This document shows positions 1 through 64,000 of a stretch of DNA of 64,000 nucleotides, piece by piece. Position 1 is the first letter of the stretch, and each line of letters opens with the position of its first letter. Below the pieces are notes generated by a model. The model saw only the letters and a program-made list of their open reading frames with translations. It ran no database searches and was not told the origin of the DNA. The stretch lies in assembly GCF_030552895.1 (NCBI RefSeq), contig NZ_CP130649.1, positions 2,046,001 through 2,110,000 of the forward strand. Direction: 5' to 3'. This DNA is from Tatumella ptyseos (lineage in GTDB: Bacteria > Pseudomonadota > Gammaproteobacteria > Enterobacterales > Enterobacteriaceae). Position numbers and translations under genes: made by a program.

Positions 1-372
<372 letters not shown>

Positions 373-603
373 AGGTACCTGTTCATTTGCTCATCAGCAA
401 CAGTTTTATTACTTCAGAATTGCTAAGATCGATGACTTTTTACTTAATTTTCTTTTATCGATAACAAATCAACCACTCTTGAAAGAGTTTTCAAAAAAAT
501 ATGAGATCCATTGCTTATAATGAGTAACTTTACTCGTTTTTACGTTAACACTACCCTAGAATAACGCCCTACGATCTATCCCTTTAGTTTTAAGGCACTA
601 TGC

Positions 604-1788
604 ATGTCACAAGCACTCCATTTTGTACTCGCTCTGATAGTTATAGCCGTTCTAGCGCTGATTGTTAGTAAAGACCGTAAAAGTATCGCTTATCGTTATA
701 TTTTACAGCTTCTGGTAGTCGAACTTGTGCTGGCTTGGTTTTTTCTCAACTCGAACGTTGGCCTTGGTGTGGTTCAAGGTTTTTCCAACTTCTTCTCAAT
801 GCTTTTGAAATATGCAGCAGAAGGTACGAATTTTGTCTTTGGCGGCTTAAACGACAAAGGTATGGCGTTCTTTTTCCTTAACGTGCTATGTCCTATCGTC
901 TTTATCTCTGCGCTTATAGGCATTTTGCAGCATTTTAAAATTCTCCCTATCATCATTCGTTTTATCGGAACAGTACTTTCGAAAATCAACGGGATGGGCA
1001 AACTCGAATCCTTCAACGCGGTAAGTTCACTCATTCTGGGTCAGTCTGAGAACTTTATCGCGTACAAAGATATTTTAGGCAAAATGTCAGAGCGTCGGAT
1101 GTACACCATGGCGGCAACCGCAATGTCCACGGTATCGATGTCCATCGTGGGTGCCTACATGACGATGTTGCAGCCAAAGTACGTTGTTGCGGCCTTAATC
1201 CTGAATATGTTCAGCACCTTTATTGTACTGTCCATTATCAACCCGTACTCCGCTAAGCAAGAAGAAGACCTCTCATTAAAAAACACCCATGAAGGGCAAA
1301 GCTTCTTCGAGATGTTGGGCGAATATATTCTCGCGGGCTTTAAGGTAGCGATGATCGTCGCCGCAATGTTAATCGGTTTTATTGCGCTTATTGCTGCCGT
1401 AAATGCTCTATTCACTGCAATTTTTGGCATCAGCTTCCAAAATATCCTCGGATACCTCTTCTATCCTTTGGCGTGGGTCATTGGTGTTCCTAGCAATGAA
1501 GCCCTACGCGTCGGCAGCATTATGGCGACAAAATTGATGTCAAATGAGTTTGTTGCAATGATCGATTTACAGAAGATGGCTGGACAGTTATCGCCACGTT
1601 CAGAAGGTATACTGTCTGTTTTCTTGGTATCTTTCGCTAACTTCTCATCCATTGGCATCATCAGTGGCGCCATCAAAGGGTTAAATGAGAAACAAGGAAA
1701 TGTCGTCTCTGGCTTTGGATTAAAACTAATTTATGGCTCGACGCTAGTCAGCTTACTTTCCGCGGCAATCGTCGGTTTGGTTCTCTAA
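604..1788 (+). CDS. nupC: Nucleoside permease NupC (CNT family)
   Basis: A 394-residue multispanning inner-membrane protein, close to the 400 residues of E. coli NupC. It carries the concentrative nucleoside transporter core: the segment [13 protein letters not shown] (about residues 139-151) and the later [12 protein letters not shown] and [10 protein letters not shown] motifs, which form the re-entrant loops that bind nucleoside and coupling ion. It imports nucleosides by proton symport. It sits divergent from mntH as in E. coli, but its nearest downstream neighbour is a different membrane gene. The ATG start at 604 gives an N-terminus ([10 protein letters not shown]) that aligns with E. 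coli. CRP/CytR control is known in E. coli; I could not find a convincing site here. Confidence 0.97.
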
Positions 1789-1797
1789 ACCATTCCC

Positions 1798-1828
1798 CAT
1801 ACAAGCGGCTGACACAGCCGCTTGTATG
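1798..1828. terminator. Hairpin between nupC and the convergent DUF2938 gene
   Basis: Perfect 13-bp arms (1798-1810 and 1816-1828) around a 5-base loop, lying 10 bp after the nupC stop and 17 bp before the end of the opposing gene. There is no strong T-run on either side, so its efficiency as an intrinsic terminator is uncertain; its position suggests use by both genes. Confidence 0.6.
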
Positions 1829-1844
1829 CACTCTCCCACTCAGA

Positions 1845-2333
1845 TCAGATATGGGTATAGAGCAGTGCAAAAAGGTACTGACCTAAGGCGAAGATGGTAT
1901 GGGCAACGAGCATCATCAGAATGGCATTAGCCCGATTCGGTATTTTTCTTCCGCAGAACCCAGCCCCCATCGCGGGCATAAAAAGCATTAAACCCGCGAG
2001 TGAACTCAAGACAATTCCGACTAATAAGATAGGTAGCAACGTCGGTGATTGAGTAAAGGGCGTTCCCCAGCCAAACACTAAAATTACCGCGTAGGCAATG
2101 CCCACTACGTAGTGAAACGTCCAGCCGCTGATGATTTCTATCAGCGAAGGTGGCAGACTATCCTGTTGAGTGGCAACCCATCTTCCCTTTAGAAGTCCAA
2201 GTAGCCAACGTCCAACGCTACCCCAATTGGTGGGTGTCATTCCCTTCAGTTTAAACAGTAACAGCCCCCATAAATCCAACAGCAAGGTCGATCCTATCCC
2301 TACAACCAGGCTAAAGCCTATTAGTGTACTCAT
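1845..2333 (-). CDS. DUF2938 family inner-membrane protein
   Basis: A 162-residue hydrophobic protein with about four predicted membrane spans. A conserved-looking early segment has the pattern WG-VGRWLLGL (about residues 37-47), followed by a span near 72-87 and a C-terminal pair of spans. These features fit the DUF2938 family of small proteobacterial membrane proteins, whose function is unknown. It is convergent with nupC and has no obvious operon partner; the next minus-strand gene ends upstream of it and has its own terminator. The family assignment is from recall of its sequence pattern; a profile search would settle it. Confidence 0.7.
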   Translation of the reverse strand: MSTLIGFSLVVGIGSTLLLDLWGLLLFKLKGMTPTNWGSVGRWLLGLLKGRWVATQQDSLPPSLIEIISGWTFHYVVGIAYAVILVFGWGTPFTQSPTLLPILLVGIVLSSLAGLMLFMPAMGAGFCGRKIPNRANAILMMLVAHTIFALGQYLFALLYTHI

Positions 2334-2434
2334 TTGTCTTCGCTCGTGAGTTTTTCATGGCCTTAGCCTAGCACAGAAAGAGGGATCTCTGACTCGCCCT
2401 CCCCCGAAATCCTGCCGCGTGGTAAATAAACAAT

Positions 2435-2458
2435 AAAAAAGCCCATCAATGATGGGCT
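2435..2458 (-). terminator. Rho-independent terminator of the AI-2E transporter gene
   Basis: A 9-bp perfect stem (2440-2448 with 2450-2458). On the minus strand it is followed by a run of six T. It lies 22 bp after the stop of the gene ending at 2480. Confidence 0.85.
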
Positions 2459-2479
2459 CTTGTATTGCGGTAACTAAGA

Positions 2480-3640
2480 TTAGCTTTTCGATGAGTGATC
2501 GCTAGGATGCTGTTCAGCGAGTTTTGCTCTCAATGCTTCAGTTTCATCTTTCCCTTCAGCAATGAAATCGGGATCGATCTCCTCAGCATTATCCTGATTC
2601 TCTTTTCCTGAGAGGAGATTCCAACAGGCAATAAACAGTGCCGCAATGAGTGGGCCAATTACAAAGCCATTAATCCCAAACAATTCCATTCCACCCAACG
2701 TTGATATCAACACTAAGTAGTCAGGCATTCTAGTCTCTTTCCCCACTAATAGCGGGCGCAGGAAGTTATCCACTAACCCTACCACTACGACAAAGAAGGC
2801 GATTAAGAATAGTCCTTTCCAAACCGGCCCTAACACAAGGAAATAGATCGCGACAGGTGCCCAGATTATTGCTGAACCAACGGCTGGGATAAGCGATAAG
2901 AATGCCATCAATGCACCCCATAATACACTTCCCTCTACGCCTAAAAACCAGAAAGCAATTCCCCCCAAAGCACCTTGAACAATAGCAACCACCACCGTTC
3001 CTTTAACAGTCGCCTTTGATACTGCGGCAAATTTAAGCAGTAAGTGATGTTTAGCATGTTGAGTTAAGGGAACGGCATCTAGCAGTAGACTGACTAAGTA
3101 CGATCCATCTTTTAATGTGAAAAAGAGGAGGTAAAGCATAATGCCGAACCCAACCGTGAAACTAAAGGTCCCTTGGCCGATCATAAGTGCACTGTTGGCA
3201 AGTGTGTGGCTACCTTGCATGGCTAACGCTGATACTTTCTGTTGCAGAGTATTCACATTAGTCAATCCATAGCGCTCCAGGAAGTTCTGCACGAAGGTCG
3301 GCAGATGCTGGATGAGCTGTGTGATATCCCCAGCAAGATTGCCACGGTTTTGTGAGACGCTCTGATAAAGTTGGTTGCCTTCATACGCCAATGAAGTGGT
3401 GACAATGACTAATGGGATAAAAACAATTAAGCATATTACGAGTAGAGTAAGGAAAGCGGCAAGCGCATTACGATCGCCCAACCATGCTCTAATACGGGTT
3501 TTCAGCGGATAAAACAGTACCGCTAAGATAATTGCCCAAAAAATGGATGAATAGTAGGCTTTAAGGACAAAGCAAAATGCGATAGTCGTTAACAGCAGCA
3601 ATAAAATGAAGAAACCTTCATTAATTCCCTTCAGCTTCAT
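2480..3640 (-). CDS. AI-2E family transporter (putative permease)
   Basis: A 386-residue membrane protein. A first pair of hydrophobic helices lies near residues 10-45, a third near 60-85, a soluble-looking stretch follows at about 90-150, and then four to five further spans run to about residue 345 before a charged C-terminal tail. The conserved late segment around GGIAFWFLGV...LSLIPAVGSAIIW and the DNFLRPLLVG motif is typical of the AI-2E transporter family (PF01594), which includes TqsA, PerM and YdiK of E. coli. It is not a close match to any of these, so I give no symbol. Substrate unknown. It stands alone between the DUF2938 gene and tRNA-Ala genes. Confidence 0.85.
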   Translation of the reverse strand: MKLKGINEGFFILLLLLTTIAFCFVLKAYYSSIFWAIILAVLFYPLKTRIRAWLGDRNALAAFLTLLVICLIVFIPLVIVTTSLAYEGNQLYQSVSQNRGNLAGDITQLIQHLPTFVQNFLERYGLTNVNTLQQKVSALAMQGSHTLANSALMIGQGTFSFTVGFGIMLYLLFFTLKDGSYLVSLLLDAVPLTQHAKHHLLLKFAAVSKATVKGTVVVAIVQGALGGIAFWFLGVEGSVLWGALMAFLSLIPAVGSAIIWAPVAIYFLVLGPVWKGLFLIAFFVVVVGLVDNFLRPLLVGKETRMPDYLVLISTLGGMELFGINGFVIGPLIAALFIACWNLLSGKENQDNAEEIDPDFIAEGKDETEALRAKLAEQHPSDHSSKS

Positions 3641-3794
3641 AGCGTAATCTCAATTAACAAATAAAATTCAGATATATGTCGTAAAGCCATCAATGGCTTA
3701 CCGCGTAATTATTGCTTAATAAGTGATAAATTTCACTTAACTTGGGAAATAAAATTGTTTAAGGGATTAAAAGGAAAAGAAATTGATCAAGAAT

Positions 3795-3870
<76 letters not shown>

Positions 3871-3906
3871 ACATCTAGGAATTTCATTGTACAAACTCGA
3901 GGAGTT

Positions 3907-3982
<76 letters not shown>

Positions 3983-4015
3983 TTCAATGAAGGTGTCGGT
4001 GTTACTGACGCCGGA

Positions 4016-4044
4016 ATAATAGGTAACTGGCAGATAACTGTCAA
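4016..4044 (-). promoter_or_regulatory. Sigma-70 promoter of the tRNA-Ala pair
   Basis: On the minus strand a perfect -35 TTGACA (complement of 4039-4044) is separated by exactly 17 bp from TATTAT (complement of 4016-4021). A GC-rich discriminator follows, as expected for a stringently controlled tRNA promoter. The first tRNA begins 33 bp downstream. Confidence 0.85.
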
Positions 4045-4269
4045 TGCCATTTTCTCTCTACCTGCTCGATCGCTGAAAATTACAGCAATGTGCTATGAAA
4101 GCCATCACTCTACAATTTTATTGACCTTTTTTAAGTGGTTAGCACTGATAATTATAGAAAGTATGAGTAAACGCATAATCTGTATGATTAACGCTTTTAT
4201 TTTATTCCGCTTCACGTTATTTTCGTCATTACGAGTTAACGTAAAACAATCAACTAGAAGGAACTGATT

Positions 4270-4620
4270 GTGAATAAGGAATGGATGACACCTGAAGAAT
4301 TGGCACAGGAGACGGGTTACTCGCGTCAGACTATTAATAAATGGATTAAACGTGAAGGATGGTCGACCGTTGCGAAGCCCGGAGTACAGGGTGGTAAGGC
4401 GAGGTTAGTACATATAGACCAATCGGTAACCGAATTTTTGAAGTCTGTTCGCCATGCGGCAGAACCGCGAAGCCATTATACGGTTCGCAAAGAGCAACTT
4501 ACCCAAATCTTACTGAGTTCAGTTCAACAAATGAGTGCTGATGAAAAAGCCCAGCTAACTTCTTTATTATTGCGAGAAGGGATCAGTGGTATTTTGACTC
4601 GTTTGGGTATCACCTCATAA
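4270..4620 (+). CDS. yfeC: YfeC-like putative DNA-binding regulator
   Basis: A 116-residue protein whose first 40 residues look like a helix-turn-helix (TPEELAQETGYSRQTINKWI), followed by a conserved GGKARLVHID segment. This is the pattern of E. coli YfeC/YfeD (DUF1323), small predicted transcription regulators encoded between the alaWX tRNAs and gltX, exactly this gene's position. E. coli has two adjacent paralogues; only one is present here, so YfeD is equally possible. The start is GTG at 4270, with AAGGAA at 4257-4262 as ribosome binding site. It converges on gltX across a strong hairpin. Targets are unknown. Confidence 0.75.
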   Translation: MNKEWMTPEELAQETGYSRQTINKWIKREGWSTVAKPGVQGGKARLVHIDQSVTEFLKSVRHAAEPRSHYTVRKEQLTQILLSSVQQMSADEKAQLTSLLLREGISGILTRLGITS

Positions 4621-4622
4621 AG

Positions 4623-4650
4623 CGTTCCGGCAGTCGACACTGCCGGAACG
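4623..4650. terminator. Bidirectional hairpin between yfeC-like gene and gltX
   Basis: Perfect 12-bp arms (4623-4634 and 4639-4650) with a CGAC loop, 2 bp after one stop and 7 bp before the other. It is GC-rich but lacks a clear T-run. Confidence 0.65.
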
Positions 4651-4657
4651 TCTCAAA

Positions 4658-6073
4658 TTAAGCTTGGCTTTCGCGTTCGCTAATAAAGGCTAATGCTTGA
4701 GCAATTCTTTTAACGCTACGTTGTTGACCAATCGCTTCGACAGTAACGTCCAAAGCAGGCGATTGCCCTGCCCCAGTGACGGCAACGCGTAACGGCATAC
4801 CCACCTTCCCCATCCCGACCTCTAGCTCGGCAGCAGTTTGCTCGATAGCGTTATGGATAGCTTCGGTCGTCCACTCTGTTAGTGCCGCCAGCTTTGTTGA
4901 AATTAATTCGAGCGGCTGGCGGGCAACTGGACGTAAATGTTTCTTCGCTGCATCTGCATCAAACTCGTTAAAGTCTTCATAAAAATAACGGCAGGTTTCC
5001 GCCATCTCTTTTAGCGTTTTACAGCGATCGCCCAACAGCACAACTAATTTTGCCAATTCAGGGCCAGTACGGGTATCGATCTGTTGTTGATCAATGTGCC
5101 ACTGGAGCTGTGTCGCGACGTATTCTGGCGCCAGAGTGGTAATATAATGATGGTTCAACCACAGTAATTTTTCGGTATTGAACGCACTTGCCGATTTACT
5201 TACCGCATCAAGTTGGAAGAGCTGTACCATCTCATCTACAGAGAAAATCTCTTGATCGCCGTGCGCCCACCCCATTCTTACCAGGTAATTTAATAATGCT
5301 TCCGGCAAAAAGCCGTCATCACGATATTGCATCACCCCTACCGCGCCGTGACGCTTAGACAGTTTTTTACCATCATCACCTAAAATCATTGAGACGTGCG
5401 CATAAATAGGGACTTCAGCACCAATCGCTTTTAGGATATTAATTTGACGAGGAGTGTTATTAATATGGTCTTCGCCACGGATCACATGAGTGATCTCCAT
5501 ATCCCAATCGTCGACCACGACACAGAAGTTATAAGTTGGTGAACCATCAGTACGACGAATAATAAGATCGTCGAGCTCTTGGTTACTAAATTCTATCGGT
5601 CCGCGGATCTGATCATCAAAAATCACTGAGCCTTCTTGTGGGTTACGAAAACGCACGACATGCGGCTCATCTGCAGTATGTCCATGCTCCGTATCACGGC
5701 AGCAACCGTCATAACGTGGTTTTTCACCTGCTTCCATTTGCTGCTCACGCAGCGCTTCTAACCGCTCGCGTGAACAATAACAACGATAGGCAGTATCCGC
5801 TTCAAGCATCTGGTCAATCACTTCATTATAGCGATCGAAACGTTTGGTCTGGTAATAAGGGCCTTCATCCCAATTCAGGCTCAGCCAGTTCATGCCATCC
5901 ATAATCGCTTCAATCGCTTCCGGTGTGGAACGCTCTAAGTCGGTATCTTCGATACGCAGGACAAAGTCACCTTGGTTGTGACGGGCATAAAGCCAAGAAT
6001 ATAGGGCGGTGCGAGCGCCACCAACATGAAGGTAGCCTGTTGGGCTTGGTGCAAAACGTGTTCTGATTTTCAT
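4658..6073 (-). CDS. gltX: Glutamate--tRNA ligase GltX
   Basis: 471 residues, the same length as E. coli GltX. It is a class I aminoacyl-tRNA synthetase that charges tRNA-Glu with glutamate. The HIGH-type motif HVGG lies at residues 16-19 and KLSKR at 237-241, both needed for ATP binding. Cysteines at 98, 100 and 124/125 lie where the E. coli enzyme binds zinc in the acceptor-binding insertion. The C-terminal third is the all-helical anticodon-binding domain. It is divergent from the tRNA-Val/Lys operon, as in E. coli. ATG start at 6073. Confidence 0.98.
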
Positions 6074-6296
6074 TTATGGTTTGCCTTAACGAACAGTGGG
6101 GGTGAACACCCGATAAAACCTTGTGGAATCCTATTTGCTTCGCACAGTGTAACAGTTAGCGCTTTTTCCTCAATAATAAGACAAGACTAATTCTCGCGAG
6201 GTTGCGCAAATTATGAGGCTATTTTCAGCAAATTGCTCAAATGGCCGACATACTGGTGAAATTTACACCGAACGAAAAATTAAGTGATAAAAAGCG

Positions 6297-6324
6297 TTGA
6301 CTCAAAATCAACTATCCCTATAAT
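6297..6324 (+). promoter_or_regulatory. Promoter of the tRNA-Val/Lys operon
   Basis: TTGACT at 6297-6302 and TATAAT at 6319-6324, 16 bp apart, followed by a GCGAC discriminator. The first tRNA begins 17 bp after the -10 element. Confidence 0.85.
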
Positions 6325-6341
6325 GCGACTCCACACAGCGG

Positions 6342-6417
6342 GGGTGATTAGCTCAGTTGGTAGAGCATCTCCCTTACAAGGAGGGGGTCGGCGGTTCGAA
6401 TCCGTCATCACCCACCA
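6342..6417 (+). tRNA. valU: tRNA-Val (anticodon UAC), copy 1
   Basis: A 76-nt cloverleaf with encoded CCA. Anticodon loop CTTACAA gives UAC. First gene of a four-tRNA operon equivalent to E. coli valU-valX-valY-lysV. Identical in sequence to the next two copies. Confidence 0.97.
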
Positions 6418-6457
6418 CTTATTACTAAGTGGGCTCGCAGTGTAAGGTTATGAATTT

Positions 6458-6533
6458 GGGTGATTAGCTCAGTTGGTAGAGCATCTCCCTTACAAGGAGG
6501 GGGTCGGCGGTTCGAATCCGTCATCACCCACCA
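6458..6533 (+). tRNA. valX: tRNA-Val (anticodon UAC), copy 2
   Basis: Identical to copy 1 over 76 nt, with encoded CCA. Separated from copy 1 by 40 bp and from copy 3 by 32 bp of unrelated spacer. Confidence 0.97.
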
Positions 6534-6565
6534 AATTCAGCCAAAAGGTATTTTTATACCGAAGT

Positions 6566-6641
6566 GGGTGATTAGCTCAGTTGGTAGAGCATCTCCCTTA
6601 CAAGGAGGGGGTCGGCGGTTCGAATCCGTCATCACCCACCA
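6566..6641 (+). tRNA. valY: tRNA-Val (anticodon UAC), copy 3
   Basis: Identical to copies 1 and 2. Only 4 bp separate its CCA end from the following tRNA-Lys, so the two must be released by processing of a common precursor. Confidence 0.97.
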
Positions 6642-6645
6642 CTTC

Positions 6646-6721
6646 GGGTCGTTAGCTCAGTTGGTAGAGCAGTTGACTTTTAATCAATTGGTCGCAGGTT
6701 CGAATCCTGCACGACCCACCA
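6646..6721 (+). tRNA. lysV: tRNA-Lys (anticodon UUU)
   Basis: A 76-nt tRNA with anticodon loop CTTTTAA (UUU) and encoded CCA. It is the last gene of the operon. Its final 18 nt (6704-6721) are the first element of the tandem array that follows and are repeated three more times downstream. Confidence 0.97.
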
Positions 6722-6729
6722 AATTCAGT

Positions 6730-6756
6730 AAAAAAGCACCCTCTGGGTGCTTTTTT
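6730..6756. terminator. Array terminator 1 (end of tRNA-Val/Lys operon)
   Basis: GCACCC/GGGTGC stem (6736-6741, 6745-6750) flanked by A6 and T6, so it can work in both directions. It lies 8 bp after the tRNA-Lys CCA. Confidence 0.93.
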
Positions 6757-6896
6757 CGTTTCCAGCCTTCAATAGTAAATCGTGCTGGATGAGAACCTGC
6801 AGCAGGGTCGAGTCGAACGCAGTGAGACAACGTTGCTAGGCAACGACCCGAAGGGCGAGCGCAGCGAGTCATCCTGCACGACCCACCAAATTCAGT

Positions 6897-6923
6897 AAAA
6901 AAGCACCCTCTGGGTGCTTTTTT
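6897..6923. terminator. Array terminator 2
   Basis: Same stem and A6/T6 flanks as terminator 1, following the second tRNA-Lys end copy. Confidence 0.9.
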
Positions 6924-7064
6924 CTTTTCCAGCCTCCCATAGTAAATCGTGCTGGATGAGAACCTGCAGCAGGTCGAGTCGAACGCAGTGAGACAACGTT
7001 GCCCTAGGCAACGACCCGAAGGGCGAGCGCAGCGAGTCATCCTGCACGACCCACCAAATTTAGT

Positions 7065-7092
7065 AAAAAAGCACCCTTCTGGGTGCTTTTTT
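7065..7092. terminator. Array terminator 3 (also faces yfeR)
   Basis: Same GCACCC/GGGTGC stem with a four-base loop and A6/T6 flanks. Being symmetric, it is the first terminator met by transcription coming from yfeR on the minus strand. Confidence 0.9.
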
Positions 7093-7257
7093 CGTTTCCA
7101 GCCTCCCATAGTAAATCGTGCTGGATGAGAACCTGCAGCAGGTCGAGTCGAACGCAGTGAGACAACGTTGCTAAGCAACGACCCGAAGGGCGAGCGCAGC
7201 GAGTCATCCTGCACGACCTACCAAATTCTGTAGAAACTACCCGCTACTTTTCAATTC

Positions 7258-8175
7258 CTAACGTACACTAATTTGCCGCTTTTCAGCCAACTGCTGCGCT
7301 TGCTCGGTAATCAGTTGCCATATCACTTCTGCAGCGGGAGATAATGATCGATTTTTCCGACGGATCAATGTCAGTAATCGTCCCCTCTCCGGGATAATTT
7401 TTCTGACTGTTAGCTGGGTCTCACGCGGTAGAGGGAGTGCGAGTGCCGGCAGAATACTAATCCCAATCCCTGCATCGACCATCGTAAACAGCGTGCTGGG
7501 GTGTCCCACTTGCTGGACAACTTCAGGGTGACCACCTTGCTGCTGGAAAATGGCATCAATCAGTACTCGGCTCCCCGAAGCGTAATCTTGTAACACGCAT
7601 TGGCGCAAGGCGATATCTGTCCAAGAGACTCGAGGCTGCTCCGCGAGTGGGTCATCGTCTCGACATAATAAAAGGAAAGGATCTTGCAGGATAGGTTGTG
7701 TCTCAAACTCTCGCGTGTTTTGAAGTTCAATTACAATACCAAAATCAACTTCCTCCTGTAGCACCGCCTGTATCACTGATTGCTGCACACTGTCTTGTAG
7801 CAGTAATCGTATCTCTGGGTAGCGCTGTTGGCAGGCAGCTAAACATTTTGGCATTAACTGTGCTGAAATTGTCTGGCTCGCCGCTACCCTGACGGTACCG
7901 GTGCGCTGTTCGCCATGACTATGTAAATCCTTGATTAAACTATCCATATCGTCAATCAATAAGGTCATGCGTGAGGCAAGTTGTTTGCCCGCTGAGGTCA
8001 AAACCACTTCTCGTGTGGTGCGATCAATCAAACGTAATGCGAGTGTCTGCTCCAATTCTTTAACGGCATGGCTGACTGCCGACTGACTCAAGCCAATCAA
8101 CTCCCCTGCTCGACTAAAACTCTGTTGCTCTGCCACCGCAACAAAGATACGCAGTTGCCGTAAACTATAATTCAT
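7258..8175 (-). CDS. yfeR: LysR-type regulator YfeR
   Basis: 305 residues: a winged helix-turn-helix in the first 60 residues (LRQLRIFVAVAEQQSFSRAG...LSQSAVSHAVKELE), a linker helix, then a periplasmic-binding-protein-like effector domain from about residue 90. It is divergent from yfeH with an 81-bp gap, the arrangement seen in E. coli, where YfeR controls yfeH and was linked to osmolarity in Salmonella. The effector is unknown. It converges on the tRNA-Lys repeat array, which supplies its terminators. ATG start at 8175. Confidence 0.85.
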   Translation of the reverse strand: MNYSLRQLRIFVAVAEQQSFSRAGELIGLSQSAVSHAVKELEQTLALRLIDRTTREVVLTSAGKQLASRMTLLIDDMDSLIKDLHSHGEQRTGTVRVAASQTISAQLMPKCLAACQQRYPEIRLLLQDSVQQSVIQAVLQEEVDFGIVIELQNTREFETQPILQDPFLLLCRDDDPLAEQPRVSWTDIALRQCVLQDYASGSRVLIDAIFQQQGGHPEVVQQVGHPSTLFTMVDAGIGISILPALALPLPRETQLTVRKIIPERGRLLTLIRRKNRSLSPAAEVIWQLITEQAQQLAEKRQISVR

Positions 8176-8256
8176 CTATTTTCTTCATATATTCATGTAA
8201 TAAATCAATTATATTTCTAACCTGATTTCAAGCACAATCCAATCATTACTTATTGC

Positions 8257-9249
8257 ATGGACACAATTATGGGATTTCTACGACTCGATCCGATGATGGT
8301 TAAACTTATCATCACTGTTTTACTGGCCACTTTTCTTCCCGCTCGTGGCGGGTTTGTTCCCGTTGTTGAAGGCCTTACCACCGCGGCCATTGCACTACTC
8401 TTCTTTATGCACGGTGCAAAACTCTCTCGCGAAAAAATTATCGCAGGGAGTAGTCATTGGCGCTTACATTTATGGATTATGTGCAGCACCTTTGTCGTTT
8501 TCCCCATTTTAGGTTGTTTACTCGTTTGGTGGCATCCAGTAAATGTCAGTAACGATATCTATACTGGCTTTATCTATCTCTGTATCCTCCCTGCTACCGT
8601 TCAGTCAGCGATTGCCTTCACCTCTTTAGCCGGGGGGAATGTTGCTGCAGCGATTTGTAGCGCTTCTGCCTCTAGCTTACTCGGGGTCTTTGTCTCTCCG
8701 TTGTTAGTCAATTTAGTGATGAATGTACACAGTGCCATGCCAGGTAATGGTTTCGAACAAATTGGGAAGATCATGCTTCAGTTGCTTTTACCCTTCGTAC
8801 TCGGCCATATTGCGCGTCGTTGGATTGGCGGATGGGTGGAGCGTCACCGCAGTCTAATCGGTAAAACGGATCAAACTTCGATATTACTCGTGGTATATAC
8901 CGCCTTCAGCGAAGCAGTGGTCAATGGGATTTGGCACAAAGTTGATGCCACCACTCTTGGCTGGATTGTGGTGGGCTGTATTCTTTTACTCGCCATCGCA
9001 CTATTAATTAACCTAATCGTTGCGCGTCTGTTTGGCTTTAGCCGTCCTGATGAAATCACTATCTTATTCTGCGGGTCGAAAAAGAGCCTGGCAAATGGCG
9101 TCCCAATGGCCAACATCCTTTTCCCCGCGAGTATTGTAGGGATAATTGTTTTACCCCTGATGATTTTTCACCAAATCCAACTAATGACCTGTTCATGGAT
9201 TGCACAGCGCTACAAAAAAGCCGGTGAGCAATCATCTGTCGAATCATAA
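8257..9249 (+). CDS. yfeH: Putative sodium-dependent bile-acid-type transporter YfeH
   Basis: 330 residues and about nine to ten membrane spans in the bile acid:sodium symporter (BASS) fold. Long stretches match E. coli YfeH (332 residues), including LTTAAIALLFFMHGAKLSRE, GGNVAAAICSASASSLLG and FCGSKKSLANGVPMANILFP; the latter two carry the crossover motifs that bind sodium. The true substrate is not known. It is divergent from yfeR, its likely regulator. The start at 8257 is the longest; an ATG at 8269 aligns better with the E. coli N-terminus, and neither has a clear ribosome binding site. Confidence 0.88.
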   Translation: MDTIMGFLRLDPMMVKLIITVLLATFLPARGGFVPVVEGLTTAAIALLFFMHGAKLSREKIIAGSSHWRLHLWIMCSTFVVFPILGCLLVWWHPVNVSNDIYTGFIYLCILPATVQSAIAFTSLAGGNVAAAICSASASSLLGVFVSPLLVNLVMNVHSAMPGNGFEQIGKIMLQLLLPFVLGHIARRWIGGWVERHRSLIGKTDQTSILLVVYTAFSEAVVNGIWHKVDATTLGWIVVGCILLLAIALLINLIVARLFGFSRPDEITILFCGSKKSLANGVPMANILFPASIVGIIVLPLMIFHQIQLMTCSWIAQRYKKAGEQSSVES

Positions 9250-9259
9250 GCTTTTTTAT

Positions 9260-9287
9260 TTCACCCAAGAGAATCACCTTGGGTGAA
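9260..9287 (+). terminator. Hairpin after yfeH
   Basis: Perfect 10-bp arms (9260-9269 and 9278-9287) 10 bp after the yfeH stop, followed by a short GACTTT. Probably the end of the yfeH transcript. Confidence 0.5.
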
Positions 9288-9392
9288 GACTTTATCGCTA
9301 TTCTTAACGCCAACTCGCCATATTTTATCTACACTCATAACGTGTAAACGTTGAAGATTTCGCCTTCGGGTAATTTTAGGATGGAAGATACC

Positions 9393-10532
9393 ATGACAGA
9401 TAACACGCGAGATGACCGCGGACAGGATGCAACCGACCACGATCACGATGCATCCTCACAAGAAAAAGATAATAACGACGCGCCACCGCGACAACGTCCA
9501 GGTAAAAAACCCCTAATTATTTTAGCCATTGTCGTTATCATCATTCTCTGTATCGCATTAGTTTTCTGGTTGATGAACCGAGGAATAGAGTCTACTGATG
9601 ACGCCTTTACCGACGGTAACGCGGCCACTATTGCTCCGAAAACGAGTGGATACGTCGTTAATCTTAATGTAAAAGATAACCAATTTGTACATCAGGGCGA
9701 TTTACTCGTCGTGATAGATCCCCGTGATGCCACTGTCCAACGTGAACAAGCCCAAGCCCAACTTGGGAGTGCACAAGCACAGCTGCAACAGGCGCAAGCA
9801 CAATATCAATTAGCAAAAGTCCAATATCCTGCTCAATTACACCAAGCGCTAGCGGACCAAGCCAAAGCAAAAGCAAATTTAGCGAATGCAGAGTCAGTCT
9901 ACCAACGCCAGCATGGGGTAGATCCGCGGGCGACAACACAAAGCAATATAGATAGTGCTACTTCGCAATATCGTGCTGCACAAGCTGATTATCAACAGGC
10001 GCAAGCTCAAGTCGAAATAGCCTCTCAAGTACCACTACAACTGCATCAACAAGAAACGGCTATTGCTGCTCGTCAACAGCAGGTTGCTCAAGCTGAAGCG
10101 CAACTGGCGACCGCCAAGCTTAATCTCTCCTACACTGAAGTTCGCGCGCCCTACGATGGCTATGTTACTAAGCGTAATGTTCAAGTCGGTAGTTTGGTTC
10201 AAGCAGGAACGTCTCTTTTTTCATTAGTTTCACCACAAATTTGGGTAACAGCCAATTTTAAAGAATCGCAGCTGGAACATATGCATCCAGGCAATAAAGT
10301 GACGGTAAGCGTCGATGCATGGCCTGACTTAAAATTAGAAGGGCACGTTGACAGTATTCAAATGGGTTCAGGTTCACATTTCTCTGCGTTTCCAGCTGAG
10401 AATGCCACCGGTAACTTTGTGAAAATTGTGCAACGCGTTCCCGTAAAAATTATCATCGATAAGGGGCTCGACCCTCAGCACCCTCTACCTTTAGGCCTAT
10501 CGGTAGAGCCTGAGGTTCATGTCGATGAGTGA
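9393..10532 (+). CDS. HlyD/EmrA-type membrane fusion protein
   Basis: About 379 residues. A polar, acidic N-terminus is followed by a single membrane anchor (about residues 40-60 from the chosen start), an IESTDDAFTDG entry, two lipoyl-like halves (VHQGDLLVVIDPRD; YTEVRAPYDGYVTKRNVQVGSLV) and a long Gln/Ala-rich coiled coil between them. This is the periplasmic adaptor that bridges an inner-membrane pump to an outer-membrane channel. The ATG at 9393 is chosen because AGGATGGA lies just upstream; the frame stays open back to 9351, where no ribosome binding site is evident. First gene of a three-gene operon; its end overlaps the pump gene by 14 bp. Closest named relatives are EmrA and related DHA2 adaptors. 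Confidence 0.88.
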   Translation: MTDNTRDDRGQDATDHDHDASSQEKDNNDAPPRQRPGKKPLIILAIVVIIILCIALVFWLMNRGIESTDDAFTDGNAATIAPKTSGYVVNLNVKDNQFVHQGDLLVVIDPRDATVQREQAQAQLGSAQAQLQQAQAQYQLAKVQYPAQLHQALADQAKAKANLANAESVYQRQHGVDPRATTQSNIDSATSQYRAAQADYQQAQAQVEIASQVPLQLHQQETAIAARQQQVAQAEAQLATAKLNLSYTEVRAPYDGYVTKRNVQVGSLVQAGTSLFSLVSPQIWVTANFKESQLEHMHPGNKVTVSVDAWPDLKLEGHVDSIQMGSGSHFSAFPAENATGNFVKIVQRVPVKIIIDKGLDPQHPLPLGLSVEPEVHVDE

Positions 10533-12096
10533 AGCTCAACGCTGGCAACCGAGCTGCAATCCTTGGCTGGTTGCCCTCACTGTTACCTTGGCGGTATTTA
10601 TGGAGGTACTTGACTCCACTATCGTCAACGTTGCTTTGCCCCATGTCGCGGGCTCTCTCTCGTCAAGCTATGATGAGGCGACTTGGGTGCTAACGTCCTA
10701 TTTGGTTGCGAATGGTATAGTCCTCCCTATCTCTGCCTTCTTAAGCCGTCTTTTTGGACGTAAAAATTATTTCTTAATCTGTGTCGTAATGTTCACCCTT
10801 TGCTCGTTTCTCTGTGGTATCGCGACAGAGCTTTGGCAACTGATACTGTTTCGCATTCTACAAGGCTTTTTCGGCGGTGGTTTGCAACCCGTTCAACAGT
10901 CGGTATTACTCGATTATTTTAGTAAACAAGACCGTGGCAAAGCTTTCGGACTCTCTTCGATTGCTATCATTGTCGCGCCGGTAATCGGACCTACCTTAGG
11001 GGGGTGGATCACCGATAACTTCAGTTGGCGTTGGATTTTCTTTATCAATATTCCCGTCGGAATTATGGCGGCCATCGCCATCTACCAACTGCTTGAAGAT
11101 CCCCCATGGGAACGTAAGGCAAAAAAAGGCCAGTTACGGATCGATTATATTGGGATCAGCCTTATTACTCTGGGATTAGGCTGTTTGCAGGTCTTTTTAG
11201 ACCGGGGCGAAGATGCCGACTGGTTTAACTCCTCCTTTATCATCACCTTTGCAGTACTCGCCGCGGTTGGCTTAGTAGGCGCTATCTATTGGCTTATGTA
11301 CGCTCGCCGACCTGTCGTCGATATCTTAGTGATGCGCGACCGAAACTTCTGGGTGGCCGGACTATTGATGGCCGCTATGGCTTTTATCTTATATGGTAGC
11401 TCAGTAGTTATTCCCCAATTAGCTCAGCAGGACTTGGGCTATACCGCAACACTGGCTGGTTTGGTGCTGACACCAGGTGCTTTCTTTATTATTTTAACCA
11501 TTCCATTAGTTTTGAAATTAATGCCAATCGTGCAAACCCGTTTTATCATTATGTTCGGCTTTATTTGCTTAATGGGATCGTTCCTGTACTCAAGTTTCCA
11601 AATGACCCCTACCCTCGATTTCACCTCATTGGTCATTATGCGTAGTGTACAGTCGATTGGCTTAGGATTCTTATTCGTTCCCTTGACCACTATCGCCTTC
11701 ATTACTATTCCGCAGCAATTAAATGCAGATGCGTCAGCGCTATTTACCATGTTCCGAAATGTGGCGGGCTCAATTGGTATTTCTCTCTCCACCGCAGCGA
11801 TCACTGAGCGACAACAAGCACGTTCAGCCTATCTCTCCGATCATACTAGTGCATTCGATGAACCCTTCTCACAAATGGTTCAAAAGATGAGCGCAGCAAT
11901 AGAGAATTTTACCACTTTGATTGGTAACAGCACTGAACTGGCAACGGCACAACTTTATAAACAGATGATTAACCAGGCTCGTATCCTAGCCTATGTCGAT
12001 GTCTTTACTGGGCTGTGTATCATCGCCCTGATCATGATCCCCTTCTGTCTTTTACTCGCCCCCGTGAAGAGTGAAGGCAGCGCAGGAGGCCATTAA
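10519..12096 (+). CDS. DHA2 family drug efflux pump (EmrB-type MFS)
   Basis: 525 residues with about 14 hydrophobic spans, the DHA2 (14-TMS) class of major facilitator exporters. The family motif LDSTIVNVALPHVAG lies at about residues 31-45. RLFGRKN is the loop 2-3 motif A, and GPTLGGWITDNFSWRWIFFINIP is antiporter motif C with the following loop. It would export hydrophobic toxicants by proton antiport, working with the adaptor encoded just upstream and the outer-membrane factor just downstream. It overlaps the adaptor gene by 14 bp, implying translational coupling. An ATG two codons further in (10525) is better spaced from the TGAGG at 10511-10515 and may be the true start. Confidence 0.9.
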   Translation: MSMSEAQRWQPSCNPWLVALTVTLAVFMEVLDSTIVNVALPHVAGSLSSSYDEATWVLTSYLVANGIVLPISAFLSRLFGRKNYFLICVVMFTLCSFLCGIATELWQLILFRILQGFFGGGLQPVQQSVLLDYFSKQDRGKAFGLSSIAIIVAPVIGPTLGGWITDNFSWRWIFFINIPVGIMAAIAIYQLLEDPPWERKAKKGQLRIDYIGISLITLGLGCLQVFLDRGEDADWFNSSFIITFAVLAAVGLVGAIYWLMYARRPVVDILVMRDRNFWVAGLLMAAMAFILYGSSVVIPQLAQQDLGYTATLAGLVLTPGAFFIILTIPLVLKLMPIVQTRFIIMFGFICLMGSFLYSSFQMTPTLDFTSLVIMRSVQSIGLGFLFVPLTTIAFITIPQQLNADASALFTMFRNVAGSIGISLSTAAITERQQARSAYLSDHTSAFDEPFSQMVQKMSAAIENFTTLIGNSTELATAQLYKQMINQARILAYVDVFTGLCIIALIMIPFCLLLAPVKSEGSAGGH

Positions 12097-13629
12097 ATGA
12101 AAGGAAAACTCATGAAATCCCAGCGATTAATGTTGCCGATGCTGATAATAGCCCTCAGCGGCTGTGCGGTTGGCCCTGATTATCATGCCCCTGAAAATCA
12201 CTTAACTGGCACTTGGCATGCGAGTGAAAAAGATCAAGCCTCTCACCCATTAATGACCAATACCCAAGTGAACTGGTGGGAGAATTTTAAGGATCCGCAG
12301 CTTAATAGCTTGATCCAACGGGCAACAGAGGGAAACTTAAGCTTACAGCAAAGCGTATTGCGTATCTCAGGCGCTCGTGAGCAAGTCACCAGTGCGCAAG
12401 GGGGATTATTCCCCACCTTAAATGGTCAAGCGTCATATTCTCGACAACAATTGGGGTTAAAGGGAGAACTGCAATCCCAAGGGATCTACGATGCGATTCC
12501 AAGTGACATTGCCAATCAAGCGACGGGGAGTGTCAATTTTTACCAAGGTGGATTTGATGCCAGCTGGGAGCTTGATCTATGGGGAAAAACACGACGCCAA
12601 ATAGAGATGGCGCGTGCTAGCGAGCAGCAACAGATTGAACAACATAATGATGCCTTGGTCTCTCTCGAAGCAGAAGTCACACGTACCTATTTCCAACTGC
12701 GTGCAGCACAGGCTACCGAAGCCTCACTTAACCAACAAATCGCTATCGCCCAACAGAGCCTAGCATTGACACAAAGTCAGATGCAGAATGGTCTAGCACC
12801 GAGTAGTGACGTGGAAAGTGCGACCGCTCAATTAACCGCTTTGCAGGCACAGCTACCGCAATATCAATCACAAATCGCCCAAGCCAAAAATGCGCTAGCG
12901 GTGCTGATTGGTCAGCCACCCGGATCCTTAGATAACGAACTGACGGCATCTAAACCCTTACCGGAATTACCCCAGTTAGTCGCTGTCGGCGTACCTTCAC
13001 AACTTACCCGTCGTCGCCCGGATATTCGCGCCGCCGAAGCGAATCTACATGCACAAACCGCAAATATTGGTGTATCAGTGGCGCAACTCTTCCCAAGTAT
13101 CTCCTTAACAGGACAATTGGGGGTACGTAACAGTGATATCAGCTATATGGATAATTGGAGTAGCCATTTTTATAGTATTGGACCAGGGATTAATCTACCT
13201 ATCTTTGAGGGTGGCCGACTTGTTTCCAATGTGAAATTAGCGCGTGCACAACAAGCCGCCGCCGCGCTCAATTACCGGCAAACGGTCTTAACGGCTCTAC
13301 AAGAAGTAGAGAATGCGCTAGTCAGTTACCGTACTGGGCAACAACAAGATACTGCACTAACACAGTCCCGTGCCGCCTTACAGCGCGCTTATCAACTCGC
13401 TTCCGAAAACTATAAGAAAGGCTTTATTACTTACATTACCGTACTGGATGCACAGCGTCAGTTGGCGCAAACCGAACAACGCGCTATCCAAGCACAAGCA
13501 CAAACGGCGGTAGATTTAGTCGCACTCTATAAAGCACTCGGCGGTGGCTGGGAACAACAATCTGCGGTGGCCTTACCTCATTATTCCGTTTTCGGTGAGG
13601 TAGATAAATCCGGAGTCTCTTACCCCTAA
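12097..13629 (+). CDS. NodT-family outer-membrane efflux lipoprotein
   Basis: 510 residues. The signal peptide ends in a lipobox (ALSGC, Cys 23) and is followed by the typical AVGPDYHAP. Two repeats of the OEP domain carry long helical stretches (about 60-270 and 290-480), with PSDVESA-type and RRPDIRAAEANLHAQTANIGV motifs. This is the TolC-like trimeric channel class (NodT/OprM). ATG at 12097 lies directly after the pump stop codon, with AGGAGG at 12084-12089. Having its own channel makes this operon self-sufficient, unlike EmrAB, which uses TolC. A few C-terminal residues after the last helix look variable. Confidence 0.92.
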   Translation: MKGKLMKSQRLMLPMLIIALSGCAVGPDYHAPENHLTGTWHASEKDQASHPLMTNTQVNWWENFKDPQLNSLIQRATEGNLSLQQSVLRISGAREQVTSAQGGLFPTLNGQASYSRQQLGLKGELQSQGIYDAIPSDIANQATGSVNFYQGGFDASWELDLWGKTRRQIEMARASEQQQIEQHNDALVSLEAEVTRTYFQLRAAQATEASLNQQIAIAQQSLALTQSQMQNGLAPSSDVESATAQLTALQAQLPQYQSQIAQAKNALAVLIGQPPGSLDNELTASKPLPELPQLVAVGVPSQLTRRRPDIRAAEANLHAQTANIGVSVAQLFPSISLTGQLGVRNSDISYMDNWSSHFYSIGPGINLPIFEGGRLVSNVKLARAQQAAAALNYRQTVLTALQEVENALVSYRTGQQQDTALTQSRAALQRAYQLASENYKKGFITYITVLDAQRQLAQTEQRAIQAQAQTAVDLVALYKALGGGWEQQSAVALPHYSVFGEVDKSGVSYP

Positions 13630-13634
13630 AACAG

Positions 13635-13659
13635 CAGTCGCCCCTACTCGGGGCGACTG
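13635..13659. terminator. Hairpin between the efflux operon and ypeB
   Basis: Perfect 10-bp arms (13635-13644 and 13650-13659), 5 bp after one stop and 2 bp before the end of the opposing gene. It is GC-rich with no strong T-run; probably shared. Confidence 0.65.
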
Positions 13660-13661
13660 GG

Positions 13662-13876
13662 CTATACTTTGAGTGGCATGACTAAATGCTCAAGCCCTTC
13701 GATCCTTATTGCTAAAGCGAGTTGCAGTAGTTGACCAAGGTGCCCTTCAGGAAAGGCCTCTTTACGAGCGAACCACAACAGATACTCCTCAGGCAAGTCA
13801 ATGAGTCGCCTGCCCTGGTATTTTCCGAAGGGCATTCGCCAATTCGCGAGTTCTATTAATTGCTCTTTATCAGGCA

Positions 13877-13877
<1 letters not shown>
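13662..13877 (-). CDS. ypeB: DUF3820 family protein YpeB
   Basis: 71 residues containing MPFGKYQGRRLIDLPEEYLLWF, the hallmark of DUF3820 (described as a putative quorum-sensing-regulated virulence factor domain). In E. coli ypeB also follows ligA. Its ATG overlaps the ligA stop codon by one base (TAATG on the minus strand), so it is translationally coupled to ligA. The biochemical role is unknown; the GKYxGxxL pattern resembles exonuclease-linked accessory domains, but that is inference. Confidence 0.85.
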
Positions 13878-16952
<3,075 letters not shown>

Positions 16953-17167
16953 TATATTCTCTGTTGTTCAAACACTTTGCCTAAAAAAGGCACCTATATA
17001 CCACTAAATGTATTGGTCAGCGCGAATAAGTGCAAGCATACACTGCCAATTATCTTGAATAATATCACTAATCTGGTGCGATTGATTAATTTTACAGCAC
17101 CAATACCTACGCCGATACAAAAAAAACGTTACTATGAGAAGGTAATTATAATGATGAGTAATAGGAT

Positions 17168-17935
17168 ATGACACAACGTCAACAGCCTCTCCCCTCTTCG
17201 GGTTTTACCTATGTCAAAATAGGGTGCCATCTCGTTTGCTTACCCGGCATACGCAGTTATGTCATCGTTCCACTGTTGATTAACATTCTGTTACTTGGCG
17301 GTGCCTTTTATTGGTTATTTACTAAGCTTCATCAATGGATTCCCCAGCTGATGAGCTATGTTCCCCATTGGCTAGCGTGGTTGAACTTCATACTTTGGCC
17401 ACTCGCTGTGATGTCCATTGTGCTGATCTTCGGCTATTTCTTTTCCACCCTCGCTAATTGGATTGCCGCCCCCTTCTTTGGATTATTGGCAGAACAACTC
17501 GAACAGCGCTTAACGGGCCATTCCCCTGATAATATAAGTTGGTGGTCTCTTGTTGCCGACCTCCCTAGAATCATGAAACGAGAATGGTTAAAGCTCTGTT
17601 ATTACTTACCTCGTGCGGTGGGCTTACTCCTTATCCATTTTATTCCAGGAATAGGTCAACTGTTGGCCCCCCTGCTATGGTTTGTTTTTGGCGCTTGGAT
17701 GATGGCCATTCAGTATGGCGATTATCCTTTTGATAACCACAAAGTCCCTTTCGAGACTATGCGGCGAAATCTTGCCCGTGATCGCAAAATTAATCTAGAA
17801 TTTGGTGGGTTGATTAGCATATTGACTATGGTGCCTATCATTAATTTGGTCGTTATGCCTATTGCCGTCTGCGGTGCTACTGCACTGTGGGTTGACCGCT
17901 ATCGTCAAACATTAACCAATGATAAGAACCCTTAG
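17168..17935 (+). CDS. cysZ: Sulfate transporter CysZ
   Basis: 255 residues (E. coli 253), with about four to six hydrophobic segments including hemi-penetrating helices. It matches E. coli CysZ in the N-terminal [19 protein letters not shown] and in the later [25 protein letters not shown] block. It imports sulfate for cysteine synthesis independently of the CysPTWA ABC system. It lies immediately upstream of cysK, about 105 bp away, and is divergent from zipA, as in E. coli. CysB control is expected, but no site is recognised with confidence. Confidence 0.95.
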
Positions 17936-18040
17936 TTATTGCACTCTGACATATCGATATATCATTTCGTCACTTCACGGCGACCGTATAAAGCGTATTC
18001 TCACTAGGTTCCCCAAAATTCAAAGAGTTAAGGAAAGGAT

Positions 18041-19009
18041 ATGAGTAAGATTTACGAAGATAACTCGTTAACAATTGGCCACACGCCTTTAGTCAGGTTA
18101 AATCGCCTCGGTAATGGGCGTATTCTTGCTAAGGTTGAGTCACGTAATCCAAGCTTTAGCGTGAAATGCCGAATCGGCGCAAATATGATTTGGGATGCCG
18201 AAGAAAAAGGGTTATTAAAAGCGGGCGTCGAACTGGTCGAACCGACTAGCGGTAATACAGGTATTGCCCTTGCCTATGTGGCAGCTGCCCGCGGCTATAA
18301 ATTGACGCTGACCATGCCTGATACCATGTCAGTGGAACGTCGTAAACTACTCAAAGCCTTAGGTGCAAACTTAGTCTTAACTGAAGGCGCAAAAGGAATG
18401 AAAGGCGCTATTGGTAAAGCCGAAGAAATTGTCGCCAGTAACCCTGCAAAGTATTTGATGCTGCAGCAATTCAGTAACCCTGCTAACCCAGCTATCCATG
18501 AAAAAACCACAGGCCCAGAAATCTGGGAAGATACTGACGGCGAAGTGGATGTGCTCATTGCGGGTGTAGGCACAGGCGGAACCCTAACCGGCACCGCTCG
18601 CTACTTAAAACAGACGCAAGGTAAGACCAGTTTGTATGCGGTAGCGGTTGAACCGACAGATTCTCCGGTGATTTCACAAACCCTTGCAGGCGAAGAAGTC
18701 GTACCAGGTCCCCATAAAATACAAGGGATCGGTGCTGGCTTTGTGCCTGATAATTTGGATCTAAGTTTGGTTGATCGCGTTATGACCATCACTAATGATG
18801 AATCCATTACGACTGCCCGTAATTTAATGGAGTCTGAAGGGATTTTAGCGGGTATCTCATCAGGCGCTGCGGTCGCGGCAGCACTAAAACTACAACAAGA
18901 GCCAGAGTTCGCCGATAAAAATATCGTTGTAATCCTTCCTTCTTCTGGCGAGCGTTACCTATCAACAGCCTTATTTGCCGACTTGTTCACAGAAAAAGAG
19001 AACAGTTAA
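18041..19009 (+). CDS. cysK: Cysteine synthase A (O-acetylserine sulfhydrylase A)
   Basis: 322 residues, collinear with E. coli CysK. The PLP-binding lysine is Lys 42 (SVKCRIG), the substrate loop is PTSGNTG, and the phosphate-binding [10 protein letters not shown] loop follows. It makes L-cysteine from O-acetylserine and sulfide, forms the CysE-CysK complex, and in some bacteria activates contact-dependent toxins. AAGGA sits about 8 bp before the ATG at 18041. Monocistronic, with its own terminator. Confidence 0.98.
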
Positions 19010-19044
19010 TAAACTTTCTTCTTGCTTTTAAAAAAGCTGTTTAT

Positions 19045-19070
19045 AAAAAGCACCTACGGGTGCTTTTTTT
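19045..19070 (+). terminator. Terminator after cysK
   Basis: Stem GCACC/GGTGC (19050-19054, 19059-19063), preceded by A5 and followed by T7, 36 bp after the cysK stop. Confidence 0.92.
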
Positions 19071-19178
19071 GTGCAGTAGATCTCATTTTTGCTTGGTTCA
19101 TATTTGCTTTACTCCCCCCGATTCTGGTATCAACGATGAGATTTATTTTGTGCCAAAAAATAATGCTCTCAATTTGTT

Positions 19179-19200
19179 GCTTTTGATCAACATCACATTG
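19179..19200. promoter_or_regulatory. CRP-like site upstream of ptsH
   Basis: The half-sites TTTGA and TCACA at 19182-19186 and 19193-19197 are spaced by six bases. This differs from the CRP consensus by one position in the conserved pentamers. ptsHI transcription is CRP-dependent in E. coli, and the site lies about 135 bp upstream of the ptsH start. Prediction only. Confidence 0.5.
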
Positions 19201-19333
19201 CAAAAACGGTAGGGTTATCGTCGTAATTGAAGTATAACTTTTAGTTGGATCTTCATCTTAGCAGGTTCGATAGGCCATAATATTTGTATCATCACATTAA
19301 GTCATAAACCTTTTGATTAGCTTGGGGAAAAAT

Positions 19334-19591
19334 ATGTTTCAGCAAGAAGTAACAATCACTGCACCGAATGGTTTACACACCCGTCCCGCTGCACAATTCG
19401 TAAAAGAAGCTAAAGGGTTTCAGTCTGATATCACTGTCACTTCTCAGGGTAAAACCGCCAGCGCTAAGAGCCTCTTTAAATTACAAACTTTAGGCTTAAC
19501 CCAAGGAACCGTGGTCACGCTCAGCGCAGAAGGTGAAGATGAGCAACAAGCGATTGAACATTTAGTTAAATTAATGGCTGAGCTCGAATAA
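19334..19591 (+). CDS. ptsH: Phosphocarrier protein HPr
   Basis: 85 residues starting [15 protein letters not shown], with the phosphorylated His 15 in GLHTRPAA and Ser 46 in ASAKSLFK, as in E. coli. It passes phosphate from enzyme I to sugar-specific EIIA proteins. The ATG at 19334 is chosen over upstream in-frame codons because it restores the exact family length and has GGGGAAA just before it. First gene of ptsH-ptsI-crr; the 135-bp gap to ptsI is wider than in E. coli. Confidence 0.98.
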
Positions 19592-19726
19592 TTGGCCCGC
19601 AATACAATAAGCCCATTGATTATTGGTCAAGCGTAGCTTTACACTCAATGGCTCTATTGAGCCGCTACACTTGGGCGCTTACTTCCAGTATTTACACTTA
19701 AGCATCGTTGATTTAAAGGTAAGATT

Positions 19727-21454
19727 ATGATTTCTGGTATCCCTGCGTCACCCGGTATTGCATTCGGTAAAGCACTCCTTCTGAAAGAAGATGACATTGT
19801 CATCAATAGCCATAAAATCGATCCAAGCCAAGTTGATCAAGAAATTAATCGTTTTCTTGAAAGCCGCCAGAAAGCCTCTGCGCAGTTAGAGACTATTAAA
19901 ACAAAAGCAGGCGAAACCTTTGGTACTGAGAAAGAGGCTATCTTCGAAGGGCATATTATGCTGCTGGAAGATGAAGAACTCGAACAAGAAATCATCGATC
20001 TTATCCGTAAAAATCACCAAACTGCTGATGCAGCGGTTCATGCTGTTATCGAAGACCAAGCCTCGGCTTTAGAAGAATTAGACGATGAGTACCTTAAAGA
20101 ACGTGCAGCAGATGTACGTGATATCGGTAAGCGTCTACTGCAAAATATTCTTGGTCTGACCATTGTTGACCTCAGCGCGATTGCTGAAGAATCAATTTTG
20201 GTAGCAAAAGACCTGACACCTTCCGAAACCGCACAGCTTAATCTTGAGAAGGTATTAGGCTTTATCACCGATTTAGGTGGTAGAACCTCACATACCTCGA
20301 TTATGGCGCGCTCTTTGGAGCTACCCGCCATTGTCGGCATTGGTAATATTACCCAATCGGTAAAAAACGGTGACTTTCTGATTCTTGATGCCGTTAATAA
20401 CCAAGTGCTGATTAATCCTTCTGAAGAGGAAATCACTGAACTTCGTGAAATCCAAACGTCATGGCTAGACGAAAAGCACGAGATGGCCAAACTTAAAGAT
20501 CTTCCGGCCATTACGCTAGATGGTCACCATGTCGAGGTCTGTGCCAACATTGGTACGGTACGTGACGTGGCCGGTGCTGAACGTAATGGCGCTGAAGGTG
20601 TCGGACTCTATCGTACAGAATTCTTGTTTATGGACCGTGAATCGCTTCCCTCCGAACAAGAACAATTTGAAGCCTATAAGGCCGTTGCTGAAGCCGTCGG
20701 AGCGCAAGCTGTCATTATCCGTACCATGGATATCGGCGGTGATAAAGATCTGCCTTATATGAACCTTCCTAAAGAGGATAACCCCTTCTTAGGTTGGCGT
20801 GCGATCCGTATTGGTATGGATCGTAAAGAAATTCTTCACGCACAGCTCCGGGCGATACTGCGCGCCTCAGCGTTCGGTAAGCTTCGCATTATGTTCCCGA
20901 TGATTATCTCCGTCGAAGAAGTTCGTATCTTAAAAGCAGAACTCGATACGTTAAAAGCACAGTTGACCGAAGAAGGGAAAGCATTCGACCAAGGGATTGA
21001 AGTCGGTATTATGGTCGAAACGCCTGCGTCAGCGGCAATTGCCCATCACTTAGCGAAAGAAGTCGATTTCTTCAGTATCGGTACTAATGATCTGACGCAG
21101 TACACCTTGGCAGTCGACCGCGGTAATGACCGTATCTCCCATTTATATAACCCAATGAGCCCTTCAGTACTGTTGTTAATCAAGCAAGTTATTGACGCAT
21201 CTCACGCTGTTGGAAAATGGACGGGGATGTGTGGTGAGTTAGCTGGCGATGAACGTGCTACACTATTACTATTAGGCATGGGACTAGATGAGTTTAGTAT
21301 GAGTTCTATTTCTATCCCTAGAATTAAAAAAATTATTCGTAACACTAACTACGAAGACGTTAAAGCTTTAGCTGCTGAAGCCCTTGCGCAACCTACCGCT
21401 GAAGAGTTAACGAATATTGTTGATAAGTTTATTAAAGAAAAAACACTTTGCTAA
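19727..21454 (+). CDS. ptsI: PTS enzyme I
   Basis: 575 residues, the E. coli length. It has an N-terminal swivelling domain with the active His 189 in [13 protein letters not shown] and an HPr-binding helical subdomain. The C-terminal PEP-binding TIM barrel carries [20 protein letters not shown] and the cysteine-containing GMCGELAGD. It takes phosphate from PEP and gives it to HPr, the first step of all PTS sugar uptake, in the cytoplasm. TAAAGGTAAG precedes the ATG at 19727. It is followed by crr 41 bp downstream. Confidence 0.98.
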
Positions 21455-21495
21455 CTTATCATAAGTGTTTCGACGTTATTGCTTAGGAGAAGATC

Positions 21496-21999
21496 ATGGG
21501 ATTGTTTTCTAAACTTTTTGGCGACAAATCGGATAGCGATTCAAGCAACATTGAAATTGTTGCGCCGCTTTCAGGCGAAATTGTCAATATCGAAGATGTA
21601 CCGGACGTAGTTTTCGCAGAAAAAATCGTTGGCGATGGTATTGCTATTCGTCCTAATGGTAACCAAATTGTGGCGCCTGTTGAGGGCACTATTGGTAAAA
21701 TTTTCGAAACCAACCACGCCTTCTCTATCGAGTCGGATAACGGCATTGAACTCTTCGTACACTTCGGTATCGATACGGTTGAGTTAAAAGGCGAGGGCTT
21801 CAAGCGTCTCGCAGAGGAAGGACAAAAAGTGAAGAAAGGTGATCCTATCATCGAATTCGATCTTGCCTTCCTTGAGGAAAAAGCGAAATCAACCTTAACG
21901 CCTGTGGTGATTTCGAATATGGACGAAATCAAGTCCTTATCGAAACTCTCAGGACAGGTCACGGTCGGCGAAACACCGATTATGCGAATCCAAAAATAG
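21496..21999 (+). CDS. crr: PTS glucose-specific EIIA component (EIIA-Glc)
   Basis: 167 residues, two fewer than E. coli, the difference lying in the variable N-terminal tail. The conserved [20 protein letters not shown] region, His 74 (ETNHAFS) and the phosphorylated His 89 ([12 protein letters not shown]) are intact. It carries phosphate to EIIBC-Glc and, by its phosphorylation state, controls adenylate cyclase and inducer exclusion. AGGAGAAG precedes the ATG at 21496. Last gene of the pts operon; a strong palindromic terminator follows. Confidence 0.98.
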
Positions 22000-22003
22000 T
22001 CAT

Positions 22004-22033
22004 AAAAAAGCTCATCCTAGGATGAGCTTTTTT
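22004..22033. terminator. Bidirectional terminator between crr and the sensor kinase gene
   Basis: A fully self-complementary segment centred on CCTAGG, with A6 on one side and T8 on the other. It serves crr on the plus strand and the two-component operon on the minus strand. Confidence 0.95.
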
Positions 22034-23368
22034 TTACTCTGGCCATCGTGGTAAGCGTATTGAGATTTTCAATCCACCTTCTTGACGGTTCGATGCCGAC
22101 ACTTGTCCATGATGGGCGGTGATCACTTTACGCACGATTGCTAAGCCTAATCCGTAACCCTTACCAGAGAGCGAAGATTGTAAGCGAACAAAAGGATCAA
22201 AAATACTCGAAATTTTTTCCTCAGCCACGCCTGGCCCATTATCACAAATCGTTAGCAGTAACGTATCGCGATCAACCTCTAGTTTCACCACAATCACCTG
22301 CCCTTGCGATGAATAACGTAAAGCATTACGGAGTACGTTCTCTATTGCACGCCGAATAAGCTCTGCATTTCCACGAACCGTTACTGACTTAAGGCTATCG
22401 TAGTGAGCAACTACATCAACTTGCGGCTGCTGAGCTTCGTAACGCACATCAACCAATATCGCTTCCAGTAGCGCGATAAAATCGAAATACTGTTCAATAT
22501 CAATACCGTCATGTTCCGCGCGCGATAAGGTCAGTAGTTCACCAATCATCTTATCAAGCCGCTCGGTTTCAAGATCGATACGATCGAGGGATTGGGGGAT
22601 ATTCAACTCACTTTGTCGAGCCAATCCTACCGCAAGCTGTACCCTGGCTAATGGCGTGCGTAGCTCATGAGAAATATCATGCAGCAGTGCTTCGCGAGCT
22701 TTGACTAGCACATCAATGCGTTCGACCATCGCGTCAAAGTCTTTCGCCACAATCGATAACTCGTCATATCGCCGTTTCATAGCGGGAAATAATCGCACAG
22801 AGAGATTCCCACGTGAAACTTGAGCAAAGCCTTCCCGTAATTGTCTTATCGGTCGAGTCATATTCCATGCTAAAAGTAAGCTGAAGAAGATGCCAAGGCA
22901 AGGAGCGAAAAACATGATCGGAGTTGGAATATGTAATGAATCATGCCACGAACGGTGATTCCTCTCATCGAACCGCTCTAATCCACTGTAATCCAACTTA
23001 ATAAGATAAGGCTGCCCCCTATTATCTCTACTTTGCTGGCTGATAACCGTTGGAACGCCGCGCCCTGCTGCGTTGAGATCAGATTCATTACTTGCTACCG
23101 GGGAGATCGTTAGCTGCGGCCTCACTTCTGGTTCCCAGCTATCGACCAACGCTTTTACCCCTTCAGGACCGGCTGAATGTGCTAATAACCCGCCAATCGA
23201 TGCCAGTTGAACTTGCTGTAAACTACGCTGTTGTCTGGCGAATGGCGAGCCATCATCATGGGTAAAGAGCGAAAATCCTAACCAGATGACTTGGCTTATC
23301 AGCAGAAAAACAAATAGAAAAGCCACCAACATCTTGGTGAATAATCGCCTCGGATAACGTTGATTCAT
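22034..23368 (-). CDS. Sensor histidine kinase, CpxA-like
   Basis: 444 residues. Two membrane helices (about 12-33 and 150-169) bracket a periplasmic sensor of roughly 115 residues. A HAMP domain follows, then a HisKA dimerisation helix with His 234 in LHDISHELRTPLARVQLA, and an HATPase domain with the N box (IENVLRNALRYS), DNGPGV and GKGYGLGLAIV. The order is that of CpxA/RstB-type kinases. It overlaps its response regulator by 4 bp, so the pair is co-translated. The position between crr and cysM is occupied by pdxK and yfe genes in E. coli. The signal is unknown; the periplasmic domain does not match anything I can name. Confidence 0.9.
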   Translation of the reverse strand: MNQRYPRRLFTKMLVAFLFVFLLISQVIWLGFSLFTHDDGSPFARQQRSLQQVQLASIGGLLAHSAGPEGVKALVDSWEPEVRPQLTISPVASNESDLNAAGRGVPTVISQQSRDNRGQPYLIKLDYSGLERFDERNHRSWHDSLHIPTPIMFFAPCLGIFFSLLLAWNMTRPIRQLREGFAQVSRGNLSVRLFPAMKRRYDELSIVAKDFDAMVERIDVLVKAREALLHDISHELRTPLARVQLAVGLARQSELNIPQSLDRIDLETERLDKMIGELLTLSRAEHDGIDIEQYFDFIALLEAILVDVRYEAQQPQVDVVAHYDSLKSVTVRGNAELIRRAIENVLRNALRYSSQGQVIVVKLEVDRDTLLLTICDNGPGVAEEKISSIFDPFVRLQSSLSGKGYGLGLAIVRKVITAHHGQVSASNRQEGGLKISIRLPRWPE

Positions 23369-24045
23369 CGAATTTTGTAACCAATACTGCGTACGGTTTC
23401 GATAAAGACTTGGTCGTTAGTGGTTTTTGCGATCTTCTGACGAATATTACTAATATGTACATCGACGCTGCGGTCGTAAGCTTCGCGCGTACGACCTAAG
23501 GCTTTCTCTGACAATTCATCTTTGGATACTACGCGGTCCCCTGCCACTAATAACAGTTCGAGCAGGTTAAACTCAGATGCCGTAAGATCGATCGGTTGCT
23601 TCTGCCAGGTCACTGAACGCATCGCTGGATTGAGCACAAGCTCTTTAAGGACTAGCGGTTGGTTATCGTTAGGGGTGACAGGTATCTCTTCAAAACGACG
23701 CATCACCGAACGTAAGCGCGCGACCAGCTCCCGTGGATAACAGGGCTTAGGCATATAATCATCCGCCCCCATCTCTAAACCTATCACTCGGTCGATATTT
23801 TCGCCCTTCGCGGTAAGCATAATGATGGGTAATCGATGGTGCTGGCGTACCTGACGCAATACTTCAATGCCACTGATATCCGGCAGCATAATATCCAAGA
23901 TCATCGCGTCATAATGCGACTGGTTGATCGCTTCTAAAGCCCGTTTGCCATGGGTAATGACATCGGTATTCATCCCTTCACCCACCAAGTACTGGCTGAG
24001 CATCTGTCCTAACTCTTGATCGTCTTCAACTAATAAAATTTTCAT
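23365..24045 (-). CDS. OmpR-family response regulator, CpxR-like
   Basis: 226 residues. The receiver domain has the acidic pair Asp 8/Asp 9, phospho-acceptor Asp 51 (AMILDIMLPD), the TAKG threonine switch and a later Lys in MPKPCYPREL. A C-terminal winged helix (LTASEFNLLELLL... SVDVHISNIRQKI) binds DNA. The receiver and DNA-binding parts resemble CpxR, but it is a paralogue: the expected cpxRA locus is elsewhere in enterobacteria. It is transcribed first, then the kinase. Target genes are unknown; the divergent pts operon and neighbouring cysM are candidates only by proximity. Confidence 0.9.
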   Translation of the reverse strand: MKILLVEDDQELGQMLSQYLVGEGMNTDVITHGKRALEAINQSHYDAMILDIMLPDISGIEVLRQVRQHHRLPIIMLTAKGENIDRVIGLEMGADDYMPKPCYPRELVARLRSVMRRFEEIPVTPNDNQPLVLKELVLNPAMRSVTWQKQPIDLTASEFNLLELLLVAGDRVVSKDELSEKALGRTREAYDRSVDVHISNIRQKIAKTTNDQVFIETVRSIGYKIR

Positions 24046-24117
24046 ATTCAGGCCTCTAACTCACTTTACTTATCATGACGTCTTTTGGTGAGAGATTCTG
24101 TTAGTTTTACACAATTA

Positions 24118-25017
24118 TTACGCTTTAACGGCCGTTCCATTGAATACCCCCGTTGAAAGATAACGGTCACCGCGATCACAGACTATGGCGACCACTACCC
24201 GCTCAGGATGCGCGTCGGCAAGACTTAACGCCGCCGATACCGCGGCCCCAGAACTTATCCCACAGAAGATCCCTTCTTGCTGTGCCAGCGCGCGTGTCGA
24301 ATTCTCCGCCCGCTCTTGCGTCATCATCACAATGTCATCGACCCATTGTGGCTGATAGATTGTCGGCTGGTAAGCCTCTTGCCAATGGCGGATACCCGCA
24401 ATCTGACTTCCTGCCTCAGGTTGTAAGCCAACGACTTGGATCGCGGTATTTTGCTGCTTAAGATAACGACCGGTGCCGCTGATAGTGCCCGTTGTCCCCA
24501 TACTGGAAACAAAGTGGGTAATCCGACCTTCAGTCTGTTGCCAAATTTCGGGACCAGTGGTCTGGTAATGGGCTAGCGCATTATCGGGGTTATTAAATTG
24601 ATCGAGAACGATACCCACACCTTGTGCCGCTAAAATTTGTGCGTAATCTCGCGCATACTCCATTCCCTGAGCTTGGTCGACCAGAATTAATTCTGCCCCA
24701 TAGGCCTGCATTGCGGCTTGCCGTTCGGTACTCATATTATCGGGCATCAATAGTTTCAGCTTATAGCCCAATACTGCACAAATCATCGCCAGCGCAATAC
24801 CGGTATTACCACTGGTGGCTTCAATTAAAGTATCGCCCGGTTTAATCAGCCCACGTTGTTCAGCCTTTCGTACCATCGACCACGCGGCGCGATCTTTGAC
24901 CGACCCTGCGGGATTATTACCTTCGAGTTTCACCCATACCTCACCCGCCCCGGCGGAAGGCAGACGCTGTAATTTAACTAAGGGAGTATTACCTATCGTA
25001 CTTTCTAGGGTGGTCAC
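24118..25017 (-). CDS. cysM: Cysteine synthase B (O-acetylserine sulfhydrylase B)
   Basis: 299 residues (E. coli 303). PLP lysine Lys 41 is in GSVKDRAA, with [11 protein letters not shown] and the SSMGTTGTISGTGRYL phosphate loop; the CDRGDRYLSTGVF end is typical of CysM rather than CysK. It makes cysteine from sulfide and S-sulfocysteine from thiosulfate, matching the thiosulfate-binding CysP encoded in the same cluster. The start is GTG at 25017; the apparent ATG two bases upstream is out of frame and meets a stop at once (ATGTGA). It follows cysA by 84 bp, as the last gene of cysPTWAM. Confidence 0.97.
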   Translation of the reverse strand: MTTLESTIGNTPLVKLQRLPSAGAGEVWVKLEGNNPAGSVKDRAAWSMVRKAEQRGLIKPGDTLIEATSGNTGIALAMICAVLGYKLKLLMPDNMSTERQAAMQAYGAELILVDQAQGMEYARDYAQILAAQGVGIVLDQFNNPDNALAHYQTTGPEIWQQTEGRITHFVSSMGTTGTISGTGRYLKQQNTAIQVVGLQPEAGSQIAGIRHWQEAYQPTIYQPQWVDDIVMMTQERAENSTRALAQQEGIFCGISSGAAVSAALSLADAHPERVVVAIVCDRGDRYLSTGVFNGTAVKA

Positions 25018-25101
25018 ATTTTTATCCTATCGCTCGAACGCCATCAGCCTAGGTAAGAACCTAGGCTGATGGCAATGCTGACCTTGAAATTATCAGTACG
25101 T

Positions 25102-26178
25102 TTAATTAAAGGCAAGTGGCGCTAAGAGATTGTCTTGTTGATACACTCGCGCTTGCGCCAGATTAAGGTAAACCGTGGTCCCTCGCTCAGGGGCGACCAA
25201 GGTTTGACTGACAGCCGAGAGAGGATCTACGTCCAGCCCCTCCACGTCCAAACTCAGTTGCCAAAAATGGCCGCGTGGCGTTACTTCGAGTACTGTCGCC
25301 GGTAAGCGATGCAGTGCATCGGGCTGCGCTGACCAGGTCAGCTCCCAAGGACGGAGAAAGAGGTCGATAGGTCCCTGTGCTGCATAAGGTTGGCTAAGTT
25401 GCCACTGCTGCTGCCCTACCTGTAAAGATTGCCCGGATACCGTTGCAGATAGGCGGTTAATCTCCCCTAAAAACTCCAACACAAAGCGGCTTTCTGGCTG
25501 CTGCCAAACTTGCTGCGGAGTACCGTGTTGCTCAATATTTCCTTGGCTCATCACCACGATGTGATCGGCCACGTCCATAGCCTCTTCTTGGTCATGGGTG
25601 ACAAAGACACTGGTAAATTTAAGTTCTTCATGCAACTGACGTAGCCAACGACGTAGCTCTTTGCGTACCTGTGCATCTAAGGCCCCGAAAGGCTCATCGA
25701 GTAATAATATTGCAGGTTCGACCGCTAAAGCTCTTGCTAAAGCCACCCGCTGCTTTTGTCCACCGGAAAGTTGCGCTGGATAGCGTTTAGCGAACTCCTT
25801 CAGCTGTACCATCTCCAAAAGCTTCATCACTTTTTCACGGATTACCGCTTTACTTGGCCGCGTTTTACGCGGCATCACGGTCAGCCCGAAAGCAATATTA
25901 TCGAAGACGTTCATATGGCGGAATAGCGCATAATGTTGGAAAACAAAGCCGACCTGACGATCCCGTGCATGAACTTGGCTGACGTCACGTCCGTGGAACA
26001 GGATTTCTCCTGCATTCTGATTTTCTAACCCAGCAATAATACGCAACAGCGTGGTTTTTCCTGATCCAGACGGCCCCAGTAACGCCACCATCTCACCGGA
26101 TGGAATATCAAGACTGATATTATTCAATACCTGAGTTTGACCAAAGGATTTGGAAATCTGGTTAATATTAATGCTCAT
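25102..26178 (-). CDS. cysA: Sulfate/thiosulfate ABC transporter ATPase CysA
   Basis: 358 residues. Walker A GPSGSGKT lies at residues 35-42, followed by the Q loop, signature [15 protein letters not shown], Walker [12 protein letters not shown] and the switch histidine in [14 protein letters not shown]-terminal regulatory (TOBE-like) domain of about 120 residues follows. It powers import of sulfate and thiosulfate through CysT-CysW. Its start overlaps the end of cysW by 11 bp, indicating translational coupling in the cysPTWA(M) operon. Confidence 0.97.
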
Positions 26179-27013
26179 TTTCGCCTGCCTGTGCGCCGTG
26201 CTGCTGACGTTCTAAGCGCCATTGCAGTACACTTTTTAAACATAAGGTGACCATCGCCATCATGGCGAGTAAAGCCGCAGCCGTGAAAGCCCCGACAGTG
26301 TTGTAATCTTGGTTGAGAAGTTCTACTTGTAAAGGAAGCGTGTAAGTCTCGCCGCGTATCGCACCTGAGACGACGGATACCGCGCCAAACTCGCCGATAG
26401 CTCGCGCATTAGTTAGCACCACGCCGTACAGCAACGCCCATCTGATATTCGGTAGCGTGACACGACGAAACATTTGCCAGCCATTTGCGCCCAGCAAAAT
26501 CGCTGCTTCATCCTCTTGACTCCCCTGACTGAGCATTACGGGTACTAACTCCCGAATCACAAAAGGACAGGTAACGAAAATAGTGACTAATACCATTCCC
26601 GGCCAGGTAAACATCACTTGGATATTATGCGCATCTAGCCAGCTGCCGGCCGGACCATTTATTCCCCAAAAGAGGAGATAGAGTAAGCCAACCACTACTG
26701 GCGAAATAGCAAAGGGGATATCGTACAAGGTCAGTAAAAACTGCCGACCTGGGAAATTGAAGCGGCTGACTAACCAAGCCAGTAAAGTCCCAAAAAGTAG
26801 ATTTACGGGCACGGTAATCAGTGCAATTAAGACCGTTAGCCAAATGGCATGCAACATATCGCCGTCACGCAAATTATGCAGGGCAACCCCTACCCCTTCA
26901 CTGAGGGCCTGCCAAAAAATATAGACGAGCGGCACTAACAAAAAGAGTGCGGCACTGAGCAACGCTAAACCAATCAGTATCCACTTCGTCCAAGGGCGTG
27001 ATGAAACAGCCAT
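26168..27013 (-). CDS. cysW: Sulfate/thiosulfate ABC transporter permease CysW
   Basis: 281 residues with about six membrane helices. The cytoplasmic coupling segment [22 protein letters not shown] is the EAA motif that contacts CysA, and [16 protein letters not shown] is conserved in sulfate permeases. It forms the inner-membrane channel with CysT. It overlaps cysT by one base and cysA by 11 bp. Confidence 0.97.
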
Positions 27014-27846
27014 TATTTACCCCCTAAACGACGCCCGTAACGGCTCTGTAATGTATTGATTGTGAATAGCAGGATTAACGATGCCCCCATAATCACCGAG
27101 GCGATAGCACTAGAAGCTGGGAAATCAAATTCTTGCTGGCGAACAAAGATGAGTAATGAGATAACTTCCGTTTTCCATGCAATATTACCGGCAATAAAGA
27201 TGACTGCGCCAAACTCCCCCAAACTACGTGTGAAAGAGAGCGCGGTCCCGGCAAGCAGTGATGGAGCAATTTCGGGCAAAATGACCTTGAAAAAGGCCTG
27301 ACTAGGGCGTGCGCCTAGGGTTTCCGCGGCTTCTTCATATTCTGGACCTAGCTCTTCCAACACTGGCTGGACGGTACGGATCACAAAGGGAATACTGGTA
27401 AAAGCCATCGCGACGGCAATCCCTAACCAAGTGTAAGTCACCTTAATACCGTGCTCTGCCAGCCAATGACCATACCACCCATTCGACGAGAATAATCCCG
27501 CAAGCGTTAAACCGGCAACGGCAGTCGGTAGAGCAAAAGGGAGATCCATCAAGCCATCCAGAAATGTCCGGCCCGGGAAACGGTAGCGCGTGAGTACCCA
27601 TGCCATTAATGTTCCAAATACGGCGTTAAATAATGACGCTATCGCGGCCGATAATAGCGTAATTTTATAAGCAGCGACTAATTGTGGGTCACTGATGACT
27701 CGCCAATATTCAGCCCACGTCATCTGCGATAACTGCATCAATAACGCGCTGACCGGTAATAGTAAAATCAAACAGGTAAAGAATAAGCTTGTCCCAAGAC
27801 TCAAGCCAAATCCTGGTAAAACGCGACGTTGACGTGAAAAAATCAT
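27013..27846 (-). CDS. cysT: Sulfate/thiosulfate ABC transporter permease CysT
   Basis: 277 residues from the ATG at 27846, exactly the E. coli length, starting MIFSRQRRVLPGFGLSLG. Six membrane helices; the EAA motif is EYEEAAETLGARPSQAFFKVILP. The frame stays open further upstream, but that region is the end of cysP; ATG at 27846 overlaps the cysP stop by 4 bp (ATGA), the usual coupled arrangement. Partner of CysW. Confidence 0.97.
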   Translation of the reverse strand: MIFSRQRRVLPGFGLSLGTSLFFTCLILLLPVSALLMQLSQMTWAEYWRVISDPQLVAAYKITLLSAAIASLFNAVFGTLMAWVLTRYRFPGRTFLDGLMDLPFALPTAVAGLTLAGLFSSNGWYGHWLAEHGIKVTYTWLGIAVAMAFTSIPFVIRTVQPVLEELGPEYEEAAETLGARPSQAFFKVILPEIAPSLLAGTALSFTRSLGEFGAVIFIAGNIAWKTEVISLLIFVRQQEFDFPASSAIASVIMGASLILLFTINTLQSRYGRRLGGK

Positions 27847-28853
27847 AGTGATGACCCTGCTGCCTGCAATGTATCGAACTCCCCTTGCGGTGCGAAGTGA
27901 GACTGCATGGCTTTTTGCCATGAGCCAAACTGCTGTTCAACCGTGAAAAAATGAACGGGTGTAAAATGTTGTTGTGCCACAGCACTTGGTGTCGCGTGGT
28001 AAGTACGGTAATAAAAACGCGTTAAAATATTTTGCGCCTCGGGTTGGTAAAGGAAATTTAAGTAAGCTTGTGCAAGATCAGTAGAATGATCGCGCTCAGT
28101 ATTGCGATCAATCCACGTCACCGGAAATTCCGCTTTAATATTAGTCTGCGGAATGATGACTTGGTAGTGCTGGTCAGGATAATGCTGTTGCAACGTACGA
28201 GCTTCAGCTTCAAAAGTAATCAACACATCGCCCAATTTCTGATTCACAAAACTTTGGGTTGCCCCACGCCCACCAATATCGGCAACCTGCGTGTTGTTTA
28301 TCCATTGCCGCATGGCTTTACGTACAGCGGCATCATCATGCCCATAAGCAATAGACAATGCCCCCCATGCCGCTAACCAAGCATAACGACCATTTCCGGA
28401 AGTTTTAGGATTGGGGTAGATAAGCTTCACGCCTGGCTTAACTAAATCCTGCCACGCTGCGATATGGAGGGGATTGCCACGGCGAACGACTAGCGCCATG
28501 ATCGAGTAGTAAGGTGAGCTATTGTTGGCTAGGCGTTGCTGCCAATCCTCTGGGATCAGTGACCCTCGGTCATGCAGTATTTGAATATCAGGCACTTGAT
28601 TGAAGGTCACCACATCGGCACGCATCCCTTGCAAGATAGCAAGAGCTTGTTTAGAAGAGCCACCATGTGATTGACGGATAGTCAGTTTATCTTCGGGATG
28701 CTGCCTATCCCACTGTTGGATAAACACTGGATTCAATTGTTCATATAGCTCGCGTGACACATCGTAAGAGCTATTGAGTAACTGAGCTGGATAGGCAGAC
28801 GGTGCAGCAAGCAACAGTAGGCCTACCACCGATGATTTGTACCCTCTCTTCAT
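27843..28853 (-). CDS. cysP: Thiosulfate/sulfate-binding protein CysP
   Basis: 336 residues (E. coli 338). A signal peptide of about 23 residues ends around SAYPA. The mature protein has the SBP-family core LLNSSYDVSRELYEQLNP, SHGGSSKQALAILQG and PNPKTSGNGRYAWLAAWGA, which line the oxyanion pocket. It delivers thiosulfate and sulfate to CysTWA in the periplasm. The ATG at 28853 is preferred over a TTG 21 bp upstream because it gives a normal signal peptide. First gene of the operon; the CysB-responsive promoter should lie in 28854-28978, but I see no diagnostic motif. Confidence 0.96.
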   Translation of the reverse strand: MKRGYKSSVVGLLLLAAPSAYPAQLLNSSYDVSRELYEQLNPVFIQQWDRQHPEDKLTIRQSHGGSSKQALAILQGMRADVVTFNQVPDIQILHDRGSLIPEDWQQRLANNSSPYYSIMALVVRRGNPLHIAAWQDLVKPGVKLIYPNPKTSGNGRYAWLAAWGALSIAYGHDDAAVRKAMRQWINNTQVADIGGRGATQSFVNQKLGDVLITFEAEARTLQQHYPDQHYQVIIPQTNIKAEFPVTWIDRNTERDHSTDLAQAYLNFLYQPEAQNILTRFYYRTYHATPSAVAQQHFTPVHFFTVEQQFGSWQKAMQSHFAPQGEFDTLQAAGSSL

Positions 28854-28913
28854 ACCTGAAAATTCCAATCTCAACCTCAGTCAATCTAGAAGTAATCAGT
28901 GTATTTATAAGCA

Positions 28914-28951
28914 TAAAAAAGCAGTAATGGTTTTATATACCGATTACTGCT
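28914..28951 (-). terminator. Terminator after yfeY
   Basis: Nine-base arms AGCAGTAAT/ATTACTGCT (28920-28928, 28943-28951), followed on the minus strand by T6. It separates the ypeA-yfeZ-yfeY transcripts from cysP. Confidence 0.85.
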
Positions 28952-28978
28952 GTGTAATTGCTAAAAAATATATAACGG

Positions 28979-29593
28979 CTAGGCGTGCCAAATAATCTCA
29001 GAGAGTGTCCACTGTTTAAGCGTAGCGTCTGCAGGCATGATGCCCGATGGTCCACTAAACTCGCCTTGATAGATAACGTCAAGATGTTGGCTGTTTGGCA
29101 CTTTACATTGTACATGCTGGCTATCACGGCCTGGTTGGCAGTTACCATAAGCTTTTTGGAAAAGTGCTGAGAACGGTGCACCAAATGCGATACCTTTAGG
29201 GGTGCCTACTTCGCTATCCGATACACTGATTTTATTAACCGACCCATCGCCATAGAACGTCATCGCGACCTGTTGATCTTTCATCGCTTGGATATAACTT
29301 TCTATCTGCCCATTACGCGTTCCCATTCCTTGGCGGATCCGATAGTCGCTACCAATACCTTGACTAATCGCCTCAGCGTTAAAGGGAGTTGAACGGGTAA
29401 TTTTCCCCACCCCTTGCTCGCTCACGGCGATTGAAGCGCCAAACCAGTTCCAAGGCAGTGCGGACGACCAGCTATAGCTTAAAGGATTCCACCAATGGAC
29501 GCTGCTGCTTGATGTCTCAGTCTGGTGGCTGGAACCCGCACAGCCGCTGAGCAGTACCGCACTGGCAAACAGTGCACAGGGTAACGCTTTCAT
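28979..29593 (-). CDS. yfeY: YfeY family outer-membrane lipoprotein
   Basis: About 204 residues. The lipobox LLSGC (Cys 18) is followed by a Ser/Thr-rich linker, then a conserved domain with WWNPLSYSW, GVGKITRSTPF and TFYGDGSVNKISV. It resembles E. coli YfeY, a sigma-E-dependent lipoprotein of unknown function. ATG at 29593 is preferred (GAGGAA 5 bp upstream) over an earlier start that would add nine residues before the signal peptide. The neighbours ypeA, yfeZ and amiA are the same as in E. coli. Confidence 0.85.
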   Translation of the reverse strand: MKALPCALFASAVLLSGCAGSSHQTETSSSSVHWWNPLSYSWSSALPWNWFGASIAVSEQGVGKITRSTPFNAEAISQGIGSDYRIRQGMGTRNGQIESYIQAMKDQQVAMTFYGDGSVNKISVSDSEVGTPKGIAFGAPFSALFQKAYGNCQPGRDSQHVQCKVPNSQHLDVIYQGEFSGPSGIMPADATLKQWTLSEIIWHA

Positions 29594-29668
29594 TTCTATT
29601 CCTCTTGCATAGTAGATCAATGCTACTAGGAGTGATCTTCGCTGAAAAAGTTTACTGTAACGCGTTTT

Positions 29669-30103
29669 TTATTGAATGAAACACCGTTTTAGGCGACTCA
29701 TTGTCAGTAACGCGGCTTCAGTTAACAGATCGAACAAGGTTAACAGCAGTAACAGCGGCGAACTTTCTAAAGCGACTCTATTCCATTGACTTAATTGCCA
29801 TGCGCAGAGCAGAGCCCCACTGATAAGCAAAGTATAGCGACAGATGCGCCAGCTACGGGGAAAACGTTGACGGTAGCCACTAAGCCCCATACAGATTAAC
29901 GCCGGTAAGCCCATCGCTAAACCGATATAAAAGGTCGAAGTCTCCGGCACAAACAGGCGTAAGAGCGTGTCACCTTGTTGCCGTGAGGCGCCTGCCATCA
30001 CCAACAATATCCAAGCACGAGCCTGATATAACAAAATAGCCCACAGCAAAAAGGGTAGAGGGGCCGCACTCCCATCTGCTTCGATATCAAAATCGTCCAT
30101 CAT
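29669..30103 (-). CDS. yfeZ: DUF2919 family membrane protein YfeZ
   Basis: 144 residues with four likely membrane spans and a short acidic N-terminus. LPFLLWAILLYQARAWILLVMAGASRQQGDTLLRLFVP is typical of DUF2919 (E. coli YfeZ, 151 residues). Function unknown. It lies between ypeA and yfeY on the same strand with short gaps (9 and 75 bp), suggesting co-transcription. Confidence 0.85.
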   Translation of the reverse strand: MMDDFDIEADGSAAPLPFLLWAILLYQARAWILLVMAGASRQQGDTLLRLFVPETSTFYIGLAMGLPALICMGLSGYRQRFPRSWRICRYTLLISGALLCAWQLSQWNRVALESSPLLLLLTLFDLLTEAALLTMSRLKRCFIQ

Positions 30104-30112
30104 CGGAGGCGA

Positions 30113-30538
30113 TTAATATTCACGATCTTCGATCAAGCGTTTTCCAAGGCTGGTGACTTCATTAATCTCGTAGTCCAATTTTTCATAAAATCCCAACACC
30201 AAATCATTATCATCACGGATTTGAAGATTGAGCTTAGGACAGCCTCGAGCAATTAACTTTTTCTCTAATCGGTTCATCAATGCATTGGCAAAGCCGCGTC
30301 CTTGGTAATCAGGATGAACGGCAAGATAATAGGCTGAGCCGCGATGACCGTCATAGCCCCCCATCACACTCCCTACGATTTGTCCTGAAAGGACAACGAC
30401 AAGAAAAAGATCAGCATCATGGCGTAATTTACGTTCGATATCGAGTTCAGGATCATTCCAAGGCCGTAACAGATCACAACGCTCCCAAAGCGTAATCACT
30501 TCATCGATATCTTGTTGTTCAAAAACACGAATTTCCAT
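30113..30538 (-). CDS. ypeA: GNAT acetyltransferase YpeA
   Basis: 141 residues from ATG 30538, the E. coli length. The acetyl-CoA loop [22 protein letters not shown] lies mid-protein, followed by [16 protein letters not shown]. It closely matches E. coli YpeA, whose substrate is unknown. A longer frame upstream (to 30640) has no family support; GGGGAGGTC precedes the chosen start. First gene of ypeA-yfeZ-yfeY, divergent from amiA. Confidence 0.93.
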
Positions 30539-30711
30539 TTTTTGACCTCCCCTCGGCGAAAACCAACTATTATGCGTGTGTAGTAGGGTGTTAGAAAAGG
30601 CAATACTCGGTAAAAGCCTGAAATATTTCAATGTTAGCAATATCGCTAATGTTATTATATAACCTAATTATTAATAGTAATTCTCATTAACTCTTCACGG
30701 ATCTGAATCTA

Positions 30712-31575
30712 ATGAAAAAATTGGCCTCACTGAAACAATTAGTCAATCGCCGCCAATTACTCTTTTCCGGTCTCGCGTTGGCTGTGCTTTCGCCACGCGC
30801 CGTACTGGCCGAAGAGTCGCGGATCCCGGTATCTCGTCAACGCCATTCGGCAGCAAAAAAGAGTCAATCGGGGAAATTTATTGTCATGCTAGACCCCGGT
30901 CATGGCGGCATCGATTCTGGCGCGGTCGGTGAAGAAGGCTCGATGGAAAAGCATGTTGTTCTAGAGATTGCCAATACAGTACGCCAATTATTGAGTAATC
31001 ACCCACATATCGAAGCGCGGTTAACGCGTGACAGTGATCATTTCATCCCCCTTTATCAACGGGTCGAAATTGCGTCGCAGCATGGGGCATCACTCTTTAT
31101 GTCAATCCATGCTGACGGCTATACTGACCCCTCTGCTCGTGGCGCCTCGGTTTTCGCCCTCTCCAACCGCGGGGCTAGTAGTGCGATGGCACGTTATCTG
31201 TCTGATCGTGAAAATAATGCCGATGCGGTTGGCGGTCTTAAAGTGCAACAAAAAGACCAATACTTGCAGCAAATCTTATTCGACCTAGTTCAGACCGACA
31301 CCATTAAAAACAGTCTAACGCTTGGCAAGCACGTTCTCGATACGATTCGTCCCGTGCACCATTTGCACAGTCAACATACCGAACAAGCTGCATTTGCCGT
31401 ATTAAAGTCCCCTTCTATCCCCTCTGTGTTAGTAGAAACTTCGTTCATTACTAACCCAAGTGAAGAGAGGCTACTTGGCACCACAGCATTTCGTAAAAAA
31501 ATTGCTGGCGCTATTTCTGATGGTATCGTCAACTTTTATAATGAACAGCAACGCCGTAATCGCCGAGTCAGTTGA
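30712..31575 (+). CDS. amiA: N-acetylmuramoyl-L-alanine amidase AmiA
   Basis: 287 residues. A twin-arginine signal (NRRQLLFSGLALAVLS) targets it to the periplasm through Tat, as for E. coli AmiA. The amidase_3 domain has its zinc ligands in DPGHGG (His 64), Glu 79 and SIHADG (His 133), plus the catalytic Glu in VETSFITNP. It cleaves septal peptidoglycan during daughter-cell separation and is activated by EnvC. It is followed by hemF 37 bp downstream, as in E. coli. Confidence 0.97.
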   Translation: MKKLASLKQLVNRRQLLFSGLALAVLSPRAVLAEESRIPVSRQRHSAAKKSQSGKFIVMLDPGHGGIDSGAVGEEGSMEKHVVLEIANTVRQLLSNHPHIEARLTRDSDHFIPLYQRVEIASQHGASLFMSIHADGYTDPSARGASVFALSNRGASSAMARYLSDRENNADAVGGLKVQQKDQYLQQILFDLVQTDTIKNSLTLGKHVLDTIRPVHHLHSQHTEQAAFAVLKSPSIPSVLVETSFITNPSEERLLGTTAFRKKIAGAISDGIVNFYNEQQRRNRRVS

Positions 31576-31603
31576 TTCATTTAATGTTCAATGAAGGTTG
31601 TAG

Positions 31604-32521
<918 letters not shown>

Positions 32522-32527
32522 TGTAAG

Positions 32528-32550
32528 GGCTCGGTGTCGACTGCCGAGCC
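32528..32550 (+). terminator. Hairpin after hemF
   Basis: Arms GGCTCGG/CCGAGCC (32528-32534, 32544-32550), 6 bp after the stop. The T-run is weak. Confidence 0.55.
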
Positions 32551-32649
32551 ATCATCATTGCTTATAAAAAGAAACATAATAATTCGTCCTTTTTCTAATA
32601 AGCGTGTTGTAAACCCGCTATTATCAGTTCTGACTTCTATTCACTGTCT

Positions 32650-33801
32650 ATGGACCGCTCTCCTTTGAAAAAACTAACATTATCCCTTGTTGCAACGCTC
32701 ATTATCTCTGCAACCAGTCCCAGCTTTGCTACCCCGAGAGTTGCTCCGCAAGTTAGCGCCGATATCGTGCAACGCTATGCACAACAAATTTACCAACAGA
32801 CCGCCGCGGCCAGTATGACGATGGTAGTGATTGATGGTAACCAACACTACTTCACCAGCGCGGGTGAGACCCGTCGAGGAAGCGGTGTTCGCCCAACGAA
32901 AGAGAGTGTTTTCCGTCTTGCATCCATCAGTAAGCTGTTCACCAGCGAAACTCTGGTTAAACTGGACCAACAAGGTGTCGTCAAGCTTTCCGATCCGTTG
33001 AGCAAATACACACCTAAAGGGATGACCGTCCCGGCTTTTCGCGGTTACACTATTAAGTTACAAAATCTTGCGACGCATACCGCAGGACTTCCCCGCGAGA
33101 TGCCGGGTGGACGCGCAAACCGCCCCGTTTTTATCTGGCCGGAAAAATCCTCACGCTGGCAGTGGCTGCAGCATGCCAAGCTAAAATCAATTCCCGGTAC
33201 CGTTGCCGCTTACTCGAATTTAGGCTTTGATTACCTCGCTGATGCGCTCTCTCAAGCCAGCGGAAAGCCCTATCCTCAGTTAGTGCAATCGTTAATTACC
33301 CGTCCGTTAGGAATGAAAGATACGACCTTCACACCTTCCCCCGATCAGTGTCGTCGATTAATCATTCCACGCGATCATGCTAGCCCTTGTAATAACACCC
33401 TCGCGGCGATTGGCAGTGGTGGACTGTACTCGACAGCTGACGATATGGAACGCTGGATGCAGCAGTTCCTATCCAGTTCAATTCGACCTCGCTCTCCCCT
33501 CGCCAGCACTTTACAGCGAGTAGTCTATCCGCGTAGTCAGTTAGTACGGATGAACGGTATGGATGTTGCGGGCCCTGCTAGCGGTTTAGGATTAGGGTGG
33601 GTCCATATGGATGCGATGGGAAGCCAACCAGCGCTGGTCGAAAAAACCGGTGGTGGCGGCGGTTTTATGACCTATATTGTGATGGATCCGCGTAGTAACG
33701 TCGGTGTCTTTATTGCTGTTGCCCGTGCACCAGGCAGCCATTTTACCCCAATGAGCCAAGGGGCTAACCAACTGGTGACGGCTTTAGTCAATAACCGTTA
33801 A
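32650..33801 (+). CDS. ampH: AmpH-type D-alanyl-D-alanine carboxypeptidase/endopeptidase
   Basis: 383 residues (E. coli AmpH 385). A signal peptide of about 27 residues is followed by a class C beta-lactamase-like fold. Motifs are SISK at residues 92-95 with the nucleophilic Ser 92, YSN in VAAYSNLGFDYL, and a KTGGGGGF box near the C-terminus. A long stretch, GMKDTTFTPSPDQCRRL, is essentially that of AmpH. AmpH is a periplasmic low-molecular-weight penicillin-binding protein that trims and recycles peptidoglycan and hydrolyses beta-lactams only weakly. In E. coli it lies next to sbmA, so its position after hemF is different. Possible terminator hairpin at 33813-33841. Confidence 0.9.
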   Translation: MDRSPLKKLTLSLVATLIISATSPSFATPRVAPQVSADIVQRYAQQIYQQTAAASMTMVVIDGNQHYFTSAGETRRGSGVRPTKESVFRLASISKLFTSETLVKLDQQGVVKLSDPLSKYTPKGMTVPAFRGYTIKLQNLATHTAGLPREMPGGRANRPVFIWPEKSSRWQWLQHAKLKSIPGTVAAYSNLGFDYLADALSQASGKPYPQLVQSLITRPLGMKDTTFTPSPDQCRRLIIPRDHASPCNNTLAAIGSGGLYSTADDMERWMQQFLSSSIRPRSPLASTLQRVVYPRSQLVRMNGMDVAGPASGLGLGWVHMDAMGSQPALVEKTGGGGGFMTYIVMDPRSNVGVFIAVARAPGSHFTPMSQGANQLVTALVNNR

Positions 33802-33812
33802 CCTTCAATGCA

Positions 33813-33841
33813 TCAGGCCATCATTCAACGAGGTGGCCTGA
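33813..33841 (+). terminator. Hairpin after ampH
   Basis: Arms TCAGGCCA/TGGCCTGA (33813-33820, 33834-33841), 12 bp after the stop; no T-run. Apart from this, the roughly 295-bp gap to 34096 holds no gene I can support. Confidence 0.4.
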
Positions 33842-34096
33842 ATTATTCAGCTATGCAGTGAGACTTACTGAGTATTATCGATAACTTACCATTCAATTAT
33901 TCATTGAAACCAATGAAGCCGAGCCAATCGAATTTTTGACTAAGAGTCTTCGCCGTGTAGCGCTAAAAAATACAGGTCAACCGCGATTTTCTCTTAAGTC
34001 CCCTTTCACTTTTAAGCTGATTAGAAGAGGATTGTATTGGCTTGAAAGAATTTATCTCACCCTGATAGTTCCCTCTGAAGACCGATCCCAATGCTG

Positions 34097-34981
34097 TTAT
34101 AAAGCCTTCTCTAAAAAATTGATAAAGAGTTTTACCGATGCCGTTTGATATCGTCCGGGTAGCTGATGAAGTTGAAGGGTTCGTTCAGCTAAAGTGTTAT
34201 TGAGTAAATTCCGCATGATGAATGGTGGATCGTTAGCCTCAGACCTTATCGTAAATTGACTACAAAAAGTGATAGCCAAAGGATTAAGCATCAGAAAATG
34301 ATAGAGAGATGAAAAATTATTGCAGGTAAACATTGGTTCGATAAATACCCCATGTAATTGACAGGATAAATCAAAAAGCTGGCGAACTGTGGTGGTTTGA
34401 TCAGGTAAGGCGATGGGATAACTACTTAGGTCTTGTAGGCTAAATGACTTTACTGCTAAGGGGTGTTTCGCAGACATCGCCACCATAATCGGCGCAGGCC
34501 AGCTCCCCAGTACCTGTACTCTACGTTCTGAATGCAAGCAAAACTGTAACGCCAAGTCACAGCCTCCACGGTTAAGGTTTTCTAAGATTTGACTCGAACT
34601 TCCCACTTTAAGATGAAAGCTAACCGAAGGGTATTGCTGGCGAAACTGTGAACACAATGCAGGCAGTAGGTTCCACGCTAAACCATCGGGGCAGGCGATA
34701 TTGATGGTTGTACGCTGTAAAGCCGTACGTCCTTTCATCTCTGAGAGCGTGCTTTCCATAGCTTGCTGACTCTGGCGCACATGGCGCTCAAAAATACGTC
34801 CAGCCTCAGTCAATGTCATACCACGAGCATGCCGCTCAAATAGAGGGACTCCCGTCTTATCTTCTAATTGTTGTATCTGGCGGCTAATTGCAGAGGTTGC
34901 TACAAAGAGATGCTGACTCGCAGCACTGAGTGAACCCGCGTCAACCACTGCAAGGAAATATCGGACTTCAGTCGTTAGCAT
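34097..34981 (-). CDS. LysR-type transcriptional regulator
   Basis: 294 residues. An N-terminal helix-turn-helix (VRYFLAVVDAGSLSAASQHL...ATSAISRQIQQLE) is followed by an effector-binding domain starting near TTINIACPDG. It is divergent from an M20 peptidase/MFS transporter pair with a 152-bp shared control region, the classical LysR layout, so it probably regulates those genes in response to their substrate. No symbol can be assigned. Confidence 0.88.
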   Translation of the reverse strand: MLTTEVRYFLAVVDAGSLSAASQHLFVATSAISRQIQQLEDKTGVPLFERHARGMTLTEAGRIFERHVRQSQQAMESTLSEMKGRTALQRTTINIACPDGLAWNLLPALCSQFRQQYPSVSFHLKVGSSSQILENLNRGGCDLALQFCLHSERRVQVLGSWPAPIMVAMSAKHPLAVKSFSLQDLSSYPIALPDQTTTVRQLFDLSCQLHGVFIEPMFTCNNFSSLYHFLMLNPLAITFCSQFTIRSEANDPPFIMRNLLNNTLAERTLQLHQLPGRYQTASVKLFINFLEKAL

Positions 34982-35133
34982 AAATTTGCCTCTAAAAAGT
35001 GCATGCTACTTATTCGTGCAGGTCAGCCTTGCTTTTATAGCAACGCTTGTTTGTTTTTTTGTTGATTGTATCAAAGCTCACCCCTCACTTAGATTACTCA
35101 TACAACATAAAAAAATACAAATTGGACAGAGAT

Positions 35134-36561
35134 ATGACAGCAGAAAAAGTTATGGATGCCGCAACCACTTGGTTTGATAGTGGGGAATTTAAAAACGTCT
35201 TAGCTAGGCGAATCGCCATCCGTTCAGAGAGCCAACGTGATGATCGTGATAATGAAATTAGACTTTATCTAGAACAAGAAATTACCCCCGCTTTTGAAAA
35301 AATCGGTTTCATAATCACAACTCTGCCTAATAGGTCGGCTCCAGCACGGCCTATGCTATTAGCGACACGTATCGAAGATCCGTCTTTACCCACCCTACTT
35401 TGCTACGGGCACGGTGATGTTGTGTTTGGGGAAGAAGAAAGTTGGCGAGAAGGATTAATACCATGGCAATTGATTGAGGAGGATGATCGTTGGTATGGAC
35501 GTGGCAGTGCTGATAATAAAGGCCAACATTCTATCAATATTGCGGCATTAGAACAGATTTACCAATTCCGCGGTGGTCGTCTCGGTTTCAATTGTAAGTT
35601 CCTTTTTGAAATGGGTGAAGAAGTCAGCTCTCCTGGACTGGCAACCATCTGCCAGCAGCATAGCGACGCATTAAGCGCAGATGTATTTATTGCTTCGGAT
35701 GGCCCAAGAGTCGATGCTGTTAGCCCGACCTTATTTCTTGGCTCTCGAGGTGCAGTCAACGTTAAGCTATCCATTAATGCTCGAGATAGCGATTATCATT
35801 CCGGTAACTGGGGGGGATTACTGTCAAATCCCGCTACACGTCTTTGCAACGCGATAAGTACATTAGTCAACAGTCAGGGACAGATACTGGTTAATGGGTT
35901 AAAACCCCCTGCTATCACTGAAAATATGCGTAAAATTCTCAGAGACATTACGTTGAGACCTAGTGCAAATAGTCCAGAAATCGACGTTAATTGGGGCGAG
36001 TCGGGGCTCACGCCTGTTGAACGTCTCTATGGCTGGAATACTTTAGAAATATTGGCTATGAATGCAGGAAAGATTGATTGCGCTATGAATGCCATACCCG
36101 GTCAAGCCACAGCGATTTGCCAGTTACGTTTTGTCGTCGATACTGATTGGGAGAATATCGGTACTTACCTCACACAACACTTAGTAGAACAGGGATTCAA
36201 TGATGTAATAGTCGATGTACTACGAGGCTCAGCGGCCACCAGGCTGGATCCTAATAATCCTTTAGTCGATTGGGCGCTAGAATCCATACAAAAAAGCAGT
36301 GGTAAAAAAGCAACTTTACTTCCTAACCTCGGTGGTTCTCTCCCTAATGACGTCTTCGCAAATATCTTAAAACTCCCAACGCTTTGGATACCTCACTCCT
36401 ACCCGAGTTGCGGTCAGCATGGCGCTAATGAACATATGTTGAAGTCCATTGCCAAAGAGGGGCTAAAAATAATGACGCACTTATTTTGGGAGTTTGGTGA
36501 AAAAGGGTTGGAGATCGTTGCCAATCATCGTAGTTATCAACAAAAACAGGGGGATTCATAA
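35134..36561 (+). CDS. M20 family metallopeptidase
   Basis: 475 residues from ATG 35134. Metal and catalytic residues are in place: His 93/Asp 95 (YGHGDVVFG), Asp 127 (GRGSADNKGQ) and the Glu 162/Glu 163 pair (FEMGEEVSSPG). A dimerisation domain lies at about 210-330 and a late metal-binding histidine near SYPSCGQHGANEH. The M20 family includes dipeptidases, aminoacylases and amidohydrolases; the length fits the CNDP-like dipeptidase group. No signal peptide, so cytoplasmic. The frame is open back to 35047, but that would put a hydrophobic leader before the family start. It is coupled by a 1-bp overlap to a transporter, suggesting uptake and hydrolysis of one peptide-like compound. Confidence 0.87.
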   Translation: MTAEKVMDAATTWFDSGEFKNVLARRIAIRSESQRDDRDNEIRLYLEQEITPAFEKIGFIITTLPNRSAPARPMLLATRIEDPSLPTLLCYGHGDVVFGEEESWREGLIPWQLIEEDDRWYGRGSADNKGQHSINIAALEQIYQFRGGRLGFNCKFLFEMGEEVSSPGLATICQQHSDALSADVFIASDGPRVDAVSPTLFLGSRGAVNVKLSINARDSDYHSGNWGGLLSNPATRLCNAISTLVNSQGQILVNGLKPPAITENMRKILRDITLRPSANSPEIDVNWGESGLTPVERLYGWNTLEILAMNAGKIDCAMNAIPGQATAICQLRFVVDTDWENIGTYLTQHLVEQGFNDVIVDVLRGSAATRLDPNNPLVDWALESIQKSSGKKATLLPNLGGSLPNDVFANILKLPTLWIPHSYPSCGQHGANEHMLKSIAKEGLKIMTHLFWEFGEKGLEIVANHRSYQQKQGDS

Positions 36562-37829
36562 TGGATGCGACGAGCTACACAACCCCACCTTTGTATAAAA
36601 CGCTCTTCGCGACTTGTGTCGGTAATGCCCTTGAATGGTTCGACATTGCCGTTTATGCTTTTTTTGCCCGTTATATCGCTAATGAGTTCTTCCCAACACA
36701 AGATACATCAGTCTCGATGTTACTCACTTTTGGAAGTTTTGGGATATCGTTTCTCATCCGACCACTGGGTGCCATTATTCTAGGAAGCTATGCGGATCGA
36801 TATGGCAGAAAAAATGCCCTGCTTTTATCGATAACGCTTATGACCATTGGCTGCGCAATGATCGTTTTGATGCCCGGTTATGCAACAATAGGACTGGCTG
36901 CTCCACTTTTAATTTTACTCGCGAGGCTTATTCAAGGGTTCTCTGCTGGAGGAGAGTTTGGAAGTTCCACCGCTTTTTTAGTCGAACATTTTCCACAACG
37001 TAAGGCTTTTATTGCTAGTTGGCAATTTGCCACACAGGGCGCAAGTACATTACTTGCTTCAGCCTTCGGCTTAGGATTAACGCAATGGCTTTCAGAAGAT
37101 GATCTCCAACAATGGGGGTGGCGGATACCTTTTATCTTTGGATTACTAATTGGGCCTGTTGGACTCTACATACGCCGTAATATTCAAGAGCCAGTTCATT
37201 TCACTTTAAAGAAAACAGCTCATTCTCCTCTGAAAATTTTAATTGCTAGTCAGCATAAGCCATTATTTCTTGCCATAGGATTGATGGTTATTTCTACCGG
37301 TATTAATTATATGTTGAATTATATTCCGGCATTTGCCACCGAAAATTTACATTTAGACAGTAAAAGTGCATTCGCCGCGACCTTGATGGGTGGCGTTATT
37401 TTAACGGTCGTAACACCATTGGTAGGACTGATGGCAGAGAAAATAGGAAGACGCCCCTTAATGTGGACCTCACTCACACTGCTCATATTGACCATCTATC
37501 CTGCTTTTAGGGTAGTGGTGAATTATCATACCACTACTTTATTAGTCTTATTAGTCAGTTGGTTGGCTTTACTAAAGTCGATCTATTTCGCTACGCTGCC
37601 CTCAATGATGGCTGATTTATTCCCTATCGATACGCGAGCTAGCGGAATGGCTATTAGTTATAACGTTGCAGTGACAGTATTTGGAGGTTTTGCCCCATTA
37701 ATATGTAGCCTCTTGATTAACCTTACTGGGACTTCATTAGCGCCAGGCTACTATTTAATGGCGTTAGTGATATTCAGTAGCTATGCACTCTTTCGGGCGA
37801 AATCCTATCAAGTTTCTCAAATTAGATGA
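36561..37829 (+). CDS. MFS transporter, metabolite:H+ symporter (MHS) type
   Basis: 422 residues with 12 predicted spans. The signature GNALEWFDIAVYAFFA, RPLGAIILGSYADRYGRKNAL and LARLIQGFSAGGEFGSSTAFLVE is typical of the MHS family (ProP, KgtP, citrate and shikimate transporters), which import small acids or zwitterions with protons. Its ATG overlaps the M20 gene stop by one base (TAATG), so they are translated together. The substrate is probably whatever the peptidase hydrolyses. A terminator follows at 37865. Confidence 0.9.
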   Translation: MDATSYTTPPLYKTLFATCVGNALEWFDIAVYAFFARYIANEFFPTQDTSVSMLLTFGSFGISFLIRPLGAIILGSYADRYGRKNALLLSITLMTIGCAMIVLMPGYATIGLAAPLLILLARLIQGFSAGGEFGSSTAFLVEHFPQRKAFIASWQFATQGASTLLASAFGLGLTQWLSEDDLQQWGWRIPFIFGLLIGPVGLYIRRNIQEPVHFTLKKTAHSPLKILIASQHKPLFLAIGLMVISTGINYMLNYIPAFATENLHLDSKSAFAATLMGGVILTVVTPLVGLMAEKIGRRPLMWTSLTLLILTIYPAFRVVVNYHTTTLLVLLVSWLALLKSIYFATLPSMMADLFPIDTRASGMAISYNVAVTVFGGFAPLICSLLINLTGTSLAPGYYLMALVIFSSYALFRAKSYQVSQIR

Positions 37830-37864
37830 TATAGCTTCTAAACATTGATTAATTTAGTGAATAT

Positions 37865-37891
37865 GGCCGCCTTAAAGAAGGTGGCCTTTTT
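37865..37891 (+). terminator. Terminator after the MHS transporter
   Basis: Stem GGCCGCCTT/AAGGTGGCC (37865-37873, 37878-37886; one G:U pair) followed by T5. Confidence 0.88.
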
Positions 37892-38063
37892 ACTAATAAA
37901 TAATATTTCGTTACCCATGACTATAAGTTCAGTCATTTGTTACTGATGAATAATTAAGCTATCAGTCTTTGGTGAATATCTCGCATTTTATTGAATCGGT
38001 AATTCCGATAAATAACTTTTTACAGGCTTAATTATTCAGACTTTACGAAAAAAAAATAAGTAA

Positions 38064-38097
38064 AAAAACGGCACCGTCTATGACGATACCGTTTTTA
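38064..38097 (-). terminator. Terminator after ansP
   Basis: On the minus strand an imperfect GC-rich stem with about 11 paired positions and a TATGA-type loop is followed by T7, about 35 bp beyond the ansP stop. Apart from the two terminators, 37830-38131 is AT-rich and holds no gene. Confidence 0.82.
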
Positions 38098-38131
38098 TGC
38101 TGTACCCGCCTAGGGTTTATCCCCGAGTTAA

Positions 38132-39601
38132 CTACTCTTCGTGATGCGCAGAAAGATGTTGCTGCTCACGTAACGACACTTCGTGTACTCGTTTACGCAC
38201 TCCGAACCAGCCGATGATTAATAGAATAATAATCAGCGGTACTGAGGCAATAGTGTAAGTTCCATTCGGATAATCGAAAGCCATTAGCACTAACACGCTC
38301 GCTAGGAACAACAGCGTCAACCAAGACGTGAACGGCGCTCCAGGGAGTTTGAAGGAGATGTCTTCCGCTTTACCTTCGCGAATCGCTTTACGTAAACGTA
38401 ACTGACACAGCACGATAAAGGCCCATGAACTGATAATACCTAATGAGGCAAAGTTCAGAACGATTTCGAACACTTGGCTTGGCACATAATAGTTCAGTAC
38501 CACACCGAAGATGTAGATGACAATCGTGGCAAGAATCCCGGCATAAGGCACTTGCTGGCGACTCATTTTGGACATAAAGCGTGGCGCTGAACCACCCATC
38601 GACATAGAACGTAAGATACGTCCAGTCGAGTATAGGCCAGAGTTAAGGCTCGATAATGCCGCCGTTAATACCACGATGTTCATGATACTACCGATATAGG
38701 GTACGCCTAATTTACTAAAGAATGTCACAAAAGGACTTTGACCCGCTTGATAGGCATTCCATGGCAGTAGCAGAACAAGTAATACCACCGAACCGACATA
38801 GAACAGACCAATTCGCCAGATCACGCTATTGATCGCTTTGGGTACCATGATTTTAGGGTTTTTACACTCTCCTGCCGCCGTACCGACTAACTCGATTGAG
38901 GCGAAAGCGAATACGACCCCTTGCACTAAGACAAAGGCAGCCATTATCCCATGTGGGAAAAAGCCTCCGTTATCAGAGATCAAGTGGAATCCTGTCGTGT
39001 TACCGTCGAGGGGTTTACCGCTTCCTAAGAAGACTACACCCACCACTAAGAAAATCACGATGGCCAAGACTTTGATAAGCGAAAACCAGAATTCCATCTC
39101 CGCAAACCATTTAACCCCGACCATATTCATGGTGCCCACAATCGCTAACGCACCCAATGCAATCACCCACTGTGGGATATCGCCGAAGGCTCCCCAGTAG
39201 TGCATATAGAGCGCCACGGCAGTGATATCCACGATGCCGGTCATCGCCCAGTTCACAAAGTACATCCAGCCTGCCACGTAGGAGGCTTTCTCACCCATAA
39301 ACTCACGGGCATAAGAGACGAAGCTACCGCTTGATGGGCGGTGCAAGACTAATTCTCCCAGTGCACGCAAGATGAAAAATGAGAAGATGCCACAGACTAA
39401 ATAAACCAGTGCGAGGGCTGGACCTGCGAGTTGTAAACGTGCCCCTGCGCCGAGAAAAAGCCCGGTACCAATTGCTCCGCCAATTGCTATCATCTGTACT
39501 TGACGGTTCCCCATCTCCTTACGATATCCGGAGTCATGGGAGTTTAACCACTTACGTCTGGCGTGCTGTAAATCAGCCGCTGTTTTTTTTGTATTTTTCA
39601 T
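38132..39601 (-). CDS. ansP: L-asparagine permease AnsP
   Basis: 489 residues (E. coli 499), 12 membrane spans, amino-acid-polyamine-organocation superfamily. It is nearly identical to E. coli AnsP through EMGNRQVQMIAIGGAIGTGLFLGAG, FVNWAMTGIVDITAVALYMHYW and SSLNSGLYSTGRILRSM. It imports asparagine with protons. E. coli ansP lies elsewhere on the chromosome, so its place between the M20/MHS module and yffB is specific to this lineage. Single gene with its own terminator. Confidence 0.94.
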   Translation of the reverse strand: MKNTKKTAADLQHARRKWLNSHDSGYRKEMGNRQVQMIAIGGAIGTGLFLGAGARLQLAGPALALVYLVCGIFSFFILRALGELVLHRPSSGSFVSYAREFMGEKASYVAGWMYFVNWAMTGIVDITAVALYMHYWGAFGDIPQWVIALGALAIVGTMNMVGVKWFAEMEFWFSLIKVLAIVIFLVVGVVFLGSGKPLDGNTTGFHLISDNGGFFPHGIMAAFVLVQGVVFAFASIELVGTAAGECKNPKIMVPKAINSVIWRIGLFYVGSVVLLVLLLPWNAYQAGQSPFVTFFSKLGVPYIGSIMNIVVLTAALSSLNSGLYSTGRILRSMSMGGSAPRFMSKMSRQQVPYAGILATIVIYIFGVVLNYYVPSQVFEIVLNFASLGIISSWAFIVLCQLRLRKAIREGKAEDISFKLPGAPFTSWLTLLFLASVLVLMAFDYPNGTYTIASVPLIIILLIIGWFGVRKRVHEVSLREQQHLSAHHEE

Positions 39602-39975
39602 AGTTTTCCTGTTTGTCCACTTCTACAGCAAATCCCCTCTACCGCATCAGCACAGGTGAAAATTGGCGAATTTATCCAGAGGGTGATGAATCCTACCTGC
39701 AAGTCGCTGAATTCGTAAAGCCCTGTAAAGAATTAATCTACGTTAACGTTTGCTCTTTTAGTTAAAAAACAATACAAGTCATTGTTAATAAAGGTTTTTT
39801 ATTTATAAAAAGGTTTAACTCATTTCATGATACTGTTCACAGTTTCTCTGTCGACCGAAAAACGCTACGCGACAAGGGTTTCCCACCCATCAAAGGGTAG
39901 AAAATATGGGCTAAATGCGGCATTATCCTTGATTAACCGTGATCTTTTGACTTAATAATTAGGTAGTACTGTCTC
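39602..39975. other. Intergenic region between divergent ansP and yffB
   Basis: About 370 bp, AT-rich, with several A- and T-runs around 39760-39830. It should hold both promoters. I found no open frame, no tRNA, no clear operator and no trace of the E. coli small gene ypfM. Confidence 0.6.
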
Positions 39976-40356
39976 ATGACTCAAGTAACCGCGCCGGCCC
40001 TTACCCTCTATGGTATTAAAACCTGTGACACCGTAAGAAAGGCACGCAAGTACCTCTCTGAACATCATTGCGAAGCCACTTATCATGACTTCCGTCAGCA
40101 AGGCTTAGACGAAACATTACTGGACCAACTAATTAAAGGTCTGGGCATCAAAGCATTGCTAAACACACGCGGCACCACTTGGCGTACACTTTCTGAAGAT
40201 CAAAAACAGAATGCCAGCGACCCAGCTGCGGCCCGTCAGATCATGTTAGAGTACCCTGCTGTCATTAAGCGACCAGTACTGGTGCGGGCGGATGGCGAGA
40301 TGCTGGTAGGCTTCGATACCGCCGCGTGGTCAACCTTTATTCAGGGAGCGCGTTAA
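39976..40356 (+). CDS. yffB: ArsC/Spx-family protein YffB
   Basis: 126 residues with a thioredoxin-like ArsC fold. The N-terminal [19 protein letters not shown] carries a single redox cysteine, and the [15 protein letters not shown] strand is conserved in YffB (E. coli 118 residues). Despite the family name it is not a proven arsenate reductase. It is directly followed by dapE (1-bp gap), as in E. coli, with which it must be co-expressed. The N-terminus is a few residues longer than in E. coli. Confidence 0.92.
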
Positions 40357-40357
40357 G

Positions 40358-41485
40358 ATGTTTTGCCCTGTTATCGAACTTGCACAACAACTGATTCGCT
40401 GTCCCTCGTTAAGTCCTGACGATGCGGGTTGCCAAGCATTATTGATCGCACGCCTAGAAGCGATTGGTTTTCATATCGAACCGATGCATTTTGGCGATAC
40501 CCAAAATTTCTGGGCCACTCGCGGCCAAGGTCAAACCCTTGCTTTTGCCGGCCATACCGACGTCGTACCGGTTGGCGATGAGCGACAATGGATTAATCCT
40601 CCCTTTGAACCCGCGATTCGCGATGGGCTCCTCTTCGGTCGCGGAGCCGCCGATATGAAGGGCTCCTTAGCCGCCATGGTCGTGGCCGCCGAGCGCTTCG
40701 TTGAACAGCATCCACACCATACAGGACGACTCGCCTTTTTGATCACTTCTGATGAAGAAGCGAGTGGTATCAACGGTACGGTCAAAGTAGTTGAACAGTT
40801 AATGGCTCGCCAAGAGCGCGTGGAATACTGCTTGGTCGGCGAACCCTCGAGCACTGAGCGTGTCGGTGATGTCGTGAAAAATGGTCGTCGTGGCTCAATC
40901 ACCGCGAACTTAACCGTACATGGCGTACAAGGACATGTCGCCTACCCTCACCTCGCGGATAATCCTGTGCATCGTGCACTCCCTGCCCTACAGGAATTAG
41001 CAGCAACTGAGTGGGATCAAGGCAATGAATTTTTCCCGCCGACTAGTATGCAAATCGCCAATATCCAGGCCGGTACCGGCAGTAATAATGTGATCCCGGG
41101 CGACTTATACGTACAATTTAATTTCCGTTTCAGCACCGAATTAACCGACCAGCAAATTCGCCAAGCCGTCGCCGACCTGCTTGATCGGCACCAGCTTCGT
41201 TATACCTTAGAGTGGAATTTATCCGGTCAACCCTTCCTGACAGCAAAAGGTGCATTAGTCGATGCTGTCGTGGATGCCGTTCAGCACTATAATGAGATTA
41301 AGCCAGAGTTACTCACGAACGGCGGAACCTCAGATGGACGATTTATCGCCAGAATGGGGACGCAAGTCGTTGAGTTAGGTCCGGTTAATGCCACGATTCA
41401 CAAAATCAATGAATGCGTGAGTGCTGCCGACCTACAAACCCTCAGCCGGATGTATCAACGGATTATGCAGTTACTACTGACCTAA
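40358..41485 (+). CDS. dapE: Succinyl-diaminopimelate desuccinylase
   Basis: 375 residues, as in E. coli. M20 metallohydrolase: His 66/Asp 68 ([10 protein letters not shown]), Asp 99 ([10 protein letters not shown]) and Glu 133/Glu 134 (TSDEEASG), with a C-terminal metal histidine in [10 protein letters not shown]. It removes succinate from N-succinyl-LL-diaminopimelate in lysine and peptidoglycan precursor synthesis. It is coupled to yffB upstream and ypfN 10 bp downstream. Confidence 0.98.
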
Positions 41486-41495
41486 GGAGACTCAC

Positions 41496-41687
41496 ATGGA
41501 ATGGGTAAAAGAGTATTGGTGGGTATTAATCATCCTGTTTATGGTGGGATTATTGGTCAATGTGTACAAAGACTTGAAGCGCGTTGATGTCAAAAAATAC
41601 TTAGATAATAAACCTAAATTGCCACCTCATCGTGATTTTAACGATAAGTGGGATGATGAAGAGGACGATTGGCCGAAGAAGAAATAG
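41496..41687 (+). CDS. ypfN: UPF0370 small membrane protein YpfN
   Basis: 63 residues (E. coli 66): one N-terminal membrane helix ([20 protein letters not shown]), then a charged tail rich in Lys, Asp and Glu ending in DDWPKKK. Function unknown. AAGGAG precedes the ATG. Last gene of yffB-dapE-ypfN. Confidence 0.93.
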
Positions 41688-41697
41688 GCCATCCTTT

Positions 41698-41724
41698 AGG
41701 GACTGCAGAACAACCGCAGTCCCT
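41698..41724. terminator. Hairpin between ypfN and ypfH
   Basis: Arms AGGGACTGC/GCAGTCCCT (41698-41706, 41716-41724), between convergent genes; weak T-run. Confidence 0.6.
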
Positions 41725-41730
41725 TGTTCG

Positions 41731-42435
41731 TTAGATCATCGGGATCACATCGTCGTTATCGGGCGCCTGCCCTTGCGAAGCCTCATCAAAATAACGTTGC
41801 GGGATGGTCTCTTTTAAATGTTTTAAGGCGATAGCAATACCTTGCTCATCAATCGCATGGGGTAACTGCTCAATGATATTGAGTGTCACATCTCCCCCAG
41901 CTTCATTTAGCCACTGCTCAGCATTTACCGCATGAATCAATGGAATCTGTTCGTCATCCTCACCGTGAATCAGGTGGATAGTCGTATTCAAGGATGCCAC
42001 TACCGGTGCGCTGTTATAGCGACCACTAAATATAATTGCCCGTCCTGCTAATAATTCTTCATTTTTCAGCGCTTCAAGGATCATGATGCTGCCTTGTGAA
42101 AAGCCAATCAATGCCGTCGCCTCTGGGCTCACCCCACACTGCTTTTGGCACTCACGAATAGTTTGTGTGAACAGCGGCATAATTTGATCGATTTTCTGTT
42201 GTGTACGTGTGGTGGAATCTTCAGGTTCCTCATCGATAAACCAGGCACTGCCACCATGTATTAATGGGATGGGCGCGCCTACCGACACCACAAATGCAGC
42301 CGGAAAGTCTTTGGCGAACCATTGACCAATTTCAGCCATCGAACGGGGATCGTCACCGCTGCGATGAAATAACACAAAAAGTTGTGGATGAGGCCCGCTG
42401 CCTTGCTGAACCATTACATAATCGATATGTGCCAT
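41731..42435 (-). CDS. ypfH: Esterase YpfH
   Basis: 234 residues (E. coli 232), alpha/beta hydrolase fold. The nucleophile serine is in GFSQGS and the histidine in LPHAIDEQG; the carboxylate is probably in the HGEDDEQIP loop. E. coli YpfH has palmitoyl-CoA/ester hydrolase activity in vitro. The FHRSGDDP oxyanion segment has Arg-Ser where E. coli has Gly-Val. It follows tmcA by 26 bp on the same strand. Confidence 0.92.
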   Translation of the reverse strand: MAHIDYVMVQQGSGPHPQLFVLFHRSGDDPRSMAEIGQWFAKDFPAAFVVSVGAPIPLIHGGSAWFIDEEPEDSTTRTQQKIDQIMPLFTQTIRECQKQCGVSPEATALIGFSQGSIMILEALKNEELLAGRAIIFSGRYNSAPVVASLNTTIHLIHGEDDEQIPLIHAVNAEQWLNEAGGDVTLNIIEQLPHAIDEQGIAIALKHLKETIPQRYFDEASQGQAPDNDDVIPMI

Positions 42436-42461
42436 AAATGACCTCTCACTGGCGATAAAAC

Positions 42462-44429
42462 CTAAGTCGGTTGCCCCAAACTCTCAGGTAAAAGTGTTAG
42501 AAATGCTGCCGTTTCTTGGCGTAATTGTACCAACCACTGTTTACGACTCCAACCCTCAGGGATATACGGACTACGCATACAGTGCTGTAAAGCTTCTCCA
42601 CAGTTTAGATGCGGGTAGTGCTGGATTGCTCGTTGTAAAGCAGGGAAACTCACACTTAGAGGGCGGTGTGCTTGCGCAAAGCCGATCAACTCTTGGTAGT
42701 CTTCTGGTAGAAATGCTGGATCGCCGGAAGGGAATGCTTCTAACGACAGTTCAGGCGAGTAACGGGTTTGCTGCGAAGGCCAGTCTCGCTGGAAATGTTC
42801 GACAGCCCGTTGGCATAACTGCTGACCTGCCGCGGTTAAGGGTAAAATCGCCATTGCCGCATAACATCCACTACTCGCCTCGCGTTGCGTCCCCATTCTC
42901 ACTAACTGAAATCCACAGCGTTGCCAAAATTGCCATAACGCTGCGGTGTACCCAAAGCTAACAGAGAGAAAATCCTTACCTTGGCTATGTTCTCGTAAAG
43001 CGTTGACTAAACGTCGCCCGATACCTTCTCGACGTAAGGATTGACTGACGGCGAGTCGGCTAATACGTCGGCTTGATAATAACATCGCCTCTGGAAATCG
43101 ACTGTGAGCCGCTAAGGACTGCGCAACGAGATTCCCTCTTGGCCGCCTTTCGCCCCGCCACACTGCCTGGGCAAGCTCAGAGGATTGCTCGCCCTCCTCG
43201 ACCCATCCCAATGCGCCATAACAGTACTCACCCTCAACCATCTGCCAGTAACCACAATCTGGTGCATCCATCATACGACGTAGATCAGTCGGCGTAGTGC
43301 GATAATGCGCCACTTGTAACAGTTGGAAGGTGCTGATGGCTAAGGTTGGTTGCTGTGACCAATCTGAGGGGTGATAAGCCCGCAAAGACAGTACAGGTGA
43401 TGGTTTACCGATCGGTGAGGGCAGGTCGCGTAATACCAATAATCGTTCGATAAAGCTTTCAAGGGGATCCTGAGCCGAGTAGCGCTGCGGGGTCTTCAAA
43501 GTAAAGTGCTTCGTCACCGTTCCCGACGCCCCAAACTTCAATAAGAACCCCTGTCCAGTACCTTCATACCCTTCCGTCGTGGTCAGTAATAAACATCGAG
43601 GAAATCGGGCGATCAACGCATGTAACTGAGGAGTCGGCAGCGATGCCGCTTCATCAATAATCAACCATTGCCAGGTTCCAGCATCCTCTGCTGCTAAGAT
43701 GGCGTCAGGTGCTTGAAAATAGTAATGCTCGCCAGCATGACGCGCCATCACAGCTGTCGCCACTTTGGCAGGACCCGTAATCAGACATCGGGGCACTAAG
43801 GCGGCTAACATCCCCCCTAAGGTGGATTTTCCGCGGCCTCGTGGGGCCGTTACACTGTAGTTGCCTGGGGGCGAGCGCCGTAACTCCTCGATAATTGCTT
43901 GTTGCGCTTGCCCACCTGGCGGTGTCCAATCAGGTATAACTAAGGGTGCGTCTTGCGGTACTGACTCACCTTCACGCCATAGTAGATGGGAAGGATCGCT
44001 GAGTAATTGACGCCACAGATGGCGGTAGAACACGGGAGTTGCAATGGGCTGTTCGCACTCAGACCAACGTAGACTATCGGTATCAATAAAGGATTGTTGG
44101 GAAGTTGCTTCAGGTAATAACAGAATCAGCCAACTTCCCGCGACTAAGGTACCGGAGAGCGCGGCAAACGTTTCTAAATGGAGGCCCTGCGAGGCATCGT
44201 AAATGGCATGCAGCCACTCCTGACCGAGAAACTGTCGCGCACGCTGGGCTAGGTATTCGTCAACATGGCCTGTAGCCACTGTCGTAACCCGTAACCAGTC
44301 ACCGGGGAATGTCGATTGCCACTGCTGGGTTGCTCTATCACGAAATGACGGTGAACCGCTAATAACACAAATGCGCCGCACTCCCTTGCGACGCATTTGT
44401 TCGGCGATAAACGCGGACGGCATACTCAC
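42462..44429 (-). CDS. tmcA: tRNA(Met) cytidine acetyltransferase TmcA
   Basis: 655 residues (E. coli 671). An N-terminal DUF1726-type domain is followed by an RNA-helicase-like ATPase with Walker A GRGKSTLGG and Walker B WLIIDEAASLP. A GNAT domain (SRRISRLAVSQSLRREGIGRRLVNAL) and a C-terminal tRNA-binding region complete it. It makes N4-acetylcytidine at the wobble position of elongator tRNA-Met, using ATP and acetyl-CoA. The frame opens with GTG at 44429, overlapping the ypfJ stop by one base; ATG at 44423 is an alternative. Confidence 0.95.
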   Translation of the reverse strand: MSMPSAFIAEQMRRKGVRRICVISGSPSFRDRATQQWQSTFPGDWLRVTTVATGHVDEYLAQRARQFLGQEWLHAIYDASQGLHLETFAALSGTLVAGSWLILLLPEATSQQSFIDTDSLRWSECEQPIATPVFYRHLWRQLLSDPSHLLWREGESVPQDAPLVIPDWTPPGGQAQQAIIEELRRSPPGNYSVTAPRGRGKSTLGGMLAALVPRCLITGPAKVATAVMARHAGEHYYFQAPDAILAAEDAGTWQWLIIDEAASLPTPQLHALIARFPRCLLLTTTEGYEGTGQGFLLKFGASGTVTKHFTLKTPQRYSAQDPLESFIERLLVLRDLPSPIGKPSPVLSLRAYHPSDWSQQPTLAISTFQLLQVAHYRTTPTDLRRMMDAPDCGYWQMVEGEYCYGALGWVEEGEQSSELAQAVWRGERRPRGNLVAQSLAAHSRFPEAMLLSSRRISRLAVSQSLRREGIGRRLVNALREHSQGKDFLSVSFGYTAALWQFWQRCGFQLVRMGTQREASSGCYAAMAILPLTAAGQQLCQRAVEHFQRDWPSQQTRYSPELSLEAFPSGDPAFLPEDYQELIGFAQAHRPLSVSFPALQRAIQHYPHLNCGEALQHCMRSPYIPEGWSRKQWLVQLRQETAAFLTLLPESLGQPT

Positions 44430-45298
44430 TATCCAGCAAAGGTATTACATTGGCCCGGTTCGCCGCTATCGAATCCACGTTTAAACCAGCTATAACGTTG
44501 CTGCGAGGTTCCATGGGTAAAGCTATCCGGCACGACACGCCCTTGGCTCTGTTGTTGGAGCTTATCATCACCAATGGCTTGGGCCGCATTGAACGCTTCT
44601 TGCAGATCGCCGGTTTCTAGCACATCTTTCTGCTGCATATAATGGCCCCATACTCCGGCAAAGCAATCCGCTTGTAGTTCAAGTTTGACAGACAGACGAT
44701 TAGCATCGGTTTGCGAGCCTTGTTGCATCTGTTGACGAACCTTACTTTCAATACCGAGTAGATTTTGAACGTGATGACCGACTTCGTGAGCGATCACATA
44801 CCCTTGTGCAAAATCACCATCCGCTCCCAATTTATTCTTCATTTCATCATAAAAAGAGAGGTCGATATAAACGGTCTTATCCGCCGGGCAGTAGAAGGGG
44901 CCCATTACCGATTGTCCCGTGCCGCAGCCCGTTTGGGTGGCATTACGGTACATGACTAATTTCGGTGCTTGATACTGCTTACCCATCTTCTGGAAAATTT
45001 CGCCCCAAGTATCTTCTGTTGACGCGAGGATCACTTTAGTAAATTTGGCGGCTTGTGCATCATCGCTATTCGCGGGCGCTGGGGTGTGTGACTGGGTTAC
45101 GCTGGAGCTTTGTCCACCGCCCCCGAGTAATGGCGTTAAGTCATAACCATAGTAGCCAGCGACCACCACCACGATTAACAGTACAATTCCCCCCTTACCT
45201 GCTGGGATACGAAAACCTGAGCCGCCGCCAGTTGGCGTTGGGCTATCTCCACGACGGTCTTCTACATTGTCACTTTCTCTACGTCCTTGCCAACGCAT
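44429..45298 (-). CDS. ypfJ: Predicted zinc metallopeptidase YpfJ
   Basis: 289 residues from ATG 45298, starting [16 protein letters not shown] as in E. coli (287). A single N-terminal membrane anchor follows a Gly-rich stretch; the catalytic domain has HEVGHHVQ, with the zinc ligands and catalytic Glu, and a downstream [15 protein letters not shown] cysteine pair ([14 protein letters not shown]) may form a disulfide. Function unknown. A start five codons upstream is possible but lacks support; GAGAGG precedes the chosen ATG. First gene of ypfJ-tmcA-ypfH. Confidence 0.95.
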
Positions 45299-45437
45299 AG
45301 CACACCTCTCCATTTCTATTATCGTATAATGATAAATAGTAATCGCAGTGTACGGAGATAACCAGTAGAAAAACTAAAGTTGCTGCAGGGGGGGAGGAAG
45401 GAGAGCACTCGCCGAGTTGTAGCGAGTGCATAAATCA

Positions 45438-46151
45438 TCAGTCTAAGGTTACGCCGAGACGTTGAGCAACCACTTCATAGGCTTCAACCACACCACCTAA
45501 GCTTTGGCGGAAACGGTCTTTATCCATTTTGTCTAAGGTTTCTTTATCCCATAGACGCGCGCCATCTGGTGAGAATTCGTCACCCAGCACGACCTCACCA
45601 TTGAATAAACCAAACTCGAGTTTAAAATCGACCAGAATTAGACCCGCTTGATCAAATAAATCAGTCAGCACTTGGTTAGCTTTTAGGGTTAATTCACGCA
45701 TACGTGCGAGATGTTCAGGACTTACCCAGCCAAAAGTGACGCAATAGGATTCATTGATCATTGGATCGTGATGGGCGTCATCCTTCAAAAATAGGTCAAA
45801 AAGCGGTGGATTCAAGACCATCCCTTCTTCGACGCCTAAGCGCTTAACGAGTGAGCCTGCTGCGCGGTTACGCACCACACATTCTACCGGCACCATATCG
45901 AGCTTTTTCACAAGGGCTTCAGTATCAGACAGTAATGCCTCCATCTGCGTAGGAATACCGGCTTGTGCTAATTTTTCCATAATGAAATGATTAAACTTAT
46001 TGTTAACCATTCCTTTACGATCGAACTGCTCGATACGCGCTCCGTCTCCGGCTGATGTATCATTGCGGAATTCCAGAATTAGCAGGTCCGGATTATCGGT
46101 GCTATACACTGTTTTTGCCTTTCCGCGATACAGCTCAGCTTGCTTTTGCAT
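45438..46151 (-). CDS. purC: SAICAR synthetase PurC
   Basis: 237 residues from ATG 46151, the E. coli length, beginning [16 protein letters not shown]. Conserved ATP and substrate segments include [26 protein letters not shown] and LVDFKLEFG. It condenses CAIR with aspartate in purine synthesis. The frame extends six codons upstream, but GGAG before 46151 and family length favour this start. It lies downstream of bamC-dapA on the same strand but behind their terminator, with a PurR-like site in its promoter region. Confidence 0.97.
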
Positions 46152-46214
46152 CTTGTTAACTCCACTCATGGTCGACTCTAGAAATTACTCTGCATAGCCT
46201 CAGTATTTACTACT

Positions 46215-46230
46215 ACGCAATCGTTTACCT
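46215..46230. promoter_or_regulatory. PurR-like operator upstream of purC
   Basis: ACGCAATCGTTTACCT has the PurR core (ACGCAA-CGTTT) with the right-hand half degraded. It lies 64-79 bp upstream of the purC start; purC is a PurR target in E. coli. Confidence 0.6.
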
Positions 46231-46255
46231 TGCTGGGCGCTATTATGCCAAAATA

Positions 46256-46285
46256 AAATAAAAAAAGGCCGGAAATTTCCGGCCT
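46256..46285 (-). terminator. Terminator after bamC
   Basis: A perfect palindrome AGGCCGGAAA/TTTCCGGCCT (46266-46275, 46276-46285). On the minus strand it runs into a T-rich tail. Confidence 0.88.
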
Positions 46286-46294
46286 GAGACACAT

Positions 46295-47326
46295 TTATTT
46301 ATTTAAGGCGGCTTGCAGGACAGCCACCAACGCATCATTTTGCGATTGCGTCAGGATATGTCCTTTAGGATCGATAAACTGAAGGCTACTACGATTGTCG
46401 AGATCGCCCACCTGTAGTTTATATTTCCCTTCTGCAAGTTCAGGGTCTTTAGCACCCAGTGCTGCCCATTGGCTGCTACTCAGCTCACTGTAACTAAGCT
46501 GTAAGCTACCGTCTGCACGGTTGCTATCAGAAATAGTCATCCCTGCTAGTGGAAGTGCTTTAGGCAGACGCTGCCATGTTACATCGAACGGTGCACGGAC
46601 GATTAAGTTAGGTAGACCAGTGTCATCTGCCCCACTCTGCACATCAACACTCCCCGCGCGATTAGCGGCTGCAGCGTTTTGGCGATTAGTCTCTGCGGTA
46701 TTGAGTTGTGCGGAGATATCGTTAAGCAACTGCGCTGTGTAACGCTGAATCTCGCTATTGCTGGTGACCGCTTGGCCTTTCTGTTCTAAGGCGATAGGTT
46801 TCACCATCAGGGTTTGCTCATAACCTTGTGCCACGACAGAGACTTGATAACGACCACGGTATTGATGATCTTCATCTTGGCGGTTCCAAGAAATCCAATC
46901 GGTGGTCAGTTGCTGACGCGCATCATCTTGTTGAGCAATCGCGAACTTGTTCGCTTGCAACGCGGCAACTGTTTGTCCCCATAAAGAGGTTCCCGTATTG
47001 GCAATTTGTAATAACCCGGTCGTGCCTTGGAACTGCGCGCGGCTACCGTTAAGCAAAGACAAAGCCTGTGACGGTGGGCGAATATCTAATTGCTTACCGA
47101 CTGCCCCTTGCGAGCGTCCTTGCGGAACGGCATAGTTTGCGGATTCGAGCGGTAAAATCATTCCCTGAGGAACGTTCATTTGGCTCAGTGCTGGTGCATC
47201 AAGATACTCTTCATTACCATTCACTTCGCGCTTGTAGTGTTGATCATGCGAACAACCCGCTAACAACATTGCGACGGATAATCCAGCAACTTTTACTACC
47301 GCCGAATTTTTAACTGAGTAAGCCAT
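46295..47326 (-). CDS. bamC: Outer-membrane assembly lipoprotein BamC
   Basis: 343 residues (E. coli 344). Lipobox LLAGC with Cys 25, then the unstructured conserved segment that clasps BamD (EYLDAPALSQMNVPQGMILP), followed by two helix-grip domains. Part of the BamABCDE complex that inserts beta-barrel proteins into the outer membrane. It follows dapA by 14 bp, the same order as E. coli dapA-nlpB. Confidence 0.97.
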   Translation of the reverse strand: MAYSVKNSAVVKVAGLSVAMLLAGCSHDQHYKREVNGNEEYLDAPALSQMNVPQGMILPLESANYAVPQGRSQGAVGKQLDIRPPSQALSLLNGSRAQFQGTTGLLQIANTGTSLWGQTVAALQANKFAIAQQDDARQQLTTDWISWNRQDEDHQYRGRYQVSVVAQGYEQTLMVKPIALEQKGQAVTSNSEIQRYTAQLLNDISAQLNTAETNRQNAAAANRAGSVDVQSGADDTGLPNLIVRAPFDVTWQRLPKALPLAGMTISDSNRADGSLQLSYSELSSSQWAALGAKDPELAEGKYKLQVGDLDNRSSLQFIDPKGHILTQSQNDALVAVLQAALNK

Positions 47327-47340
47327 TAAATCTCCCTAAC

Positions 47341-48219
47341 TTATCGCAGTCCTGCGTCACGAATCGCCTGTAACAATATCGGCTCTGAAGTTGCCGACAA
47401 AGGTGTCATAGGCAGACGCAAGGTATCATTTGCGATCAATCCCAGCTGTTTAGCCACCCATTTCACTGGGATAGGATTTGGTTCATAAAATAGGTGCTGA
47501 TGAAGCGCCATGAGTCGCTGGTTTAAGACACGTGCCTCAGTAAATTTTCCCGCGGCCGCTAGTGCACAGAGTTGTGCCATCTCGCGCGCTGCCACGTTCG
47601 AGGTTACTGAAATAACGCCCTGCCCCCCCAACTGCATAAAGTCTAACGCTGTTTCATCATCACCACTAAGTAAAATAAAATCATCTTTGGTCAACGCTTG
47701 GATCTGACTAACCCGAGATAAGTTCCCTGTTGCCTCTTTAATTCCGATAATATTTTTTATTTCGGCAAGACGTGCAACCGTTTCAGGCAACATATCACAG
47801 CCTGTTCGTCCGGGCACATTATAGAGTAATTGCGGTAAATCGGTACTCTGCGCAATCGCTTTAAAATGTTGGAAAATCCCCTCTTGCGTTGGGCGGTTAT
47901 AATAAGGCACAACGGTCAAACAGCCAACTACGCCGCTTTTTTCGAGGCGTTGCGTCAGCGCAATACCCTCAGCAGTAGCATTCGTACCGGTTCCAGCAAT
48001 AACCGGGATACGGCCGTCGGCTAATTCGACGGTACGTAGGACCACATCAATGTGCTCGTCGTGGGTTAAGGTTGCCGATTCACCTGTCGTGCCAACAGCA
48101 ACGATTGCAGAGGTGCCACTGTCAATGTGGTAGTCGATTAATTTTTTAAGGCTACTCTCACAAACTTGCTCGTTTTCGTCCATCGGTGTGACGAGTGCAA
48201 CAATACTTCCGGTAAACAT
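47341..48219 (-). CDS. dapA: 4-hydroxy-tetrahydrodipicolinate synthase
   Basis: 292 residues from ATG 48219. Class I aldolase TIM barrel: Schiff-base Lys 161 ([10 protein letters not shown]), Tyr 133 ([10 protein letters not shown]) and GTTGES near 43-48. It condenses pyruvate with aspartate semialdehyde, the first committed step to lysine and diaminopimelate. The ATG at 48219 with GAGGGG upstream is chosen over a frame extending ten codons earlier. It is divergent from gcvR and co-transcribed with bamC. Confidence 0.98.
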
Positions 48220-48346
48220 AGCTATCCCCTCATTTCCCAAGATCTTCATGGTAAGGTGTCAATCACACTAAAAGCAAGACAGTGAATGCACTCAACTGCT
48301 TGTCAGCAGTTTTTTTTATGTTTACCTTAAGATAATTAGTAAAACA

Positions 48347-48910
48347 TTGGGAAATATCACATTGTCATCCTCACCTGTGCATTTAGTGATCACCGCGCTC
48401 GGTAGCGACCGTGCGGGAATCGTCAATACTATCACCCGCCATGTCAGCCAATGTGGTTGCAATATTGAAGATAGCCGGCTGGCATTACTCGGCGGCGAGT
48501 TTACCTTTGTGATGTTACTTTCCGGATCCGCCAATGCGATCAACATGATCGAATCGACTCTACCGATAAAGGGCGCAGAGCTTGAACTCCTTATTATCAT
48601 GAAACGCACACCGACCGGATCAACCCCTGTGCGCCATGAAGGCTTTTCGATCGCTGTCGAAGTCCCTGATTCTCCCCGTATTATCGAGCGCTTTACCGCA
48701 CTGCTCACCTATCACCGTATGCATATTGCTGAACTGATGACTCGGGCCCAACCGGGAACGCCAGCCATATTATCGATACGCATCCACGCTTACGGGAGTT
48801 CGGCAAAAGATGTGGCAGATTTAGAGAAAAATTTTCAGCAGCTTTGCCTAGAGCTATCAGCTCAGGGAACGCTTCAAGCCGATGGTCGACAAGAGACTGA
48901 ACGCCTATAG
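48347..48910 (+). CDS. gcvR: Glycine cleavage system transcriptional repressor GcvR
   Basis: Up to 187 residues, two ACT domains (starting near HLVITALGSDRAGIVN and FSIAVEVPDSPRIIERF). GcvR binds GcvA and blocks activation of the gcv operon when glycine is low. The start is unclear: TTG at 48347 has no ribosome binding site, the position of the E. coli start codon is ATC here (48356), and TTG at 48362 has GGGA nine bases upstream. The 48347 start is reported as the longest. It is divergent from dapA, with bcp downstream, as in E. coli. Confidence 0.92.
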   Translation: MGNITLSSSPVHLVITALGSDRAGIVNTITRHVSQCGCNIEDSRLALLGGEFTFVMLLSGSANAINMIESTLPIKGAELELLIIMKRTPTGSTPVRHEGFSIAVEVPDSPRIIERFTALLTYHRMHIAELMTRAQPGTPAILSIRIHAYGSSAKDVADLEKNFQQLCLELSAQGTLQADGRQETERL

Positions 48911-49068
48911 TCAAACCTTTATCGAGTGATGCAGATAATTAACTTGAAAGCAGATAAAATTAGGCTCTATCCTTACGATTGGTAAAACCATTTTCCGCCG
49001 TAATCTAGATATACCTAAACACGCGATGTTTATGTCAATATCAGGCAAATAATGATTGGAGATAACGT

Positions 49069-49536
49069 ATGGCCCTTTTAACTGTAGGCGATACTGCGCC
49101 GCAATTTACTTTACTCGACCAAGATGGTGAAGAGGTGAGTTTAGCTGACTTTAGTGGTGAGCGTGTCCTCGTCTACTTTTATCCTAAGGCAATGACCCCA
49201 GGTTGTACTGTGCAAGCCTGTGGCCTGCGTGACAACATGTCTTCGTTGAAAAGTGCTGGCGTGCAAGTGTTAGGAATCAGTACCGATAAACCTGAAAAAT
49301 TATCGCGTTTTGCCGAGAAAGAGTTGCTTAACTTCACGTTACTCTCTGACGAAGATCATAAAGTCTGCGAAGCCTTTGGTGTCTGGGGCGAGAAAAGCTT
49401 TATGGGTAAAACCTACGATGGTATCCACCGCGTCAGCTTCTTGATCGATGGCAAAGGTAAGGTCGAAAAGGTTTTCGATAATTTCAAAACCTCGAACCAC
49501 CATGATATTGTTTTAGACTACGTACAAACGCATTAA
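49069..49536 (+). CDS. bcp: Thioredoxin-dependent peroxiredoxin Bcp
   Basis: 155 residues. The peroxidatic Cys 46 is in [13 protein letters not shown] and the resolving Cys 51 five residues on, the atypical two-cysteine arrangement of Bcp/PrxQ. It reduces hydrogen peroxide and organic hydroperoxides in the cytoplasm. GGAGAT precedes the ATG. E. coli has the hyf operon between bcp and bepA; here bepA follows after 26 bp. Confidence 0.97.
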
Positions 49537-49562
49537 TAACGATTTTCCAGCAGGGAGGCGCA

Positions 49563-51023
49563 GTGCCTTTATTCACTAAAAAGCTCACCACAACTGTGGT
49601 CGCTGCGTTGCTCAGCTGGAATAGTCTTGCATTGGCAGACGTTACCGACACCTTACCCGATATGGGGACGACTGCCGGTGAAACGCTGTCAATTAACCAA
49701 GAACTGCAGATGGGCGATTTTTACGTCCGTCAACTTCGCGGTAGTGCGCCGCTAATTGATGACCCATTATTGACCCAATATATCAACGGGTTGGGGCAAC
49801 GATTAGTGGCTCATGCATGGTCAGTGAAAACCCCTTTCCATTTTTTTCTTATTCAGAACGACGAGCTGAATGCGTTCGCCTTCTTTGGTGGGAATGTGGT
49901 ATTACACTCCGCCCTCTTTCGTTATACCGACAACGAAAGTCAACTCGCCTCGGTAATGGCCCATGAAATATCGCATGTCACACAACGACATCTCGCGCGA
50001 GCAATGGCTGACCAAAAAAGTAATGCTCCACTCACTTGGGTCGGGGCATTAGGTTCTATTCTATTAGCGATGGCTAACCCACAAGTCGGTATGGCAGCCT
50101 TGACCGGCACCCTTGCGGGGTCGCAACAGGGCGTCATTAGTTTTACTCAAGAAAATGAACGAGAGGCCGATCGTATCGGATTACAGGTTCTACAGCGTTC
50201 GGGCTTCGACCCGCAAGCAATGCCAGATTTTTTACAAAAATTGGCCGACCAGACGCGTTACTCAACCGCACCCCCTGAAATTTTATTAACTCACCCCTTA
50301 CCCGATAGCCGGCTGGCGGATGCGCGCAATCGCGCCAATCAAATGCCGCATCGCATACTTCAATCTTCTCAAGATTTTTATTTTGCTAAGGTCAGAATAT
50401 TAGCGATGTACGCGTCAGAACAAGTCAGCAGCCAGTTGGACGATATTCTCAACCAATATGAAAAAGGGAATAGTCGCGAGAAATTAGCTTCGACTTACGG
50501 CCGCGCGGTAATGTTTATGCAGGCAAAGAGTTTCGACAATGCTCATCGCTTAGTGACCCAATTACTCAGTCAACAACCGACCAACCCTTGGTTTCTCGAC
50601 TTAGCGACCGATGTTGATATTGGCCTTAAGCAACCGAACCAAGCGGTTAATTTATTGACGGCATCCTCAGCTCAGCAGGCAAACCCTGTCATCAGGGTTA
50701 ATTTAGCTAATGCCTACCTTGAGGCCAAACGTCCTGCAGACGCGCTCAAGGTACTCAATCGCTATACCTGGGATTATCCGGATGACCCGATTGGCTGGGA
50801 TTTGATGGTGAAAGCTACTGGTGATTTGGGGATGACCAACGAGCAACGTTTCGCTCAAGCTCAAGGATTGGCGCTCAGCGGTCAGATTGACCAAGCAATA
50901 AGAGCCTTAAGCGATGCCAGTGCTCAGGAGAAAACCGGTAGCCTCGCCCAACAACGCTACGATGCACGTATCGATCAACTGAGATTATTACAGCAGCGCT
51001 TCAGGCAATATCAGAAAGGGTGA
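49563..51023 (+). CDS. bepA: Beta-barrel assembly-enhancing protease BepA
   Basis: 486 residues (E. coli 487). A signal peptide ends near LALA. M48 metallopeptidase motif HEISH lies at 134-138, with the third ligand in [10 protein letters not shown]; the C-terminal half contains TPR-like helices (about 310-480). It acts in the periplasm as chaperone and protease for LptD and BAM substrates. The start is GTG at 49563, with GGGAGG 4 bp upstream. It may be read from the bcp promoter. Confidence 0.96.
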
Positions 51024-51163
51024 TAAGTTAGCTTGGGCGAATTAATAACGCTATGTTGAGTTATCCTTTTTAATTACCCGCTAACCCGTGCCCATCTTTT
51101 TCATTACCCTCCAGACCTTTCAAATAGAAAAACCGAGTATGGGGTTCGGTTAATATCTTGGCG

Positions 51164-51490
51164 TTATTTATCAAAAGTTTTTGGAAAGCAGAGAAAAATG
51201 AGAAATAAATAAGGAATAAATAAAGTTAAAAAGATTATCCAATGTGAATACCCCGCATCATTAATTCTTCTACTCGTTATGGAGATAAGGGGAAGTAAAA
51301 AACATAATAAGGGTAAGAGAGTAATCTCATTTAACGGAGAAGTGAGAGTGCTTAGATAGAAAGCAGACCAAGATGACTGAAGCAGTAAAAAGAGAATATA
51401 AACTCCTCTATCTTCAATCCCGTGATAAGTAAACGTCCGTTTGTAACATCGTAAAACTGCCAGTAATGGTTGCATAACAGTCTCAAGCAT
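51164..51490 (-). CDS. DUF805-like membrane protein
   Basis: 108 residues with three to four hydrophobic spans. The segment ISITSRRINDAGYSHWIIFL fits the DUF805 hallmark (RR--D-G-S-W between helices 3 and 4). Function unknown. The ATG directly follows the stop codon (TGAATG) of a broken upstream frame, suggesting it was the second gene of a small operon. The region is conspicuously AT-rich compared with the core genes around it, which suggests acquisition or decay. Confidence 0.6.
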   Translation of the reverse strand: MLETVMQPLLAVLRCYKRTFTYHGIEDRGVYILFLLLQSSWSAFYLSTLTSPLNEITLLPLLCFLLPLISITSRRINDAGYSHWIIFLTLFIPYLFLIFLCFPKTFDK

Positions 51491-51794
51491 TCATTTTAAT
51501 TGAGTCAATGCTTTCATCAGCGATGGAAGCTCGTTAATTGGGTCAATGAATTTTATCTGTTTCGTGTTGCTGTCGTATTTTGCGGCACAGATTGGATCGC
51601 CTATCCCCCCATTATCTTTTATAAACCTCGCTTCTGGACATTTATAAAGTAGTACATGTGGAATTGGATCAGTTCCATACGCGAAGAACTTTCCGGTCGA
51701 TATTCTATTACTTTCGGTTATAAATCTTCGGGAAATTTTTTATAAATTATAAATAAGATTATAGATAAGGTAATAATCCATTAGACAGGATCAT
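51491..51794 (-). pseudogene. Broken ORF upstream of the DUF805 gene
   Basis: On the minus strand an 82-codon frame runs from 51739 to the stop at 51491-51493 with no ATG, GTG or TTG near its beginning. It reads like protein (TGKFFAYGTDPIPHVLLYKC ... SLMKALTQL). Upstream, in a different frame, is a ribosome binding site (AGAAGGGG) and ATG at 51794, giving MILSNGLLPYL before a stop. A third frame between them gives a hydrophobic helix ending YKKFPEDL. Joined by two frameshifts in AT-rich sequence, these make a plausible small membrane-anchored protein of about 100 residues. No family is recognised. Sequencing errors could also explain it. Confidence 0.4.
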
Positions 51795-51899
51795 ACTAAA
51801 TACCCCTTCTATTTCTGAGGAGCCTTTACCGCTATTCTGTCGGCTAAATACTGATAAGCTATAATATGCTAGCGCTAGTGCTCAGGCTATTACCCCGTC

Positions 51900-52601
51900 C
51901 TAAAGCCCGAGCGCCTCTTTGACAAAAGGGATCGTTAATTTACGTTGCAAGCGGATGGAAGCGCGATCGAGCTGATCAAGGGTTTCAAACAGCGTACGCA
52001 TTTCACGATCGAGACGTTTAATAAGAAACCGTCCCACATCTTCTGGCAGTTCAAAGCCACGGATCCCGGCACGCTTTTGTAGGGCGAGAACTTTTTCATC
52101 GTCATTGAGAGGTTGTAGCCAATAAATCTGCCCCCAGTCTAACCGGGAGGCTAAATCGGGCAATTGCAGATCGAGCTGCCGTGGCGGCGCATTACCGCTA
52201 ATCAATAGCCGCGTTTTCCCAACCTCAAGAATACGATTGTAGAGGTTGAAGATCGCCATCTCCCACTCTTCATCCCCAGCAATACAGTGAATATTATCAA
52301 TACACACCAAGGCGAGTTGCTCCATCCCTTCTAGTACTTCGGGTGAAAACCACGTCCGCTTATCTAAAGGAACGTAGCCAACAGCTTGCTCACGCGCCGA
52401 TAACTCACTGCAGGCGGCATGCATCAAATGACTGCGCCCAGCCCCTTCTCGCGACCAAAAGTAGATGTAACCCCCTTGAGGCTGATTCAGTACCGTAGTA
52501 ATGGATGCAAGTAAAGCGGAGTTTGACCCGGGCCAAAAACTGGAAAAGGTTTCATCATCAGGTAGATAGAGTGGTAAAGAGAGTTGCGCTGGCGTGTTCA
52601 G
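51900..52601 (-). CDS. hda: DnaA regulatory inactivator Hda
   Basis: 233 residues from a CTG codon at 52601, exactly the E. coli length. The clamp-binding motif QLSLPL is at residues 5-10, followed by a degenerate P-loop ([14 protein letters not shown]), Walker [10 protein letters not shown], sensor 1 [16 protein letters not shown] and the arginine-containing [13 protein letters not shown]. Bound to the DNA clamp, it promotes hydrolysis of DnaA-bound ATP after initiation. No in-frame ATG, GTG or TTG exists before the clamp motif; GAGG lies six bases before the CTG. E. coli hda is also reported to start at CTG. The next conventional start would remove the first 58 residues. Confidence 0.93.
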
Positions 52602-52735
52602 AATAACCTCAATAATGGGAGCCAGATAAAAATCCTAGCCAGTTTAGCATAAATTTTTGGATGTGTTGAATGGACAAAATAACTCTTAGGGTTGAGGCTC
52701 AATAGGGGAAGGCTATCATCCTTCCCCCACATAGT

Positions 52736-53998
52736 TTATTCCTCCACCTCTGCTTCCGGCAGCCAGCGCTCGATAAGATAGAAAATCAGGCTTAATACGA
52801 TACCGACAATCGTTGCTAAGGCCATTCCTTTAAGTTCAGCAGCACCAATATGAATTGATGCACCGCTCACCCCGACAATAAGGATAATTGCGGTAAGAAT
52901 AAGGTTTTTCGCTTTGCTGTAGTCGACTTTCGCATCAATCAAAACGCGAATACCGGAGGCACCGATGACGCCATAAAGCAGTAATGAAACGCCGCCCATA
53001 ACGGGAACAGGGATGGCTTGAATAATCGCCGCCAGTTTACCGACACAAGATAAGGCTATTGCCATGATCGCAGCGCCACTGATTACCCAAGTGCTATAAA
53101 CGCGGGTAATTGCCATCACGCCTATATTCTCACCGTAAGTGGTGTTCGGGGTCGAACCGAAGAAACCGGAAAATAGGGTTGAGAGGCCATTCGCTAGCAT
53201 GGAACGGTGTAGTCCTGGATCACGGATCAGATCTCGTTTAACGATATTCGCCGTGACGACCAGATGACCAACGTGTTCGGCAATCACCACCAGCGCGGCA
53301 GGCAGTATAGTTAAGATCGCTCCCCACTCAAAACGTGGTTGATAAAAAGTGGGTAAGGCGAACCATGGGGCTTGTTGAACCGGCAGCCAATTGACCATTC
53401 CCAGACTGGCCGCGACGGCATAACCGGCCACCACGCCAATCAAGATAGGAATAATGGCCAAAAAGCCACGGAACAGTACGGCACCAAACACCGTAACCCC
53501 TAAGGTAATCATGGAGACGACTAAGGTATGGCTATCGCTCACTGCGCCCGTGTCGGTCACTAATCCGGCCATTTTCGCCGCGACACCTGCTAGCTCAAGG
53601 CCAATAACGGCGATAATCGCCCCCATGGCAGCAGGCGGAAATAAAATGTCTAACCAGCGCGTTCCTGCAAACTTAACGATAAGTCCTACGAGGCAGAATA
53701 ACGCACCACAAGCGATAAAGCCCCCCAGTGCGACTTCATACCCTTGTGGAAGCAACAATAGTACCGGTGAGATAAAGGCAAAACTCGAGCCAAGATAGGC
53801 CGGTATTTTACCCTTACAGATAAAGAGATAAAGCAGCGTGCCAATTCCATTGAACAGTAAAATGGTTGCAGGATTAACATGAAATAGCACCGGAACGAGT
53901 ACGGTCGAACCAAACATCGCGAACAGATGCTGTAGGCTCAGAGGAAGCGTTTGGTACAGCGGCAAACGCTCATCGACTTCAATAGTACGACGACGCAT
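52736..53998 (-). CDS. uraA: Uracil permease UraA
   Basis: 420 residues (E. coli 429), 14 membrane segments in the NAT/NCS2 7+7 fold. The first motif is FAMFGSTVLVPVLF. Uracil-binding glutamates lie around VIAEHVGHL and GTSPNTTYGENIG-like FFGSTPNTTYGENIGVMAITR. It imports uracil with protons for salvage by Upp, encoded 63 bp upstream on the same strand. A terminator-like hairpin lies between the two genes. Confidence 0.97.
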   Translation of the reverse strand: MRRRTIEVDERLPLYQTLPLSLQHLFAMFGSTVLVPVLFHVNPATILLFNGIGTLLYLFICKGKIPAYLGSSFAFISPVLLLLPQGYEVALGGFIACGALFCLVGLIVKFAGTRWLDILFPPAAMGAIIAVIGLELAGVAAKMAGLVTDTGAVSDSHTLVVSMITLGVTVFGAVLFRGFLAIIPILIGVVAGYAVAASLGMVNWLPVQQAPWFALPTFYQPRFEWGAILTILPAALVVIAEHVGHLVVTANIVKRDLIRDPGLHRSMLANGLSTLFSGFFGSTPNTTYGENIGVMAITRVYSTWVISGAAIMAIALSCVGKLAAIIQAIPVPVMGGVSLLLYGVIGASGIRVLIDAKVDYSKAKNLILTAIILIVGVSGASIHIGAAELKGMALATIVGIVLSLIFYLIERWLPEAEVEE

Positions 53999-54020
53999 AG
54001 TAACTCCCTAAATTAGACAT

Positions 54021-54043
54021 AAAAAAACCGACCATTGGGTCGG
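54021..54043 (-). terminator. Intercistronic terminator/attenuator between upp and uraA
   Basis: Stem CCGACC/GGTCGG (54028-54033, 54038-54043) with ATTG loop; on the minus strand it is followed by T7. It should reduce uraA expression relative to upp. Confidence 0.8.
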
Positions 54044-54061
54044 CATTAATAAAAGAAGTGC

Positions 54062-54688
54062 TTATTTGGTACCAAAAATTTTATCGCCGGCATCACCCAA
54101 TCCTGGAATGATGTAGCCATGCGCATCAAGGCCTTGATCAATTGAGGCAGTGTACAGTTCCACATCAGGGTGGGCGGCTTCTAATGCAGCAATCCCCTCC
54201 GGTGCGGCGACGAGAACCAATACTTTAATCGCTTGGCAGCCGGATTGTTTGAGTAAATCGATCGTCGCAATCATCGACCCGCCAGTTGCCAGCATTGGGT
54301 CTACAACCAACGCCATTCGCTCATCCATGTTGGAGGCTAATTTTTGGAAATAAGGAACCGGCTCGAGCGTTTTTTCATCACGGTAAACCCCCACCACACT
54401 GATCCGAGCGCTAGGCACATGCTCCAATACCCCTTCCATCATCCCTAACCCAGCACGCAGGATCGGGACAACGGTAATTTTTTTACCTTTAATTTGCTCG
54501 ATCTCGACGGGGCCGTTCCAACCGTCAACCGTGACCACTTCAGTCTCTAAGGTAGCTGTCGCCTCATAGGTCAATAAGCTGCCAACTTCAGAAGCCAGCT
54601 CGCGAAAACGCTTTGTGCTAATTTCATTTTCGCGCATTAAACCCAGTTTATGTCTTACCAGTGGATGTTTCACTTCAACGATTTTCAT
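54062..54688 (-). CDS. upp: Uracil phosphoribosyltransferase
   Basis: 208 residues from ATG 54688, the E. coli length, starting [24 protein letters not shown]-binding loop [15 protein letters not shown] and the C-terminal uracil-binding [17 protein letters not shown] are intact. It converts uracil and PRPP to UMP. The frame runs 11 codons further upstream without family support. It is first in upp-uraA and divergent from purM. Confidence 0.98.
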
Positions 54689-54843
54689 ACTCTTTCCCCG
54701 ATCTAAAAAAACACACTGCAAAAAATCAATGGATTATACCGCTTTTTGGCCTTGGGCGGTATGTTTACCCTGAAATTTCGCCTGTTTCGGTAAGAGGAGA
54801 TTCTTATCAGGCCTGCTTCTGAACATTCCAACGAAACTGAGGC

Positions 54844-54859
54844 TCGCAAACGTTTGCGA
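54844..54859. promoter_or_regulatory. PurR operator upstream of purM
   Basis: A perfect 16-bp palindrome, TCGCAAACGTTTGCGA, matching the PurR consensus in its central 14 positions. It is 63 bp upstream of the purM start and just before a TAGAAT -10-like element (54867-54872), where bound PurR would block RNA polymerase. Confidence 0.92.
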
Positions 54860-54922
54860 CGACTGTTAGAATACCCCCGCTCTCATTTTACTACCAACCG
54901 CAAATCGCGTGGGGATTCTGCA

Positions 54923-55960
54923 GTGACCGATAAAACCACTCTTAGTTATAAAGACGCCGGTGTTGATATTGATGCTGGAAATGCACTGGTTGATCGAATT
55001 AAAGGTGTTGTGAAAAAGACTCGTCGCCCTGAAGTGATGGGTGGATTAGGCGGATTTGGTGCGCTATGTTCACTGCCGACTAAATACCGCGAGCCAGTAT
55101 TAGTCTCTGGGACAGATGGCGTGGGAACTAAACTGCGTTTAGCGATGGATTTAGGTCGCCACGATACTATCGGTATTGATCTGGTCGCGATGTGTGTCAA
55201 CGATCTGGTGGTACAAGGCGCCGAACCGCTCTTTTTCTTAGATTACTATGCTACGGGTAAACTTGATGTTGAGACCGCGGCATCAGTCATCACCGGTATT
55301 GCTGAAGGCTGCCAACAATCAGGCTGCGCCCTGGTAGGTGGAGAAACGGCTGAAATGCCAGGTATGTATCATGGCGATGATTACGACGTGGCAGGATTTT
55401 GTGTCGGCGTCGTTGAAAAGTCAGAAATTATCGATGGTAGTAAAGTCGGTGCGGGCGATGCATTAATCGCGCTCGGATCAAGTGGTCCACACTCAAATGG
55501 TTACTCACTGGTCAGAAAAATTCTGGAAGTGAGCAACACTGATCCACTGACCGAACAATTGAATGGCCAATCTCTGGCCGATCACCTTTTAGCGCCAACC
55601 CGTATTTACGTCAAAAATACCCTCGCGCTAATTGAAAAGTTCGATATTCATGCCATCGCACACTTAACCGGTGGTGGCTTCTGGGAAAACATCCCTCGTG
55701 TACTGCCAGACAATACGCAAGCTGTTATCGATGAAAACAGCTGGCAATGGCCGCCAGTGTTTGAATGGTTACAAAAAGCAGGCAATGTCAGCCGTCATGA
55801 AATGTACCGTACCTTCAACTGTGGCGTAGGCATGATCATCGCTCTACCTGAAGCTGAGGCTGAGGCTGCCATCGCCCACCTACAAGAATTAGGTGAAAAC
55901 GCTTGGAAGATTGGTCATATCACCGAAGGCGGCGAGACTGAGCAGGTCGTTATTGCATGA
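54923..55960 (+). CDS. purM: AIR synthetase PurM (phosphoribosylformylglycinamidine cyclo-ligase)
   Basis: 345 residues from GTG 54923, the E. coli length, starting [21 protein letters not shown] after the initiator. Conserved blocks are [27 protein letters not shown] and [14 protein letters not shown]. It closes the imidazole ring in purine synthesis. The frame is open back to 54854, but that would start inside the PurR operator; GGGGA sits 8 bp before the GTG. It overlaps purN by 4 bp (ATGA). Confidence 0.98.
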
Positions 55961-56613
55961 AACGAATTGTTGTCCTGATTTCCGGATCAGGCTCCAACTT
56001 ACAAGCCATCATTGATGCCTGCCAACTGGGCAGGCTCAAGGCCGAGATCGTCGCGGTATTAAGTAACAAAGCAGAGGCTTACGGCCTTCAGCGCGCAGAA
56101 CAAGCCGGTATTACTACCGCGAGCCTTGCTATCGGCGACTATGCGGATCGTGAGGCTTTCGATCAAGCTTTACAGCAACAGATCGAGAGTTACCAGCCAG
56201 ATTTAGTGGTACTGGCGGGCTATATGCGTATCTTAAGCGCTCCCTTTGTGATGCATTATCGCGGTAGACTCCTGAATATCCACCCCTCTTTACTCCCAAA
56301 ATATCCTGGCTTGCATACGCATCGCCGGGCAATAGAGAATGGTGATAGCCAGCATGGCGCCAGTGTTCATTTCGTGACCGAACAGCTCGACGGTGGACCG
56401 GTCATTCTGCAAGCCACCATCCCTGTGCTGCCTAAGGATACAGAGCAAGATCTCGCTACCCGTTTGCTAAGTAAAGAGCACTTGATCTATCCGCAGGTTA
56501 TTCAGTGGTGGGTTGAGGGACGACTCGCCTTAAAAGAGGATCAGGCTTGGCTTGATGGACAACCGCTAGGGCCATCGGGTGCGGTGTTTGGAACCGATAA
56601 ACGCGACTCTTAG
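55957..56613 (+). CDS. purN: Phosphoribosylglycinamide formyltransferase 1
   Basis: 218 residues (E. coli 212). N-terminal phosphate loop [13 protein letters not shown]; catalytic Asn and His in [13 protein letters not shown], and the later Asp in the EQLDGGPV loop. It transfers a formyl group from 10-formyl-THF to GAR. It is translationally coupled to purM and under the same PurR site. A terminator follows. Confidence 0.97.
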
Positions 56614-56638
56614 CTAAGTATCCTTTATATGGCTAGAG

Positions 56639-56676
56639 ATACCCCAAGGTAATATTATACTTTGGGGTATTTTTTT
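56639..56676 (+). terminator. Terminator after purMN
   Basis: Arms ATACCCCAA/TTGGGGTAT (56639-56647, 56662-56670) followed by a T-run, 26 bp after the purN stop. Confidence 0.9.
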
Positions 56677-56795
56677 GAGTGGCTGATTGAAAAAGGACGA
56701 TACCGACTCATCATCCTGTAAAGTGAAGTAGAGTAAATAGTAGTTTTTACTCTAACATTAAGTATGTAGGTATTGCTCACGAACATTTCCGATCT

Positions 56796-57785
56796 CTACT
56801 TATCCCTCACCCTACTGTGGAGTAGTTGTTCGGCAATACCCGAGACATCATAATCTTCAATGTTAGATAATACGACAAGAGTAAATCCTTCCTCTTGTGA
56901 CCGAAGAAAATAACTTTCTCTCCCAAATGTGGAACCTGCGTGGCAGTAAACATCACCGAAATCTTCCTTCTCGAGCTCAAGACCAAAGCAATAAGAACAA
57001 TGATCTTCAATAACAATCCCCGCATCGGTAAGACTAGGAAGCGGTGTTAGCATTTTGTTTAATAAACGCTGCCCGCCTAAAGACCCAGATAAAAAGTTAC
57101 GCCCCCATTTCAGTAAATCAGTCACTGATGAATGTACGAGACCAGCACCCACTACTCCCCATGGGCTAAAGATGGAGTAGAATGTATTATTAAACTTTTG
57201 ATATCCCGTTACTGCTTTTTGCTCCTTATTCAGGCCATCCGAGACAAAAGAGTGCCTCATCCCCAGAGGATCAAAAATCTCTTTTTTTATAAACTCAGAA
57301 AATGTTAATCCTGAAATATGTTCAACGACTTGAGCAAGAAACATATAGCCGGTATTACTGTATTGATACTTTGTACCTGGCGTAAAATAAACAGAGGTTT
57401 TCTCTAGAACACCCTTCAGGATATTTTCTTTACTAAAATCTGAGAAATAATCGATCCCTTTTTCTTCTGCTATCTCAAAGAGACAGGGTAGCCCAGAGGT
57501 ATGATAAATTAAATGTTCAAGCGTTATATCAGCTTCAAACGCAGCGGCTTCAGGAACGTAGCGAGAGAGTAGATCGTTTAACTCCAGCAATCCCTGTTGT
57601 TCAAGTAGTAGAATACTAAAAGCTGTAAATTGTTTCGATACTGAGGCAATATCAAATACACTGTCTCGATTAATGCTAACTTCGCGTATTATGTCTTCCA
57701 CACCAATACTGTACTCGAAAGCTAATCCATGGTCGTACTGCATAACGGCTATTACACCAGGTTTATTTATTGTTTTTTCTGTCAT
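56796..57785 (-). CDS. Serine hydrolase of the beta-lactamase/PBP4* type
   Basis: 329 residues without a recognisable signal peptide. Active-site motifs of the class C beta-lactamase fold are present: SVSK at residues 48-51, YSN at 143-145 and a C-terminal HAG (VYCHAGSTFGRES). This family covers esterases, D-aminopeptidases and penicillin-binding-like enzymes, and apparent lack of export argues against a peptidoglycan role. Its AT-rich codon use differs from purN and ppk on either side, and E. coli has nothing here, so it looks acquired. It stands alone. An upstream palindrome at 57897-57911 might be an operator. Confidence 0.82.
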   Translation of the reverse strand: MTEKTINKPGVIAVMQYDHGLAFEYSIGVEDIIREVSINRDSVFDIASVSKQFTAFSILLLEQQGLLELNDLLSRYVPEAAAFEADITLEHLIYHTSGLPCLFEIAEEKGIDYFSDFSKENILKGVLEKTSVYFTPGTKYQYSNTGYMFLAQVVEHISGLTFSEFIKKEIFDPLGMRHSFVSDGLNKEQKAVTGYQKFNNTFYSIFSPWGVVGAGLVHSSVTDLLKWGRNFLSGSLGGQRLLNKMLTPLPSLTDAGIVIEDHCSYCFGLELEKEDFGDVYCHAGSTFGRESYFLRSQEEGFTLVVLSNIEDYDVSGIAEQLLHSRVRDK

Positions 57786-58075
57786 AGGGCTTAGCTTACG
57801 ATTATTTATTATTCGACGTGGAGAGATATTTTATTTTGGATAAGAGGGTGAATGATTAATCATCACATCAGGCGATTCCCCTATTACACTCTATCCCACA
57901 ATTAAATTGTGTAAAAATAATAGTGACTATAAGGATGATAATAGTGGTTTTATTTATACAACGAAATTTAAATTCATTTCGGTTAACTCCCCCTCATTAA
58001 TGCTTTGAGTCAGCACCATCCCATCAAAGAAACCACTAACAACTGCTCCCAAAAGCAGAGCCCAGTCCTTGATGA
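57786..58075. other. AT-rich gap upstream of the serine hydrolase gene
   Basis: About 290 bp without a supported gene. It contains a perfect 15-bp palindrome, CACAATTAAATTGTG (57897-57911), about 110 bp upstream of the serine hydrolase start, which could be a regulator site. No tRNA, insertion sequence or repeat was seen. Confidence 0.5.
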
Positions 58076-58104
58076 TAAAAATTACCTGCCTACGGCAGGT
58101 AATT
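58076..58104 (-). terminator. Terminator after the lactonase-like gene
   Basis: Perfect 11-bp arms AATTACCTGCC/GGCAGGTAATT (58080-58090, 58094-58104), followed on the minus strand by a T-run; 23 bp after the stop. Confidence 0.88.
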
Positions 58105-58127
58105 GATTCAAGCAAACCAACTCGAAA

Positions 58128-59327
58128 TTACTTACCTAAATCCACAAAACGGATATGGGTTGGTGTACCGATTTGTAACGTTGCGCCAGTAGGTGAGAGC
58201 TCACCGGTCTCAAGATCACGTGCAAACTCCACCACGTTATTTGAGTAAACGTTGGCAACAAAGAGGTAACGGCCTGTCGCATCGAAGGTAAAATCACGTG
58301 GCTCTACGCCGCCCGCTGAGTAGGTCTTCGACGCCGAAAGCTTACCTGTCGCCTTATCCACTGCATAACGAACAATCTGGTTTTTCTCACCACGGTTGCC
58401 GACGTACAAGAAACGACCATCTGGCGACAGTGAAAGACCTGCACCACTCATATCATCAGGCTTAGTCGAGTCGGTCAGTTTTTCAGATTGCTCAAGCGCT
58501 GTCTTCCCGTTGTTGAAGGAGTAAACCTTAACTTGGGCCGACATCTCTGTCGTGACATAGAGATATTTGCCATCTGCGGAGAATAAGCTATGACGTGGAC
58601 CATCGCCTTCTGGGAAGTTAATAGTCTTATCCGCTAATAATTTGAATGGCTCTTTGGCTTTCGCATCATAGTGATATACATGGATCTTATCCGCCCCCAA
58701 ATCGGCGGCTAATACATACTGTCCATCGATACTAAAGGTCACGGAGTGCGCGTGCCCTGAGGATTGACGCTCAGCGACTTTATTGCTGCCTTGATTATAG
58801 GGGAAGAATTGCTGTGTTTTGCCTAAACGGCCATCACTTTGCACTGGAATAGCACTCACCCCTGCCTGCCCATCTTTGGCTGAATAGTTCGCGACTAACA
58901 AGTAGCGTCCATCACGGCTCAGCGCGGAATGCGTTGGGTGCATCCCGCTACTATCAACGGTATTGAGTAAAGTTAGTTCGCCATTTTTTTCTAAATGATA
59001 GGCACTGACCTTACCGTCATCGACTTCATTGACCACATAGACGCGTTGATGTGGAGCATCGATCGTCAGCCATGAAGGGCTTTGGGCTGGCGTTAAAGCG
59101 ATTGGCATCATGCTGCCATTAGCCGATAAACGCACAGTATAAATGCCTTGGCTTGGATAAAAGGCTTTTTGAACACGAGCGCCCTGCGCTTCACCCGTCC
59201 AAGAGCCCACTAAAAAGGTTTGTTCAGCCACGGCAGGTTGTTGGTTTAATAATCGCGCTTCATCGGCGCTTGCCGCATGGTTGAACATCAGTGCTGCAGT
59301 AATCCCTAGGTATTTTTTCATTAACAT
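58128..59327 (-). CDS. Secreted lactonase-family beta-propeller protein
   Basis: 399 residues: a signal peptide ending near AASA, then seven beta-propeller blades in the pattern of the lactonase family (PF10282, which includes E. coli 6-phosphogluconolactonase Pgl). Typical segments are SPSWLTIDAPHQRVYVVNE, SGMHPTHSALSRDGRYLLVANY, SGHAHSVTFSIDGQYVLAADLGADKIHVY and GVEPRDFTFDATGRYLFVAN. Pgl is cytoplasmic; this protein should be periplasmic, so its substrate is probably a different lactone or sugar derivative. ATG at 59321 is better spaced from AGGAA than the one at 59327. Single gene, divergent from ppk. Confidence 0.85.
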   Translation of the reverse strand: MLMKKYLGITAALMFNHAASADEARLLNQQPAVAEQTFLVGSWTGEAQGARVQKAFYPSQGIYTVRLSANGSMMPIALTPAQSPSWLTIDAPHQRVYVVNEVDDGKVSAYHLEKNGELTLLNTVDSSGMHPTHSALSRDGRYLLVANYSAKDGQAGVSAIPVQSDGRLGKTQQFFPYNQGSNKVAERQSSGHAHSVTFSIDGQYVLAADLGADKIHVYHYDAKAKEPFKLLADKTINFPEGDGPRHSLFSADGKYLYVTTEMSAQVKVYSFNNGKTALEQSEKLTDSTKPDDMSGAGLSLSPDGRFLYVGNRGEKNQIVRYAVDKATGKLSASKTYSAGGVEPRDFTFDATGRYLFVANVYSNNVVEFARDLETGELSPTGATLQIGTPTHIRFVDLGK

Positions 59328-59484
59328 TTCCTAACAATTAAACAAGACTTAAGAGTGGCGTAACTTATCGCAAATGGCAAATAAAAATGGCTGATTAATC
59401 ATCCGTAGACAAATGTGGGGATTGATCGCCATAATGGAGCCGAGAAATTGCAGTCTGCGTTCTGTTATGATCAACGGAGTCAGG

Positions 59485-61545
59485 ATGGGTCAAGAAAAGC
59501 TATATCTAGATAAAGAAATCAGTTGGTTAGCCTTTAATGAGCGCGTGTTACAGGAAGCCGCTGATAAACGCAATCCGCTTATTGAACGTATGCGCTTTTT
59601 AGGGATCTACTCCAGCAATTTAGAAGAATTCTACAAAGTCAGATTTGCCGATCTGAAACGCCGAATTTTAATTGGTGAGGAACAAGGCAGCCATAACGTT
59701 CCTCGCCATCTGCTAAAAAAAATTCAACAGCGAGTGGTGGTTGCGGACCAAGAGTTTGACGTCCTCTATAATGACTTGCTACTTGAGATGGCAAGAAATC
59801 AAATATTTCTTATCAACGAACGTCAGCTTTCCGCCAACCAACAACACTGGTTGAAGATCTATTTCAACCAAGAGCTGCGTCAGCATGTCACACCGATCGT
59901 TCTTAACGCCGAAACAGATTTAACCCAATTTTTAAAGGATGATTACACCTACCTCGCGGTAGAAATTATCCTTGGTCAGGAACGGCAGTATGCGTTATTA
60001 GAAATCCCCTCGGACAAAGTGCCACGTTTCATTGATCTCCCTGCGGAGCCACCACGCCGTCGTAAGCCAATGATCTTACTCGACAACATCATGCGCTATT
60101 GCTTGGACGATATTTTTAAGGGCTTTTTCGATTACGACCAGCTGAATGCCTTCTCGATGAAAATGACCCGTGATGCAGAATATGATCTGGTAACGGAGAT
60201 GGAATCGAGTCTGCTGGAGCTTATGTCATCCAGCTTAAAACAACGCCTCACTGCTGAGCCAGTACGCTTCGTTTATCAAAGGGATATGCCGTCAGAAATG
60301 GTCGCACTGCTCTGTGAGAAGCTGTCGATCACTAACTTCGACTCTATCTTGCCAGGCGGACGGTATCATAACTTTAAAGACTTCATTAAATTTCCTAACG
60401 TCGGCAAAGCAAATCTTGAAAATAAGGCCTTGCCCCCTATCCGCCATAAAGGATTTAACCCGTTTCGTAACGGCTTCGATGCGATACGAGACCGGGATAT
60501 TTTACTGTATTACCCTTATCACACGTTCGAGCATGTACTGGAGTTCCTCCGCCAGGCCTCATTTGACCCCAGCGTCTTAGCCATAAAGATCAATATCTAT
60601 CGGGTAGCGAAAGATTCACGCATTATGGATGCAATGATCCACGCGGCGCATAACGGTAAAAAAGTGACCGTCGTCGTCGAACTCCAAGCACGGTTTGATG
60701 AAGAAGCTAATATCTATTGGGCTAAGCGCCTAACCGAAGCGGGTGTTCACGTTATTTTCTCCGCACCAGGATTAAAAATTCATGCCAAGCTCTTCCTAAT
60801 TACCCGTCGAGAAGGTGACAAAGTGATCCGTTATGCGCACATCGGTACCGGTAACTTTAACGAACGCACAGCTCGAACTTATACGGATTACTCTTTGCTC
60901 TCGAGCGATGCGCGAATTACCAATGAAGTACGACGCGTGTTTAACTTTATCGAAAATCCCTACCGGCCGGTTAATTTTGAGTATCTGATGGTCTCGCCAC
61001 AAAATACTCGCCAGACCCTTTATCGACTGATTGATACTGAAATCGCTAATGCCCAACAAGGTTACCCCGCAGCAATCACTTTAAAAATTAATAACCTTGT
61101 CGATAACGGCCTGATTGATCGTCTTTACGCTGCCTCAGGCGCTGGTGTGAAAATTAATCTTCTGGTTAGAGGCATGTGCTCCTTAATCCCTAATATTGAA
61201 GGGATTAGCGAGAACATTCATATCTACAGCATTATTGACCGTTATTTGGAGCACGATCGTGTCTATGTGTTCGAAAATAATGGGGATCCTAAAGTCTTCC
61301 TTTCCTCTGCAGACTGGATGACGCGTAATATTGATAACCGTATTGAAGTTGCGGTAACTATCCTCGATCCCAAAGTCAAACAACAGATTTTAGATATCGT
61401 CGACATCCTATTTAGCGACACGGTTAAAGCAAGAATTATTGATAAAGAGTTAACAAACCGCTATCGTCCGCGCGGTAACCGCCGTAAAGTGCGGGCGCAG
61501 AATGCCATTTATAATTATATTAATACCATTGAAAACACCGACTAA
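59485..61545 (+). CDS. ppk: Polyphosphate kinase Ppk
   Basis: 686 residues from ATG 59485 (E. coli 688), beginning [20 protein letters not shown]. Four-domain PPK1 architecture; the phosphorylated histidine is in [11 protein letters not shown], and a second conserved one in [18 protein letters not shown] flanks of the [15 protein letters not shown] region. It makes polyphosphate from ATP at the inner membrane. The frame opens 24 codons earlier, but GGAG before 59485 and family length fix the start. Two residues are missing compared with E. coli near [17 protein letters not shown]. ppx follows 3 bp later. Confidence 0.97.
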
Positions 61546-61548
61546 CTT

Positions 61549-63075
61549 ATGCCTATAAGCCAACATAGCCCTGAAAAACCTCAAGAATTTGCAGCCATCG
61601 ATCTAGGATCGAACAGCTTCCACATGGTCATCGCTCGTGTGGTGGATGGTGCCATCCAAGTTCTTGGCCGTTTAAAACAACGCGTTCACCTCGCTGATGC
61701 CATCACGCTTGATAATCAACTTACGGAAGAAGGTATTGAACGTGGTCTGAGTGTGCTTGCGCTCTTTGCAGAACGGTTACAGGGCTTTGACCCCGCGAAT
61801 GTATCGATTGTCGGTACCCACACCTTACGGGTCGTCGACAACGCCGAAGAGTTCCTCAAGCGTGCGGAAGAGGTCATCCCTTATCCTATCGATGTGATCT
61901 CAGGGAATGAAGAAGCACGCCTGATCTTTATGGGCGTCGAACATACTCAGCCTGAAAAAGGTCGTAAATTGGTGATCGATATTGGTGGCGGGTCGACTGA
62001 GTTGGTGATCGGCGAAGATTTCGAGCCTCAGCTGATCGAGAGTCGCAGAATGGGCTGCGTCAGCTTCAGTAAACTCTATTTCCCTGGGGGTAAAATCAGC
62101 CACGATAATTTCCGCCGTGCCCGCTTAGCGGCCGCTCATAAACTTGAAACTCTTGCTTGTCAGTATCGACAAGCGGGTTGGCAAGTCGCGATGGGCGCGT
62201 CGGGGAGTATCAAGGCTGCATGTGAAGTGTTGGCCGCTTTAGGCGAAAAAGAGAAAGTGATCACCCGCGATAGTCTCGCATTACTGTGGGACAAAATTAG
62301 CGACTTTGAGTCGATGGATGAGCTCGAACTACCAGGACTTTCCGAGGATCGTAAATCGGTTTTTGTCCCAGGGTTGGCTATCCTTTGTGGTATTTTCGAC
62401 GCGCTACAGATTAAAGAGCTGCTTTATTCCGACGGTGCACTACGCGAAGGGGTCCTTTATGAGATGGAAGGTCGTTTCCGCCATCAAGATATCCGCAAAC
62501 GCACCGCACTCAGTTTAGCCGAACATTATGTGGTCGATCGCGATCAAGCTAAACAGGTATTAGAAACCACGCGTCTACTGCATCGTCAGTGGGAAAAACA
62601 GAACCCAAAACTGGCCAATAAAGCCCTCACCGCTTTAGTAGAATGGGCCGCTATGCTGCATGAGGTCGGGTTAACGATTAACCATAGTGCGATGCAACGC
62701 CACTCTGCTTATATTTTACAGCACTCAAATATGCCGGGCTTTAGCCAGCAACAGCAACTCTTGTTAGCCACTTTGGTCCGTTTCCATCGTAAGGGTATAA
62801 AAATCGACGATGTCCCGCGCTTTACTGCCTTTAAGCGTAAGCAGTTCTTACCACTAATTTTCCTATTGCGTTTAGCCATTTTGTTGAATAACCAGCGTCA
62901 AGCAACGACTCGCCCTGAAAAGCTGTTATTGCATACCGATGAAGGCCACTGGACACTCATCTTCCCGAAAGAGTATTTCAACCAAAATGCCCTAGTGCAG
63001 CTCGATTTAGAACGTGAACAACTTTATTGGTCGGACGTGACTGGCTGGCAGTTGAACTTGAGCGAAGAAAAATAA
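61549..63075 (+). CDS. ppx: Exopolyphosphatase Ppx
   Basis: 508 residues (E. coli 513). Two actin-like (ASKHA) domains with the phosphate loops [16 protein letters not shown] and [14 protein letters not shown], then a C-terminal HD-like helical domain with the [23 protein letters not shown] stretch. It releases phosphate from polyphosphate ends. It is in one operon with ppk, as in E. coli. Confidence 0.97.
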
Positions 63076-63095
63076 CGCATAACGGTGAGGTCACT

Positions 63096-63704
63096 ATGAT
63101 AACAGCCCCCAATTCAGAGCACTCTCCGCTTCCTACAATGACGGCTCCCCACCCGGAAGTCGTTGCGTTAGTTCCCCGGCTAGTCGAGGGTGAGCTCTTG
63201 GACCTGGGCTGTGGGTACGGGCGGCATGCGTTATACCTACAGCAACAAGGATTCCCGGTCACCGCATGGGATAACGATCCACAAGCCGTACAACACTTAA
63301 CGCAATTAGCGAGCCAAGCCGCCTTAAGCGACCTAACGGCGACAGTGACCGACCTCAATCACCATCGGTTCAATGGCCGTTACCATGCGATTGTAGCGGT
63401 AGATACCTTAATGTATTTGGACCCCGCGACCATTGGCCAGTTAATTGCCGATATGCAGGCCGCTACCCTGAAGGGGGGCTACAATCTGATCGTCTGCGCG
63501 ATGCATGATGAGCACCTAACGAACCCTATCGCTTTTCCGTTTAGCTTTAGTTCGGGCGAGCTGAGCCATTATTATCGGCGTTGGCACATTGTTCATTATC
63601 ACGAACAGCTGACGACTTGGCAGCCATCAGACCCGCAAGCTGCGCCGCTCACCCTACGCTTTGCAACCTTATTGGCGCAAAAAATTTCAATTAAAGAGCT
63701 ATAA
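63096..63704 (+). CDS. tehB: TehB-like SAM-dependent methyltransferase
   Basis: 202 residues from ATG 63096 (E. coli TehB 197). Rossmann methyltransferase with SAM motif I LLDLGCGYGRHALYL and a matching C-terminal half (KGGYNLIVCAMHDEH, FPFSFSSGELSHYYRRW, LTLRFATLLAQK) typical of TehB, which detoxifies tellurite by methylation. In E. coli tehB pairs with tehA elsewhere; here it follows ppx by 20 bp without tehA and may be read with ppk-ppx. GTGAGG precedes the start. Confidence 0.85.
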   Translation: MITAPNSEHSPLPTMTAPHPEVVALVPRLVEGELLDLGCGYGRHALYLQQQGFPVTAWDNDPQAVQHLTQLASQAALSDLTATVTDLNHHRFNGRYHAIVAVDTLMYLDPATIGQLIADMQAATLKGGYNLIVCAMHDEHLTNPIAFPFSFSSGELSHYYRRWHIVHYHEQLTTWQPSDPQAAPLTLRFATLLAQKISIKEL

Positions 63705-63761
63705 TCTTTGCGGAGGTTTGTGAGCAAAACCCCTCCCTACGCTTATTATGGAAACTTATTG

Positions 63762-63944
63762 ATGAATAACTCTCCCTTAAGTCGTCAGAAAAAGAAAAGC
63801 GGATCCCTGGTTCGAATTGTCTTCTGGTTAAGTCTAGTATTACTGGTAGCACGACTCATTTGGGTCCTGCCAGCGGCGTTTGACCACCATCGTGCCAAAC
63901 AGGAGAGCACTGGAGCGGCTACTCAGGCTAAATCTACCCCCTAA
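63762..63944 (+). CDS. yfgG: DUF2633 small membrane protein YfgG
   Basis: 60 residues from ATG 63762: a basic N-terminus (SRQKKKSG), one membrane helix (LVRIVFWLSLVLLVARLIWVL), then a short His/Lys-containing tail. It resembles E. coli YfgG (63 residues), which is encoded next to ppx and was linked to nickel/cobalt tolerance. The frame opens 18 codons earlier, but that extension has no family support. The E. coli gene pdeF between ppx and yfgG is absent; tehB occupies the place. Confidence 0.78.
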   Translation: MNNSPLSRQKKKSGSLVRIVFWLSLVLLVARLIWVLPAAFDHHRAKQESTGAATQAKSTP

Positions 63945-63996
63945 TTTATGACAGTAAGGACACCTTGGCCCTGCTGAGAATCACAAAGGATGTAAT

Positions 63997-64000
63997 ATGT
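63997..64000 (+). CDS. Possible start of the next gene (cut by window edge)
   Basis: An ATG at 63997 is preceded by AAAGGA at 63984-63989 with good spacing, so a coding region probably begins here. Only one codon is visible, so nothing can be said about the product. Confidence 0.3.

Follow-up and report, generated by a model that had tools for sequence, protein, structure and literature searches.

A tandem array behind a tRNA-Lys gene of Tatumella ptyseos consists of three copies of a known tRNA-linked repeat (TLR), the Rfam family RtT (RF00391), and is an ordinary member of this family. The array lies in the 64-kb stretch of DNA analyzed here, which we call the window. The original prediction had described the units as an element of the kind that follows E. 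coli tyrT and as carrying a tRNA 3' end, and both points held. It had also regarded the sequence as different from rtT and as possibly an independent example, and had proposed a comparison with Rfam. That comparison gave 83.4, 81.9, and 78.7 bits for the three units against a gathering score of 45, each unit being a full-length RtT match. These matches, together with an orthologous RtT of 47.3 bits behind lysV of E. coli K-12, refute both statements and lead us to reject an independent origin.

TLRs were first described by Egan and Landy in 1978 (cited in PMC8144298), and their hallmark is an 18-19 bp identity to the end of the upstream tRNA or 5S gene (PMC8144298, 2021). The window array is located downstream of tRNA-Lys on the same strand, and its repeats end in 18, 18, and 17 of the 18 nt of that gene's 3' end. 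TLR loci hold one to five copies; three RtT were found here and four at a second locus of the same genome. The second array (positions 3665-4340 of locus L060; G000:C1, about 1043664-1044338) comprises four diverged copies behind three tRNA-Lys genes; one of the four has diverged further and scored 52.2 bits. For K-12, 22 TLR copies at ten loci have been counted (Rudd 1999, cited in PMC8144298); as that source describes them, they likewise end in 18-19 bp of the upstream tRNA or rRNA end and occur in tRNA operons, and the window array does not differ from them in kind. The RtT repeats behind E. coli tyrT-tyrV (rttR) belong to the same covariance family, which the window units match over its full length, and also form several units that end in the host tRNA 3' end; at the K-12 tyrT locus, four RtT matches scored 133-138 bits, and one of the four lies between the two tRNA genes. 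Unlike these repeats, the window array has a lysine host and a symmetric terminator-like hairpin before each RtT, which in our own scan was absent from 50 of 50 Tyr-linked units among the matches listed. The tRNA-Lys host had been taken as a sign of an independent example; the host is indeed tRNA-Lys, but this is a common one (81 of 219 sampled units among the matches listed). The window array itself adds an ordinary member to a class known since 1978.

The host tRNA-Lys (anticodon ttt; 6646-6721, plus strand; ARAGORN; 79.2 bits against the Rfam tRNA model) is the last gene of a Val-Val-Val-Lys cluster. A sigma-70-like promoter candidate with an 11/12 match was located upstream of the first tRNA-Val (6297-6324, plus strand), in a scan that gave two matches over both strands against 1.1 expected by chance. 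TRF reported one row for the 64-kb window, namely this array (6704-7236; period 167, 3.2 copies, 95% matches). The predicted unit starts at 6704, 6871, and 7039, the truncated start at 7206, and the unit lengths of 167, 168, and 167 bp were all correct, and the 18-nt unit opening agreed with the tRNA-Lys end (6704-6721) at 18/18, 18/18, 18/18, and 17/18 positions. Pairwise identity of the units was 96.4% in each of the three pairs. The anatomy is corrected in one respect: the opening of unit 1 is the tRNA itself, and the added tails number three, each closing one RtT.

All three RtT are on the plus strand and align with positions 1-130 of the 130-position model. RtT 1 (6768-6888) closes with tail 1 (6871-6888), which is identical to the tRNA-Lys end at 18/18 positions. 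Its 5' arm (6781-6790, from the Rfam alignment) is complementary to 6871-6880 of the tail and forms part of the closing stem in the predicted fold; the arm CGTGCTGGAT stands opposite the tail ATCCTGCACG with one U-U mismatch. RtT 2 (6935-7056) has its arm at 6948-6957 and its tail at 7039-7056 (18/18), and RtT 3 (7104-7223) has its arm at 7117-7126 and its tail at 7206-7223 (17/18).

Terminator-like hairpins on the plus strand separate these elements. Hairpin 1 (6730-6756; A6-GCACCC-TCT-GGGTGC-T6; -15.8 kcal/mol) lies between tRNA-Lys and RtT 1, followed by hairpin 2 (6897-6923; -15.5 kcal/mol) and hairpin 3 (7065-7092; -17.7 kcal/mol); shuffled sequences gave means between -3.7 and -4.5 kcal/mol. 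Each is built of an A run and a T run flanking a GC stem, between the end of the tRNA or a tail and the next RtT. The decaying start of a fourth spacer (7224-7236, plus strand) runs to the end of the TRF array and is followed by no strong hairpin (-1.6 kcal/mol). A simple consensus terminator scan of 6200-7400 reported zero terminators because its rule needs a T run past the stem, and here the T run pairs with the A run inside the stem. The array is overlapped by two ORFs (110 and 176 amino acids), but these cross the tRNA and the repeats, and protein coding was set aside.

The array shares its position with the RtT behind E. coli lysV. Gene order in the window and in K-12 agrees (Ala tRNAs, yfeC (and yfeD), gltX, valU, valX, valY, and lysV). 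Beyond lysV in another E. coli, the LysR gene, yfeH, and ligA correspond to the LysR-like, symporter-like, and ligA-like ORFs of the window, as named from their translations, so that gene order is conserved on both sides. The first of these ORFs is convergent with the array (7258-8175, minus strand) and takes the place of xapR or yfeR in E. coli, its product being a LysR-type regulator by translation. The K-12 RtT behind lysV (valU-valX-valY-lysV) has the same 18-nt tail, a terminator hairpin on either side, and the same layout of tail, terminator, RtT, tail, and terminator. The window has three units with an arm, whereas K-12 has one 156-bp unit without an arm by eye, and other strains have none or two. 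In RefSeq, an 'RtT sRNA' is annotated behind lysV in many E. coli, and the MG1655 record has no feature at the lysV RtT. A tRNA-Ala(ggc) gene pair on the minus strand of the window (3795-3982) corresponds to E. coli alaX-alaW.

Copy number at this site varied among relatives and strains. The orthologous lysV site holds three units in the window and one each in two genus relatives, G203 and G205, one of whose two contigs begins inside the tRNA. For E. coli, 60 records were taken at even steps down a ranking of 5378 matching records. At lysV, one RtT copy was found in 24, none in 34, and two in 1, and the best match lay elsewhere in 1. The match stopped short of xapR in 14 of the 60 rows; two of these were inspected, and both were the lysV locus with other genes downstream. 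Inspection also revealed two-copy lysV sites in two E. coli strains. At the empty site of E. coli EC28, tRNA-Lys, terminator, and flank are directly joined, with one 156-bp repeat fewer than in K-12. The tRNA can therefore stay intact where the lysV RtT is missing, and natural strains can do without the element at that site. According to the original prediction, presence in a single assembly with changing copy number would point to an artefact; the array is not confined to one assembly, but strains and species do differ in the number of copies. E. coli strains with zero, one, or two lysV copies are ready-made comparisons for any effect of the element.

Genomes were surveyed for RtT matches at E 0.001 or better, and every count includes the window's own genome. 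At the genus level, 4 of 5 genomes had matches; the figure was 33 of 60 for the family, 28 of 148 for the order, and 34 of 185 for the class. Of the 185 class-level genomes, only 12 were above the Rfam cut-off. A sample of 219 units was assembled from all 84 listed matches of the order survey (148 genomes), 129 among the matches listed in the family survey (60 genomes), and 6 from the genus; the partial match G185:C4:236835-236933 and the class-level matches lie outside it. A same-strand tRNA ended within 750 nt of the unit's end in 215 of the 219 units among the matches listed, and the stretches of the other four were ended by a contig end. Among these listed matches, tRNA-Lys was the host of 81 units, tRNA-Tyr of 50, tRNA-Pro of 36, tRNA-Ser of 35, tRNA-Arg of 9, tRNA-Glu of 3, and tRNA-Gln of 1; none was called for 4. 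A 25-base pattern from the window arm gave zero matches when scanned over the genome contigs.

The tails follow the host tRNA. Among the matches listed, 193 of the 215 units with a called host matched its 3' end at at least 15 of 19 nt, and 169 did so at 18 or 19. Every one of the 193 was closest to the end of its own amino-acid type when compared with the other types in the sample. Several of the 22 poorer-tailed units retain the inner tail and have lost the outer part. Outer-tail decay was scored in 212 of the 215 units, three being skipped for short downstream sequence. Decay was found in 17 of 118 last copies and 6 of 94 internal copies (Fisher p = 0.076), a trend only where a clear rule had been expected. 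In last copies among the matches listed, the outer eight positions were complete in 91 of 118 and the inner ten in 93 of 118. The unpaired outer tail is thus kept about as widely as the paired part, and RNA pairing alone is therefore an insufficient explanation.

We further analyzed the pairing of arm and tail. The arm was anchored on a conserved motif 3' of it, which was present in 147 of 193 units among the matches listed; the 46 units in which it was missing (34 Lys, 7 Arg, 3 Tyr, and 2 Pro) were excluded. The K-12 lysV copy also has no arm by eye. Identical arm-tail pairs were collapsed to 117 distinct pairs and then to 27 tail classes; the rows are not independent, and no tree was used. 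At the outer six positions, the arms of the 117 distinct pairs formed 5.03 pairs with their own tail versus 3.67 with the tails of other types, and own-tail pairing was above the unit's own other-type mean in 109 of 117. Class-level permutations over the 27 tail classes reached the observed mean in 0 of 20000 trials. When only the inner four pairs were used to set the register, Watson-Crick pairing amounted to 62.8% with own and 33.5% with other tails. When 57 diverse cores were aligned, two to five standard pair types occurred at 8 of the 9 pairs of the arm-tail helix, and the inner hairpins were also pair-variable. These results indicate that, in most sampled units, the RtT strand opposite the tail has varied together with the host tRNA, as judged from the 147 anchored units. 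An earlier pairing test, in which the register was set by fit to the own tail and was thereby biased, had given 34 wins and 42 ties of 131 for own against best other type; it was replaced by the motif-anchored tests. The passages covered, from papers other than the main older ones, were not found to state that the arm co-varies with the host tRNA; the closing stem is already in the Rfam model. For the class as a whole the wider sample may help, with its seven host tRNA types, host-following tails, tail-following arm in most units, and variable lysV site.

Taken as an orthologous TLR array of variable copy number, the window array is in our judgment likely to be weakly transcribed by read-through and processed like a tRNA end. 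RNA polymerase leaving the Val-Val-Val-Lys cluster would sometimes pass hairpin 1 and transcribe RtT 1, and more rarely RtT 2 and 3; given three strong symmetric hairpins, expression of RtT 2 and 3 would stay low. Hairpins of this kind were scored, by a rule of our own, between the preceding end and the unit in 214 units, one being unscorable among the matches listed. They were found before 113 of the 214 (Pro 36/36, Ser 31/34, Lys 45/81, Arg 1/9, Tyr 0/50, Glu 0/3, and Gln 0/1, among the matches listed). A second same-strand tRNA was located at most 300 nt downstream of 46 of the 219 units among the matches listed; lying inside tRNA clusters, these 46 units are likely to be co-transcribed with the cluster.

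Each transcribed RtT would fold with its arm pairing with the inner part of its own tail, a stretch that we take to be tRNA positions about 59-68. The enzymes that process tRNA 3' ends might then cut it after its CCA-like end. Recombination or slippage between direct repeats, each made up of the 18-nt tail and the adjoining terminator, would add and remove copies and would restore an intact tRNA and terminator. As many sampled E. coli strains have no copy there, the RtT RNA would be at most mildly useful at a lysV-type site. Precedents come from the 5S-linked TLRs. The TLR class is described in PMC8144298 as having had no known function before the 2021 proposal for these members. The TLRs RrA, RrB, and RrF of the E. 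coli rRNA operons lie between T1 and T2; they are reported to be expressed and processed, to bind Hfq and CsrA, and to have modest phenotypes (PMC8144298). They share with the window the order terminator, TLR, terminator, and read-through of T1 is their proposed route of expression; unlike the window units, whose expression is predicted, they have a 5S rRNA host and demonstrated expression. RNase E is the enzyme proposed for them, and the copied end has been suggested to serve its recognition (PMC8144298).

A possible, although rather doubtful, alternative is that the repeat persists at the DNA level and has no RNA job. Slippage or gene conversion would keep the tail equal to the tRNA, and template switching in an imperfect palindrome would keep the arm complementary, so that arm-tail co-variation would reflect a mutational process and not selection. 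In agreement with this, non-pairing tail positions are kept nearly as well as pairing ones. G-U pairs accounted for 23.4% of the non-Watson-Crick positions with own tails versus 19.7% with other tails, with no clear enrichment, and selection on RNA is therefore not separated from a DNA-level process. In units whose tail departs from the host, the arm fits the tail only in 7, the host only in 8, both in 7, and neither in 13, and the near balance of 7 and 8 gives no sign of selection for one fold. The 34 of 60 sampled E. coli lysV rows without a copy point the same way. On the other hand, the inner pairing part is complete in 11 of the 23 units with a decayed outer tail. The inner core hairpins vary in a paired manner, several core motifs are conserved across tRNA types, and RtT is found in many genera (17/66 in the order sample; 33/60 in the family sample). 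Template switching over about 100 nt is also long for this process, which counts against such an origin of the arm.

A small RNA or sponge, in which RtT RNA released from the tRNA transcript would bind Hfq or CsrA or pair with other small RNAs, seems unlikely for the window array. It is favored by the Hfq and CsrA binding of RrA, RrB, and RrF (PMC8144298) and by studies that report RtT RNAs as detected or up-regulated (PMC4986893, PMC8092127). The 3'ETS-leuZ sponge, like the RNA proposed for the window, is derived from a tRNA transcript at its 3' side (PMC8144298); the passage covered does not describe it as a repeat copying the tRNA end. However, each window unit has one GGA, which lies in the arm and is paired in the predicted fold, while for the RNAs that it names as binding CsrA, PMC8144298 gives between two and about 18 sites. 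According to the same source, deletion phenotypes were modest, and a claim about starvation that concerned the tyrT repeat has been retracted. A CsrA sponge would need at least two accessible GGA per RNA and was rejected for the window array, as every unit offers a single one and this is paired within the arm; if read-through joined the three units in one RNA, it would contain three GGA.

It is still less likely that the TLR is an RNA tailored to its own host tRNA, whose arm could bind and hold the 3' portion of broken tRNA or of a precursor that has folded wrongly. As the tail is a copy of the host end, the arm is antisense to about positions 59-68 of the upstream tRNA as well, and both arm and tail have changed along with this tRNA. 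The results on outer-tail decay, on arm fit to tail or host, and on G-U share, which bear on this reading, tip neither way. The further step, in which the tail would be a built-in competitor that releases the captured tRNA and the element would check the tRNA it follows, appears similarly improbable.

That the array is the footprint or decoy of an integrative element, with the 18-nt tails as copies of an attachment site, is very improbable. The segment from the T loop to the CCA end is a usual attachment segment of tRNA-targeting integrases, and the copied stretch begins in the T loop and ends at CCA, but the arm-tail match and the ordered core are unaccounted for. No integrase was found beside lysV at two E. 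coli lysV loci inspected with 6 kb of flank. With the window array as the only query, 1 of 50,697 phage records matched, a 515-kb Salmonella record. Among 72,556 plasmid records, 31 matched; every one of these is typed non-mobilizable, and 3 of ten listed are 4.8-4.9 Mb in size. These searches give no support to the array as mobile-element cargo. Near-identical tandem units invite assembly error, but an assembly artefact or a passive duplication confined to this genome is hardly credible given the diverged four-RtT array behind tRNA-Lys in the same genome, the RtT in 4 of 5 genus genomes (the window's included), and the single units at the same site in two others; the copy number in this assembly could still be wrong by one.

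RtT-family RNAs are mentioned in several other reports. Actinobacillus pleuropneumoniae has two beside tRNA genes (PMC4986893), and an RtT sRNA was up-regulated at low temperature (PMC8092127). An rtT RNA with a 175-bp VNTR is included in a table of insertions and deletions (PMC2658671), a tandem GA motif is noted in RtT (PMC7657543), a cluster with rtT-like members has been described (PMC2965389), and RtT is among the annotated RNAs in PMC4710047. RefSeq notes on lysine-linked RtT of E. coli (L159, L160, L161, and L163) give the wording 'processed from tyrT transcript', which belongs to the tyrT copy and was transferred to other loci. In some E. coli (L161 and L162), xapR is absent beside lysV, a FlxA-like gene and then yfeR stand there instead, and the match stops within about 15 nt past the terminator. 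Short Lys- or Arg-linked variants (L049, L058, and L054) lack the usual inner hairpin, and part of the Rfam alignment then falls on the tRNA or on its end. At the class level, the best nine new loci were all downstream of a same-strand tRNA (Gln, Tyr, or Ser), and the tail was full or nearly so in 8 of the 9 by eye. Two class-level RtT, L149 and L154, were linked to tRNA-Gln(ctg); by eye, arm and tail are complementary over about 12 nt in L149 and about 16 nt in L154.
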